DNA from: Nitrospiraceae bacterium
GTDB taxonomy: Bacteria; Nitrospirota; Nitrospiria; Nitrospirales; UBA2166
Assembly: GCA_002726235.1 (NCBI GenBank)
Contig: PBSN01000004.1
Location: 101,279 to 140,569, forward strand
Length of the DNA: 39,291 nucleotides
Direction of reading: 5' to 3'
The stretch's first letter is position 1, and every line of letters starts with the position of its first letter. A program made the translations under genes and the position numbers. Under the pieces are notes generated by a model. It was not told the DNA's origin and ran no database searches. It saw only the letters and a list, made by a program, of their open reading frames with translations. This document shows, one piece after another, positions 1 through 39,291 of the stretch.

Positions 1-871
1 GATTGTGATCAAGTACGGTGGACGTGCGATGGTGGACCCAACTTTGAAGGAAGGTTTTGCGCGGGATGTGGTGTTGATGAAGTTTGTGGGGATGCACCCG
101 ATCGTTGTTCATGGGGGCGGGCCACAGATTGACGGGATGCTCAAAAGGGTTGGATTAGAACCGAAGTTTCGTCATGGGATCCGTGTGACGGATCAGGCAA
201 CCATGGATGTGGTTGAAATGGTGTTGGGGGGGACAATCAATAAGGAGATTGCCTCACTCATCAGTCGCCATGGGGGGCAAGGGGTTGGGTTAAGTGGCAA
301 GGATGGGAACCTGATATCGGCACGGCCATTGACAAAAAATGAATGGGTCAAACGCATTGGGCGAGGCGCCGGTTTCTTTGAAGGTAAAGAGAAGGAAAAA
401 CAACAACGGTCGAAAACTCAGATATCTGAGTCTGAATATGGCATGGTTGGTGATGTTGACAGAGTCGATGTCCAGGTGTTGAGCCGTCTACAGGAGAGGG
501 AGAGCCGGTCCATTCCGGTTATTGCACCGATTGCTTCAGGTATTGATGGGAAGGTCTATAACATCAATGCTGATAGTGTCGCGGGTGCCATCGCCAGCGC
601 CTTGACAGCCGAAAAGCTTCTTATGCTTACGGATGTCCAGGGCATTCATGGAGCAAACGGCCAGCGTCTTGCACACTTGTCCCGAAAGGATATTGGCCAG
701 TTGGTCAAAAAGGACATTCTCAAGGATGGCATGCTCCCAAAGGTTCACGCATGTCTTGCGGCTCTGGAGGGAGGCGTACGGAAAGCCCATATTATTGACG
801 GCCGAGTTTCGCACGCGCTGTTGTTGGAAATTTTTACGGATGAGGGAATTGGAACGGAGATTGTCGCGTAG
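1..871 (+). CDS. argB: acetylglutamate kinase, 5' end outside the window
   Basis: N-acetyl-L-glutamate kinase phosphorylates N-acetylglutamate with ATP in the second step of arginine synthesis, in the cytoplasm. The reading frame is open from base 2 and begins IVIKYGGRAM, which matches the internal VVIKYGGNAM motif of the family, so the true start lies upstream and the GTG at 5 is not the start. HGGGP (about residues 36-40 of the visible part) and the C-terminal GTEIV ending are typical of the amino acid kinase fold. Between LISARPL and the conserved EYGMVGDV segment lies a charged Lys/Glu/Arg/Gln-rich stretch of about 30 residues (bases about 332-436) where most homologues have only a short turn. 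The call is firm; the role of the insert is unknown. Confidence 0.96.
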   Translation, partial: IVIKYGGRAMVDPTLKEGFARDVVLMKFVGMHPIVVHGGGPQIDGMLKRVGLEPKFRHGIRVTDQATMDVVEMVLGGTINKEIASLISRHGGQGVGLSGKDGNLISARPLTKNEWVKRIGRGAGFFEGKEKEKQQRSKTQISESEYGMVGDVDRVDVQVLSRLQERESRSIPVIAPIASGIDGKVYNINADSVAGAIASALTAEKLLMLTDVQGIHGANGQRLAHLSRKDIGQLVKKDILKDGMLPKVHACLAALEGGVRKAHIIDGRVSHALLLEIFTDEGIGTEIVA

Positions 872-1087
872 TGTAGTGTTTCACGAGTCTCTTCCCTTTG
901 ATTGCTATTCTAGACTTAACCTGGAACCGATGGTTTGTGAACTGGATTTCCGTTTTCGTGAGCATGATGGCTTTGCGATTCACGTGAGGAAGCGTGAGGG
1001 CTGACACCCTAGATGAGGATGCTTATCGCGGCAGGGTTTTGTTTTTCTGCTGTCGTGAGGGTGGGGATGTTTGTTGGGTGACACATG

Positions 1088-1318
1088 TTACAGCTCGAGG
1101 CAGGTGGTGGTTTTTGTAATTCCTTCGACGCAACGGATTCGTGCAAGAGTTTCATCTCGTAACTCTTGAAGAGTTTCTACTTCGACTCTGACGATTAAGT
1201 CGTGGTCGCCACAGACCGTATAGACCTTCTGTACCCCAGTGATACGGCTCAAGGTTTGCTGACAGCTTCTGGTATGGTCGCCAACGACGTCAACGAGAAT
1301 AAATGCACCTAATGCCAT
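1088..1318 (-). CDS. stand-alone Lrp/AsnC ligand-binding (RAM) domain protein
   Basis: This 76-residue protein consists only of the alpha/beta ligand-binding and oligomerisation domain found at the C-terminus of Lrp/AsnC regulators. It starts MALGAFILVDV and contains the typical GVQKVYTVCGDHDLIVRVEV segment in the middle. There is no helix-turn-helix, so it cannot bind DNA by itself. Members of this group are thought to sense amino acids or to pair with full-length Lrp proteins, but its partner is unknown here. A GGGAGG ribosome site (bases 1325-1330, complement) lies 6 bases before the ATG. It is convergent with argB and divergent from the midA-nuo operon, so the roughly 140-base gap 1319-1462 probably carries both promoters. 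Confidence 0.85.
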   Translation of the reverse strand: MALGAFILVDVVGDHTRSCQQTLSRITGVQKVYTVCGDHDLIVRVEVETLQELRDETLARIRCVEGITKTTTCLEL

Positions 1319-1462
1319 GCCATGCCTCCCGCGCTGTGTAAAAGTTGTACTAGTAGGTATTACGCTAACAGGCGCGTAAATTTCGAGTCAAGAGAGGTGG
1401 CTCACAAAACGAATTGGGAAAAGCAGTTGGGATGGAATTAGGGCGGGGTTTAGTCATAAAAA

Positions 1463-2692
1463 ATGAGTTCTAAGAGCCATCAGACAACCGAACGGGCCAA
1501 ACTTGGATCACCAGCCATCGACGGCGAATTTTGCAATCTCCCGTTGGTTAAAAAGATGAGCGATGAGATTATGCGCAAGGGCCCGATTGACTTTGCGAAG
1601 TTCATGGCGATGGCCCTATACGATTCAGCATATGGCTATTATGAGTCGGGTGGCACTCTTGGATGGAAAGGTGATTTTTATACCAGTGAAGATCTCCATC
1701 CCATTTACGGCGAGATGCTTGGACGGCAGCTGATTGAGGCATCGGAGCTAATTGCCCATAATGGGCCTGTCACAATTGTAGAAATGGGGCCAGGAAGGGG
1801 AACGCTGTGTCGGGACATTCTCACGTTTCTTGGGCGCGAGATCCCCCAAATTCGGTCGAGACTTCGCTATGTGCTGATTGAGCGAAGCGCCAAGATGCTT
1901 GAGCACCAGCGCAATCTGCTGCGGCCTTTCTTGTCGGCGGGTTGGCCAGTATCGTGGTGTAGTGGACTCGCTACCTTCCTTCCGCAAGGAATTGAGGGGA
2001 TTATTTTCTCGAATGAACTTATCGACGCGTTTCCGGTCCACCGCATCATTATTCGCAACGGCCTGCTCAGAGAGTGTTTTGTGTCCTACGAGCATGACCG
2101 ATTTGTGGAGTGCGAAGGTGACCCATCCGTTGCGGTTGCGGATTATGTTCGACGTTTCATTTATGAGCAGGGGATTACGCTTGGGGAGGGAATGCGCACC
2201 GAGGTTAACTTGGACGCTGTTGATTGGATGCAATCAGTTGCTGGGGTGTTGAAGAAGGGTATTGTGATGACGGTTGACTATGGTTATCCTGCACATGAAT
2301 TGTACAGTTCTCAACGGTCCCATGGCACCTTGTTGTGCTATGTCCGGCATCGCATTTCAGACAATCCCTATACTGGTGTGGGGCATCAGGATATGACTGC
2401 TCATGTCAACTTTACTGCGTTGGCGACCGTGGGGCAGGACAGAGGGTTAGATGTGACGGGTTTTACCAATCAGCAAAGTTTTCTTCTTGGATTAGGCGTT
2501 GCAGAGAAAACCACTGAATCCAATGAGGAATTCATTGCTCGACTGATTCATCCTGAAGGCTTGGGGAGGACACATAAGGTGCTTATTCAGCATACTGGAA
2601 TGCCCCTTCCAGCCCTGTCGGGACTGAAATATCGGCCATTTTTCGATTCGTCTTTATTTGGTGAAGGTGGGGTGCATCATGTTGGTGGGTGA
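1463..2692 (+). CDS. MidA/NDUFAF7-family class I SAM-dependent methyltransferase
   Basis: A 409-residue member of the COG1565/DUF185 family of S-adenosylmethionine-dependent methyltransferases. The SAM-binding motif I reads EMGPGRGTL (residues about 107-115), and the upstream block FMAMALYDSAYGYY followed by GDFYTSE is a family hallmark. The mitochondrial homologue NDUFAF7 symmetrically dimethylates an arginine of NDUFS2 (the NuoD homologue) and is needed for complex I assembly; Dictyostelium MidA is its orthologue. The last 14 bases overlap the preferred start of nuoA, so this is the first gene of the nuo operon. That linkage makes NuoD the most likely substrate, which is inference. The N-terminus carries about 30 residues before the conserved core. 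ATG 1463 has only a weak ribosome site, and the ATG at 1556 is an alternative. Confidence 0.9.
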   Translation: MSSKSHQTTERAKLGSPAIDGEFCNLPLVKKMSDEIMRKGPIDFAKFMAMALYDSAYGYYESGGTLGWKGDFYTSEDLHPIYGEMLGRQLIEASELIAHNGPVTIVEMGPGRGTLCRDILTFLGREIPQIRSRLRYVLIERSAKMLEHQRNLLRPFLSAGWPVSWCSGLATFLPQGIEGIIFSNELIDAFPVHRIIIRNGLLRECFVSYEHDRFVECEGDPSVAVADYVRRFIYEQGITLGEGMRTEVNLDAVDWMQSVAGVLKKGIVMTVDYGYPAHELYSSQRSHGTLLCYVRHRISDNPYTGVGHQDMTAHVNFTALATVGQDRGLDVTGFTNQQSFLLGLGVAEKTTESNEEFIARLIHPEGLGRTHKVLIQHTGMPLPALSGLKYRPFFDSSLFGEGGVHHVGG

Positions 2693-3065
2693 AAGCATTC
2701 CGGTCAATTACGTACCGATTGCAATTTTTGCCATCATCGCGTTTGTCTTTGGGCTCGTCACGTTGACCGTTGGTCAACTCGTTCGCCCTTCTCACCCATA
2801 CCACGCAAAATTAAGCGTGTATGAAAGCGGTGCGACTGTTTTTTCTGATGCACGGGTGAAAATTCCGATGCGCTACTACGTGATCGCAATGTTGTTTGTG
2901 ATTTTTGATATCGAAGTGATCTTCTTGTACCCGTGGGCAGTCGTGTATGATACGCTCGGTGTCCTTGGTCTCGTGGAAATGGCTGTTTTTATTATGATTT
3001 TGCTCGTTGGATATGCGTACGCTTGGAAGAAGGGGGTTTTGGATTGGGACGAACTAGACGGCTGA
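2679..3065 (+). CDS. nuoA: NADH-quinone oxidoreductase subunit A
   Basis: NuoA/ND3 is a small three-helix membrane subunit at the junction between the hydrophilic arm and the membrane arm of complex I. The first helix (around [13 protein letters not shown]), the loop with YESG and [13 protein letters not shown], and the [16 protein letters not shown] helix are all present, giving the usual three segments in 128 residues. The loop has Ser where many homologues have Cys (YECG), a common bacterial variant. The ATG at 2679 is chosen because AGGTGGGG lies just upstream; it overlaps the methyltransferase stop by 14 bases, implying coupled translation. A TTG or GTG start at 2658 or 2661 is possible but would add only a few atypical residues. 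Confidence 0.95.
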
Positions 3066-3078
3066 GGAACTCATCATA

Positions 3079-3558
3079 ATGGGATACCTGAATCGACAAC
3101 TTGACGCCAATATCATCACCACAAACATTGATGCGGTCGTTAACTGGGCGAGAAAGTCGTCACTCTGGCCTATGAGCTTTGGGCTTGCGTGTTGTGCAAT
3201 CGAGATGATGGCAGCGGTGTCCTCACGTTACGATATGGATCGGTTTGGTGCGGGTGTGTTTCGTGCGTCCCCTCGGCAGGCAGATCTCATGATCGTTGCT
3301 GGTACCGTTTGTCGGAAGATGGCCCCAGTTATTCGGCGAATTTACGATCAAATGGCTGAGCCACGATATGTCATCTCTATGGGTTCGTGTGCGACGTCAG
3401 GAAACCACTATAACAGTTACAGTGTTGTCCAGGGGGTGGATCAATTCCTTCCGGTCGATGTCTATGTCCCGGGGTGCCCACCGCGGCCGGAGGCCCTGTT
3501 GGATGGCCTTCTCAAGTTACAACAGAAATTGCAGAAAGAACGCGTGCTGGTGAAATAA
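3079..3558 (+). CDS. nuoB: NADH-quinone oxidoreductase subunit B
   Basis: NuoB/PSST carries cluster N2, the last iron-sulfur centre before quinone. The 159-residue protein has the four expected ligands: the tandem CC at 38-39, Cys104 in ISMGSC and Cys133 in [10 protein letters not shown]. The quinone-site segment around [10 protein letters not shown] is also conserved. An extra cysteine, Cys78 (GTVCRKM), stands where Thr is usual (GTVT); it is not expected to be a ligand. A GAGGA ribosome site (3064-3068), overlapping the nuoA stop, lies 10 bases before the ATG. The gene sits between nuoA (13-base gap) and the nuoCD fusion (2-base gap). Confidence 0.98.
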
Positions 3559-3560
3559 AC

Positions 3561-5327
3561 ATGCATCCCGTTTGTGAAGCCGTCCAGAAGGTCTTTCCTG
3601 AAGTTGTGCTGGGCGTGAGTGTGGACTACCAGACACCTACGATTGAGGTTCATCGAGATGGCCTTATTTCCGTGGCGACATTTCTCAAGGAAAATAGTGA
3701 TTTGGACTTTAACCACATCACCGATATTTGTTCCGTCGATTATCCGGAAGACGATGAGCGGTTCGAGGTCGTATATTTTCTGCATTCGTTGCCACATCGA
3801 CAACGGGTAGTTATCAAGACTAAGTTGTTGGAAGCCGACCCTTCTGTCGAATCGGTTACTTCGATATGGCGGGGAGCAAACTTTTTGGAACGGGAAGTTT
3901 ATGACCTCATGGGCATTTGCTTTAAGAACCATCCGGGCCTTCGGCGGATCTTGCTTCCCGAGGATTATGATGAAGGGCACCCACTTAGAAAAGATTTTCC
4001 GACGGAAGGAAAAGGATGGCGTTGTTCATTTGACTTCTTTCCCGACCTTAACGAGCAACCGAGGTCCGAGATTGATCATGATGCGGCGGAACACGAACGG
4101 CAAGTGTTTGTGCGGTCAAATGGGGAAAGTGGTCATCGTGGGGTATCTGGTGGTCTGCAGCGCGAAGAAGAGTTTTTGCTCAATATGGGGCCGCAGCATC
4201 CGGCGACTCATGGCGTTCTGCGAGTTGTGCTTACGCTTGAGGGAGAGCGAATCGCCAAAGCCACCGTTGATGCGGGGTATCTTCACCGTGGCGTGGAGAA
4301 GTTAGCCGAAGGCCTCACCTACGGCCAGATCATACCGCATACCGACCGATTGGATTACGTCTGTGCTATGGCGAACAATTATGCCTATGTTCGATCGGTT
4401 GAGATGCTTCTTGGATTGGCGGTGCCTGATCGCTCAGAATACATTAGGACGATTGTTGCGGAAATGCAGCGGATTATTGGACATCTTTTTTGGCTCGGAA
4501 CTCAGGCTCTTGATATTGGCGCGATGACGGTCTTTTTCTGGACTTTCCGTGAGCGCGAAGAATTGTTGGATATGTTCGAGGTGCTTTGTGGCGCGCGGCT
4601 GACGCTGAACTATTTTCGCGTTGGAGGAGTTGATAGAGACTTCAAACCTGACCTTGTGGCACGATTGTCACGCTTTCTCGATGCGTTCCCAAGCCATATC
4701 GATGAATATGACATCCTGTTGGCAAATAATCGAATTTGGCTTGCTCGAACCAAAGACGTTGCCGTGATTTCCGCGGAAGACGCGATCAATTTTGGCTTAA
4801 CCGGTCCGGTGATTCGAGGATCAGGTGTTGCATATGATGTGCGAAAATTCAGTCCGTACGGTGCTTATGGGGATGTTGAGTGGGATGTTCCGGTCGGAAA
4901 GTGCGGTGATACCTATGATCGCTATTGGGTTCGGATGGAGGAGATGAGGCAGTGTTGTCGAATCATCCGACAGTGCCTCGATCGACTTCCGAATGGTCCA
5001 ATTATGGCTGATGCGCCCGACATTGTTCCGCCACCTAAGGAAAACGTCATGCGGGATATGCAAAGCCATATTCACCATTTTGTTTTGTTCACTCACGGGT
5101 TTCATCCTCCGGCCGGTGCTGTCTACTGTCCCACCGAGTCGCCAAAAGGTGAACTCGGATTCTATATTGTCAGTGATGGGAGTGCGCGTCCATACCGAAT
5201 GAAAATTCGATCACCTTCGTTTATCCACTTGGGAGCGCTTGATCACATGTCGAGAGGGTACTTAGTATCAGACCTTGTTACTGTGTTTGGAACATATGAC
5301 GTGGTGATGGGAGAGTGTGATCGCTAG
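3561..5327 (+). CDS. nuoCD: NADH-quinone oxidoreductase fused subunits C and D
   Basis: A single 588-residue chain joins NuoC (30 kDa subunit, residues about 1-165) to NuoD (49 kDa subunit, about 203-588) through a charged linker. The NuoC part ends in EREVYDLMGI followed by GHPLRKDFP. NuoD begins at LLNMGPQHPATHG and ends with the standard VFGTYDVVMGECDR. NuoD forms the quinone pocket with NuoB. Arg243, in GYLHRG (codon 4287-4289), aligns with human NDUFS2 Arg118 (mature Arg85), the residue dimethylated by NDUFAF7, whose homologue heads this operon. ATG 3561 lies 2 bases after nuoB and gives a normal NuoC N-terminus; the frame stays open upstream to 3474 inside nuoB, but that extension does not look like NuoC. 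The same C-D fusion is known from E. coli. Confidence 0.97.
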   Translation: MHPVCEAVQKVFPEVVLGVSVDYQTPTIEVHRDGLISVATFLKENSDLDFNHITDICSVDYPEDDERFEVVYFLHSLPHRQRVVIKTKLLEADPSVESVTSIWRGANFLEREVYDLMGICFKNHPGLRRILLPEDYDEGHPLRKDFPTEGKGWRCSFDFFPDLNEQPRSEIDHDAAEHERQVFVRSNGESGHRGVSGGLQREEEFLLNMGPQHPATHGVLRVVLTLEGERIAKATVDAGYLHRGVEKLAEGLTYGQIIPHTDRLDYVCAMANNYAYVRSVEMLLGLAVPDRSEYIRTIVAEMQRIIGHLFWLGTQALDIGAMTVFFWTFREREELLDMFEVLCGARLTLNYFRVGGVDRDFKPDLVARLSRFLDAFPSHIDEYDILLANNRIWLARTKDVAVISAEDAINFGLTGPVIRGSGVAYDVRKFSPYGAYGDVEWDVPVGKCGDTYDRYWVRMEEMRQCCRIIRQCLDRLPNGPIMADAPDIVPPPKENVMRDMQSHIHHFVLFTHGFHPPAGAVYCPTESPKGELGFYIVSDGSARPYRMKIRSPSFIHLGALDHMSRGYLVSDLVTVFGTYDVVMGECDR

Positions 5328-5339
5328 ACGGATGTTGGT

Positions 5340-7175
5340 ATGTTCTCCGCTGAAGCAAAAAAACAGATTTCCACCATTCTGAAACGTTATCCGATCAAAG
5401 CGTCTGCCCTTCTTCCACTACTGAATCTTGCTCAAGAGGAAGAGGGTTCGGTGTCTGAGGACAGTATGCGTGAGATTGCCAAGTTGCTTGATCTCACGCC
5501 TCCCAAGGTGTACGAGGTTGCCACCTTTTACACAATGTTGAATCTTAAACCGATTGGCCGGTTCCATCTTCAGGTGTGCAAATCCTTGATGTGTGCTCTG
5601 GGAGGATCGGAGACATTGCTCCAGTGGATTTATAAGGAATTAGGGATTAAACCCGGTGAAACTACGCAAGACGGCATGTTTACCCTGAGCACGGTTGAGT
5701 GTCTCGCTTCGTGTGGAACGGCACCGATGATGCAGGTGAATAATGATTACTTCGAACGCCTGACACACGAAAAGGTTCGTCAGATTTTTGAGGATCTTCG
5801 GACCGCCGGGAAATGCTTGCTTGCAACTGGACCCTTTCGGTGGCCAGAACCAGTTGGATTAATGACGGCATTTGAGAGAGTCCTGCTGAAGAATATGGAT
5901 ATGCCAGGCTATTCTGGATCATTGAAGGACTATGAAGGAGCTGGTGGCTATAAGGCTATTCAGGCTGTCCTTGGGAAGATGAAGCCAGGCGATCTCATTG
6001 ATATCGTCAAACGATCTGGTTTGCGTGGGCGCGGAGGAGCAGGGTTTCCAACAGGCGTCAAATGGGGGTTTATTCCGAAAGACTCTCCGGGATCGAAATA
6101 TTTGTGTTGTAACGCTGATGAGAGTGAGCCTGGAACGTTTAAAGACCGCCAGCTTATAGAACGTGATCCTCACCAAATGCTTGAGGGCGTTATTCTTGGG
6201 TGTTATGCGATAGGGGCAAAGGTCAGCTACATCTATATTCGTGGTGAGTTTATTCTTGGGGCAAAGATTCTGGAGAAGGCGCTTGCCGAGGCCTACAAAG
6301 CAGGATATTTGGGTATGAATATCTTGGGTTCCGGCTTCGATCTTGATGTGTATGTCCATCGAGGGGCGGGAGCCTACATCTGTGGCGAGGAAACTGCCTT
6401 GCTGGAATCTCTTGAAGGTAAGCGAGGAAAACCACGAACCAAACCGCCTTTTCCGGCAATCTCTGGACTGTATGGAAAGCCGACGGTCATTAATAATGTC
6501 GAGACCCTGTCAAACATCCCACATATTGTAAATCGAGGGCCGGAGTGGTTTATGTCCATCGGTTCACCGCCGAAGAGTCCAGGGACAAGGATATTTTCTC
6601 TCAGTGGGCATATAGCACGGCCTGGAAATTATGAAGTTCCCATGGGGATTACCATACGGGAGATGCTTGAAGACTGTGGGGGAGGAATGCGAGATGGGAA
6701 GAAACTCAAAGCCATTATCCCTGGAGGGGCCTCCGCTGCTTTCCTGACCGAGAAACACCTCGATGCCAAACTAGATTTCGAGGGGATTGCCAACGCAGAA
6801 TCAATGCTGGGATCAGGCGCGATCACCTTTATGAATGAAGATACATGTATGGTGTGGGCGGCAGAGCGACTCCTAGAGTTTTTTCACCACGAATCATGTG
6901 GCAAGTGTACTCCATGTCGTGAAGGGAGCATGTGGTTGCTTCAAATCCTTCATCGAATAGAGTCAGGGCAGGGAAGAAATGAAGATCTTGATCTTCTGTC
7001 AAGGTTATGCGGCAATATTACAGGACAAACCGTTTGTGCCTTTGGCGATGCTGAAATTGCGCCGATTATCAGTACGCTCAAACATTTTCGACATGAATAT
7101 GAGGCGCATATTCGAGATGGACATTGTCCGTATCGCAGTAAACACGTAGCATTGGTCGGTATCGGAACCTCGTAG
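5340..7175 (+). CDS. nuoEF: NADH-quinone oxidoreductase fused subunits E and F
   Basis: One 611-residue chain combines NuoE (24 kDa, residues about 1-155) with NuoF (51 kDa, about 170-600), which together form the NADH-oxidising tip of complex I. The NuoE part has the thioredoxin-like [2Fe-2S] ligands Cys80, Cys85, Cys121 and Cys125. The NuoF part has the FMN/NADH segment RGRGGAGFPTG (229-239), GAGAYICGEETAL (343-355), and the N3 [4Fe-4S] ligands Cys520, Cys523 and Cys526 (ESCGKCTPC) plus Cys566. The frame is continuous and both halves are complete, so this is a true fusion. It implies fixed 1:1 stoichiometry of the tip subunits. The ribosome site before ATG 5340 is weak; the gene lies 12 bases after nuoCD. 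Confidence 0.96.
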   Translation: MFSAEAKKQISTILKRYPIKASALLPLLNLAQEEEGSVSEDSMREIAKLLDLTPPKVYEVATFYTMLNLKPIGRFHLQVCKSLMCALGGSETLLQWIYKELGIKPGETTQDGMFTLSTVECLASCGTAPMMQVNNDYFERLTHEKVRQIFEDLRTAGKCLLATGPFRWPEPVGLMTAFERVLLKNMDMPGYSGSLKDYEGAGGYKAIQAVLGKMKPGDLIDIVKRSGLRGRGGAGFPTGVKWGFIPKDSPGSKYLCCNADESEPGTFKDRQLIERDPHQMLEGVILGCYAIGAKVSYIYIRGEFILGAKILEKALAEAYKAGYLGMNILGSGFDLDVYVHRGAGAYICGEETALLESLEGKRGKPRTKPPFPAISGLYGKPTVINNVETLSNIPHIVNRGPEWFMSIGSPPKSPGTRIFSLSGHIARPGNYEVPMGITIREMLEDCGGGMRDGKKLKAIIPGGASAAFLTEKHLDAKLDFEGIANAESMLGSGAITFMNEDTCMVWAAERLLEFFHHESCGKCTPCREGSMWLLQILHRIESGQGRNEDLDLLSRLCGNITGQTVCAFGDAEIAPIISTLKHFRHEYEAHIRDGHCPYRSKHVALVGIGTS

Positions 7176-7190
7176 GGACTCTAACCCAAT

Positions 7191-9854
7191 ATGGAACACG
7201 TAAAGCTCACAATTGATAATCGCGAAGTCGAAGTTGAGCAGGGTACGCTTGTCATTGAAGCTGCCCGCGAGCTTGGTATCGATATTCCCCATTTCTGCTA
7301 TCACCCTAAGCTTGGGTATGATGCGAATTGCCGGATGTGTCATGTCGAGATCGAGAAAAGTCCAAAACTTCAGGCTTCTTGCAGTGTTCCTGTCACCGAT
7401 GGCATGGTTGTTCATACTGATACCGCGCGTGTGAACGAATCACACAAATCTGTGCTTGAATTTATTCTCGCGAATCATCCGCTTGACTGCCCAGTCTGTG
7501 ATCAGGGAGGACGTTGTGATCTACAAGATTACTCCCATCGATACACTCCGACGGTCAGCCGTTTTGAAGACGTGAAGCGGGTATTTGATAAAGAATATTT
7601 TGGTCCGGTTATTGAAAAACAGATGAACCGTTGTGTGTCTTGTATGCGCTGTGTGCGGTATTGCGACAATGTCATTGATGCTAAAGCGTTGGCGTCCACT
7701 GGACGTGGGTCGTCGAGTGAGATCAAACACTTCGGATCCCATCAGTTGGATTGTGAATTTTGTGGAGGATGTGTGCAGATCTGTCCCGTTGGGGCGTTTA
7801 CCAATCGCGTGTCCATGTTCGATTATCGGCCATGGATGTTGAAACGTACGGACACGACGTGTGGCTATTGCGGCGATGGTTGTCAACTGACGTTTCAGAC
7901 GCGAGATCAGCAATCTGCAGCCAACACCATTATTGAAGTTCAGTCATTCCACGGTACTGGCCGCAATAATGGTGACCTATGTGCTCGGGGTTATTTTGGA
8001 TTTGGTTTTGCCAATCACGAAGCGCGCCTCACCCATCCATTGATTAAACGTGACGGCACTCATGTCCAGGTTACTTGGGAAGAGGCATTGGAGTACGCGG
8101 CAGAGAGGCTTGTAGCAATCAAAGAACAACATGGTTCTGATGCGGTCGCTGGTTTGGCATCAGCACGGCTTACGAACGAAGATCTGTATGTGTTCCAAAA
8201 ATTCATGCGCATGTCAATTGGGACGAATCAGGTTGATTCTTCCGTTCGCTATGGCCACATTAATGCTGCGATGGCCATGGGGATAGTCCAGGGGACCACG
8301 CGCTGGACGGTCACCTATGAAGATATTGTTAAGGCTCATACGATTTTGCTGTTGGGAACAAAGATCACGGACACGAATCCCATCGTTGGGCTCAAAGTGA
8401 AGGAAGCCGTCAAGAAGGGTGGAGCTCAGTTGATTACCGTTGAGTCGACGGTGCCGGTTATTCAAACCATAAGCAATATTACAAATCTGGCTTCGCTTCA
8501 TCTGCAAGCCGATCCCATCGCCTATGGGGCTGTGGTCCAGGGGCTAGTCAATACCGTTCTTGATGATGGGTTGGTTAATGCAGAGATTCAAATCCGCTAT
8601 CCGCAGTACATCGAACGATTGAAGCAAGCTACCACGGCATTGTCTTTGCGCGATTGTGCACAGGTTTCAGGGGTATCTGCTGCTCAGATCAAAGTAGCAG
8701 CCAAGGTGTTTGCCGAATCCCCTAAATGTATTGTGCTTATGGGTCAGGGAGTGCTTCGCTCGCCGGGAGCGTTTGAGACCACTCTTAATGTCTTTGACCT
8801 TCTCCTTCTCACCGGGAAGCTTGACCAAGAAGGATCTGGTTTGGCCGTCCTGACCGAAGAAAATAATGAGCAGGGTGCACTTGAGATGGGGGTCGTTCCA
8901 GAGTATCTTCCTGGGCCTTCCGACCGGATGAGCGACACAGCAAAGCAAGTGATTCAAACACAGTGGGGTGTTGAACCAGCAACTGGCCTTGGGTTAAGGC
9001 TTCCAGAGATTATTGAAGCTGCTCGAGATGGCAGTGTCAAAGCAATGTATATCGTAGGCGAAAACCCAATTGAAAGCTTGCCGCCGTCGGTCAAGGTTCG
9101 AGATGCGCTCAATCATCTGGATCTTCTTATCTGCCACGAATTGTTTATGACTGAAACTGCAAAATGTGCGGATATCATATTCCCTGCGTGCAGTTATGCC
9201 GAAAAAGATGGAACTTTTACCAATTCCGAAGGTGTCGTTCAAAAAGTGTGCCGTGCTTTAGATCCGATCGGTGAGAGTCATCCGGATTGGGAAATACTCG
9301 TTCAGGTCTCGAATTTTATGAACGTTTCGATGGAATATGGGTCAGTAAAAGATGTTCAAGATGAAATCAGCAGGGTTCAATCTTCGGCGCGAAAGACTGC
9401 GAAGCTAGACCGGAAGGTTCTTGATCGGTATATCGAATGTGAAACCTCAAACCCTAGGGTCGATTCTCGATATGTGGTCGAAAAACCCAAGCCACGCGAT
9501 GGTCGACCACTAATTCTAACGGTTGGCCAAAGTCTTTTCCATTCCGGTAAAATGTCAACATTTGCCAGTGGGTTAAAGGCAATACAGACTGTAGGTGCTC
9601 TTATGATGCATCCTGATGATGGGGAGAAATATGGTGTGATGGATGGGAGTTTGGTGAAGATGGAGTCCGAGCATGGTGAAGCCGTCATTCCGGTTAAGTT
9701 TAATGAACGATACCCACAGGGGACGGTCTTTTTCCCTGAACATTTTAGTGGAGCTATTGGAGCGGTATTATCAATGACGATTGATTCCACAACAAACGCG
9801 CCGTATTTTGGTTCCGCTTATGTATCAATCGCACCATCTGTTTCCGGGGCATAA
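7191..9854 (+). CDS. nuoG: NADH-quinone oxidoreductase subunit G
   Basis: The 887-residue 75 kDa-type subunit carries the electron wire of the hydrophilic arm. In order it shows: a ferredoxin-like [2Fe-2S] domain (Cys36, 47, 50, 64); the His/Cys N5-type site (His96, Cys100, 103, 109); two four-Cys sets (148, 151, 154, 158 and 188, 191, 194, 198); then CGYCGDGC (Cys224, 227, 231) with Cys264. The last set looks like the off-path N7 cluster, present in only some bacteria. The rest is a molybdopterin oxidoreductase-type domain, with a C-terminal dinucleotide-binding-like domain from about residue 770. In NuoG this fold is normally structural and holds no molybdenum. It starts 15 bases after nuoEF and ends 3 bases before nuoH. 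Confidence 0.97.
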   Translation: MEHVKLTIDNREVEVEQGTLVIEAARELGIDIPHFCYHPKLGYDANCRMCHVEIEKSPKLQASCSVPVTDGMVVHTDTARVNESHKSVLEFILANHPLDCPVCDQGGRCDLQDYSHRYTPTVSRFEDVKRVFDKEYFGPVIEKQMNRCVSCMRCVRYCDNVIDAKALASTGRGSSSEIKHFGSHQLDCEFCGGCVQICPVGAFTNRVSMFDYRPWMLKRTDTTCGYCGDGCQLTFQTRDQQSAANTIIEVQSFHGTGRNNGDLCARGYFGFGFANHEARLTHPLIKRDGTHVQVTWEEALEYAAERLVAIKEQHGSDAVAGLASARLTNEDLYVFQKFMRMSIGTNQVDSSVRYGHINAAMAMGIVQGTTRWTVTYEDIVKAHTILLLGTKITDTNPIVGLKVKEAVKKGGAQLITVESTVPVIQTISNITNLASLHLQADPIAYGAVVQGLVNTVLDDGLVNAEIQIRYPQYIERLKQATTALSLRDCAQVSGVSAAQIKVAAKVFAESPKCIVLMGQGVLRSPGAFETTLNVFDLLLLTGKLDQEGSGLAVLTEENNEQGALEMGVVPEYLPGPSDRMSDTAKQVIQTQWGVEPATGLGLRLPEIIEAARDGSVKAMYIVGENPIESLPPSVKVRDALNHLDLLICHELFMTETAKCADIIFPACSYAEKDGTFTNSEGVVQKVCRALDPIGESHPDWEILVQVSNFMNVSMEYGSVKDVQDEISRVQSSARKTAKLDRKVLDRYIECETSNPRVDSRYVVEKPKPRDGRPLILTVGQSLFHSGKMSTFASGLKAIQTVGALMMHPDDGEKYGVMDGSLVKMESEHGEAVIPVKFNERYPQGTVFFPEHFSGAIGAVLSMTIDSTTNAPYFGSAYVSIAPSVSGA

Positions 9855-9857
9855 CCA

Positions 9858-10853
9858 ATGGATGTGATAGTCACGCTTGCCATTATTCTCTTGCAGGTTG
9901 CTCTTGTCATGGCCATCATTCTTCTGAATGTGGCCTATCTTACCTACGCAGAGCGAAAGATTCTTGGATTTATGCAGGATCGTCTCGGACCCATGGAGGT
10001 TGGTCCATACGGGTTGCTTCAGCCGATTGCAGACGGCATCAAACTGTTTTTTAAAGAAGACATTATTCCTGCTGGGGCGAACAAAGTTATTTTTACGCTT
10101 GCCCCAATTTTGGCTTTTGTTCCCGCAATGATTGGTTTCGCCGTGGTGCCGTTTGGGGCTGGAGAAAAACCATGGATCATCAGCGATATCAACGTTGGCA
10201 TTCTCTATGTTCTGGCAGTGACGTCGATTGGCGCCTATGGCATTATCCTTGGAGGATGGGCGTCCAATAGCAAATACTCCCTCCTCGGGGGCTTGCGTGC
10301 GGCAGCACAGGTTATTAGCTATGAGTTGAATATTGGACTCGCGATCGTAGGGGTGTTGTTGCTCTCAGGATCGTTAAGTCTGGTGGAAATCACTGAAGCT
10401 CAAGCGGGTGGATTCTGGCATTGGTACGTTTTCCCTCAGTTCGTTGCCTTTGTGATCTATAGCATTGCTGCGGTTGCCGAAACGAATCGCCTTCCCTTCG
10501 ATCTTCCCGAAGCGGAGAGTGAACTAGTTGCCGGGTTTTTCACTGAATACAGCGGGATGCGATTTTCATTTTTCTTTATGGCGGAATACGCCAACATGAT
10601 TCTTGTCTCCTGCATTGCCGCCATTCTGTTTCTCGGAGGATACAATGCGCCATTTCCATTTCTGGATTTCGTTCCGCCGGTCATATGGTTTACGCTAAAA
10701 GTCTACTTCTTCTTGTTTCTTTTCATCTGGATACGCGCAACGGTGCCTCGACTTCGGTACGATCAGTTAATGCGACTTGGGTGGAAGGTTATGTTGCCCA
10801 TCGCATTAGCGAATATTATGCTCACGGCAGTGATTGTGTACGTGGTGGAGTAG
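9858..10853 (+). CDS. nuoH: NADH-quinone oxidoreductase subunit H
   Basis: NuoH/ND1 is the membrane subunit that completes the quinone access channel and links the hydrophilic arm to the proton pumps. The 331 residues contain about eight hydrophobic helices. Family motifs are clear: YAERKILGFMQDRLGP, then LLQPIADGIKLFFKED near the N-terminus, AETNRLPFDLPEAESELV in the acidic loop, and RATVPRLRYDQLM near the C-terminus. Length and motif order are normal. Its TAG stop shares a base with the probable GTG start of nuoI. Confidence 0.98.
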   Translation: MDVIVTLAIILLQVALVMAIILLNVAYLTYAERKILGFMQDRLGPMEVGPYGLLQPIADGIKLFFKEDIIPAGANKVIFTLAPILAFVPAMIGFAVVPFGAGEKPWIISDINVGILYVLAVTSIGAYGIILGGWASNSKYSLLGGLRAAAQVISYELNIGLAIVGVLLLSGSLSLVEITEAQAGGFWHWYVFPQFVAFVIYSIAAVAETNRLPFDLPEAESELVAGFFTEYSGMRFSFFFMAEYANMILVSCIAAILFLGGYNAPFPFLDFVPPVIWFTLKVYFFLFLFIWIRATVPRLRYDQLMRLGWKVMLPIALANIMLTAVIVYVVE

Positions 10854-11383
10854 TGAGGGCGTTACTCAAGGCGGTGACATTCCCTGAAATTTTGATGGGA
10901 TTGAAGGAAACGTTGAAACATCTGTTCACACCCTCAGTGACTCTTCAGTACCCTCATGTAAAGAGAAGCCTTCCCGGCGGCTATCGCGGTATGTTATCGC
11001 TGCTTCGCTATAGTGACGGTGGCGAAAAGTGCGTCGGCTGCGATTTGTGTGAGGCTACCTGCCCTTCAAGGGTGATTACGGTGGTCAGTGCGGAGGTGCA
11101 GGGGGAACCTACTAAGCGCTATGCCAAAGAATACTATATGGACATGACGCGTTGCGTATTCTGTGGTCTGTGTGTTGAAGCTTGTCCCGTTGACGCCTTA
11201 GGCATGACTAAGGAATACGAATGGGCAGTGTATGATAAACGTTCACTTCGTCTCAACAAAGAGCAACTTCTTGCTATCGGTGATCGATCCTTTCCCGAAC
11301 GTGAACGGCCGGTGCAGGACCAATACCATAACGTAGCAACTTTTAACATTGGCCGACCTCAGCTTCCTCAGAAGCAATACTAA
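10853..11383 (+). CDS. nuoI: NADH-quinone oxidoreductase subunit I
   Basis: NuoI/TYKY carries clusters N6a and N6b, which pass electrons towards N2. Two ferredoxin motifs are visible, CVGCDLCEATCP and CVFCGLCVEACP. I choose the GTG at 10853, which overlaps the nuoH stop by one base (TAGTG). It yields an N-terminus RALLKAVTFPEILMGLKETL with the amphipathic helix expected before TLQYP, for 176 residues. ATG 10895 (162 residues) is an alternative. The frame is open to 10685 inside nuoH, but that part is a shadow of nuoH. This is the last nuo gene here: nuoJ would normally follow, but hemH does instead. Confidence 0.95.
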   Translation: MRALLKAVTFPEILMGLKETLKHLFTPSVTLQYPHVKRSLPGGYRGMLSLLRYSDGGEKCVGCDLCEATCPSRVITVVSAEVQGEPTKRYAKEYYMDMTRCVFCGLCVEACPVDALGMTKEYEWAVYDKRSLRLNKEQLLAIGDRSFPERERPVQDQYHNVATFNIGRPQLPQKQY

Positions 11384-11449
11384 GTTTTTCTCCTCCGCAT
11401 GACCGGCTACTTTGTCTTCCGTTTTTGTTGAAGTGAGGAAACATGTTCT

Positions 11450-12460
11450 ATGAGTGTTGATGCAGTCATTCTTGTGTCGTTTGGTGGTCCTGAAGGCATG
11501 GATGATGTGATGCCGTTTCTGGAGAATGTGTTGCGCGGAAAGAACGTTCCTGAAGACCGCAAATTGCAAGTTGCCGAGCACTATAAACAGTTTGGTGGGG
11601 TCAGTCCGATCAATTCGCAAAATCGTGCTCTGATTGACGCCATCAAGGATGAGTTGGAGATGTGCGATATACGATTGCCTATTTATTTTGGCAATCGAAA
11701 CTGGCATCCACTTCTTTCCGATGTGCTCAAGCAGATGAGAGATGACGGAATAAAACATGCGCTGGCCATTGTGACGTCCGCATACAGCTCGTATTCAGGT
11801 TGTAAGCAGTATCTCGACAATATTCAGCGTGCAGTTGATATGGTTGATGGTACGGTGATCATTCAAAAGTTGCGACAATACTATAACCACCCGGGGTTTG
11901 TTGAAGCGAATATTGACCGGGTAAGGGATGCTATTGAAACACTTCCCAACCCCACCGACTCATTTGCCGTGGCGTTCACTGCACACAGCATTCCGATTGC
12001 GATGGCGAAAACCTGTCCATATGATGAACAGTTGCGCGAAGTTGCCGGCGTCATTGCCTGTCAACTGAAGATTGCTGATTGGAAACTGGTGTTTCAGAGT
12101 CGCAGTGGGCCACCCGATCAACCTTGGTTGGATCCCGATATCTTGGACCATATTCGGACGCTAAAGGCGAAAGGGTGTGGTCAGCTCGTTGTCGCTCCGA
12201 TCGGGTTTATCTCTGATCACTTAGAGGTGGTGTATGATCTTGATCAGCAGGCCAAGAAACTCTGCAGTGAACTTGGGATTGCAATGATACGTGCTGGAAC
12301 TGTGGGGTTGCATCCCGCTGTGGTGTCGATGTTTCGCGAGTTGATTGAAGAGCAGATCAGGCCGGGAATGGAGCGACGAGTCTATGGGAGTGGAACCGCA
12401 TGGCCGGACGTATGTCCGCCAGACTGTTGTAGCTACACTTTTGGCCGCTCTTCAGATTAG
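11450..12460 (+). CDS. hemH: ferrochelatase (proto- or coproporphyrin type)
   Basis: Ferrochelatase inserts ferrous iron into a porphyrin, the metal-insertion step of heme synthesis. The 336-residue protein begins DAVILVSFGGPEG, has the porphyrin-loop segment YFGNRNWHP, the catalytic His179 in FTAHSIP, and Glu259 in GFISDHLEVVYD. The segment TSAYSSYSGCKQY and the terminal CPPDCC (Cys322, 326, 327) resemble actinobacterial enzymes, some of which bind a [2Fe-2S] cluster and use coproporphyrin III. Which substrate this one uses cannot be decided from sequence alone. A GAGGAA site (11435-11440) lies 9 bases before the ATG. The 66-base gap after nuoI shows no clear terminator, so it may be co-transcribed with nuo. 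Confidence 0.94.
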   Translation: MSVDAVILVSFGGPEGMDDVMPFLENVLRGKNVPEDRKLQVAEHYKQFGGVSPINSQNRALIDAIKDELEMCDIRLPIYFGNRNWHPLLSDVLKQMRDDGIKHALAIVTSAYSSYSGCKQYLDNIQRAVDMVDGTVIIQKLRQYYNHPGFVEANIDRVRDAIETLPNPTDSFAVAFTAHSIPIAMAKTCPYDEQLREVAGVIACQLKIADWKLVFQSRSGPPDQPWLDPDILDHIRTLKAKGCGQLVVAPIGFISDHLEVVYDLDQQAKKLCSELGIAMIRAGTVGLHPAVVSMFRELIEEQIRPGMERRVYGSGTAWPDVCPPDCCSYTFGRSSD

Positions 12461-12938
12461 TGTGCGGGCTTTTCCGAACGTTCCACGCCTAAAATTTTGA
12501 CATCAAAGGTCAAATCTTGCTCGCCAACGGATGGGTGAAATCCAGCATTGCCTTGTTTCTGTCAGTTTCAAGGCTGCATGGGTTCTCCCTCACTTGGTGG
12601 CAGGGCTGAGCCACTTTCTTGCTCCGGTGGAGCTTGTTTCTTGTCGATCAATGCAGTGGCCTTGGTGTTATAGGTGTTGTACGTGTCGGTCACTTTTACT
12701 GTGCTCGTTTTAGTTTGTCCTGCCTGCAGTTCCACGAATTCACTTTCGACATGAGGGGGAGCTGTGTGTTGCCCCTGGATGTAGAAAAGAGGCCTCTTCC
12801 GACATTGATGTCGGAGAGATATTTGGCGTCGGGAGTGAGTGTGTATTCAAATAGAGACGGTGAGGCTTGGGCAGTCTCAAGGTCGGCATCTGGAAGAGCG
12901 TGCGCCGACGAAATTAGTATAAGGCATATGGCGATCAC
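12457..12938 (-). pseudogene. frameshifted exported FKBP-type prolyl isomerase
   Basis: Pieces of one FKBP-type peptidyl-prolyl isomerase can be read on the minus strand in changing frames. From GTG 12938 there is a signal-peptide-like start (VIAICLILISSAHALPDA), then FEYTLTPDAKYLSDINVGR. The homology moves to another frame at about 12792 (PLFYIQGQHTAPPHVE, later ELQAGQTKTSTVKV and ATALIDKKQAPPE) and ends at a stop at 12568-12570. LDFTHPLASK follows in a third frame, equivalent to DFNHPLAGK, and then DLTFDVKILGVE continues to the TAA at 12457-12459. About 15-20 residues before LDFTHP appear to be missing. Several independent lesions argue for decay rather than one sequencing error. An AGGAGG-like site survives upstream. 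The end overlaps the hemH stop in convergent orientation. Confidence 0.75.
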
Positions 12939-12996
12939 CGTGATCGTCCATTATCATGTTGTAATTACGGCGCATCCCTCCTCTCAGATTGGGAGA

Positions 12997-14337
12997 TTAG
13001 CGTAGAGATGCCGTGGTTCGTGCGGGGGTTCCGTGGCGAGATTTTTCGCCAAATTGGCGTATTCTTGTACCACTATCGGTAATGGATTGTGTGCGAGATC
13101 GTTTGACAAACGGTTTGCCGCTTCGTGACCGTGTTGCGGGGTTGTGCCGTGATTGTGGGCGGTTTTTCGTGGCACGAGGCACTGCTTGGCCAATAAGCTT
13201 CTCAATCGCTCGAAGATTGTTGCTGTCCTCTTCTGTCACGAAACTGGTGGCCGATCCAGTTTTTTGCATCCGACCTGTTCGACCAATACGGTGGACATAA
13301 TCTTCGGCAGTGTATGGAAGGTCGTAGTTCACCACGTGACCGATGTTGTCAACATCAAGACCGCGGGCAGCGACGTCCGTTGCTACGAGAACGGTAAAAC
13401 GTCCTCGTCTAAACCCTTCCAAAGCGGCACGTCGTTGGGAAAGTCGACGGTCCCCGTGCAGAACTGCAACCCGATGTCCAAGCTTCTCGAGTGATTCCCC
13501 CAAACGGTTTACGCGGTGTTTTGTTCTAGCAAAGACCAAAACCGATTCGCGTTTCTCCTTCAGAAGAGAAAGAAGAAGCCCCGTTTTCTCTCCTTGGGTG
13601 GTGTGGTGAAGTTTGTGGGTCACGTTGGTTGCGGGCGTTGCCCGCTTGGACACCATCGCATGCACTGGGTTATTTAGGGACATCTTTGCCAAGTCGCCAA
13701 GATTACTGGGAAGGGTGGCAGAAAAGAGTAACGTCTGCCGCTCTTCAGGAAGCGCGTCAATAATTTGATTGAGTTGCTGGGAAAATCCCATATCGAGCAT
13801 GCGATCCGCTTCGTCGAGGACCACAATTTTGAGTTTGTTCAATAGAATATTTCCCTGCCACATGTGGTCGAGTAATCGCCCAGGCGTTGCGACGATAATC
13901 TCTGGACGTTGGCGAAGTCCACGCACTTGAGCGAGCATATCACTGCCACCAACAATGGCAGTGGAAAAGATTCGTCGGGACCGGCCAAGTTTGTCGACCG
14001 TTTCCTGAATTTGAAAGACGAGTTCACGTGTTGGAGCCAATATTAACCCACGGGGATTGCCTCTCGGTCCACCAGCTAGCCGTTCAATCATCGGAATGAC
14101 AAATGCGGCCGTTTTACCCGTGCCGGTTTGCGCACATCCCAGTACATCGCGGCCTTCAAGTCCGGGTGGAATTGCCTCCGATTGAATTGGGGTAGGGTTA
14201 ACGAGTCCTGCGCGGTTCAAGTCCCGCACGAGCGGAGTGGATAGGCCGAATGATTGGAAGGTTTGAGTGGGTGTATCTGAAGCTGATTCTGAAATTGGAA
14301 ATGAAGATGGAGTTGGTGCTGTTGCAGATGTTGGCAT
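12997..14337 (-). CDS. rhlE: DEAD-box ATP-dependent RNA helicase, RhlE type
   Basis: A 446-residue cytoplasmic RNA helicase. The motifs run in order: Q motif (FQSFGLS then NPTPIQSEAIP), motif I AQTGTGKT, PTRELVFQIQ, TPGRLLDH, DEAD in VVLDEADRMLDMGF, SAT in LLFSATLP, then the second RecA domain with VLVFARTKH, TDVAARGLDVD and HRIGRTGR. The basic, low-complexity C-terminal tail of about 70 residues rich in Arg, Ser and Thr is typical of RhlE-like proteins and probably binds RNA. RhlE is the best subfamily guess, but the Dead-box subgroups are hard to separate by eye. A GAGAGGAAA site precedes the ATG. A degenerate intergenic repeat (14352-14463) forms most of its leader. Confidence 0.92.
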   Translation of the reverse strand: MPTSATAPTPSSFPISESASDTPTQTFQSFGLSTPLVRDLNRAGLVNPTPIQSEAIPPGLEGRDVLGCAQTGTGKTAAFVIPMIERLAGGPRGNPRGLILAPTRELVFQIQETVDKLGRSRRIFSTAIVGGSDMLAQVRGLRQRPEIIVATPGRLLDHMWQGNILLNKLKIVVLDEADRMLDMGFSQQLNQIIDALPEERQTLLFSATLPSNLGDLAKMSLNNPVHAMVSKRATPATNVTHKLHHTTQGEKTGLLLSLLKEKRESVLVFARTKHRVNRLGESLEKLGHRVAVLHGDRRLSQRRAALEGFRRGRFTVLVATDVAARGLDVDNIGHVVNYDLPYTAEDYVHRIGRTGRMQKTGSATSFVTEEDSNNLRAIEKLIGQAVPRATKNRPQSRHNPATRSRSGKPFVKRSRTQSITDSGTRIRQFGEKSRHGTPARTTASLR

Positions 14338-14351
14338 AAAACGGTTTCCTC

Positions 14352-14463
14352 TCTAAAAGACTGGTCAAGTACGGCAGGATGAAGCGAGGACCCTGATAGG
14401 CGTACCGTGCGTGGTATACGCAGAGGGGCTCAAGCAACGACAATGCCGCTGGAAGACCTTTCA
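14352..14463. repeat. degenerate intergenic repeat, copy 1
   Basis: This is the most divergent of four related intergenic elements in the window. Read on the plus strand it begins CTCTAAAAGACTGGTCAAGT, continues with ACGGCAGGATGAAGCGAGGA and ends CAATGCCGCTGGAAGACCTT. The order and spacing of blocks match the copies at 19436-19532, 33902-34019 and 36437-36550, whose ends read CTGTTCAAAAAG and CTTTTTCAAC. It lies in the leader of the helicase gene, only about 15 bases upstream of its start codon. Assignment to the family is by eye. Confidence 0.5.
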
Positions 14464-14942
14464 CTTATACTGTTGTGGGATCGATTGACACGAGGTCAGA
14501 AAACTGTACGAAGCAGAATCAGGTAGGAGTCCGTTCCGAAGAGAGTCTGATCACGATACGATCACGGGTCCGTATCTTCAAGTAACGCCATCGTCATCCG
14601 GACCACCAAACGATGATTGCGGGCAAAGATACAGGAGATCTGTCCTTATGTCAAATAATAGACGGTGTGCATGTTTTTTGTGGAGCGTGGCCACCATTCT
14701 CCGAGTCCTCGAGAAGTTTGCAGATGTGGACACAGAAGAACTCAAAGAAAGAGAGTCAGGGGGAATCATTGTCTTCAAAACCAATCTTTGGATGACGATT
14801 TCGACCACGCTCTTTGTCAGACTGTCTTAGCGGTCGTTGTGGCTGATGATGTGGCCGATATTTTTGCCGAAGCAGGGCTAAAAACTTGGACATTTCGATT
14901 CTCTTCGATTAGTTTCTGGCCGCTGTGGAAAAGTTTTCCCTG
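14464..14942. other. intergenic stretch with no recognised gene
   Basis: Roughly 480 bases between the helicase leader and the DUF1015 gene. No convincing gene is seen. On the plus strand two overlapping frames give short uncharacterised peptides: FADVDTEELKERESGGIIVF in one, and DDDFDHALCQTVLAVVVADD, continuing with DVADIFAEAGL, in the next. They sit head to tail across a frame change near 14790. This could be the remnant of a decayed small gene, but I recognise no family and codon quality is poor outside these patches. Confidence 0.3.
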
Positions 14943-16190
14943 TCAGGTGTCCCGTAACATGTGAATGAACAACCCGTCGCGTAGTTTTGGCTCAAACCAA
15001 GTGCTCTTTGGTGGCATGATGCGGTTAGCGTCGGATACGGCCATCAGCTCGTCGACGGTCGTTGGGTATAACCAAAACGCTACGGACCAGTTCCCTTGAT
15101 CCACCATTTCCGCAAGTTTCTCGACCCCACGCACGCCTCCGACAAAATCTATACGAGGGTCGGACCGTTGGTCCACTATTCCCAATAGTGGATCAAGCAC
15201 AAGCTCTGTCAACACGGAGATTGCTAGAGAGCGAACCGGATCGAGGTTAATTTCTGACGACAAATCTTTGGTTGGTGTGGCACGGTGCCACTGACCCTTG
15301 ATGTACATGTCAAATCCAGCCGAAGGAGGATCGCCAGGTTGCGACGTCAATTGCAGTTCAAAGTGAGAGGCTACCGCCTCAATAAATTGGTTGGCGGTCA
15401 GGCCGTTCAAATCGCGAACTACTCTATTGTACGGAAGAATTTTAAGGTCGTCGTGTGGAAAGATCACTGCCAAAAAGCCTTCCTCGTGGGTATCCGATGT
15501 TAGGGCGCTAGAATTACGACGTGCTGCTCGCACACGACTTGCGGCCGCGGAGCGATGATGCCCGTCTGCAATGTACATGGTCTCAATGGCTTGGAAGTCT
15601 TTCATAACTCGATGAATCGCAGATTGGTCCCGCACGCTCCAGACGGTGTGTTCAATTCCATCGGCGGCTATGAAGTGTGAATCAGGTGGGGTGTTGGTGA
15701 CCCATTCAAGCCAGTGATTGAATGTTTCGGGACGGCGAAAAAACAGAAGGACAGGCCCGGATTGAGACTCATGTGTTTGAATGATTCGTACACGATCCGC
15801 TTCCTTCACCGGTCGAGTGAGTTCGTGTTTTTTGATAATTCCACGATCGTACTCGTCCACGGAGGCAAGTGCTACCAGTCCGGTCTGTTGGTGTGTACCC
15901 CATTGCTGTCGATAGACACCCAGTAAAGGGTGCTCTTCGTGGGTAAGAATGCCATTGTTTATGAGACTTTGTAGGTTGTCTGCACCCCTTTTATAGACAG
16001 TGCTGGAATATGAATCGATCTCGGAGGCAAACTCGAGTTCCGCTCGGCTCACACGGAGAAAACTATGCGGGTTTCCTTTAGTGAGGTCACGCGCTTCCTC
16101 CAACGATACAACATCGTATGGAGGGGCGGCGACTTTGGCGGCGAATTCTGGTGTGGGTCTGACCGCGCGAAATGGAGAGACTATCGCCAT
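14943..16190 (-). CDS. DUF1015 family protein
   Basis: A 415-residue soluble protein of the widespread DUF1015 family (COG4198), whose biochemical role I do not know. Family features are visible: the N-terminal SPFRAVRP and the APPYDVVS block, NPHSFLRVSR, the central YIADGHHRSAAASRVR motif and the C-terminal end with MPPKSTWFEPKLRDGLFIH. The GHHR motif and the conserved PPKSTWF segment suggest an active or ligand site, but that is inference. An AAGGAGA site precedes the ATG. No operon partner: it stands alone on the minus strand, with intergenic DNA on both sides. Confidence 0.9.
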   Translation of the reverse strand: MAIVSPFRAVRPTPEFAAKVAAPPYDVVSLEEARDLTKGNPHSFLRVSRAELEFASEIDSYSSTVYKRGADNLQSLINNGILTHEEHPLLGVYRQQWGTHQQTGLVALASVDEYDRGIIKKHELTRPVKEADRVRIIQTHESQSGPVLLFFRRPETFNHWLEWVTNTPPDSHFIAADGIEHTVWSVRDQSAIHRVMKDFQAIETMYIADGHHRSAAASRVRAARRNSSALTSDTHEEGFLAVIFPHDDLKILPYNRVVRDLNGLTANQFIEAVASHFELQLTSQPGDPPSAGFDMYIKGQWHRATPTKDLSSEINLDPVRSLAISVLTELVLDPLLGIVDQRSDPRIDFVGGVRGVEKLAEMVDQGNWSVAFWLYPTTVDELMAVSDANRIMPPKSTWFEPKLRDGLFIHMLRDT

Positions 16191-16583
16191 GTTATTTTTC
16201 TCCTTCTGGAACGGGCCACCTTCTCGAGGAGAGGAGATGGGACACTTACATTGTTGAGGGGGGGAGTCAGTTTGGGAAGACGTCCATTCGATACATGTGT
16301 AGAGTGCATTGGATTATCTTAGCATGTCGACACATTGACGATGAGAATGATTTAGTTCCTCGTTGTCTCTCAGCGTGGAGGAGAGCCTTTGTCTCCCACC
16401 ATAGAATAATAGTATTACTTGATTCGAGGATAAGGCCTAGCTTGAAAATTCTGTTAAGGGTTTCTTTCTTTCGTACTCTCTTCCCATTCCTGCCATGCAG
16501 TGTCTATTGAACCCTGCTCCGAACAGGCGTATCCTTTGTCAGCGATGATGCGAATGAATTCTGAGGAAATAGATCACGGCGTG
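16191..16583. other. intergenic region between divergent genes
   Basis: About 390 bases separating the divergent DUF1015 and Sel1-repeat genes, so it should hold both promoters. No gene is recognised. The only structure I can point to is a possible hairpin at 16375-16399, GTGGAGGAGA pairing with TCTCCCAC through eight pairs and a two-base bulge, with a 7-base loop. It has no following T-run in either direction and its role is unclear. Confidence 0.35.
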
Positions 16584-17324
16584 ATGAAAACTTTTGTGAT
16601 TGCCCTGCTGCTGTTCGGGGTGAGCCAGCTTGCACTGGCCGGGGATTTTGAAGAAGGGTTGGCTGCAGCTGGCCGTGAGGACTATGCAACGGCTCTACAA
16701 AAGTGGGAGAAAGCCGCGGAGGCTGGGCATGCAAATGCCCAAAACAATCTTGGTGTGATGTATGACAAAGGGCTGGGGATGCCGAAGAATCCTGCTGAAG
16801 CATTGAGTTGGTATCATAAAGCTGCGGAGCAAGGGCATGTGCTTGCCCAGTATCACCTTGGGATTGCATACCGCGATGGCAGTGGGGATGCGCAGGACTA
16901 CGCCGAAGCGTTTAAATGGTTTCGGAAGGCTGCAAAACAAGGGAATGCTGGTGCACAGAATGCCATTGGGGCCCTCTTTCAACAGGGGCAAGGGATATCG
17001 CAGAATACTAAGAAAGCGGCGAAATGGTTTCGGAAAGCTGCAGAGCAAGACGACATGGAAGCTCAGCTTAACCTCGCACTCTTGTATTCCATCGGTGAAG
17101 GGGTGGCACAGGATTTTTCTGTGGCCGAAAAATGGTTTCGGAAAGCTGCAGAGCAAGGCGACATGGAAGCACAGTATTTCCTCGGAGCAATGTACGCTGA
17201 AGGACGGGGAGGGCCGCAAAATCTTGAAGAAGCCTTCAAGTGGTATCGTAAAGCCGCAGATCAAGGTCATCGTGAGGCGCAGCAATTCATCAGTACGTTT
17301 GACAGTCTGATGAATAAGCAGTAG
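16584..17324 (+). CDS. exported Sel1-repeat protein
   Basis: A 246-residue protein beginning with a signal peptide (KTFVIALLLFGVSQLALAG, cleavage expected near residue 20) and followed by a TPR-like helix and five full Sel1-like repeats of 36 residues plus a partial sixth. Each unit has the form AxAQxxLGxxYxxGxG followed by AxxWFRKAAEQG. Sel1 solenoids are protein-binding scaffolds; the partner is unknown. The ATG at 16584 is chosen because it starts the signal peptide; the frame is open back to 16500. Units 4 and 5 are nearly identical over about 40 bases (17021 onward and 17129 onward, 108 bases apart), showing recent internal duplication. It probably acts in the periplasm. Confidence 0.88.
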   Translation: MKTFVIALLLFGVSQLALAGDFEEGLAAAGREDYATALQKWEKAAEAGHANAQNNLGVMYDKGLGMPKNPAEALSWYHKAAEQGHVLAQYHLGIAYRDGSGDAQDYAEAFKWFRKAAKQGNAGAQNAIGALFQQGQGISQNTKKAAKWFRKAAEQDDMEAQLNLALLYSIGEGVAQDFSVAEKWFRKAAEQGDMEAQYFLGAMYAEGRGGPQNLEEAFKWYRKAADQGHREAQQFISTFDSLMNKQ

Positions 17325-17597
17325 TTGAGCATCATCGCCACTTCGTTAGGAGTCAGATTCATCACGTTCCTAAGCCCGTTTGCATTCCCCCTCCCCTTCT
17401 GTTACTTTTTTGCACTCACAGGATTTCTGGTACAGAACACGCCTACCGTCGGTAGTTCTTGTCAGTGTTGTTAAACATCTCTTCGTAGATTTTGAAGTTA
17501 GGTCTCGGTCAGGGGTCGTATTACCTGAGTTAGTCAGGTGTGTGTTTGTGTAACTCGAAAAGTGGTTTGTCCTGTAGGGAAACAGGAGGCTGGTAGC

Positions 17598-19430
17598 ATG
17601 CCGCATCAAAAACGACGAAAAGATGTTCGTAACGTGGCAATTATTGCCCATGTCGATCATGGAAAGACGACTCTGGTAGATGCGTTGCTTCGACAAACTG
17701 GCGCACACGTGTTCAAGGAAGGGGATGCCGTCATCATGGACTCAAACCCTCTTGAGAAAGAGCGGGGCATCACGATTTTTTCAAAGAACGCTTCACTCAA
17801 GTATAAGGGTATCAATATCAATTTGGTCGATACTCCGGGCCACGCTGATTTCGGAAGTGAGGTTGAGCGCATTTTGCGTCTAGTCGATGGCGTATTGCTT
17901 CTTGTGGATGCGTTTGAGGGACCCATGCCTCAAACAAAATTTGTCCTAAAAAAATCACTTGACCTTCATCTGAAGCCGATTGTCGTGATTAATAAGATTG
18001 ACCGTCCGAATTCGCGCCCGCATGAAATTGTCGATCAGACCTTTGATTTGTTTAGCGAATTGAATGCGACGGACGAACAACTCGATTTTCCAATCGTGTT
18101 TGCCTCGGGGAAAGAAGGCCGGGCAACTCTAGATATGGATGATGACGCTGTGGATATGAAGCCTCTGATAGATACAATTGTTCATCGCGTATTGCCGCCA
18201 GTGGCCGATCCTGATCAGCCGTTCCAAATGCTTGTCACCATCTTGGATTACGATTCTTATATTGGGCGGATCGCGGTTGGACGGATTGTTCGTGGAGAGG
18301 TACGCGTGACAGACTCTGTGACGTTGGTGAAGTGGGACGGTGAGATTGTGCGAGCGAAGGTGACAAAAATATTAGCCTATCAGGGGTTGGCTCGTGTGGA
18401 ACGTGATTATGCGCAGGCCGGCGATATTATCTCTTTAGCCGGCATTCCGGATGTGAGGGTTGGGGAAACCATTACGTCTCCTGACCATTCTGTGGCATTG
18501 CCAACAGTCAATATCGATGAACCGACTATTTCAATGAACTTTTCCCACAACACCAGTCCGTTATCTGGCAAGGATGGTGGGCGGTTTCTGACATCTCGTC
18601 ACATTCGGGAACGTTTGGCTCATGAAGCCATGATGAATGTAGGAATTAAGGTGGAAGAAGCTGACGGCGGAGAGCGCTTTACTGTTTCAGGTCGAGGCGA
18701 GCTGCATCTGGCGATTCTCATTGAGACTATGCGGCGAGAAGGATATGAATTGGAGGTCTCCCCTCCGAAAGTTATCTTCAAACATCTTGACGGTAATATC
18801 TTGGAACCCGTCGAGGAAGTTGTGATTGAAGTTGATGCGGGATATCAGGGCGGGGTTATTGAAGCGTTGGGGAATCGTCACGCTGATATGCGTAACATGC
18901 AGGTTAGCGCGGTGGGAACAATTCGCATGGAGTTTTTGGTTGCCTCTCGTGCTTTGATGGGATTTCGCAACGAGTTGTTGATGATGACCCGTGGAACTGG
19001 GGTTATGTCTCAAATTTTCTTCGAGTATCAATCGTTTAAAGGAGAGGTTCCACGACGTTCTGTTGGCGTGCAAATCTCGCAGAGTGCGGGGTCTGCTGTT
19101 GCATATGCACTCTGGAAATTACAGGATCGCGGTGAAATTCTCATTCATCCTGGTGAGCCACTCTACGAAGGCATGATTCTTGGCGTCAACAACAAAGGTA
19201 AAGATATGGTGGTGAATGCGATTCGAGAAAAGAAACTCACCAACATTCGCGCGTCAGGCGCCGACGATGCGATTCAATTGATACGCCCTCGTGAGATGAC
19301 GTTAGAATTTGCTCTCGAGTTTATCGAAGAGGACGAACTTGTTGAAATTACGCCAAAGCATATTCGGCTTCGAAAACGCTATCTCACTGACAACGAGCGT
19401 CGTGCTGTACGCTCCTCGATGAATCGCTGA
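17598..19430 (+). CDS. typA: ribosome-associated translational GTPase TypA/BipA
   Basis: A 610-residue translational GTPase of the EF-G superfamily that binds the 70S ribosome and helps large-subunit assembly and stress or low-temperature growth. The G motifs are clear: G1 AHVDHGKTT (residues 18-26), the switch region [12 protein letters not shown]3 DTPGHADFG and G4 NKIDR. The C-terminal part has the BipA-specific segment with [13 protein letters not shown]. Length matches the family. ATG 17598 has a strong AGGAGG (17584-17589) 8 bases upstream, so the 20-residue upstream extension in the same frame is not used. The gene stands alone; 273 bases separate it from the Sel1 gene, and a repeat element follows its stop. 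Confidence 0.97.
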
Positions 19431-19435
19431 AATAG

Positions 19436-19532
19436 ACTGTCTAGCAAGGCCGCGGCAAGCGAAGAGGCAAGTCGTGCTCTTGTACGTTGAGTTTTTAAAT
19501 GAAGGAGAGCTTCGCTAGTAGACTTTTTCAAC
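19436..19532. repeat. intergenic repeat, copy 2
   Basis: The element starts just after the typA stop. It contains CTAGCAAGGCCGCGGCAAGC, then GTACGTTGAG, and ends CTAGTAGACTTTTTCAAC. Compared with the copy at 36437-36550 it shares AGCAAGGCC, a CGTTGAG block and the CTTTTTCAAC end in the same order and orientation. It lies between convergent typA and msrA, where it might also act as a transcription barrier; that is inference. Confidence 0.6.
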
Positions 19533-19645
19533 GCGATGCCCAGCGTGAGGCAGTGAGTGTGAGTAGGTGCAGGGGCATGTTCGGGCGGATCAGAATGCCA
19601 CATGAAGAGACTTTGGTCTTGCCGTAGAGTAGTTACGGTTAGCCG

Positions 19646-20278
19646 TTAATGTGCAGGAGGGGCATCGCTACCCCACAGTTCCGCCAAGCGAGCATCACGT
19701 TTACACATATACCGATAGACTTGGTAGCGGACGGGGTTCTTGTCAGAATAATCCTGGTGATGTTCTTCTGCGGGGTAGAAGGTGCTCGCCGGCGTGATTT
19801 CCGTAACAATCGGTTCAGGAAAGGTTTTTGTTGCCTCAATGGCCTGTTTTGATGTTTTTGCCAAATGTTCTTGCTCCGCATCGTGGAAGAAAATTGCGGT
19901 GCGGTATTCGGATCCCGCATCACAAAATTGTCGGTCAATGGTTGTGGGATCGATGTTGTGCCAGAAGATGTCCAAAAGTTTTTCGTAACTGACCTTACGG
20001 GGGTCATAAACGATTTGGACAGACTCGGTGTGGCCGGTATTTCCGCGGGAGACTTTCTCATAAGTTGGATTGTTCGTGTGTCCTCCTGTATAGCCGGCCG
20101 CTGTCGCAATCACTCCATCGAGTCTCGCGAATGGTGGCTGCATGCACCAAAAACAGCCACCGGCAAACGTTGCCCTCGCGTAGGTTTTTTCAGTTGGTTC
20201 GCCGATACTGTTTCCAACAATTCCAACCGCAATCACGGCAATAAAGCCAAACTGAATGAACCTGTGACGAAGCGTCAT
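19646..20278 (-). CDS. msrA: exported peptide-methionine (S)-S-oxide reductase
   Basis: MsrA reduces the S epimer of methionine sulfoxide in damaged proteins. The catalytic motif GCFWC is present (Cys42 and Cys45), followed by the EEHHQDY-type region and a late cysteine (YMCKRD) that may resolve the disulfide. Unlike the usual cytoplasmic enzyme, this 210-residue form starts with a basic and hydrophobic leader (RHRFIQFGFIAVIAVGIVG), so it is probably periplasmic. An AAGGAAAGAG site lies just before the ATG. It lies 52 bases after the XRE regulator on the same strand and may share its transcript. It would need a periplasmic electron donor, which is not encoded here. Confidence 0.94.
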   Translation of the reverse strand: MTLRHRFIQFGFIAVIAVGIVGNSIGEPTEKTYARATFAGGCFWCMQPPFARLDGVIATAAGYTGGHTNNPTYEKVSRGNTGHTESVQIVYDPRKVSYEKLLDIFWHNIDPTTIDRQFCDAGSEYRTAIFFHDAEQEHLAKTSKQAIEATKTFPEPIVTEITPASTFYPAEEHHQDYSDKNPVRYQVYRYMCKRDARLAELWGSDAPPAH

Positions 20279-20330
20279 TTCACTCTTTCCTTACGACAAA
20301 AAGATATATTTGCAATCATTGGCCACAGCT

Positions 20331-20792
20331 CTAGTCGCTGGGAGGTTCGAAGTGCCCAGAGGGGCGTGACTGCCACGGAATTGTTGATCGCCGTGCCTGT
20401 TTGACTAAGCTTCGGAGGTTAGCTTCGGCAGCGCGGAGAAGGTTGGGATCACCTTCCTGTAGCAGGGTGGTGAGCAGGAGGTACAGTTCTCGATCTTGCT
20501 GCGCGCCGCATAACATGCGTTCGGTAATTTGATCTGGTGAATCGATCTCATCCAACGGCTCATTATCAGAGTCAGTGAGCAGGGCTTTAACCGAACTTGG
20601 ATGGTGAAATAGCCATGATATTGGCACGCCGATCGCGTTTGCCAATGCGACAATCATGGACGCGGGAGGATCTGTTTCCCCCGACTCGATCAATTCAAGC
20701 TGTTTTGTTGCGATTCTGGCTTTGGTTGCAATGGTTTCCACGGATTGACGTCGTTCGCGTCGCCATGCGTGAATGGTCAGTAGAACAGGCAT
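20331..20792 (-). CDS. XRE-family helix-turn-helix regulator
   Basis: A 153-residue protein with an N-terminal Cro/C1-type helix-turn-helix (residues about 6-62). It includes SVETIATKARIATKQLELIE for the second and third helices and ALANAIGVPISWLF at the end of the domain. The C-terminal 85 residues are acidic then basic and resemble nothing I recognise. It is divergent from the ankyrin-repeat gene with only 58 bases between the starts, so it may control that promoter and its own, and msrA lies downstream on the same strand. The target genes are inference from position. Confidence 0.8.
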   Translation of the reverse strand: MPVLLTIHAWRRERRQSVETIATKARIATKQLELIESGETDPPASMIVALANAIGVPISWLFHHPSSVKALLTDSDNEPLDEIDSPDQITERMLCGAQQDRELYLLLTTLLQEGDPNLLRAAEANLRSLVKQARRSTIPWQSRPSGHFEPPSD

Positions 20793-20850
20793 CCGGAAAT
20801 GCTACCAAACGTCGAAAACGCTGTCTATGTGAGATGCGCTTGACCTTGGC

Positions 20851-21552
20851 ATGCCAATGTCTTACTTTTTCCAGATGGAAAAACCTGGATGGGGAGCGCT
20901 TGCTGTCATTGTAGCTGGGCTAGTTGTGCTTGCAGTCTTTCTGATCTTCCCGAATCAAGATTTGAAGGATTCAGCAGGACTTGACGAGAGAGGGTCTGGA
21001 ACCCCAACGCTTGTGGATGAGCAGGTTGCCGATATGGCAAGAGATACGATGAACGTTGTGGATGGGGCCGAAAGTATGGCAGAGATCGTGAGAGGATCTG
21101 CTGAATCAATGGTAGAGACAGAATATGATCGTGCAGGTGCTTTGGGTGCGAGTGATAATAACGTCAATTCGCGTGCGGAGTCCTCGGATAACAATCTTGG
21201 GGGGTATCTCAGCTCGCTGGCGTCGAACGCGCCTCGTTCAATATTTGAATTGATCAACTCAGGCGATTTCGCCATGGTACAAAATATGCTTGATAGCGGG
21301 GAAGATGTACATCAGAGAGATCAGGAGAAGAATGCGGTGATGCACCATGCGGCGGCCATCCAAGGATCTGTGGAGATTGGCGCATTTCTTATTCGTTACG
21401 GGGCTGATGTGAATGCTGTCAATGGTGATGGTAGTACCCCATTGGATGTCGCGCGTTCGGCCAACAACCCGGAATTTGAGCAATTGTTGTTAGCGTATGG
21501 GGCGCGGTCAGGCAACGTATCCGATGTGCGTCCGGTTTCTGCGCCGGAATAA
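20851..21552 (+). CDS. membrane-anchored ankyrin-repeat protein
   Basis: A 233-residue protein with one N-terminal hydrophobic helix (ALAVIVAGLVVLAVFLIF, residues about 16-33) without a clear cleavage site, followed by a low-complexity linker rich in Asp, Glu, Ser and Ala, then about two and a half ankyrin repeats (residues about 130-220). The repeats show DSGEDVHQRDQEKNAVMHHA, LIRYGADVNAVNGDGSTPLD and LLLAYGA. The domain most likely faces the periplasm, tethered to the inner membrane. Starts at ATG 20851, 20857 or 20875 are all possible, since none has a strong ribosome site. The interaction partner is unknown. Confidence 0.75.
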   Translation: MPMSYFFQMEKPGWGALAVIVAGLVVLAVFLIFPNQDLKDSAGLDERGSGTPTLVDEQVADMARDTMNVVDGAESMAEIVRGSAESMVETEYDRAGALGASDNNVNSRAESSDNNLGGYLSSLASNAPRSIFELINSGDFAMVQNMLDSGEDVHQRDQEKNAVMHHAAAIQGSVEIGAFLIRYGADVNAVNGDGSTPLDVARSANNPEFEQLLLAYGARSGNVSDVRPVSAPE

Positions 21553-21574
21553 TCTTTCCTGCCGTATCAGAGAT

Positions 21575-23074
21575 TCACGTCTTTAGCCTCAGTCCTCGCG
21601 GCACGACCACTCGTTCCAGCAACTCAAAGAACCATTGGACGGCTATTGCCAGTGTTGCAGCGGGTATTGCTCCTTGTAAAATCAAACTCATGTCGTCGAG
21701 TCGAATTCCGGTCAGGATAGATTCGCCGTACCCACCAGCCGCGATAAACGCACCAAGGGTTGCAAAGCCGACGTTGATTACTGCGGATGTCTTAATTCCA
21801 GCGAGGATAGAGCGGCTTGCCAGAGGCATCTCGATTTTTCGAAGTCGCATGAGTGGAGGGATACCGAGAGCCGCAGCCGACTCACGTAGAGGTTGTGGGA
21901 TGTCGTGGAGTCCGGTGTAGGTGTTACGAACGATGGGAAGGAGACTGTACAGGAAAAGTGCTGCGATGGCCGCTGGGACGCCTATTCCAAGTAACGGAAT
22001 CATGAAAACTAGCAGTGCAAGGGCAGGGATCGTTTGAATAATACCGACAATCCCAAGGATGACATGGCCAAGTCGCGGGAGGTGTGCCGCAATGATTCCA
22101 AGTGGGAGAGCGATGAGAATTGCCGCTGAGAGCGAAATTGCGACAAGCGCGATATGTTCTCTGGTTGTTCGAAGGACGCGATCGGCTATGGATTCCTCGT
22201 TATATTTTACGTGCATGCCCAGCTTCTTCTCGATAAAATCAGCCGCTGTGCGAGTTTCGGTTTCCCTCTCGATCTTTACCCGAACATTCATGGCCCGCAT
22301 CGATGTTTCCGAAATGGTTCCCTCCAACGCTTTCAACGCTGTGGTGACTCTTGGAGCGCGGTGTTCCAGATCCTTACGATAGAGCAGGACGGCGTGATAT
22401 TCCGGGAAGTGTGACAGATCGTCTTCCAGAACTCGGAGTTTATAATATTGAATTTCGGCATCGGTCATATAGAGATCAATCGCGTCGATACTTCCGCTTT
22501 CTAAACCGCGATATGCGAGGTCGTGCTCCAATCCATTGACGCGCTGCTGTGGTAGCGCATAGGTATTGCGGAGGCTTGGCCATCCGTCGCCACGGTCCAT
22601 GAACTCGTTGCTGAAGCCAAATCGTAGATCGGGGTGCGAACGCAGGTCGGAAATCGTATGGATTCCTAGAGCGGCGGCATGCGTTTCCATCATGCCGATC
22701 GCGTACGTATTGTTGAACCCCAGGGGCCTAGTCATGCGGACTCCGTGTGCTGCAAGGGCGATTTGAATACTCGCTAGATCTCCCAACTGTTGCTCGGATA
22801 AAATTTCCTGCGTAATCGTTCCGGTATATTCAGGATAGATGCTGATGTCACCATTCTGCAGCGCATTCCATAGGACGCGTGTGCCCCCCATGGCTCGTCG
22901 ATGAGTGACAATTCCATCTGCGCTTCGTGCAAGGTGTGACGCAATCTCTCCTAGCACGACCGATTCTGTAAACGATTTTGATCCCACGGCCACGTTCTGT
23001 GTGCCGCTAAAAACAGGTGAATTGAGCAATGAGATGATCAGACATAAGAGTGCGGTAAGGGAGGGCTTCATCAC
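21575..23074 (-). CDS. osmoprotectant-type ABC importer: binding protein fused to permease
   Basis: A 499-residue fusion. Residues 1-23 are a signal peptide; 25 to about 290 form a type II solute-binding domain of the OpuAC/OsmF family (GSKSFTES at 31-38, YPEYTGT at 80-86); about 307-495 are the transmembrane permease domain with five or so helices and the ATPase-contact EAA loop (ESAAALGIPPLMRLRKIEMP). Relatives import glycine betaine, choline, carnitine or ergothioneine; the ligand cannot be told here. In many fused homologues the permease comes first, so this order with the binding domain at the N-terminus is less usual. Its start overlaps the ATPase stop by 4 bases, so the two are co-translated. 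Confidence 0.88.
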   Translation of the reverse strand: MMKPSLTALLCLIISLLNSPVFSGTQNVAVGSKSFTESVVLGEIASHLARSADGIVTHRRAMGGTRVLWNALQNGDISIYPEYTGTITQEILSEQQLGDLASIQIALAAHGVRMTRPLGFNNTYAIGMMETHAAALGIHTISDLRSHPDLRFGFSNEFMDRGDGWPSLRNTYALPQQRVNGLEHDLAYRGLESGSIDAIDLYMTDAEIQYYKLRVLEDDLSHFPEYHAVLLYRKDLEHRAPRVTTALKALEGTISETSMRAMNVRVKIERETETRTAADFIEKKLGMHVKYNEESIADRVLRTTREHIALVAISLSAAILIALPLGIIAAHLPRLGHVILGIVGIIQTIPALALLVFMIPLLGIGVPAAIAALFLYSLLPIVRNTYTGLHDIPQPLRESAAALGIPPLMRLRKIEMPLASRSILAGIKTSAVINVGFATLGAFIAAGGYGESILTGIRLDDMSLILQGAIPAATLAIAVQWFFELLERVVVPRGLRLKT

Positions 23075-23823
23075 AGCGTGTCTCTTCCGAGTGCGTCAAG
23101 TGGACTACGTTGTGCGTTCACAAAACGCGTCACAAACGAATCGGCGGGTGTCGTGACAAGTTCCGTCAAGGTTCCCTTCTGAATGACGCTACCGTCGCGT
23201 AAGAGCAGAATTGGGTTTCCGAAAAACGCGGCTTCGCTCATATCATGGGTGACCAATACAACAGTTTTTTTCAAGGTCTCAAAGATCGATTTGAGTTCTG
23301 TCTGAAGATCGGAACGAACCATCGGATCGAGCGCGCCAAGAGGCTCGTCGAGCAAGAGGACGTGTGGATCTAGCATCAGCGCGCGCATCAGACTCACGCG
23401 TTGCCGCTGTCCTCCTGAAAGTTGGACTGGATAGCGTGTGAGTCCATCGACGGGAAAATGGGTCAATTCGACTAGTTCTGAAAGGCGGGAGGCAATACGG
23501 GAGCCGTCCCAGCTGAGATGGCGAGCCATCAGTTCGACATTCTCTTGGGCAGTGAGATGCGGAAACAACCCTCCGTCTTGAATGACATAGCCCATTCGCT
23601 GACGAAGGATTAGCGCGTTATCAGGGGTAAGCTGCGCGGCATCGAAAAAAACCGCGCCGGCATCGGGTTGGATGAGGCCAATCATCAGCCTGAGCAGTGT
23701 GGATTTCCCACATCCGCTTGGCCCAATGAGGACTGTGGTACGGCCAGTTGGAATTTCAAGGTCACACGGATGGATCGCTATCGTTTGACCGAATCTTTTC
23801 GACACTCTGCACAATTCGAACAT
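23071..23823 (-). CDS. osmoprotectant-type ABC importer ATPase
   Basis: A 250-residue ABC ATPase of the OpuCA/ProV group that powers the adjacent fused importer. Walker A is GPSGCGKST (34-42), the signature is LSGGQRQRVSL, Walker B with the D-loop reads LLLDEPLGALD, and the switch histidine lies in VLVTHDMSEA. It has no C-terminal CBS pair, unlike OpuAA and OpuCA, so it probably lacks their ionic-strength sensing. Its start lies 3 bases after the stop of the ABC-F gene and its end overlaps the permease gene, so the three form one transcript. Confidence 0.9.
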   Translation of the reverse strand: MFELCRVSKRFGQTIAIHPCDLEIPTGRTTVLIGPSGCGKSTLLRLMIGLIQPDAGAVFFDAAQLTPDNALILRQRMGYVIQDGGLFPHLTAQENVELMARHLSWDGSRIASRLSELVELTHFPVDGLTRYPVQLSGGQRQRVSLMRALMLDPHVLLLDEPLGALDPMVRSDLQTELKSIFETLKKTVVLVTHDMSEAAFFGNPILLLRDGSVIQKGTLTELVTTPADSFVTRFVNAQRSPLDALGRDTL

Positions 23824-23826
23824 AGC

Positions 23827-25641
23827 TTACTGGGTCCCTTGCAGTTTCGCTTCAAGCTCTGCCCATCTGGCATAGAGATGGTGGACCTTTTCTTCGGCTT
23901 CATGAAGGTTGGAATATGCTTGTTGGAGTTCTGTATGTTGAGACGCGATGGCGGGGTCTTCAGTTTTCTTCTTCCACTGTTCAAGTTCAGTTTCGACCGC
24001 AAGAATCTGGACTTCCATGCCGTCATATTCTTTTTGTTCTTTGTAGGTTAGCTTTTTCGGTGAGGGTTTTTTGCGAGAGGTGCTCTCGTCACGTGGCACC
24101 TTTGTTTTTCGACTCTTTTCTTGGGCTTGGTCCGCGAGCCAGTCTTCCCACTGCTCATATTCTGCAAAGTAACCATGCTCTCCTTTTCCGTCCAGCCCAA
24201 TGAAGGTTGTACAAACCCGCATGAGGACATACCGATCGTGGGTGACCAAAACCATGGCTCCAGGGAAATCCTGCATGCTCTCTTCGAGAACTTCAAGAGT
24301 TGGGATGTCGAGGTCATTGGTCGGTTCGTCCAGGAGCAGAACATCTGCTGGCTTCAGCATGAGTCTGGCAATGATCGCACGTGCTTGTTCCCCGCCTGAC
24401 AGGAGACCTGTTCGAATATCTAGCTGTTCGGGGCGAAATTGAAATCGCTTGGCCCATGACACGATGTGCATTGCGCGTTCCCGATAGGTCACATAGTCAC
24501 CTGAGTCGATGAGGGTTTGTCGTAATGTCAGTGTGGGATCGAGTTGCTCTCGATCCTGATCGAAATAGACGACTTGAAGCTTATCTGCATGGGTGATGGT
24601 TCCCACGTTCGGCGTGACCGTTTTCGCAAGGAGTTTGAGCAGTGTCGATTTTCCAGAGCCGTTGTGTCCTAGAAGTCCCAATCTCATGCCAGGAGAGAGA
24701 ACCACATCGATGTTCTTGATCAAGGGCGTGTGTCCAAATGTTTTTCCAAGGTGTTCACCCACGATAAGGCGTTTCGTCTTACGCCCGGAACCAACAAAGT
24801 CAATTCCTGCATCTTCTTGGCGTAAACGTGTCGTTGTATCGGCCAGCTCAGCTTGGAGGGCGTGGGCGGAATCGATACGTGACTTTGCGTGTGTAGTACG
24901 GGCCTTTGGTCCACGCCTCAACCACTCAATTTCACGGTGGACTTTTCCAGATAAGGCTTGGGCTTGCTGGGTTTGAGCATGTTGATATTCCTCTCGTTGG
25001 AGTAAGAAGTCGGAATAGGTTCCTGTTGAGAGAAAGATGCCGTTGGGATATCGGCTGTTGAGTTCTGCAACCTTATTTGTCGCATGTTCCAGAAACCAGC
25101 GATCGTGGCTCACCATTAACCAGGCGAATGGAGTTTGAGACATGAGTTGAGCCAACCACAGCATGCCCTCAAGGTCGAGATGATTGGTGGGTTCATCCAA
25201 CAGCATAATGTCAGGGTTCTGAACGAGTCCACATGCGATCGCCAGTCGCTTATGCCAGCCGCCTGAGAGTGGTCCTATCGATTGTTCGCCGTTTTGAAAA
25301 CCAGTTCTTCCCAATGTTTCGCGTACTTGCGGAACCAAGTTCTCTGCCTCGCGACCAGCTTTTCGCGCGGCACGTTCGACTGTCTCAGACACGGTGGCAT
25401 TGGGATCAAAGGAGGATTGTTGAGCAATGTAGGCAATGCGGATGTGATTGCGGCGGGTGACGATCCCGCCATCGGCCACCTCGTGTCCTGCCATGATCTT
25501 TACTAGAGTAGATTTTCCGGATCCGTTGGGGCCGATAATCCCGACTCGATCTTGGACACTTACGCCAATGGTCAAGTCACTGAAAAGGCGTTTTGATCCA
25601 AACGACTTTGAGATATTCTGGCAATGGATCAACGCGGACAT
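23827..25641 (-). CDS. uup: ABC-F ATPase, Uup-like
   Basis: A 604-residue soluble protein with two ABC ATPase domains and no membrane part. Domain 1 has GPNGSGKST, LSGGWHKRLAIA and DEPTNHLD; domain 2 has GHNGSGKST, LSGGEQARAII and DEPTNDLD. The interdomain linker is rich in charged residues (EYQHAQTQQAQALSGKVHRE). A C-terminal coiled coil of about 80 residues (from KEQKEYDGMEVQILAVETEL) identifies the Uup branch. ABC-F proteins act on the ribosome E site; Uup is also linked to precise excision of transposons and to recombination intermediates. The first signature motif has Trp-His in place of Gln-Gln or Glu-Gln, a common ABC-F variant. It heads the operon with the osmoprotectant transporter, with no obvious functional link. 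Confidence 0.9.
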   Translation of the reverse strand: MSALIHCQNISKSFGSKRLFSDLTIGVSVQDRVGIIGPNGSGKSTLVKIMAGHEVADGGIVTRRNHIRIAYIAQQSSFDPNATVSETVERAARKAGREAENLVPQVRETLGRTGFQNGEQSIGPLSGGWHKRLAIACGLVQNPDIMLLDEPTNHLDLEGMLWLAQLMSQTPFAWLMVSHDRWFLEHATNKVAELNSRYPNGIFLSTGTYSDFLLQREEYQHAQTQQAQALSGKVHREIEWLRRGPKARTTHAKSRIDSAHALQAELADTTTRLRQEDAGIDFVGSGRKTKRLIVGEHLGKTFGHTPLIKNIDVVLSPGMRLGLLGHNGSGKSTLLKLLAKTVTPNVGTITHADKLQVVYFDQDREQLDPTLTLRQTLIDSGDYVTYRERAMHIVSWAKRFQFRPEQLDIRTGLLSGGEQARAIIARLMLKPADVLLLDEPTNDLDIPTLEVLEESMQDFPGAMVLVTHDRYVLMRVCTTFIGLDGKGEHGYFAEYEQWEDWLADQAQEKSRKTKVPRDESTSRKKPSPKKLTYKEQKEYDGMEVQILAVETELEQWKKKTEDPAIASQHTELQQAYSNLHEAEEKVHHLYARWAELEAKLQGTQ

Positions 25642-25697
25642 GAAATTGGTGTGTTCCCGTGAAAAGATGAATTTGACAGGAAATTATTCTCTACGGC

Positions 25698-25724
25698 TTG
25701 GCATGAGATTTCAAACATTATAAT
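25698..25724 (+). promoter_or_regulatory. possible sigma70 promoter for the cyclophilin gene
   Basis: TATAAT at 25719-25724 is a perfect -10 box. TTGGCA at 25698-25703 is the best -35 candidate, but the 15-base spacing is short. It lies about 45 bases upstream of the cyclophilin start and in the gap between divergent genes. Visual match only. Confidence 0.4.
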
Positions 25725-25767
25725 ATCTGCCACGGCAATTCTCTCTTTTTAGAAAGGAGCATAACGT

Positions 25768-26412
25768 ATGGCCCCTGATCGTACACTATCTCGTTCAACT
25801 CGTATTCCTCTGGAGGTAATAATGTTCATTAGTCTTATTGCATTGGCTGTCGGCGGCGTTCCGCCCGAAGCTGAGGCACGGTCTCAGCTTGATGCCAAGA
25901 TTACACACAAAGTGTTTTTCGATGTTCTTATTGACGGGAAGGATGCTGGACGCATTGTGATGGGTCTCTTCGGGGAGACCGTGCCAAAGACCACTGAAAA
26001 CTTTCGTGCCTTGTCTACCGGAGAAAAAGGGTTTGGCTACAAAGGTTCAACTTTTCACCGGATTATTCCGAATTTCATGCTTCAGGGCGGTGATTTCACG
26101 CGTGGAGATGGGCGTGGGGGGAAGTCGATTTACGGTGCCAGGTTTGATGACGAAAACTTTGAGCTGAAACATGTAGGGCCTGGTCTTCTTTCGATGGCCA
26201 ACGCAGGGCCAAATACCAACGGCTCTCAGTTTTTCATCACCACCGTTCCGACACCCCACCTGGACGGTCGGCATGTGGTATTTGGTGAAGTCATTGAGGG
26301 AATGGACGTTGTGCGTAAAATTGAGGAGAAGGGGACCAGAGCGGGGACACCAAGCGTGCGGGTTACCATCTTAAACTCGGGGGAACTTACAGAGAATCCT
26401 GCCGAGGATTAA
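25768..26412 (+). CDS. exported cyclophilin-type peptidyl-prolyl isomerase
   Basis: A 214-residue cyclophilin that catalyses cis-trans isomerisation of prolyl bonds. The N-terminus has a basic then hydrophobic leader ending near EAEA, so the enzyme is probably periplasmic. The catalytic residues correspond to Arg98, Phe103 and Gln106 ([15 protein letters not shown]), and His169 matches CypA His126. The sequence is notably eukaryote-like ([44 protein letters not shown]). The position of CypA Trp121 is His164, which predicts weak cyclosporin binding. ATG 25768 has AAAGGAG 8 bases upstream; an in-frame ATG at 25822 with its own GGAGG (25812-25816) would also start a leader, so two starts are possible. 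Confidence 0.93.
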
Positions 26413-26729
26413 GATCCTTGATCGAGAGGAAAAAATGCAAATACTGGTGTGTCTGCGATGGGCAAGCATAGGAGGGGTGCTACGGGCTTTCCTGATGATT
26501 TGGACTTGGAATAATGATGTGCAGGCTAGAGCGGAAGGGTATTCCGCTATGGCGATTATGTTCACTCCACAATATCATCACCTTACTCTGCGAGTGTGGT
26601 AGCTGGACCATGGAAGCTTCTGAAGCGTTGACAGCGTCTTGCCTCGTTTTATATAGTGCCGTGGTTTTTCAGAGTGCCGGTTGCTTTACGTTCCGATTGT
26701 AAGCTCTCATGAAGGGTCGCGTGTAAATT
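26413..26729. other. intergenic region upstream of sdhA
   Basis: About 317 bases. It holds a strong promoter candidate (listed separately). A short plus-strand frame at 26434-26601 begins MQILVCLRWASIGGVLRAFL and has a GAGGAAAAA site 2 bases upstream, but at about 55 codons without a recognisable family it is not annotated as a gene. I looked for a cytochrome b-like SdhC anchor here and found none. Confidence 0.35.
26628..26657 (+). promoter_or_regulatory. probable sigma70 promoter of the sdh operon
   Basis: TTGACA (26628-26633, consensus -35) and TATAGT (26652-26657, one mismatch from the -10 consensus) are separated by 18 bases. The predicted start near 26665 would leave a leader of about 65 bases before sdhA. 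The match is by eye but both boxes are close to consensus. Confidence 0.6.
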
Positions 26730-28433
26730 ATGCAGCATGATGTTCTCATTATTGGAGCTGGGTTGGCGGGCATGCGTGCCGCTTATGAGGCAAACGCTCA
26801 AGGTGCCAATGTTGCCTTGATTACCAAGGTTTACCCTGTCCGAAGCCACTCAAATGCCGCGCAGGGTGGGATTAATGCCGCACTCACGGATCGTGGAGAT
26901 GCGTGGGAAGACCATGCGTTCGAGACGGTTAAAGGTAGCGATTATCTGGGAGATCAGGATTCGATCACGATTCTCTCGCAGGATGCCGGCCCGGAGATTA
27001 TTGCGCTCGAAAATATGGGGGTGATTTTTAGCCGAAATGAGGATGGCCGTCTTGGGACACGGCGTTTTGGAGGGCAGAAAAAGGCCAGAACGTTTTTTGT
27101 TTCAGACTTTACCGGACAGGCAATTCTTCACGTGTTGTTTGAGCAAATCCTGAAAACCAATATTCCCACGTATAACGAATGGTTTGTTACGTCCCTAGTT
27201 GTCAAGGACGGCCAGTGTTATGGCGTTGTCGCTATGGAAATGGAAACCGGCAACGTGCAATTTATTCAGGCGAAGTCGGTGATTATTGCCGCAGGTGGAC
27301 TTGGACGTGTGTATGAGCCATCGACCAATGCACTGATCTGTACTGGAGATGGGATGGGGCTTGCGTATCAAGCGGGCGCACCTTTGATGGATATGGAAAT
27401 GGTGCAATACCATCCCACGACCTTGAAAGCCAACGGGTTGTTAATCAGTGAAGCGGTTCGAGGTGAGGGTGGACATCTTTATAATTCCAAAGGGGAGCGG
27501 TTTATGGAGAAATACGCGCCTAACATGCTGGAATTGGCATCTCGAGATGTGGTGTCCCGATCTGAACAAACGGAGATTAACGAAGGTCGCGGCATCAACG
27601 GTTGCGTTTATCTGGACTGTCGGCATCTCGGCGAGAAATTTATTAAAGAACGCCTTAGTCAGGTATGGGAAGAAGCTCATACCTTTTCTAATGTCGATAT
27701 GACCAAAGAACCTCTCCCCATTCGACCCGGAATGCACTATCAAATGGGTGGAGTGAAGACGGATAATGATGGCAGATGTTGGGACATTAGCGGTGCCGGC
27801 TGGGGAGGCATCAAAGGGCTCTTTGCTGCTGGCGAGGCTGCCTGTGTGAGTGTTCATGGCGGAAATCGCCTGGGAGCGAATTCACTTTTGGACACTGTGG
27901 TGTACGGGAAACGCTCAGGTCAGGCCGCGTCGGCATTTGCTAGGGAGACGTCGTTGCAAGACATTCCTTCGTCCATCATTTCCAAAGACGAAGACATGAT
28001 CAAATCTTTATTGAGCCGCAAGGATAACAAGGATTCGGTAGCGGCTATTCGTCTTGAAATGGGAACGACGATGAACGATCATTTGGCGGTTTTTCGTGAC
28101 CAAAAGGGAATGGAGACCGCTTTGGCAAAAATTCGATCCCTCCGTGAACGATGGAAAGAGGTGCCGATTCGTAGCAAGGGACGTATCTTCAATACGACCT
28201 TGATTAACGCCATGGAACTTGGCTTCATGCTAGATTGCGCAGAAACCATTATCGTCGGTGCCCTCTTCCGAAAGGAAAGCAGGGGTGCGCACGTTCGACT
28301 AGATTTTCGTGACCGAGATGATGAAAACTGGTTGAAGCATACCTTGATTTATAAGCAGCCTGGGGCGGCCCCGACAGTAGACACTCTCGCAGTTCGCATG
28401 ACGCAATGGGAACCAAAACCTAGGGTGTATTGA
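26730..28433 (+). CDS. sdhA: succinate dehydrogenase/fumarate reductase flavoprotein subunit
   Basis: The 567-residue flavoprotein interconverts succinate and fumarate. FAD-binding GAGLAG is at residues 9-14, the covalent-FAD histidine is His40 in RSHSNAAQGG, and active-site residues appear in YHPTTL (His228), SEAVRGEGGHLYN (Arg244) and GMHYQMGG (His336). HGGNRLGANSLLD (376-388) closes the FAD site. Length and motif order are normal. It is followed, with translational overlaps, by an iron-sulfur subunit and a CCG-domain subunit instead of cytochrome b anchors, the layout of type E (SdhABE) enzymes. Direction of catalysis cannot be judged from sequence; in an organism using a reductive TCA cycle it could work as a fumarate reductase. 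Confidence 0.96.
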   Translation: MQHDVLIIGAGLAGMRAAYEANAQGANVALITKVYPVRSHSNAAQGGINAALTDRGDAWEDHAFETVKGSDYLGDQDSITILSQDAGPEIIALENMGVIFSRNEDGRLGTRRFGGQKKARTFFVSDFTGQAILHVLFEQILKTNIPTYNEWFVTSLVVKDGQCYGVVAMEMETGNVQFIQAKSVIIAAGGLGRVYEPSTNALICTGDGMGLAYQAGAPLMDMEMVQYHPTTLKANGLLISEAVRGEGGHLYNSKGERFMEKYAPNMLELASRDVVSRSEQTEINEGRGINGCVYLDCRHLGEKFIKERLSQVWEEAHTFSNVDMTKEPLPIRPGMHYQMGGVKTDNDGRCWDISGAGWGGIKGLFAAGEAACVSVHGGNRLGANSLLDTVVYGKRSGQAASAFARETSLQDIPSSIISKDEDMIKSLLSRKDNKDSVAAIRLEMGTTMNDHLAVFRDQKGMETALAKIRSLRERWKEVPIRSKGRIFNTTLINAMELGFMLDCAETIIVGALFRKESRGAHVRLDFRDRDDENWLKHTLIYKQPGAAPTVDTLAVRMTQWEPKPRVY

Positions 28434-29392
28434 TGGAAAAAACACTTCGCATTAAGCGTTTTGATCCGGAAGCCGTGGTTCCCAAAGCCTACCATCAGGA
28501 ATTCAAGGTCGAGGTAGAGGAATCGAGTAGCGTGCTTGACGCACTCATCACCATCCGCGAGTCGATAGATGAATCCCTCGCAGTGCGTTGTTCCTGCCGC
28601 GGTGCCATCTGCGGATCATGTGGTTTGCGGGTCAATGGGCAGGCGACCCTCGCGTGCAAAACCAAGATCAATAGTTTCCGTGGGAATAACGGAATCATCA
28701 CCGTCGAACCGATGGGTAACATGACCGTGGTCAAGGATCTTGTGACGCTGATGCGGCCGTTCTGGGAGAAGATTCGACAAATTACTCCTTGGTTACAGAC
28801 GACAGGCGATCCTCCAAAAGCGGAGTATCTTGCTCCTCCTGAAGCGATGACGCATCTCAACGGGGTTATGGGATGCATCATGTGTGGGGTGTGTGTCTCG
28901 GATTGCACGGCGCTAGAGGTCGACCCGACATTTGTTGGACCCGCGGCTTTGGCTAAAGCTTACCGGTTTATTGCTGATCCTCGAGATGCCGCCACAAACC
29001 AGCGTTTGCGTGACCTCGATGAATCGACTGGCATGTGGGAATGTACCCGATGTATGGCTTGTGTTGAGGCCTGTCCCAAAGGTGTTGCGCCAATGGATCG
29101 AATTATGGCCTTGCGTTCGAAGGGAATGAATGCAGGTCTGACGGATACCTATGGTGCCCGTCACTCCATGGGGTTCATCGATGTGATTCGACACAAGGGC
29201 ATTCTCGACGAGTTTATGCTGACCGTGAAGACATTGGGGGTGTTCAACATCCCGAGATTCATGTCATTACTACCCGTTGCCATTCGATCACTGCTTCATG
29301 GGAAACTCCCAAAACCTGGCCCGTTCCACAAGCCCATTCCTGGGATGCACAATGTACGACGCATTGTTGAGACCACGGAGAAAATGAAATGA
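28433..29392 (+). CDS. sdhB: succinate dehydrogenase/fumarate reductase iron-sulfur subunit
   Basis: A 319-residue iron-sulfur protein. A plant-type [2Fe-2S] site is formed by Cys55, 60, 63 and 75 (CSCRGAICGSC, then LAC). The C-terminal part has two four-Cys motifs, CIMCGVCVSDC (148, 151, 154, 158) and CTRCMACVEACP (204, 207, 210, 214). Classical SdhB has only three cysteines in the second motif and builds a [3Fe-4S] cluster; the extra one here predicts a second [4Fe-4S], as reported for archaeal type E enzymes. A C-terminal tail of about 90 residues after the clusters is longer than in E. coli SdhB. ATG 28433 overlaps the sdhA stop (TGATG). Confidence 0.94.
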   Translation: MEKTLRIKRFDPEAVVPKAYHQEFKVEVEESSSVLDALITIRESIDESLAVRCSCRGAICGSCGLRVNGQATLACKTKINSFRGNNGIITVEPMGNMTVVKDLVTLMRPFWEKIRQITPWLQTTGDPPKAEYLAPPEAMTHLNGVMGCIMCGVCVSDCTALEVDPTFVGPAALAKAYRFIADPRDAATNQRLRDLDESTGMWECTRCMACVEACPKGVAPMDRIMALRSKGMNAGLTDTYGARHSMGFIDVIRHKGILDEFMLTVKTLGVFNIPRFMSLLPVAIRSLLHGKLPKPGPFHKPIPGMHNVRRIVETTEKMK

Positions 29393-30273
29393 AGTACGCT
29401 TTTTATCCAGGTTGCGTGTCCAAGGGAGCGTGTCCAGAGCTGTATCAGTCTGTAATGGCAGTCTATCCAAGGTTAGGTATTGCACTCGAAGAACTGACTG
29501 AAGCCGCCTGTACCGGGGCTGGTTGCCTACAGGAGAAAGACCAACGTCTCGGCGATACGCTCAATGCTAGAACCTTGGCCATGGCCGAACACAAGGGTCT
29601 TTCCCTTATGACTATTTGCAGTACATGCCAAGGAGTCTTCGCTCAAGCAAATAAGCGGCTTAAAGACGATTCTGATTATCTCGCTGAAGTCAACAAGATG
29701 TTAGCTCCGGAAGGCCTCAGCTACAAAGGCACCACAGTGGTGAAACATTTTCTCTGGGTGTTGCTGGAAGACCTTGAGGAAAGTGTCTGGCAGGACAAGG
29801 TTGTGAAACCGTTAAAAAACCTCCGTGTTGCCCCATTTTATGGTTGCTATATGCAGCGCCCTTCAGCGGCGTTAGGATTTGATGAACACCCGAAACGCCA
29901 AACATCCCTTGAGCAACTTATTGCTGCGATCGGCGCTGAAGTCATTGATTTTGCGGGGAAGGATCGGTGTTGTGGGTTGCCGATTCTCACGATTAACGAA
30001 CCTAATTCTATGGCGATGGTGCATAAGCACACCACTGACGCCAAAACATCTGGTGCCGATGTCATGGTGACACCATGTCCCTTGTGTCACTTGAATCTTG
30101 ATGGGTTACAACACACAGCCGCGAGCCGACATGATGTGACCATTGACATGCCAATCCTTCACTTCTCACAATTACTCGGCTTAGCGATGGGGTTAGATGC
30201 AAAATCGTTGGGACTGAAGCGCAATATTATCTCGCCTAAGGCCGTGCTCGAAAAAGCCGGCGTTGGGCTGTAA
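29389..30273 (+). CDS. SdhE-like HdrB-type CCG-domain subunit
   Basis: A 294-residue protein with two cysteine-rich CCG domains, as in heterodisulfide reductase subunit B and in the third subunit of type E succinate dehydrogenases. Domain 2 is canonical: Cys153, the pair Cys194-Cys195 (RCCGLP), and CPLC (Cys230, Cys233). Domain 1 is degenerate: Cys9, then ACTGAGC (Cys41, Cys46) in place of the Cys-Cys pair, and CSTC (Cys77, Cys80). So probably only domain 2 can build a HdrB-like noncubane cluster. No transmembrane segment is evident; related subunits bind the membrane through amphipathic helices and react with quinone. The start overlaps the sdhB stop by 4 bases (ATGA). Confidence 0.9.
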   Translation: MKYAFYPGCVSKGACPELYQSVMAVYPRLGIALEELTEAACTGAGCLQEKDQRLGDTLNARTLAMAEHKGLSLMTICSTCQGVFAQANKRLKDDSDYLAEVNKMLAPEGLSYKGTTVVKHFLWVLLEDLEESVWQDKVVKPLKNLRVAPFYGCYMQRPSAALGFDEHPKRQTSLEQLIAAIGAEVIDFAGKDRCCGLPILTINEPNSMAMVHKHTTDAKTSGADVMVTPCPLCHLNLDGLQHTAASRHDVTIDMPILHFSQLLGLAMGLDAKSLGLKRNIISPKAVLEKAGVGL

Positions 30274-30313
30274 GTCTCCTCTTCGTAACATAGCCCAAAA
30301 TATAAGGGCTTGC

Positions 30314-30328
30314 CATCAATCATTGATG
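30314..30328. promoter_or_regulatory. 15-base palindrome upstream of the M16 peptidase gene
   Basis: CATCAATCATTGATG is a perfect 7+1+7 palindrome lying 77 bases before the preferred start of the peptidase gene, in the gap after the sdh operon. Its size suits a dimeric regulator, but no regulator is identified. Confidence 0.35.
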
Positions 30329-30404
30329 AATATGTTTTGTGAGGTGGACCCTTAGTTTCCGTTTCCTGGATTCCTCCGGAGGAGTTTGTAACCGACTGTC
30401 ACTC

Positions 30405-33140
30405 ATGCGGCACCTTATTTTGACAATCGTTTTCATCGCTTGGGCTGGAGGACTCGCCTTAGCCGCCACACCAATCAACGAGGAAATTGTTTTTGAAAAC
30501 GGGTTCACGGCCATTCTGATCGAAAATCACGGGGCTCCCATGATTGGGAGTTCGGTCATCGTCAGGGCGGGTTCAATCCACGAGGATGCTTCAAATAACG
30601 GCGTCTCTCACATGCTTGAGCATCTCCTTTTCAATGGCACTACAACCCGCACGCAGGAATCTTTGTATGCTGAGCAAGCGCAATTTGGCATCTACAACAA
30701 TGCTCATACCGCACAGGCCTATACCAATTACATCGTTCTTGCAGAGCATGATCACTTCCAAACGGCTATTGCCATCCAATCTGACATGCTCTTCAACTCA
30801 GTGATCCCTCCAGAAAAGTTTGAAAAAGAGAAGGGCATTGTTCTTAACGAAATTGCCAAGGATCGGATTTCTCCTGGCTACTGGGCAGCGGAGCAATTTA
30901 ACCGAACATTCTTTAAAGGCACACCGTATAACCTTACAGTTCTCGGTACCCCCACAAGCATTCGTGGGATGACGCGCGCACAGGTTCTTGACTATTACCA
31001 GGCGCGCTATGTGCCTAATAATATGACTGCCGTGATTGTCGGAGACTTTGATCGCGATCAGATGATCACACTGCTTAGAAAACATTTCGGCACTCAGTCG
31101 CCTGGGCTCTTGCCAGTTGCCCATCATCATGTATTAGACGCAACGGTTTTTGGAACACGGACGATATCTCAGATGGCGGTCCCTTCCCCGTACCTTACGA
31201 TAGGTTTTCTGGCTCCCCAAATAGATGACCCCGATTACTATCCGATGTCTATCTTCACACATCTTGCGCAGCGAACTGTTAAACGATTGCTAGATCAGGA
31301 ATTGATACGTAGGGGTAAGAAGCCAATCCAGAGCATCAGGTTGAGTTATGAGGCAAACCACGACTTCGGGGTTTTTCAAGTGGTATCCATCCTTCAAGAA
31401 GGAGAAGACCCATCATCAGTGTTTGGAGCTCTGAGAACAGTGTTGCCTCAAACAGTTGCGGCTGAGCACAATCAAGATATCATCACTGATATCGGAACAG
31501 AGCTTAAGGTTCAAGATCTCTCTCTCCTTGAGAAACCCCATTATTACGGAATGATGAAAGCCGATGCCATTGCTAACGGAGGATGGCAGCTAGCAAGATC
31601 ATACAGTGAAAAAATTTCTACCGTCACAGCAAAAAACATTACCAATGTTGTGACACGTTTTTTTACAACGTCAAAGGACTTTGCAAGCATCATTGTTCCG
31701 GGTGCCAAAACTTTTGACGAACTTGCTCCTACCATCGTGCCTCAATACCACGTGAAGCCTCCCACGGATAACGAATACAGCACGTCGAGTCTGATGCGTG
31801 TTGAAGCGTGGACATCAAAGCAATTCAGGACGTCGGTTAGGGAGGAAACGACGGGTGTTCACTGGACACTACCTGCCTCAGACGATCCTGCAGCAAATCA
31901 CCAGAAGAAATTTCGGTTGAAGAATGGCCTGACGGTACATATTGACTCCAATACTGACTCGACCATTTTTGCCATGCATTTGTTGGCAAAACATCGTGTT
32001 TGGTTGGAACCTCCGGGAAAAGAAGGAATTGCAGACCTTTTTCACAATCTTCTTGAAAGCGGCACAGAGACATTGAGCCGTGAGGACTTTGAAAAAGAGC
32101 TTTCACGAATTGGTGCGATCCTCAAAACACGCGATTCAGATACAATTCCGTTTGATGATTACTACCACTCCAGACTCTATTCGTATATTCGATTATCAAC
32201 TATTGATGAATTCGCCGAGCAGGGCATTCGCCTTTTTTCCAAACTCGTAATGCATCCACGGTTGCGTCAGGCAGATCTTGAAAGTTCGCAGCAGGAGGCG
32301 TTGGCACGCATTGTGGCGCGGGACGTAAATCCGTCTAAGCGTGCCGAAACTCTCCTTTATCAAACTGTTTTTGCAAACGATGTCCGTGCAAATTCTATCG
32401 AAGGAACCAAAGAGAGTATCGAGTCCATTACGATAGAAGATCTTAAGAGATTCCATGCCAAATATTTTTCCCCAAGCAATCTTGTGCTCTCGGTGGCAAC
32501 TGCATTGCCGCATGCGACCATCACAACACTCATCGAGAATGTATTCGGAACTCTTCCAGCTACGGATGTTCTCACGCCATCATCGGTTGATGTTCCGCTA
32601 ACGTATCAAGGGAAAGAGGTGCGCGAATTCCTTGGCGCTTCGCAGTCCTATATTCGTTTTGGGGCTGTTTTCCCAATTAAGCTCACTGATCATCCGGTGC
32701 TGACAGTATTGAACTCCTTCATCTCCAATCATCTCAGTTTCAAGTTACGAGAACAACAAGGGCTTGCGTATTTGGTTGGGTCTGACATTTCGTTTATGGG
32801 GATGCAGGCAATGTTGAACGTTTACATGGGCACAACGCCACAAACGCTAGATAAAGCCTTAGATGCCTTGACTGAGGCGTTGCGTGGAGTGCCACATATT
32901 GCCATTCGCGATGACAACATTGAACGGATTGTCAACGCACGAAACTCACGATACTTGATGCGCCGGTTGACTCGAATCAACCAAACCTATCGTTCAGGGC
33001 TGACCGAATTTTTTCGTGGCCGCTCTGGATGGGATTCGCCATCTCCTGCAGAACTCAAACAGGTGACTGCTCAGGATGTCACGCGAGCAATGAAGACGTA
33101 TTTTGAAAACATCGAGTTCACAAAAGTTGTGATCGAATAA
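30405..33140 (+). CDS. exported M16 (pitrilysin) family zinc peptidase, two-domain
   Basis: A 911-residue protein with a signal peptide (MRHLILTIVFIAWAGGLALA, cut near residue 20) and two M16 halves in one chain. The first half has the zinc motif HMLEH (His69, Glu72, His73) with the third ligand Glu149 in GIVLNEIAKD, so it should be active. The second half (from about 505) lacks the HxxEH motif and keeps the substrate-holding segment QQGLAYLVGS, as expected of the inactive partner lobe. It probably degrades peptides in the periplasm. ATG 30405 is chosen because it begins the leader; the GGAGGAG at 30378-30384 is rather far, so an upstream non-ATG start such as CTG 30396 is possible. Confidence 0.93.
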   Translation: MRHLILTIVFIAWAGGLALAATPINEEIVFENGFTAILIENHGAPMIGSSVIVRAGSIHEDASNNGVSHMLEHLLFNGTTTRTQESLYAEQAQFGIYNNAHTAQAYTNYIVLAEHDHFQTAIAIQSDMLFNSVIPPEKFEKEKGIVLNEIAKDRISPGYWAAEQFNRTFFKGTPYNLTVLGTPTSIRGMTRAQVLDYYQARYVPNNMTAVIVGDFDRDQMITLLRKHFGTQSPGLLPVAHHHVLDATVFGTRTISQMAVPSPYLTIGFLAPQIDDPDYYPMSIFTHLAQRTVKRLLDQELIRRGKKPIQSIRLSYEANHDFGVFQVVSILQEGEDPSSVFGALRTVLPQTVAAEHNQDIITDIGTELKVQDLSLLEKPHYYGMMKADAIANGGWQLARSYSEKISTVTAKNITNVVTRFFTTSKDFASIIVPGAKTFDELAPTIVPQYHVKPPTDNEYSTSSLMRVEAWTSKQFRTSVREETTGVHWTLPASDDPAANHQKKFRLKNGLTVHIDSNTDSTIFAMHLLAKHRVWLEPPGKEGIADLFHNLLESGTETLSREDFEKELSRIGAILKTRDSDTIPFDDYYHSRLYSYIRLSTIDEFAEQGIRLFSKLVMHPRLRQADLESSQQEALARIVARDVNPSKRAETLLYQTVFANDVRANSIEGTKESIESITIEDLKRFHAKYFSPSNLVLSVATALPHATITTLIENVFGTLPATDVLTPSSVDVPLTYQGKEVREFLGASQSYIRFGAVFPIKLTDHPVLTVLNSFISNHLSFKLREQQGLAYLVGSDISFMGMQAMLNVYMGTTPQTLDKALDALTEALRGVPHIAIRDDNIERIVNARNSRYLMRRLTRINQTYRSGLTEFFRGRSGWDSPSPAELKQVTAQDVTRAMKTYFENIEFTKVVIE

Positions 33141-33154
33141 CACTTTGGGCATCA

Positions 33155-33178
33155 CCTGTGGAATGAATTTTTCACAGG
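33155..33178. terminator. possible hairpin after the M16 peptidase gene
   Basis: CCTGTGGAA (33155-33163) and TTTCACAGG (33170-33178) pair over 8 of 9 positions around a 6-base loop, 15 bases after the peptidase stop. There is no T-run on the plus side, so it is a weak terminator candidate only. Confidence 0.3.
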
Positions 33179-33365
33179 AGGTTGGAAGAGACATTCAGTT
33201 TTGCTCCCGCATCGCTCAGAATTTCGACATATACAACCGCAAATCTCAGAATTTGCTTGCCGAGGCCACGCTGAACGGGGTGTTTGAATACTCTGCGGGC
33301 TATTCCGTCGACCGTGTCGTGTGTGTTGGTGCAATGCAACAGAAATAGGGTTTTTCAACAGCCGG

Positions 33366-33839
33366 TTAGTACTGGATTTTAATATTCAGAATCGTTTTTT
33401 CTGCCTCAATGAGAACGATAGCTTCGGAGTGTTTTGGAGGGGCAAGGAGTACATCTGGGTTGTTTGAGAACCCAAACCCTTCAGTAGGAAGACCTATCCA
33501 TGATCGTGTGATCCTCCCATTCCCATCTTCGTCATGGTATGCGACGATGGCGTAATCGCCTATGTGAGGAGCCGCAATACAGACTGAGGTGGTACCCTTT
33601 ATCGCCGGCACACGTAGATGACCCAACTTTTCCCCTTTTTTAAGAAAACGCTCAGGGTCATCGTCATAGAGTGCAACCGTCACATTTCCCTTATCGTTTT
33701 TCACAGCATCGACATGAATTAGAATCGAATAGGGTGTTTTGCCACACAGTTGAAGAGATTTTGCTGCCCCATATGAAGAGCAAAATAAGATGGTTGCAAA
33801 TACAAGAGTTCCCTTCATAAAAAGTTTTGGCATGGTCAT
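33366..33839 (-). CDS. exported DUF2141 protein
   Basis: A 157-residue protein with a signal peptide (KLFMKGTLVFATILFCSSYG) and a single DUF2141 domain: GNVTVALYDD, GDYAIVAYHDEDGNGRI and GFGFSNN are family hallmarks. The domain is an extracytoplasmic beta-sandwich of unknown function. The DEDGNGRI segment resembles a calcium-binding loop, which I note as inference. A GAGGAAAA site lies upstream of the ATG. It stands between the peptidase gene and mgtE without obvious partners. Confidence 0.85.
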   Translation of the reverse strand: MTMPKLFMKGTLVFATILFCSSYGAAKSLQLCGKTPYSILIHVDAVKNDKGNVTVALYDDDPERFLKKGEKLGHLRVPAIKGTTSVCIAAPHIGDYAIVAYHDEDGNGRITRSWIGLPTEGFGFSNNPDVLLAPPKHSEAIVLIEAEKTILNIKIQY

Positions 33840-33901
33840 CTTGGCGTTTTCCTCGCACGATATTTTATGCTTGTATCATCATGCTCGACATGTGAGAAGA
33901 A

Positions 33902-34019
33902 ACGTTCAAAACGATCTGTCCGCAAAGCTATAGGCTCTTTGTTGTGCGGATCGTATGTGGACGCGCGCAATCCTGACAATGTGCCGAGCGTGCCAATGGT
34001 GGCCTTTCTCAACATCTTG
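33902..34019. repeat. intergenic repeat, copy 3
   Basis: The element begins ACGTTCAAAACGATCTGT and ends GGTGGCCTTTCTCAACATCT, abutting the mgtE stop codon. It shares both ends and length (about 115 bases) with the copy at 36437-36550, which begins CTGTTCAAAAAGTTTGTACA and ends GGTGGCCTTTTTCAAC. The middle is poorly conserved. Confidence 0.6.
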
Positions 34020-35297
34020 CTATGATAGCGATGATAGCAGTACTGTCGCTGTCATAAGGTAGATCGTGATACTTGCGATATCTGTTGCTGTCGTGATCAA
34101 TGGCGCAGCCGCAATGGCAGGGTCAAGTCCGTTGTACTTCAATAGAATCGGTAACGCTGTAGCCATGACGACCGCAATCAAAAAGGTTAGCGTCATGGAG
34201 AAACCAACAACCACACCCAGCATTACGTGAGCATGCCATGCTAGCGTTATCAACAGGATTACCCCGCCGCAGATACTTCCCATGAGTAACGCTACCCAGC
34301 TTTCGCGTACACAGAGTGTCCACAGATCACGTCGGTCAATTCTTCCGATTGCAAGACTTCGAATAACCAGTGTCGACGATTGGAGACCTGCATTGCCTCC
34401 GAGCGCAGTAATGATTGGGATAAAACTTATGATAGCGACGACTTCCTGAATGGTATACCTGAAGAACCAGAGAATGTAACCAGCGAGGATGCTGCCAAGC
34501 ATATTCACAAAAATCCACGGGAGTCGACGTTTCGCTTCTTGCAGTCCTGAAACGTAAAATTGTGGATCATCTTGCTCGGTAGTAGAGATTCCCGACATGC
34601 GTAACATGTCTTCGGTCGTTTCTTCCTGGATGACGTCGACAACATCATCGATCGTGATGATTCCCATGAGTTTTCCAGTAGGATGCACGACGGGAATGGA
34701 CAGTAAATTATATCGAGCGACTTTGTCGGCGACTTCCTCTTGATTCGTTTCGGTTGTAACGAATATTGGTTCTCGATCCATAATCTCTGTGATTCGCGCT
34801 TTTCGCGATGCCCGAAGCAAGGCACGAAGGGCTACAACTCCCATGAGGTTGCCTTGATCATTGGTGACATAGATCTCGTAGATCATTTCCTCAATAGAGG
34901 ATTTTTGAATCGCTTTGAATGCTGTATCAACCGTAGCATCCTGATGTATAGCTACATACTGTGTGGTCATTACCCCACCGGCAGATCGCTTGGGGTATGT
35001 CAGGAGGCACTCGAGTTGCGCAGCCTCCTCATGAGCTATGCCACGAAGAATGGCCGGTACCGCCTCCTGCGGGAGGACTCTAAGAATGTCAGTTGCATCA
35101 TCGCGTGGGAGTTCTTTAATCAGCGCGGAGAGTTCTGTGAGCGGAATGCCCCGTAGCACTTGGACAACATGCTCACTGGAAAGTTCACTGAGGACATGAG
35201 CTTTGGTTGATGAACTTGCGATGTCTTCAAAGAGTCGTCGCTTCTCGGCAATGTCAGGGGAATCGTGTATGGATTTAGCGATATCGGCAGGATGCAT
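34020..35297 (-). CDS. mgtE: magnesium transporter MgtE
   Basis: A 425-residue Mg2+ channel. It has the N-terminal superhelical MgtE domain (about 1-110, with several LPxxE/LP-type repeats such as LPRDDATDIL), two CBS domains (about 112-235; VMTTQYVAIHQDATV and GIITIDDVVDVI), and a five-helix membrane domain. The pore segments are recognisable: ALGGNAGLQSS and DPAIAAAPLITTATD. The final Asp of the latter corresponds to the selectivity-filter residue of Thermus MgtE. The cytosolic domains close the pore when Mg2+ is abundant. Its coding end runs directly into intergenic repeat copy 3. The 58-base gap to the upstream ABC ATPase gene could allow co-transcription. Confidence 0.95.
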   Translation of the reverse strand: MHPADIAKSIHDSPDIAEKRRLFEDIASSSTKAHVLSELSSEHVVQVLRGIPLTELSALIKELPRDDATDILRVLPQEAVPAILRGIAHEEAAQLECLLTYPKRSAGGVMTTQYVAIHQDATVDTAFKAIQKSSIEEMIYEIYVTNDQGNLMGVVALRALLRASRKARITEIMDREPIFVTTETNQEEVADKVARYNLLSIPVVHPTGKLMGIITIDDVVDVIQEETTEDMLRMSGISTTEQDDPQFYVSGLQEAKRRLPWIFVNMLGSILAGYILWFFRYTIQEVVAIISFIPIITALGGNAGLQSSTLVIRSLAIGRIDRRDLWTLCVRESWVALLMGSICGGVILLITLAWHAHVMLGVVVGFSMTLTFLIAVVMATALPILLKYNGLDPAIAAAPLITTATDIASITIYLMTATVLLSSLS

Positions 35298-35355
35298 AGT
35301 ACTGAGTCCTCAATTTTTAACTGCAGATTTTCTGCTTCCGGATAAGATTCCCACG

Positions 35356-36426
35356 CTATAAGCAATGCCCCCCTTGAGTGTCCCGAAGAAAAACGATGGT
35401 ATGGAGGGTTTCGACGTGAATGTCAACATTGGTTCCTACTGGGTAGATCACGGTCGATGAATCGCTACTGTACAGTAGTTGTCCTGACGGCAGGAGAATT
35501 CTGTACAAATTTTCTGAACCTCGAAAATGTCTTCTGAGGATTCGTGCGGACGCTGTTTCGCATGGCTGGATCCTGACATCGTCCGGTCTGATCATGACTA
35601 GCACTTGAGTAGAATCCTTAAGTCTTCCCACATTCTCGAATATACCAACTTCTGTAACAACCTTTCCTTCAGTGACCTGCCCTGGAACGAAGTCGGCTTG
35701 GCCAACGAAGTCTGCCACGAATGCAGTTGTTGGAGTGTGATAGATTTCATCTGGCGTGCCTAATTGTTCCAGTCGGCCCGTGTTCAGGACGGCGACGTTG
35801 TCAGCCATATCGAGTGCCTCTTCATGATCATGAGTGACAAGGATGCTTGTCGAACCCGTTCGTTCAAGAATCTCGAGCAGTTCTTCTCGCATGCGCTCTG
35901 TCATATCCGGATCGAGACTGCTGAAAGGCTCGTCCAGTAGCAATACGGCTGGTCGTGGTGCAAGGGCTCTGGCCAGCGCAACGCGCTGCTGTTGGCCGCC
36001 AGAGAGTGCACTCGGATAGTGTGACTCGAAGCCTTCCAATCCAATGAGGGCAAAGACTTCCCTTATCTTTTCTCGTTGTGAATTTGGCGTGACGCCCCGT
36101 AGTCCGAACGCCACGTTTTGCAAAACTGTGAGGTGGGGGAATAGCGCATAATCTTGGAAGACCATCCCGACCCCGCGATGTTCCGCCTCAACCCATGTGT
36201 TGGCGCTGGCAACTGATTTTCCCGAGATGACTACATGTCCATGTGCCGGACGTTCGAAACCTGCGATGACACGTAGCACGGTTGTCTTTCCACATCCGCT
36301 TGGACCAAGAATTGCCGTCAAGTCACCTTCGCAAACTGAAAACGAAATGTCCGTGATTGCAGGCGATGTGGAACCTGGATAGGTGAGGGAAACGTGCTCG
36401 AGTGTAATAAGCGGTTTAGTAGTCAT
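35356..36426 (-). CDS. fbpC: iron(III)-type ABC transporter ATPase
   Basis: A 356-residue ABC ATPase of the FbpC/PotA type. Walker A is GPSGCGKTT (41-49), signature LSGGQQQRVALARAL (141-155), Walker B with D-loop LLLDEPFSSLD (162-172), switch histidine in TSILVTHDHEEA. The C-terminal third is a TOBE-like regulatory domain. Substrate assignment rests on the neighbouring two-domain permease of the ferric iron type and on fur next to it. ATG 36426 starts the conserved N-terminus; the frame is open back to 36519 but runs through repeat copy 4, so that extension is rejected. No good ribosome site lies before the ATG. It is separated from its permease gene by the repeat. Confidence 0.88.
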   Translation of the reverse strand: MTTKPLITLEHVSLTYPGSTSPAITDISFSVCEGDLTAILGPSGCGKTTVLRVIAGFERPAHGHVVISGKSVASANTWVEAEHRGVGMVFQDYALFPHLTVLQNVAFGLRGVTPNSQREKIREVFALIGLEGFESHYPSALSGGQQQRVALARALAPRPAVLLLDEPFSSLDPDMTERMREELLEILERTGSTSILVTHDHEEALDMADNVAVLNTGRLEQLGTPDEIYHTPTTAFVADFVGQADFVPGQVTEGKVVTEVGIFENVGRLKDSTQVLVMIRPDDVRIQPCETASARILRRHFRGSENLYRILLPSGQLLYSSDSSTVIYPVGTNVDIHVETLHTIVFLRDTQGGHCL

Positions 36427-36436
36427 GATTAGGGTG

Positions 36437-36550
36437 CTGTTCAAAAAGTTTGTACAGCAAGGCCTCAGATAGTAAAAATGCTGAGGGGTGCGAGAGCGTG
36501 CGTTGAGGCTTTCGAGCACCGAGAACGATGCTGGTGGCCTTTTTCAACCG
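36437..36550. repeat. intergenic repeat, copy 4
   Basis: The best-preserved member in the window. It runs from CTGTTCAAAAAGTTTGTACA, through CAGCAAGGCC and GCGTTGAGGC, to GATGCTGGTGGCCTTTTTCA. The ends are imperfect inverted repeats (GTTCAAAAAG against CTTTTTCAAC), which suggests a small non-autonomous mobile or REP-like element. It fills nearly the whole gap between the permease and ATPase genes of one transporter. Confidence 0.65.
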
Positions 36551-36555
36551 TTCCA

Positions 36556-38127
36556 TTAGATGAGATGCTTTTCTCTTATTGTTGAGATGACAAGCCATGG
36601 TACGGCGGTTGCCGCAATGAGCACGATTGACATGACGGCAGCTGTGGAATATTCGGCTTCGACCGTGTGGATGTAGATTCTGACTGGGATCGTATCGAAG
36701 CCCGCAGGGCGTAAGAGCAGGGTGGCATCCAGTTCTTTCATTGCAGAGATAAAGACCAGAGCCCATCCGGAAAAAAGCGCGGGTTTCGTGATTGGAATGA
36801 CGACACGCGAAACTACTCCGAACGCACGGGTCCCCAAGCTTCTCGCGGCTTCTTCAAGGTTGCGATGTATGCTGATAAGTGCGGCCTCGCTTCCTTGGAC
36901 CGCTTGGGTGAGAAAGCGAATGAGGTATGCCAGAATGATTACGGTCACAGATCCGTAGAGCCACGGTACATAGGTGTTGTACAGAAGAATTAAGCTTAAG
37001 CCAAGCACTGTCCCAGGGATCGCGTAGCCGATCTGAGGGATATTGGACAAAGGTTTCCCTGCCCACGGGCCCAATCGTTGTGAGATATAAGCCACCATTG
37101 CTCCGATCGAGATGGCAAGTGTTGCTGTAAGTGCTCCAATCCACAGACTATTGGCCATAAAGGGCCATTGCTCCTGTAAAACGTTGACGAACAATGAACC
37201 GATACCGGATTGGTAGACCAACAATCCCAACGGAAGAAAGAATGAAATGGTCAGAACCATCAGAATCCAGGTGAGGGCGAGCCATCGCCATGGCCCAAGA
37301 TCAAGTGGACGCGGTTCGCGTGTACTCCCGGTCACAGTCGTGTAATTTTTTCTGCCCAATAATATGCGCTGTCCAATCAGCACGATGATGGCAATAACGA
37401 CAAGAACGCACGACAAGAGTGCCGCGGCGGTTTGGTCAAAGCGTGTATTGAGTTGATGATATATTTCCGTGGTCAGGACTTGGACGCGAAGGAGGGAAAG
37501 GGCGCCGAAGTCAGAGATCGCATAGAGGAAGATCAATAATCCGCCCGCAAGCATTGTCGGTCTGAGGAGAGGGAAGGTGACGAGACGAAAGACGCCAAGC
37601 CGTCCGAGCCCTAAACTGCTTGCCGCTTCTTCCAAGGCTGGATTGGTGTGCTCCAATGCGCTGGTCAGGAAGAGGAACATGATTGGATAAGTAAAGCTTC
37701 CGAGCACGAACACGCCTCCCCAAAATCCGTAGATATTGACCCAAGGTGTCACGTCGCTGGTGATTGATCGGATCACATCGTTCACCAGTCCTGCAGGACC
37801 GAGGAGAGTAATATAGGTTAAGGCACCAATGTACGATGGGATTGCGAGCGGGATTGTTCCCACCCACCGCCATAGGCCGCGCCAAGGAATATTGGTTCGA
37901 ACCACTAGCCATGCAAAGGGAAGGGCTAAGATCGTTGCCCACGTGGTGGCAAAAGCGGCCAGCAACGCTGTTTTCATGACCAATGTTGCCAGATGATTGA
38001 TCCCGATTGCAGAGAAGACTGAAAATCCCGCGCGGAACCCATTTACAATGAGCGAAACGAGTGGTGGAAGAAAGAGTAGGCCAAGGATGCACCCGAGGAT
38101 GCCTGCCATATATTTGTGCCAGCGCAT
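36556..38127 (-). CDS. fbpB: iron(III)-type ABC transporter permease, two-domain
   Basis: A 523-residue inner-membrane protein with about twelve hydrophobic helices and two copies of the permease module. Each has the ATPase-contact EAA loop: EEAASSLGLGRLGVFRLVTF in the first and EEAARSLGTRAFGVVSRVVI in the second. This tandem architecture is typical of FbpB/SfuB ferric iron permeases. The related thiamine permease ThiP has the same layout, so iron is favoured by the adjacent fur gene but not proven. The periplasmic binding protein that should deliver the ligand is not in the window; fur, not fbpA, lies upstream. The stop of fur is 18 bases before this start, so fur and the transporter may be co-transcribed. 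Confidence 0.88.
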   Translation of the reverse strand: MRWHKYMAGILGCILGLLFLPPLVSLIVNGFRAGFSVFSAIGINHLATLVMKTALLAAFATTWATILALPFAWLVVRTNIPWRGLWRWVGTIPLAIPSYIGALTYITLLGPAGLVNDVIRSITSDVTPWVNIYGFWGGVFVLGSFTYPIMFLFLTSALEHTNPALEEAASSLGLGRLGVFRLVTFPLLRPTMLAGGLLIFLYAISDFGALSLLRVQVLTTEIYHQLNTRFDQTAAALLSCVLVVIAIIVLIGQRILLGRKNYTTVTGSTREPRPLDLGPWRWLALTWILMVLTISFFLPLGLLVYQSGIGSLFVNVLQEQWPFMANSLWIGALTATLAISIGAMVAYISQRLGPWAGKPLSNIPQIGYAIPGTVLGLSLILLYNTYVPWLYGSVTVIILAYLIRFLTQAVQGSEAALISIHRNLEEAARSLGTRAFGVVSRVVIPITKPALFSGWALVFISAMKELDATLLLRPAGFDTIPVRIYIHTVEAEYSTAAVMSIVLIAATAVPWLVISTIREKHLI

Positions 38128-38145
38128 GATTGAATTGTATCTGTG

Positions 38146-38568
38146 TTAGCCGTGGCAGGTAGAACACTGACCGTACAGTTCAAGTTTGTGTGTGGTGATG
38201 TGAAAGTCGTGTTGGCGTGCGACCTCTTCTTGTAGTTCTTCAATGTCACAATTCTCGAACTCGATAATCGTTCCACATTTGGTGCAGATCATGTGGTCGT
38301 GATGGCCCTTGCGGGAAATGTTGTCGTAGTGGGTTTGTGTTCCAAAATTTCGTTGTTGCGCAAGGCCACACTCACAAAGAAGATTTAGTGTTCGGTAAAT
38401 GGTGGCGAGTCCGATATGAGGTTTATGCTTGGCCAGCGCGTGGTAGAGCTGTTCGGCCGTGACATGTTCCATCTTCAGGAAGGTTTCGAGGATCATTTCA
38501 CGCTGGCTGGTCACTCGTAGCTCATGATCGGCGAGATGCTCTCGAAGAATAGCTATCTCGTTTTGCAT
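38146..38568 (-). CDS. fur: ferric uptake regulator Fur
   Basis: A 140-residue metal-sensing repressor. The winged helix includes TAEQLYHALAK and the recognition helix around GLATIYRTLNLL. The dimerisation domain has HHDH (89-92), CTKC (Cys95, Cys98) and CSTC (Cys135, Cys138), so a structural zinc site is likely. I prefer Fur over Zur or PerR because of the neighbouring iron-type transporter and a good Fur-box match in its own promoter. It lies 18 bases upstream of fbpB and probably forms an iron-responsive operon with fbpB, fbpC and perhaps mgtE. Confidence 0.9.
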   Translation of the reverse strand: MQNEIAILREHLADHELRVTSQREMILETFLKMEHVTAEQLYHALAKHKPHIGLATIYRTLNLLCECGLAQQRNFGTQTHYDNISRKGHHDHMICTKCGTIIEFENCDIEELQEEVARQHDFHITTHKLELYGQCSTCHG

Positions 38569-38605
38569 GGCTTTCTTTTTCTTTGTAGGGAGGACAGTCA
38601 GAGTG

Positions 38606-38656
38606 ATCCCCGCTGATATTGATAATGAATTTCTTTATTATACCATCGGCGGGGAT
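38606..38656. other. inverted repeat enclosing the fur promoter core
   Basis: ATCCCCGCTGAT (38606-38617) and ATCGGCGGGGAT (38645-38656) pair over 11 of 12 positions with 27 AT-rich bases between. The arms overlap the Fur box and the -10/-35 spacer. It could be a second operator, or a hairpin ending transcription from modC on the minus strand, but no T-run follows on that strand. Confidence 0.45.
38615..38633 (-). promoter_or_regulatory. Fur box upstream of fur
   Basis: GATATTGATAATGAATTTC (plus strand) matches the 19-base Fur consensus GATAATGATAATCATTATC at 15 positions. It lies just downstream of the predicted -10 box of fur, a good place for repression, so autoregulation by iron is likely. 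Confidence 0.65.
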
Positions 38657-38663
38657 ACGTCAA
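38637..38663 (-). promoter_or_regulatory. predicted fur promoter
   Basis: On the minus strand TTGACG (38663-38658) and a perfect TATAAT (38642-38637) are separated by 15 bases, somewhat short. The start point would lie within or beside the Fur box. Confidence 0.5.
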
Positions 38664-38689
38664 GGTTTGATTGGCTAAAACTCCTGTAT

Positions 38690-39291
38690 TTACAGCAGTC
38701 CTGTGATCTCGTGGTTGAGTGCTACAGCCTTAATATTGGCGTAGACCATTTGTCCTGGCGTGAGTTTCAATGAGGCCATGGACTTGCGGGTGATGCGTGC
38801 GAGAAGAGGGCATCCGACGTCGAGTTTGATGTCGACGGAATGACGGTCGTGGGACATCGTTCCGATTTCGACCACCGTTGCTTCGAATACGTTGAGGATA
38901 CTGGTTTGGCGTGGTGGTGGGCCGACGACAATGCTTACGTCGCGGGAAAGGACGTGAACACGTAGTGGGTGGCCAATCGGGAGGTATTGTTGCGGAACGA
39001 ATAGGTGCCTTCCATTGAATCCGATGCGGGTGAGTCCGAACTCGGGTTCGTGAGCTTCAACCTGCGTCTCGAGCACAGCGCCAATGGTATCTTGGTTTAG
39101 GTATTGGTCTAGATCGAGGCGCGAAAAAACTTCGCTAAGGGCGCCGGAAGCCACAGTTTTTCCGTCTTCCATGAGGAGCAGTGTCGTAGCCAGTTGCAGA
39201 ACCTCATTGATGGCATGGGTAACGTACACAATCGGAATGTGGAGAGTATCGCGCAGTTGTTGGATTAGAGGGATGATTTCACGTTTTCGCT
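38690..39291 (-). CDS. modC: molybdate ABC transporter ATPase, 3' part only
   Basis: The gene enters from the right edge of the window, so the Walker motifs are missing. The visible part starts just after the D-loop (AKREIIPLIQQLRDTLHIPI), continues with VYVTHAINEVLQLATTLLLM, which holds the switch histidine, and ends with a TOBE/Mop-type domain of about 65 residues (PPRQTSILNVFEATVVEIGT to ANIKAVALN). The Mop domain at the C-terminus of an importer ATPase is characteristic of ModC. Molybdate import would serve molybdoenzymes such as nitrite oxidoreductase or nitrate reductase, none of which is in the window. The GTG at 39229 is internal, not a start. Confidence 0.85.
   Translation of the reverse strand, partial: RKREIIPLIQQLRDTLHIPIVYVTHAINEVLQLATTLLLMEDGKTVASGALSEVFSRLDLDQYLNQDTIGAVLETQVEAHEPEFGLTRIGFNGRHLFVPQQYLPIGHPLRVHVLSRDVSIVVGPPPRQTSILNVFEATVVEIGTMSHDRHSVDIKLDVGCPLLARITRKSMASLKLTPGQMVYANIKAVALNHEITGLL

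Follow-up and report, generated by a model that had tools for sequence, protein, structure and literature searches.

Locus and operon organization

The window analyzed here is the whole stretch of 39,291 nucleotides from a Nitrospiraceae bacterium (contig PBSN01000004.1). The host resembles nitrite oxidizers. On the plus strand of the window, the gene order is methyltransferase, nuoA, nuoB, nuoCD, nuoEF, nuoG, nuoH, nuoI and then hemH. The features are listed below.

1088–1318, minus strand: small divergent ORF, 76 aa, upstream boundary of the operon (ORF position)
1463–2692, plus strand: PF02636/COG1565 SAM-dependent methyltransferase of the NDUFAF7/MidA family, 409 aa (PF02636, 204.8 bits; predicted fold similar to MidA 5ztz, Z 40)
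2679–2692, plus strand: overlap of the methyltransferase stop and the nuoA start, 14 bases (sequence)
2679–3065, plus strand: nuoA (PF00507, 125 bits)
3079–3558, plus strand: nuoB (PF01058)
3304–3306, plus strand: codon of NuoB Thr76, partner in the NuoD-Arg/NuoB-Thr residue switch (sequence check)
3561–5327, plus strand: nuoCD fusion, 588 aa (TIGR01962 NuoD, 544.8 bits; PF00329; PF00346)
4287–4289, plus strand: codon of NuoCD Arg243, the predicted methylation target (alignment; equivalent to bovine Arg85, Yarrowia Arg121 and Paracoccus Arg65)
4347–4349, plus strand: codon of NuoCD Arg263, a second arginine in the N2 shell, the predicted methylation site being Arg243 instead (sequence, alignment)
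5340–7175, plus strand: nuoEF fusion (profile matches)
7191–9854, plus strand: nuoG (profile match)
9858–10853, plus strand: nuoH (profile match)
10865–11383, plus strand: nuoI, within ORF 10685–11383 (profile match)

We take NuoCD Arg263 to be the equivalent of Yarrowia Arg141. The methyltransferase is predicted to be the first gene of the operon, as a preliminary description of this DNA had it, since the upstream neighbour at 1088–1318 is divergent. We looked for promoter and terminator signals and found none of note. The end of the methyltransferase gene inside nuoA, also described earlier, can be read directly in the sequence. Its TGA is at 2690–2692 and the nuoA ATG is at 2679, with 14 bases shared. 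The two nearest relatives have the identical overlap, preceded by a conserved purine-rich sequence resembling a ribosome-binding site. In the Nitrospira loci (L004 and L005), a gap of about 75 bases separates the two genes. Because the overlap is limited to the lineage of the window, the translational coupling proposed from it would be limited to the same lineage.

Sequence and predicted fold place the methyltransferase in the NDUFAF7/MidA family

PF02636 (Methyltransf_28) covers the whole of ORF 1463–2692 (profile positions 1–249 of 249), scoring 204.8 bits where the cut-off is 23.3, and this is the single match to the profile in the genome. No NCBIfam model matched the methyltransferase. A profile built from 21 of its homologues matched Burkholderia 4f3n (E 6.5e-83), R. 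palustris 1zkd (1e-61) and Dictyostelium MidA 5ztz (1e-52) in the PDB, and nothing beyond these sequences at E <= 0.001. The SAM motif EMGPGRG and the family motifs NELIDAFPVH and QDMTAHVNF are intact, and many columns are invariant or nearly so across the 21 homologues aligned to MidA.

The AlphaFold model of the protein has a mean pLDDT of 89.6. Its top fold matches in the PDB are all COG1565/MidA proteins (Z 37–46), and the next fold follows at Z 16.6. Alignment with MidA 5ztz gives Z 40.0 over 363 residues with an rmsd of 2.6, whereas methyltransferases from outside the family reach at most Z 16.6. The model contains the MidA fold, including the family-specific parts outside the bare seven-strand methyltransferase core. 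The nearest solved structure is the Burkholderia thailandensis COG1565 protein (4f3n, 4g67; about 30% identity, Z 44–46). The PF02636 match, the profile match to MidA and the predicted fold agree with the earlier assignment, and by these measures the protein is a member of the NDUFAF7/MidA family.

It shares with human NDUFAF7 and Dictyostelium MidA (5ztz, 5zu0) the PF02636 domain, the full-length fold, the SAM and family motifs, and the target motif in NuoD. It differs in being only about 22% identical to MidA, in lying off the alphaproteobacterial/mitochondrial branch and in being encoded in a nuo operon; its activity here is presumed from the family. A quick tree, which has long branches and only a few references from outside, joins 1zkd to 5ztz at 99 and places the window protein among other Nitrospirota. 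Because MidA pairs with the alphaproteobacterial protein, we state family membership and leave strict NDUFAF7 orthology aside.

The main published alternative is a DNA-methylation function, proposed for Wolbachia MidA (PMC12455994). If the whole family acted in this way, the window enzyme would methylate DNA and alter gene expression. E. coli expressing Wolbachia MidA gave 166 m4C/m6A calls, which the authors describe as preliminary (PMC12455994). We consider this function highly improbable for the window enzyme. Its predicted fold and motifs are common to the MidA protein methyltransferase, and DNA methylation gives no reason for the gene to track a NuoD residue or nuo gene order.

The arginine of NuoD is a family default

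The NuoCD codon at 4287–4289 is CGT and encodes Arg243 within GYLHRGVEK, which aligns with the mammalian GLLHRGTEK. Bovine Arg-85, which is symmetrically dimethylated, sits in KCDPHIGLLHRGTEK (PMC3750175). Thus, the mapping of Arg243 to the mature mammalian Arg85 in the preliminary description is correct.

The genome of the window has two NuoD copies, the canonical fused-CD type and the 2M type. Both carry the arginine in HRG, which does not discriminate between readings as most NuoD proteins are alike here. In Nitrospirota, every readable NuoD, about 105 copies, has the arginine, including those of 22 genomes with no PF02636 match. Three genomes of family f12 (G006, G016, G025) were left out of this count, as they have no PF02636, no match to the Arg pattern and no NuoD located in the stretches examined. 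The E. coli NuoCD is similar to that of the window in its fused CD, the same arginine and a NuoB Thr. It differs in that PF02636 was not found in a profile search of the E. coli control genome, in which nuoA was found, and in that the arginine is unmodified (Carroll et al., PMC3750175). The agreement at Arg243 is better than chance would give, but across the NuoD sequences compared arginine is the residue that the family has here by default. The conservation of Arg243 had been offered as support for methylation. We reject this argument because enzyme-less genomes and E. coli carry the arginine too.

Gene order in Nitrospirota

The gene-order and residue surveys covered two phyla, Nitrospirota and Chloroflexota. 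Of 37 Nitrospirales genomes, the window genome included, 36 have PF02636 immediately before nuoA, three of these having been scored by a matching distance from PF02636 to nuoD rather than to nuoA. In the other orders of class Nitrospiria, two of three genomes have the adjacency, and the contig of the third stops about 0.3 kb past the methyltransferase. In family f7, PF02636 lies about 5 kb upstream in three of four genomes. PF02636-nuo linkage was not seen in the remaining Nitrospirota surveyed, outside class Nitrospiria and family f7. An adjacency private to the window genome is ruled out by these counts and by those from Chloroflexota given below. The claim that gene order keeps enzyme and substrate together is valid within class Nitrospiria and for part of Chloroflexota, and fails for most of Nitrospirota.

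Two genomes (G067 and G116) were considered as cases of the enzyme without complex I and rejected, since a truncated NuoD was found in each, that of G067 at a contig edge. In G114, PF02636 is present and NuoD was not found, in a possibly fragmented assembly; in G013, PF02636 is present with no match to the Arg pattern.

The one Nitrospirales exception to the adjacency is G105, a reduced Nitrospira-type genome of 2.0 Mb. Its gene order is secA-methyltransferase-nuoH-nuoI-nuoJ, and that of related Nitrospira is secA-methyltransferase-nuoA-B-CD-EF-G-H-I-J. In G105, nuoA, B, CD, EF and G are gone, and the sole NuoD is of the Arg type and located elsewhere in the genome. The 2M-type complex of N. 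moscoviensis has no NuoH of its own (PMC6606698), and nuoH is also missing, together with nuoE and nuoF, from the second nuo cluster of the window genome. The remaining target of the G105 methyltransferase is likely to be the second, 2M-type NuoD. Because G105 kept the enzyme with nuoH after the neighbouring NuoCD was lost, this one genome suggests that a single methyltransferase serves both the canonical fused-CD and the 2M-type complex I.

Co-distribution and linkage in Chloroflexota

Chloroflexota are more informative than Nitrospirota because the methylation-site residue of NuoD varies there, being Arg or Thr. We scored it by motif searches, for which a reversed control pattern gave almost no matches. 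Arg-type NuoD is present in 57 of the 59 Chloroflexota genomes with PF02636. Among the 80 genomes without PF02636 that yielded an Arg or Thr match, 55 have Thr only and 25 have Arg-type NuoD (Fisher p 1e-16, kinship ignored). The two exceptions are G150, with a Thr match only and an internal stop in its NuoD, and G295, which has no Arg match and whose contig stops right after methyltransferase-nuoA. The implication goes in one direction, from enzyme to arginine, because many genomes (25) have an Arg-type NuoD and no PF02636. All Thr-type NuoD copies form one clade, and a sign test on the three to five independent changes among Thr-bearing Chloroflexota was not significant. Thus, the association is strong in raw counts and underpowered in independent changes, which are few.

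In 12 of the 59 genomes, PF02636 and nuo genes are no more than 8 kb apart, in several arrangements. A binomial chance estimate for this count treats the genomes as independent, which overlooks their kinship. The methyltransferase heads a methyltransferase-nuoA-B-C-D operon in G206 and G179, and likewise in G215 and G295 up to the contig ends. It is divergent from nuo in G241 and G190 and downstream of nuo in G223. The methyltransferases linked to nuo are spread over distinct groups of the tree, and this scatter argues that the linkage arose several times.

These arrangements bear on the view that the gene is merely co-regulated, in which a general methyltransferase that acts on something unrelated sits by chance in a respiratory operon. 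The gene does lie away from nuo in most Nitrospirota outside class Nitrospiria, and the Sinorhizobium PF02636 match adjoins lgt. However, a second phylum also shows the linkage to nuo, with several different layouts, and in G105 the linkage has outlasted the deletion of the adjacent subunit genes. We regard a chance placement as quite improbable.

The partner residue in NuoB

At the 59 loci where both residues were readable, the pairing has zero exceptions: 45 combine NuoD Arg and NuoB Thr, and 14 combine NuoD Thr and NuoB Arg. This pattern extends the inter-subunit Arg/Thr switch between NuoD and NuoB described for Yarrowia and Thermus (PMC8042128). The window is in the NuoD-Arg/NuoB-Thr state, the one that accompanies PF02636. 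We tentatively propose that there may be three bacterial chemotypes of the N2 site: methyl-Arg NuoD, with PF02636 and NuoB Thr; bare Arg with no enzyme, as in E. coli; and Thr NuoD with Arg NuoB, where the enzyme would be unneeded.

A methylase for complex I assembly could also be aimed at another residue or subunit, such as NuoB or NuoA, with Arg243 bare as in E. coli. The subgroup of the window is deeply diverged from MidA, the arginine of Nitrospirota NuoD is present with or without the enzyme, and a position in the operon is compatible with any subunit. Against this, PF02636 in Chloroflexota is nearly confined to genomes with Arg-type NuoD, and the tested family members modify the HRG arginine of NuoD/NDUFS2 (PMC3829151). 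NuoB offers no equivalent arginine because Thr accompanies every NuoD Arg. Another target is thus unlikely, and we favor Arg243.

Discussion

We suggest that the methyltransferase at 1463–2692 is quite probably a protein-arginine methyltransferase of the NDUFAF7/MidA family that modifies NuoCD Arg243 beside N2, before or during assembly of the Q module. The enzyme would bind NuoD before or during assembly of this module (NuoB and NuoCD). Arg243 of the HRG motif would then be dimethylated, symmetrically as in Paracoccus and mitochondria, and dimethyl-Arg243 would pack beside the Fe-S cluster N2 at the NuoB interface. Our inference of catalysis, symmetry, timing and the effect on assembly draws on what is reported for the human and Dictyostelium enzymes (PMC3829151; PMC9006661). 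What we observed is the gene, its family, predicted fold and motifs, its operon position in Nitrospiria, and, in Chloroflexota, its linkage to nuo and near-restriction to genomes with Arg-type NuoD. The arrangement of the methyltransferase with nuo is real and conserved and makes functional sense, and the proposed methylase function is likely. The link to complex I drawn in the preliminary description stands on the family, the recurrent adjacency to nuo and the second phylum; its arginine argument is weak, and the preserved gene order does not extend to most of Nitrospirota.

In human cells, knockdown of NDUFAF7 reduces the arginine mark (PMC3829151, PMC9006661). Methylation of a bacterial complex I is already known, as Nqo4 Arg65 of Paracoccus is dimethylated (PMC3750175; PMC11522691). 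Paracoccus denitrificans Nqo4/NDUFS2 is, like the window protein, a bacterial NuoD with Arg at the equivalent position, and its mark has been seen by MS and cryo-EM. However, Paracoccus is an alphaproteobacterium, and the reports consulted on dimethyl-Arg65 name no responsible gene. Bioinformatic and structural evidence for NDUFS2 methylation by alphaproteobacterial homologues is cited in a review. The substrate assignment of human NDUFAF7 could itself use further biochemistry, according to a review (PMC11514484). A literature search, with most subscription journals outside its scope, found no earlier report of nuo-PF02636 linkage. The comparative support from two phyla is new.

The arginine mark beside N2 is required in human complex I assembly, and bacterial reports of it come only from Paracoccus. 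With operon linkage and residue co-distribution as guides, it would become possible to predict from gene content in which bacteria complex I is methylated. Methyl-Arg, bare Arg and Thr are tractable natural contrasts for the effect of the mark on N2 and on assembly. With the comparative pattern in hand, the part that this modification plays in bacteria can be tested directly.

Other nuo loci and NuoD variants

In the window, nuoI is directly followed by hemH (ferrochelatase, 11450-12460), and the operon lacks nuoJ to nuoN after nuoI, whereas in Nitrospira these genes follow in the operon. The same genome has a second nuo cluster (L100, G000:C27:1-10068), which contains A, B, C, D, G, I, J, K and L. 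This cluster is 2M-like and lacks E, F and H; its nuoC and nuoD are separated by an ORF of 550 aa that is encoded on the other strand.

A methyltransferase gene is also found tail-to-tail with a hydrogenase-4/formate-hydrogenlyase-like cluster in genome G126 (L291:7606-15798), the two matches being about 26 bases apart. The cluster includes NuoB, D, C, M, H and L homologues. At the methylation position, Lys (GYVHKGIEK) is present in the hydrogenase-like NuoD homologues of family f16 (loci L305-L308). A NuoD-like variant of Chloroflexota genomes, e.g., G252, G176, G220 and G276, has HRNHEK in place of HRGxEK, and the genomes with this variant lack PF02636, except for G261.

The NuoD sequences of two genomes, G150 (G150:C353) and G163 (G163:C322), are nearly identical, and both are interrupted by a TAG codon. 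Since G150 has PF02636 with a Thr match only, and G163 has Arg and Thr matches without PF02636, they look like complementary incomplete assemblies.

In G105, a Nitrospira-type genome, the canonical nuo operon (L102:9000-13527) is located behind secA and is reduced to methyltransferase-nuoH-nuoI-nuoJ. The absence of nuoA, B, CD, EF and G from this operon implies a hybrid complex I that would incorporate 2M-type subunits.
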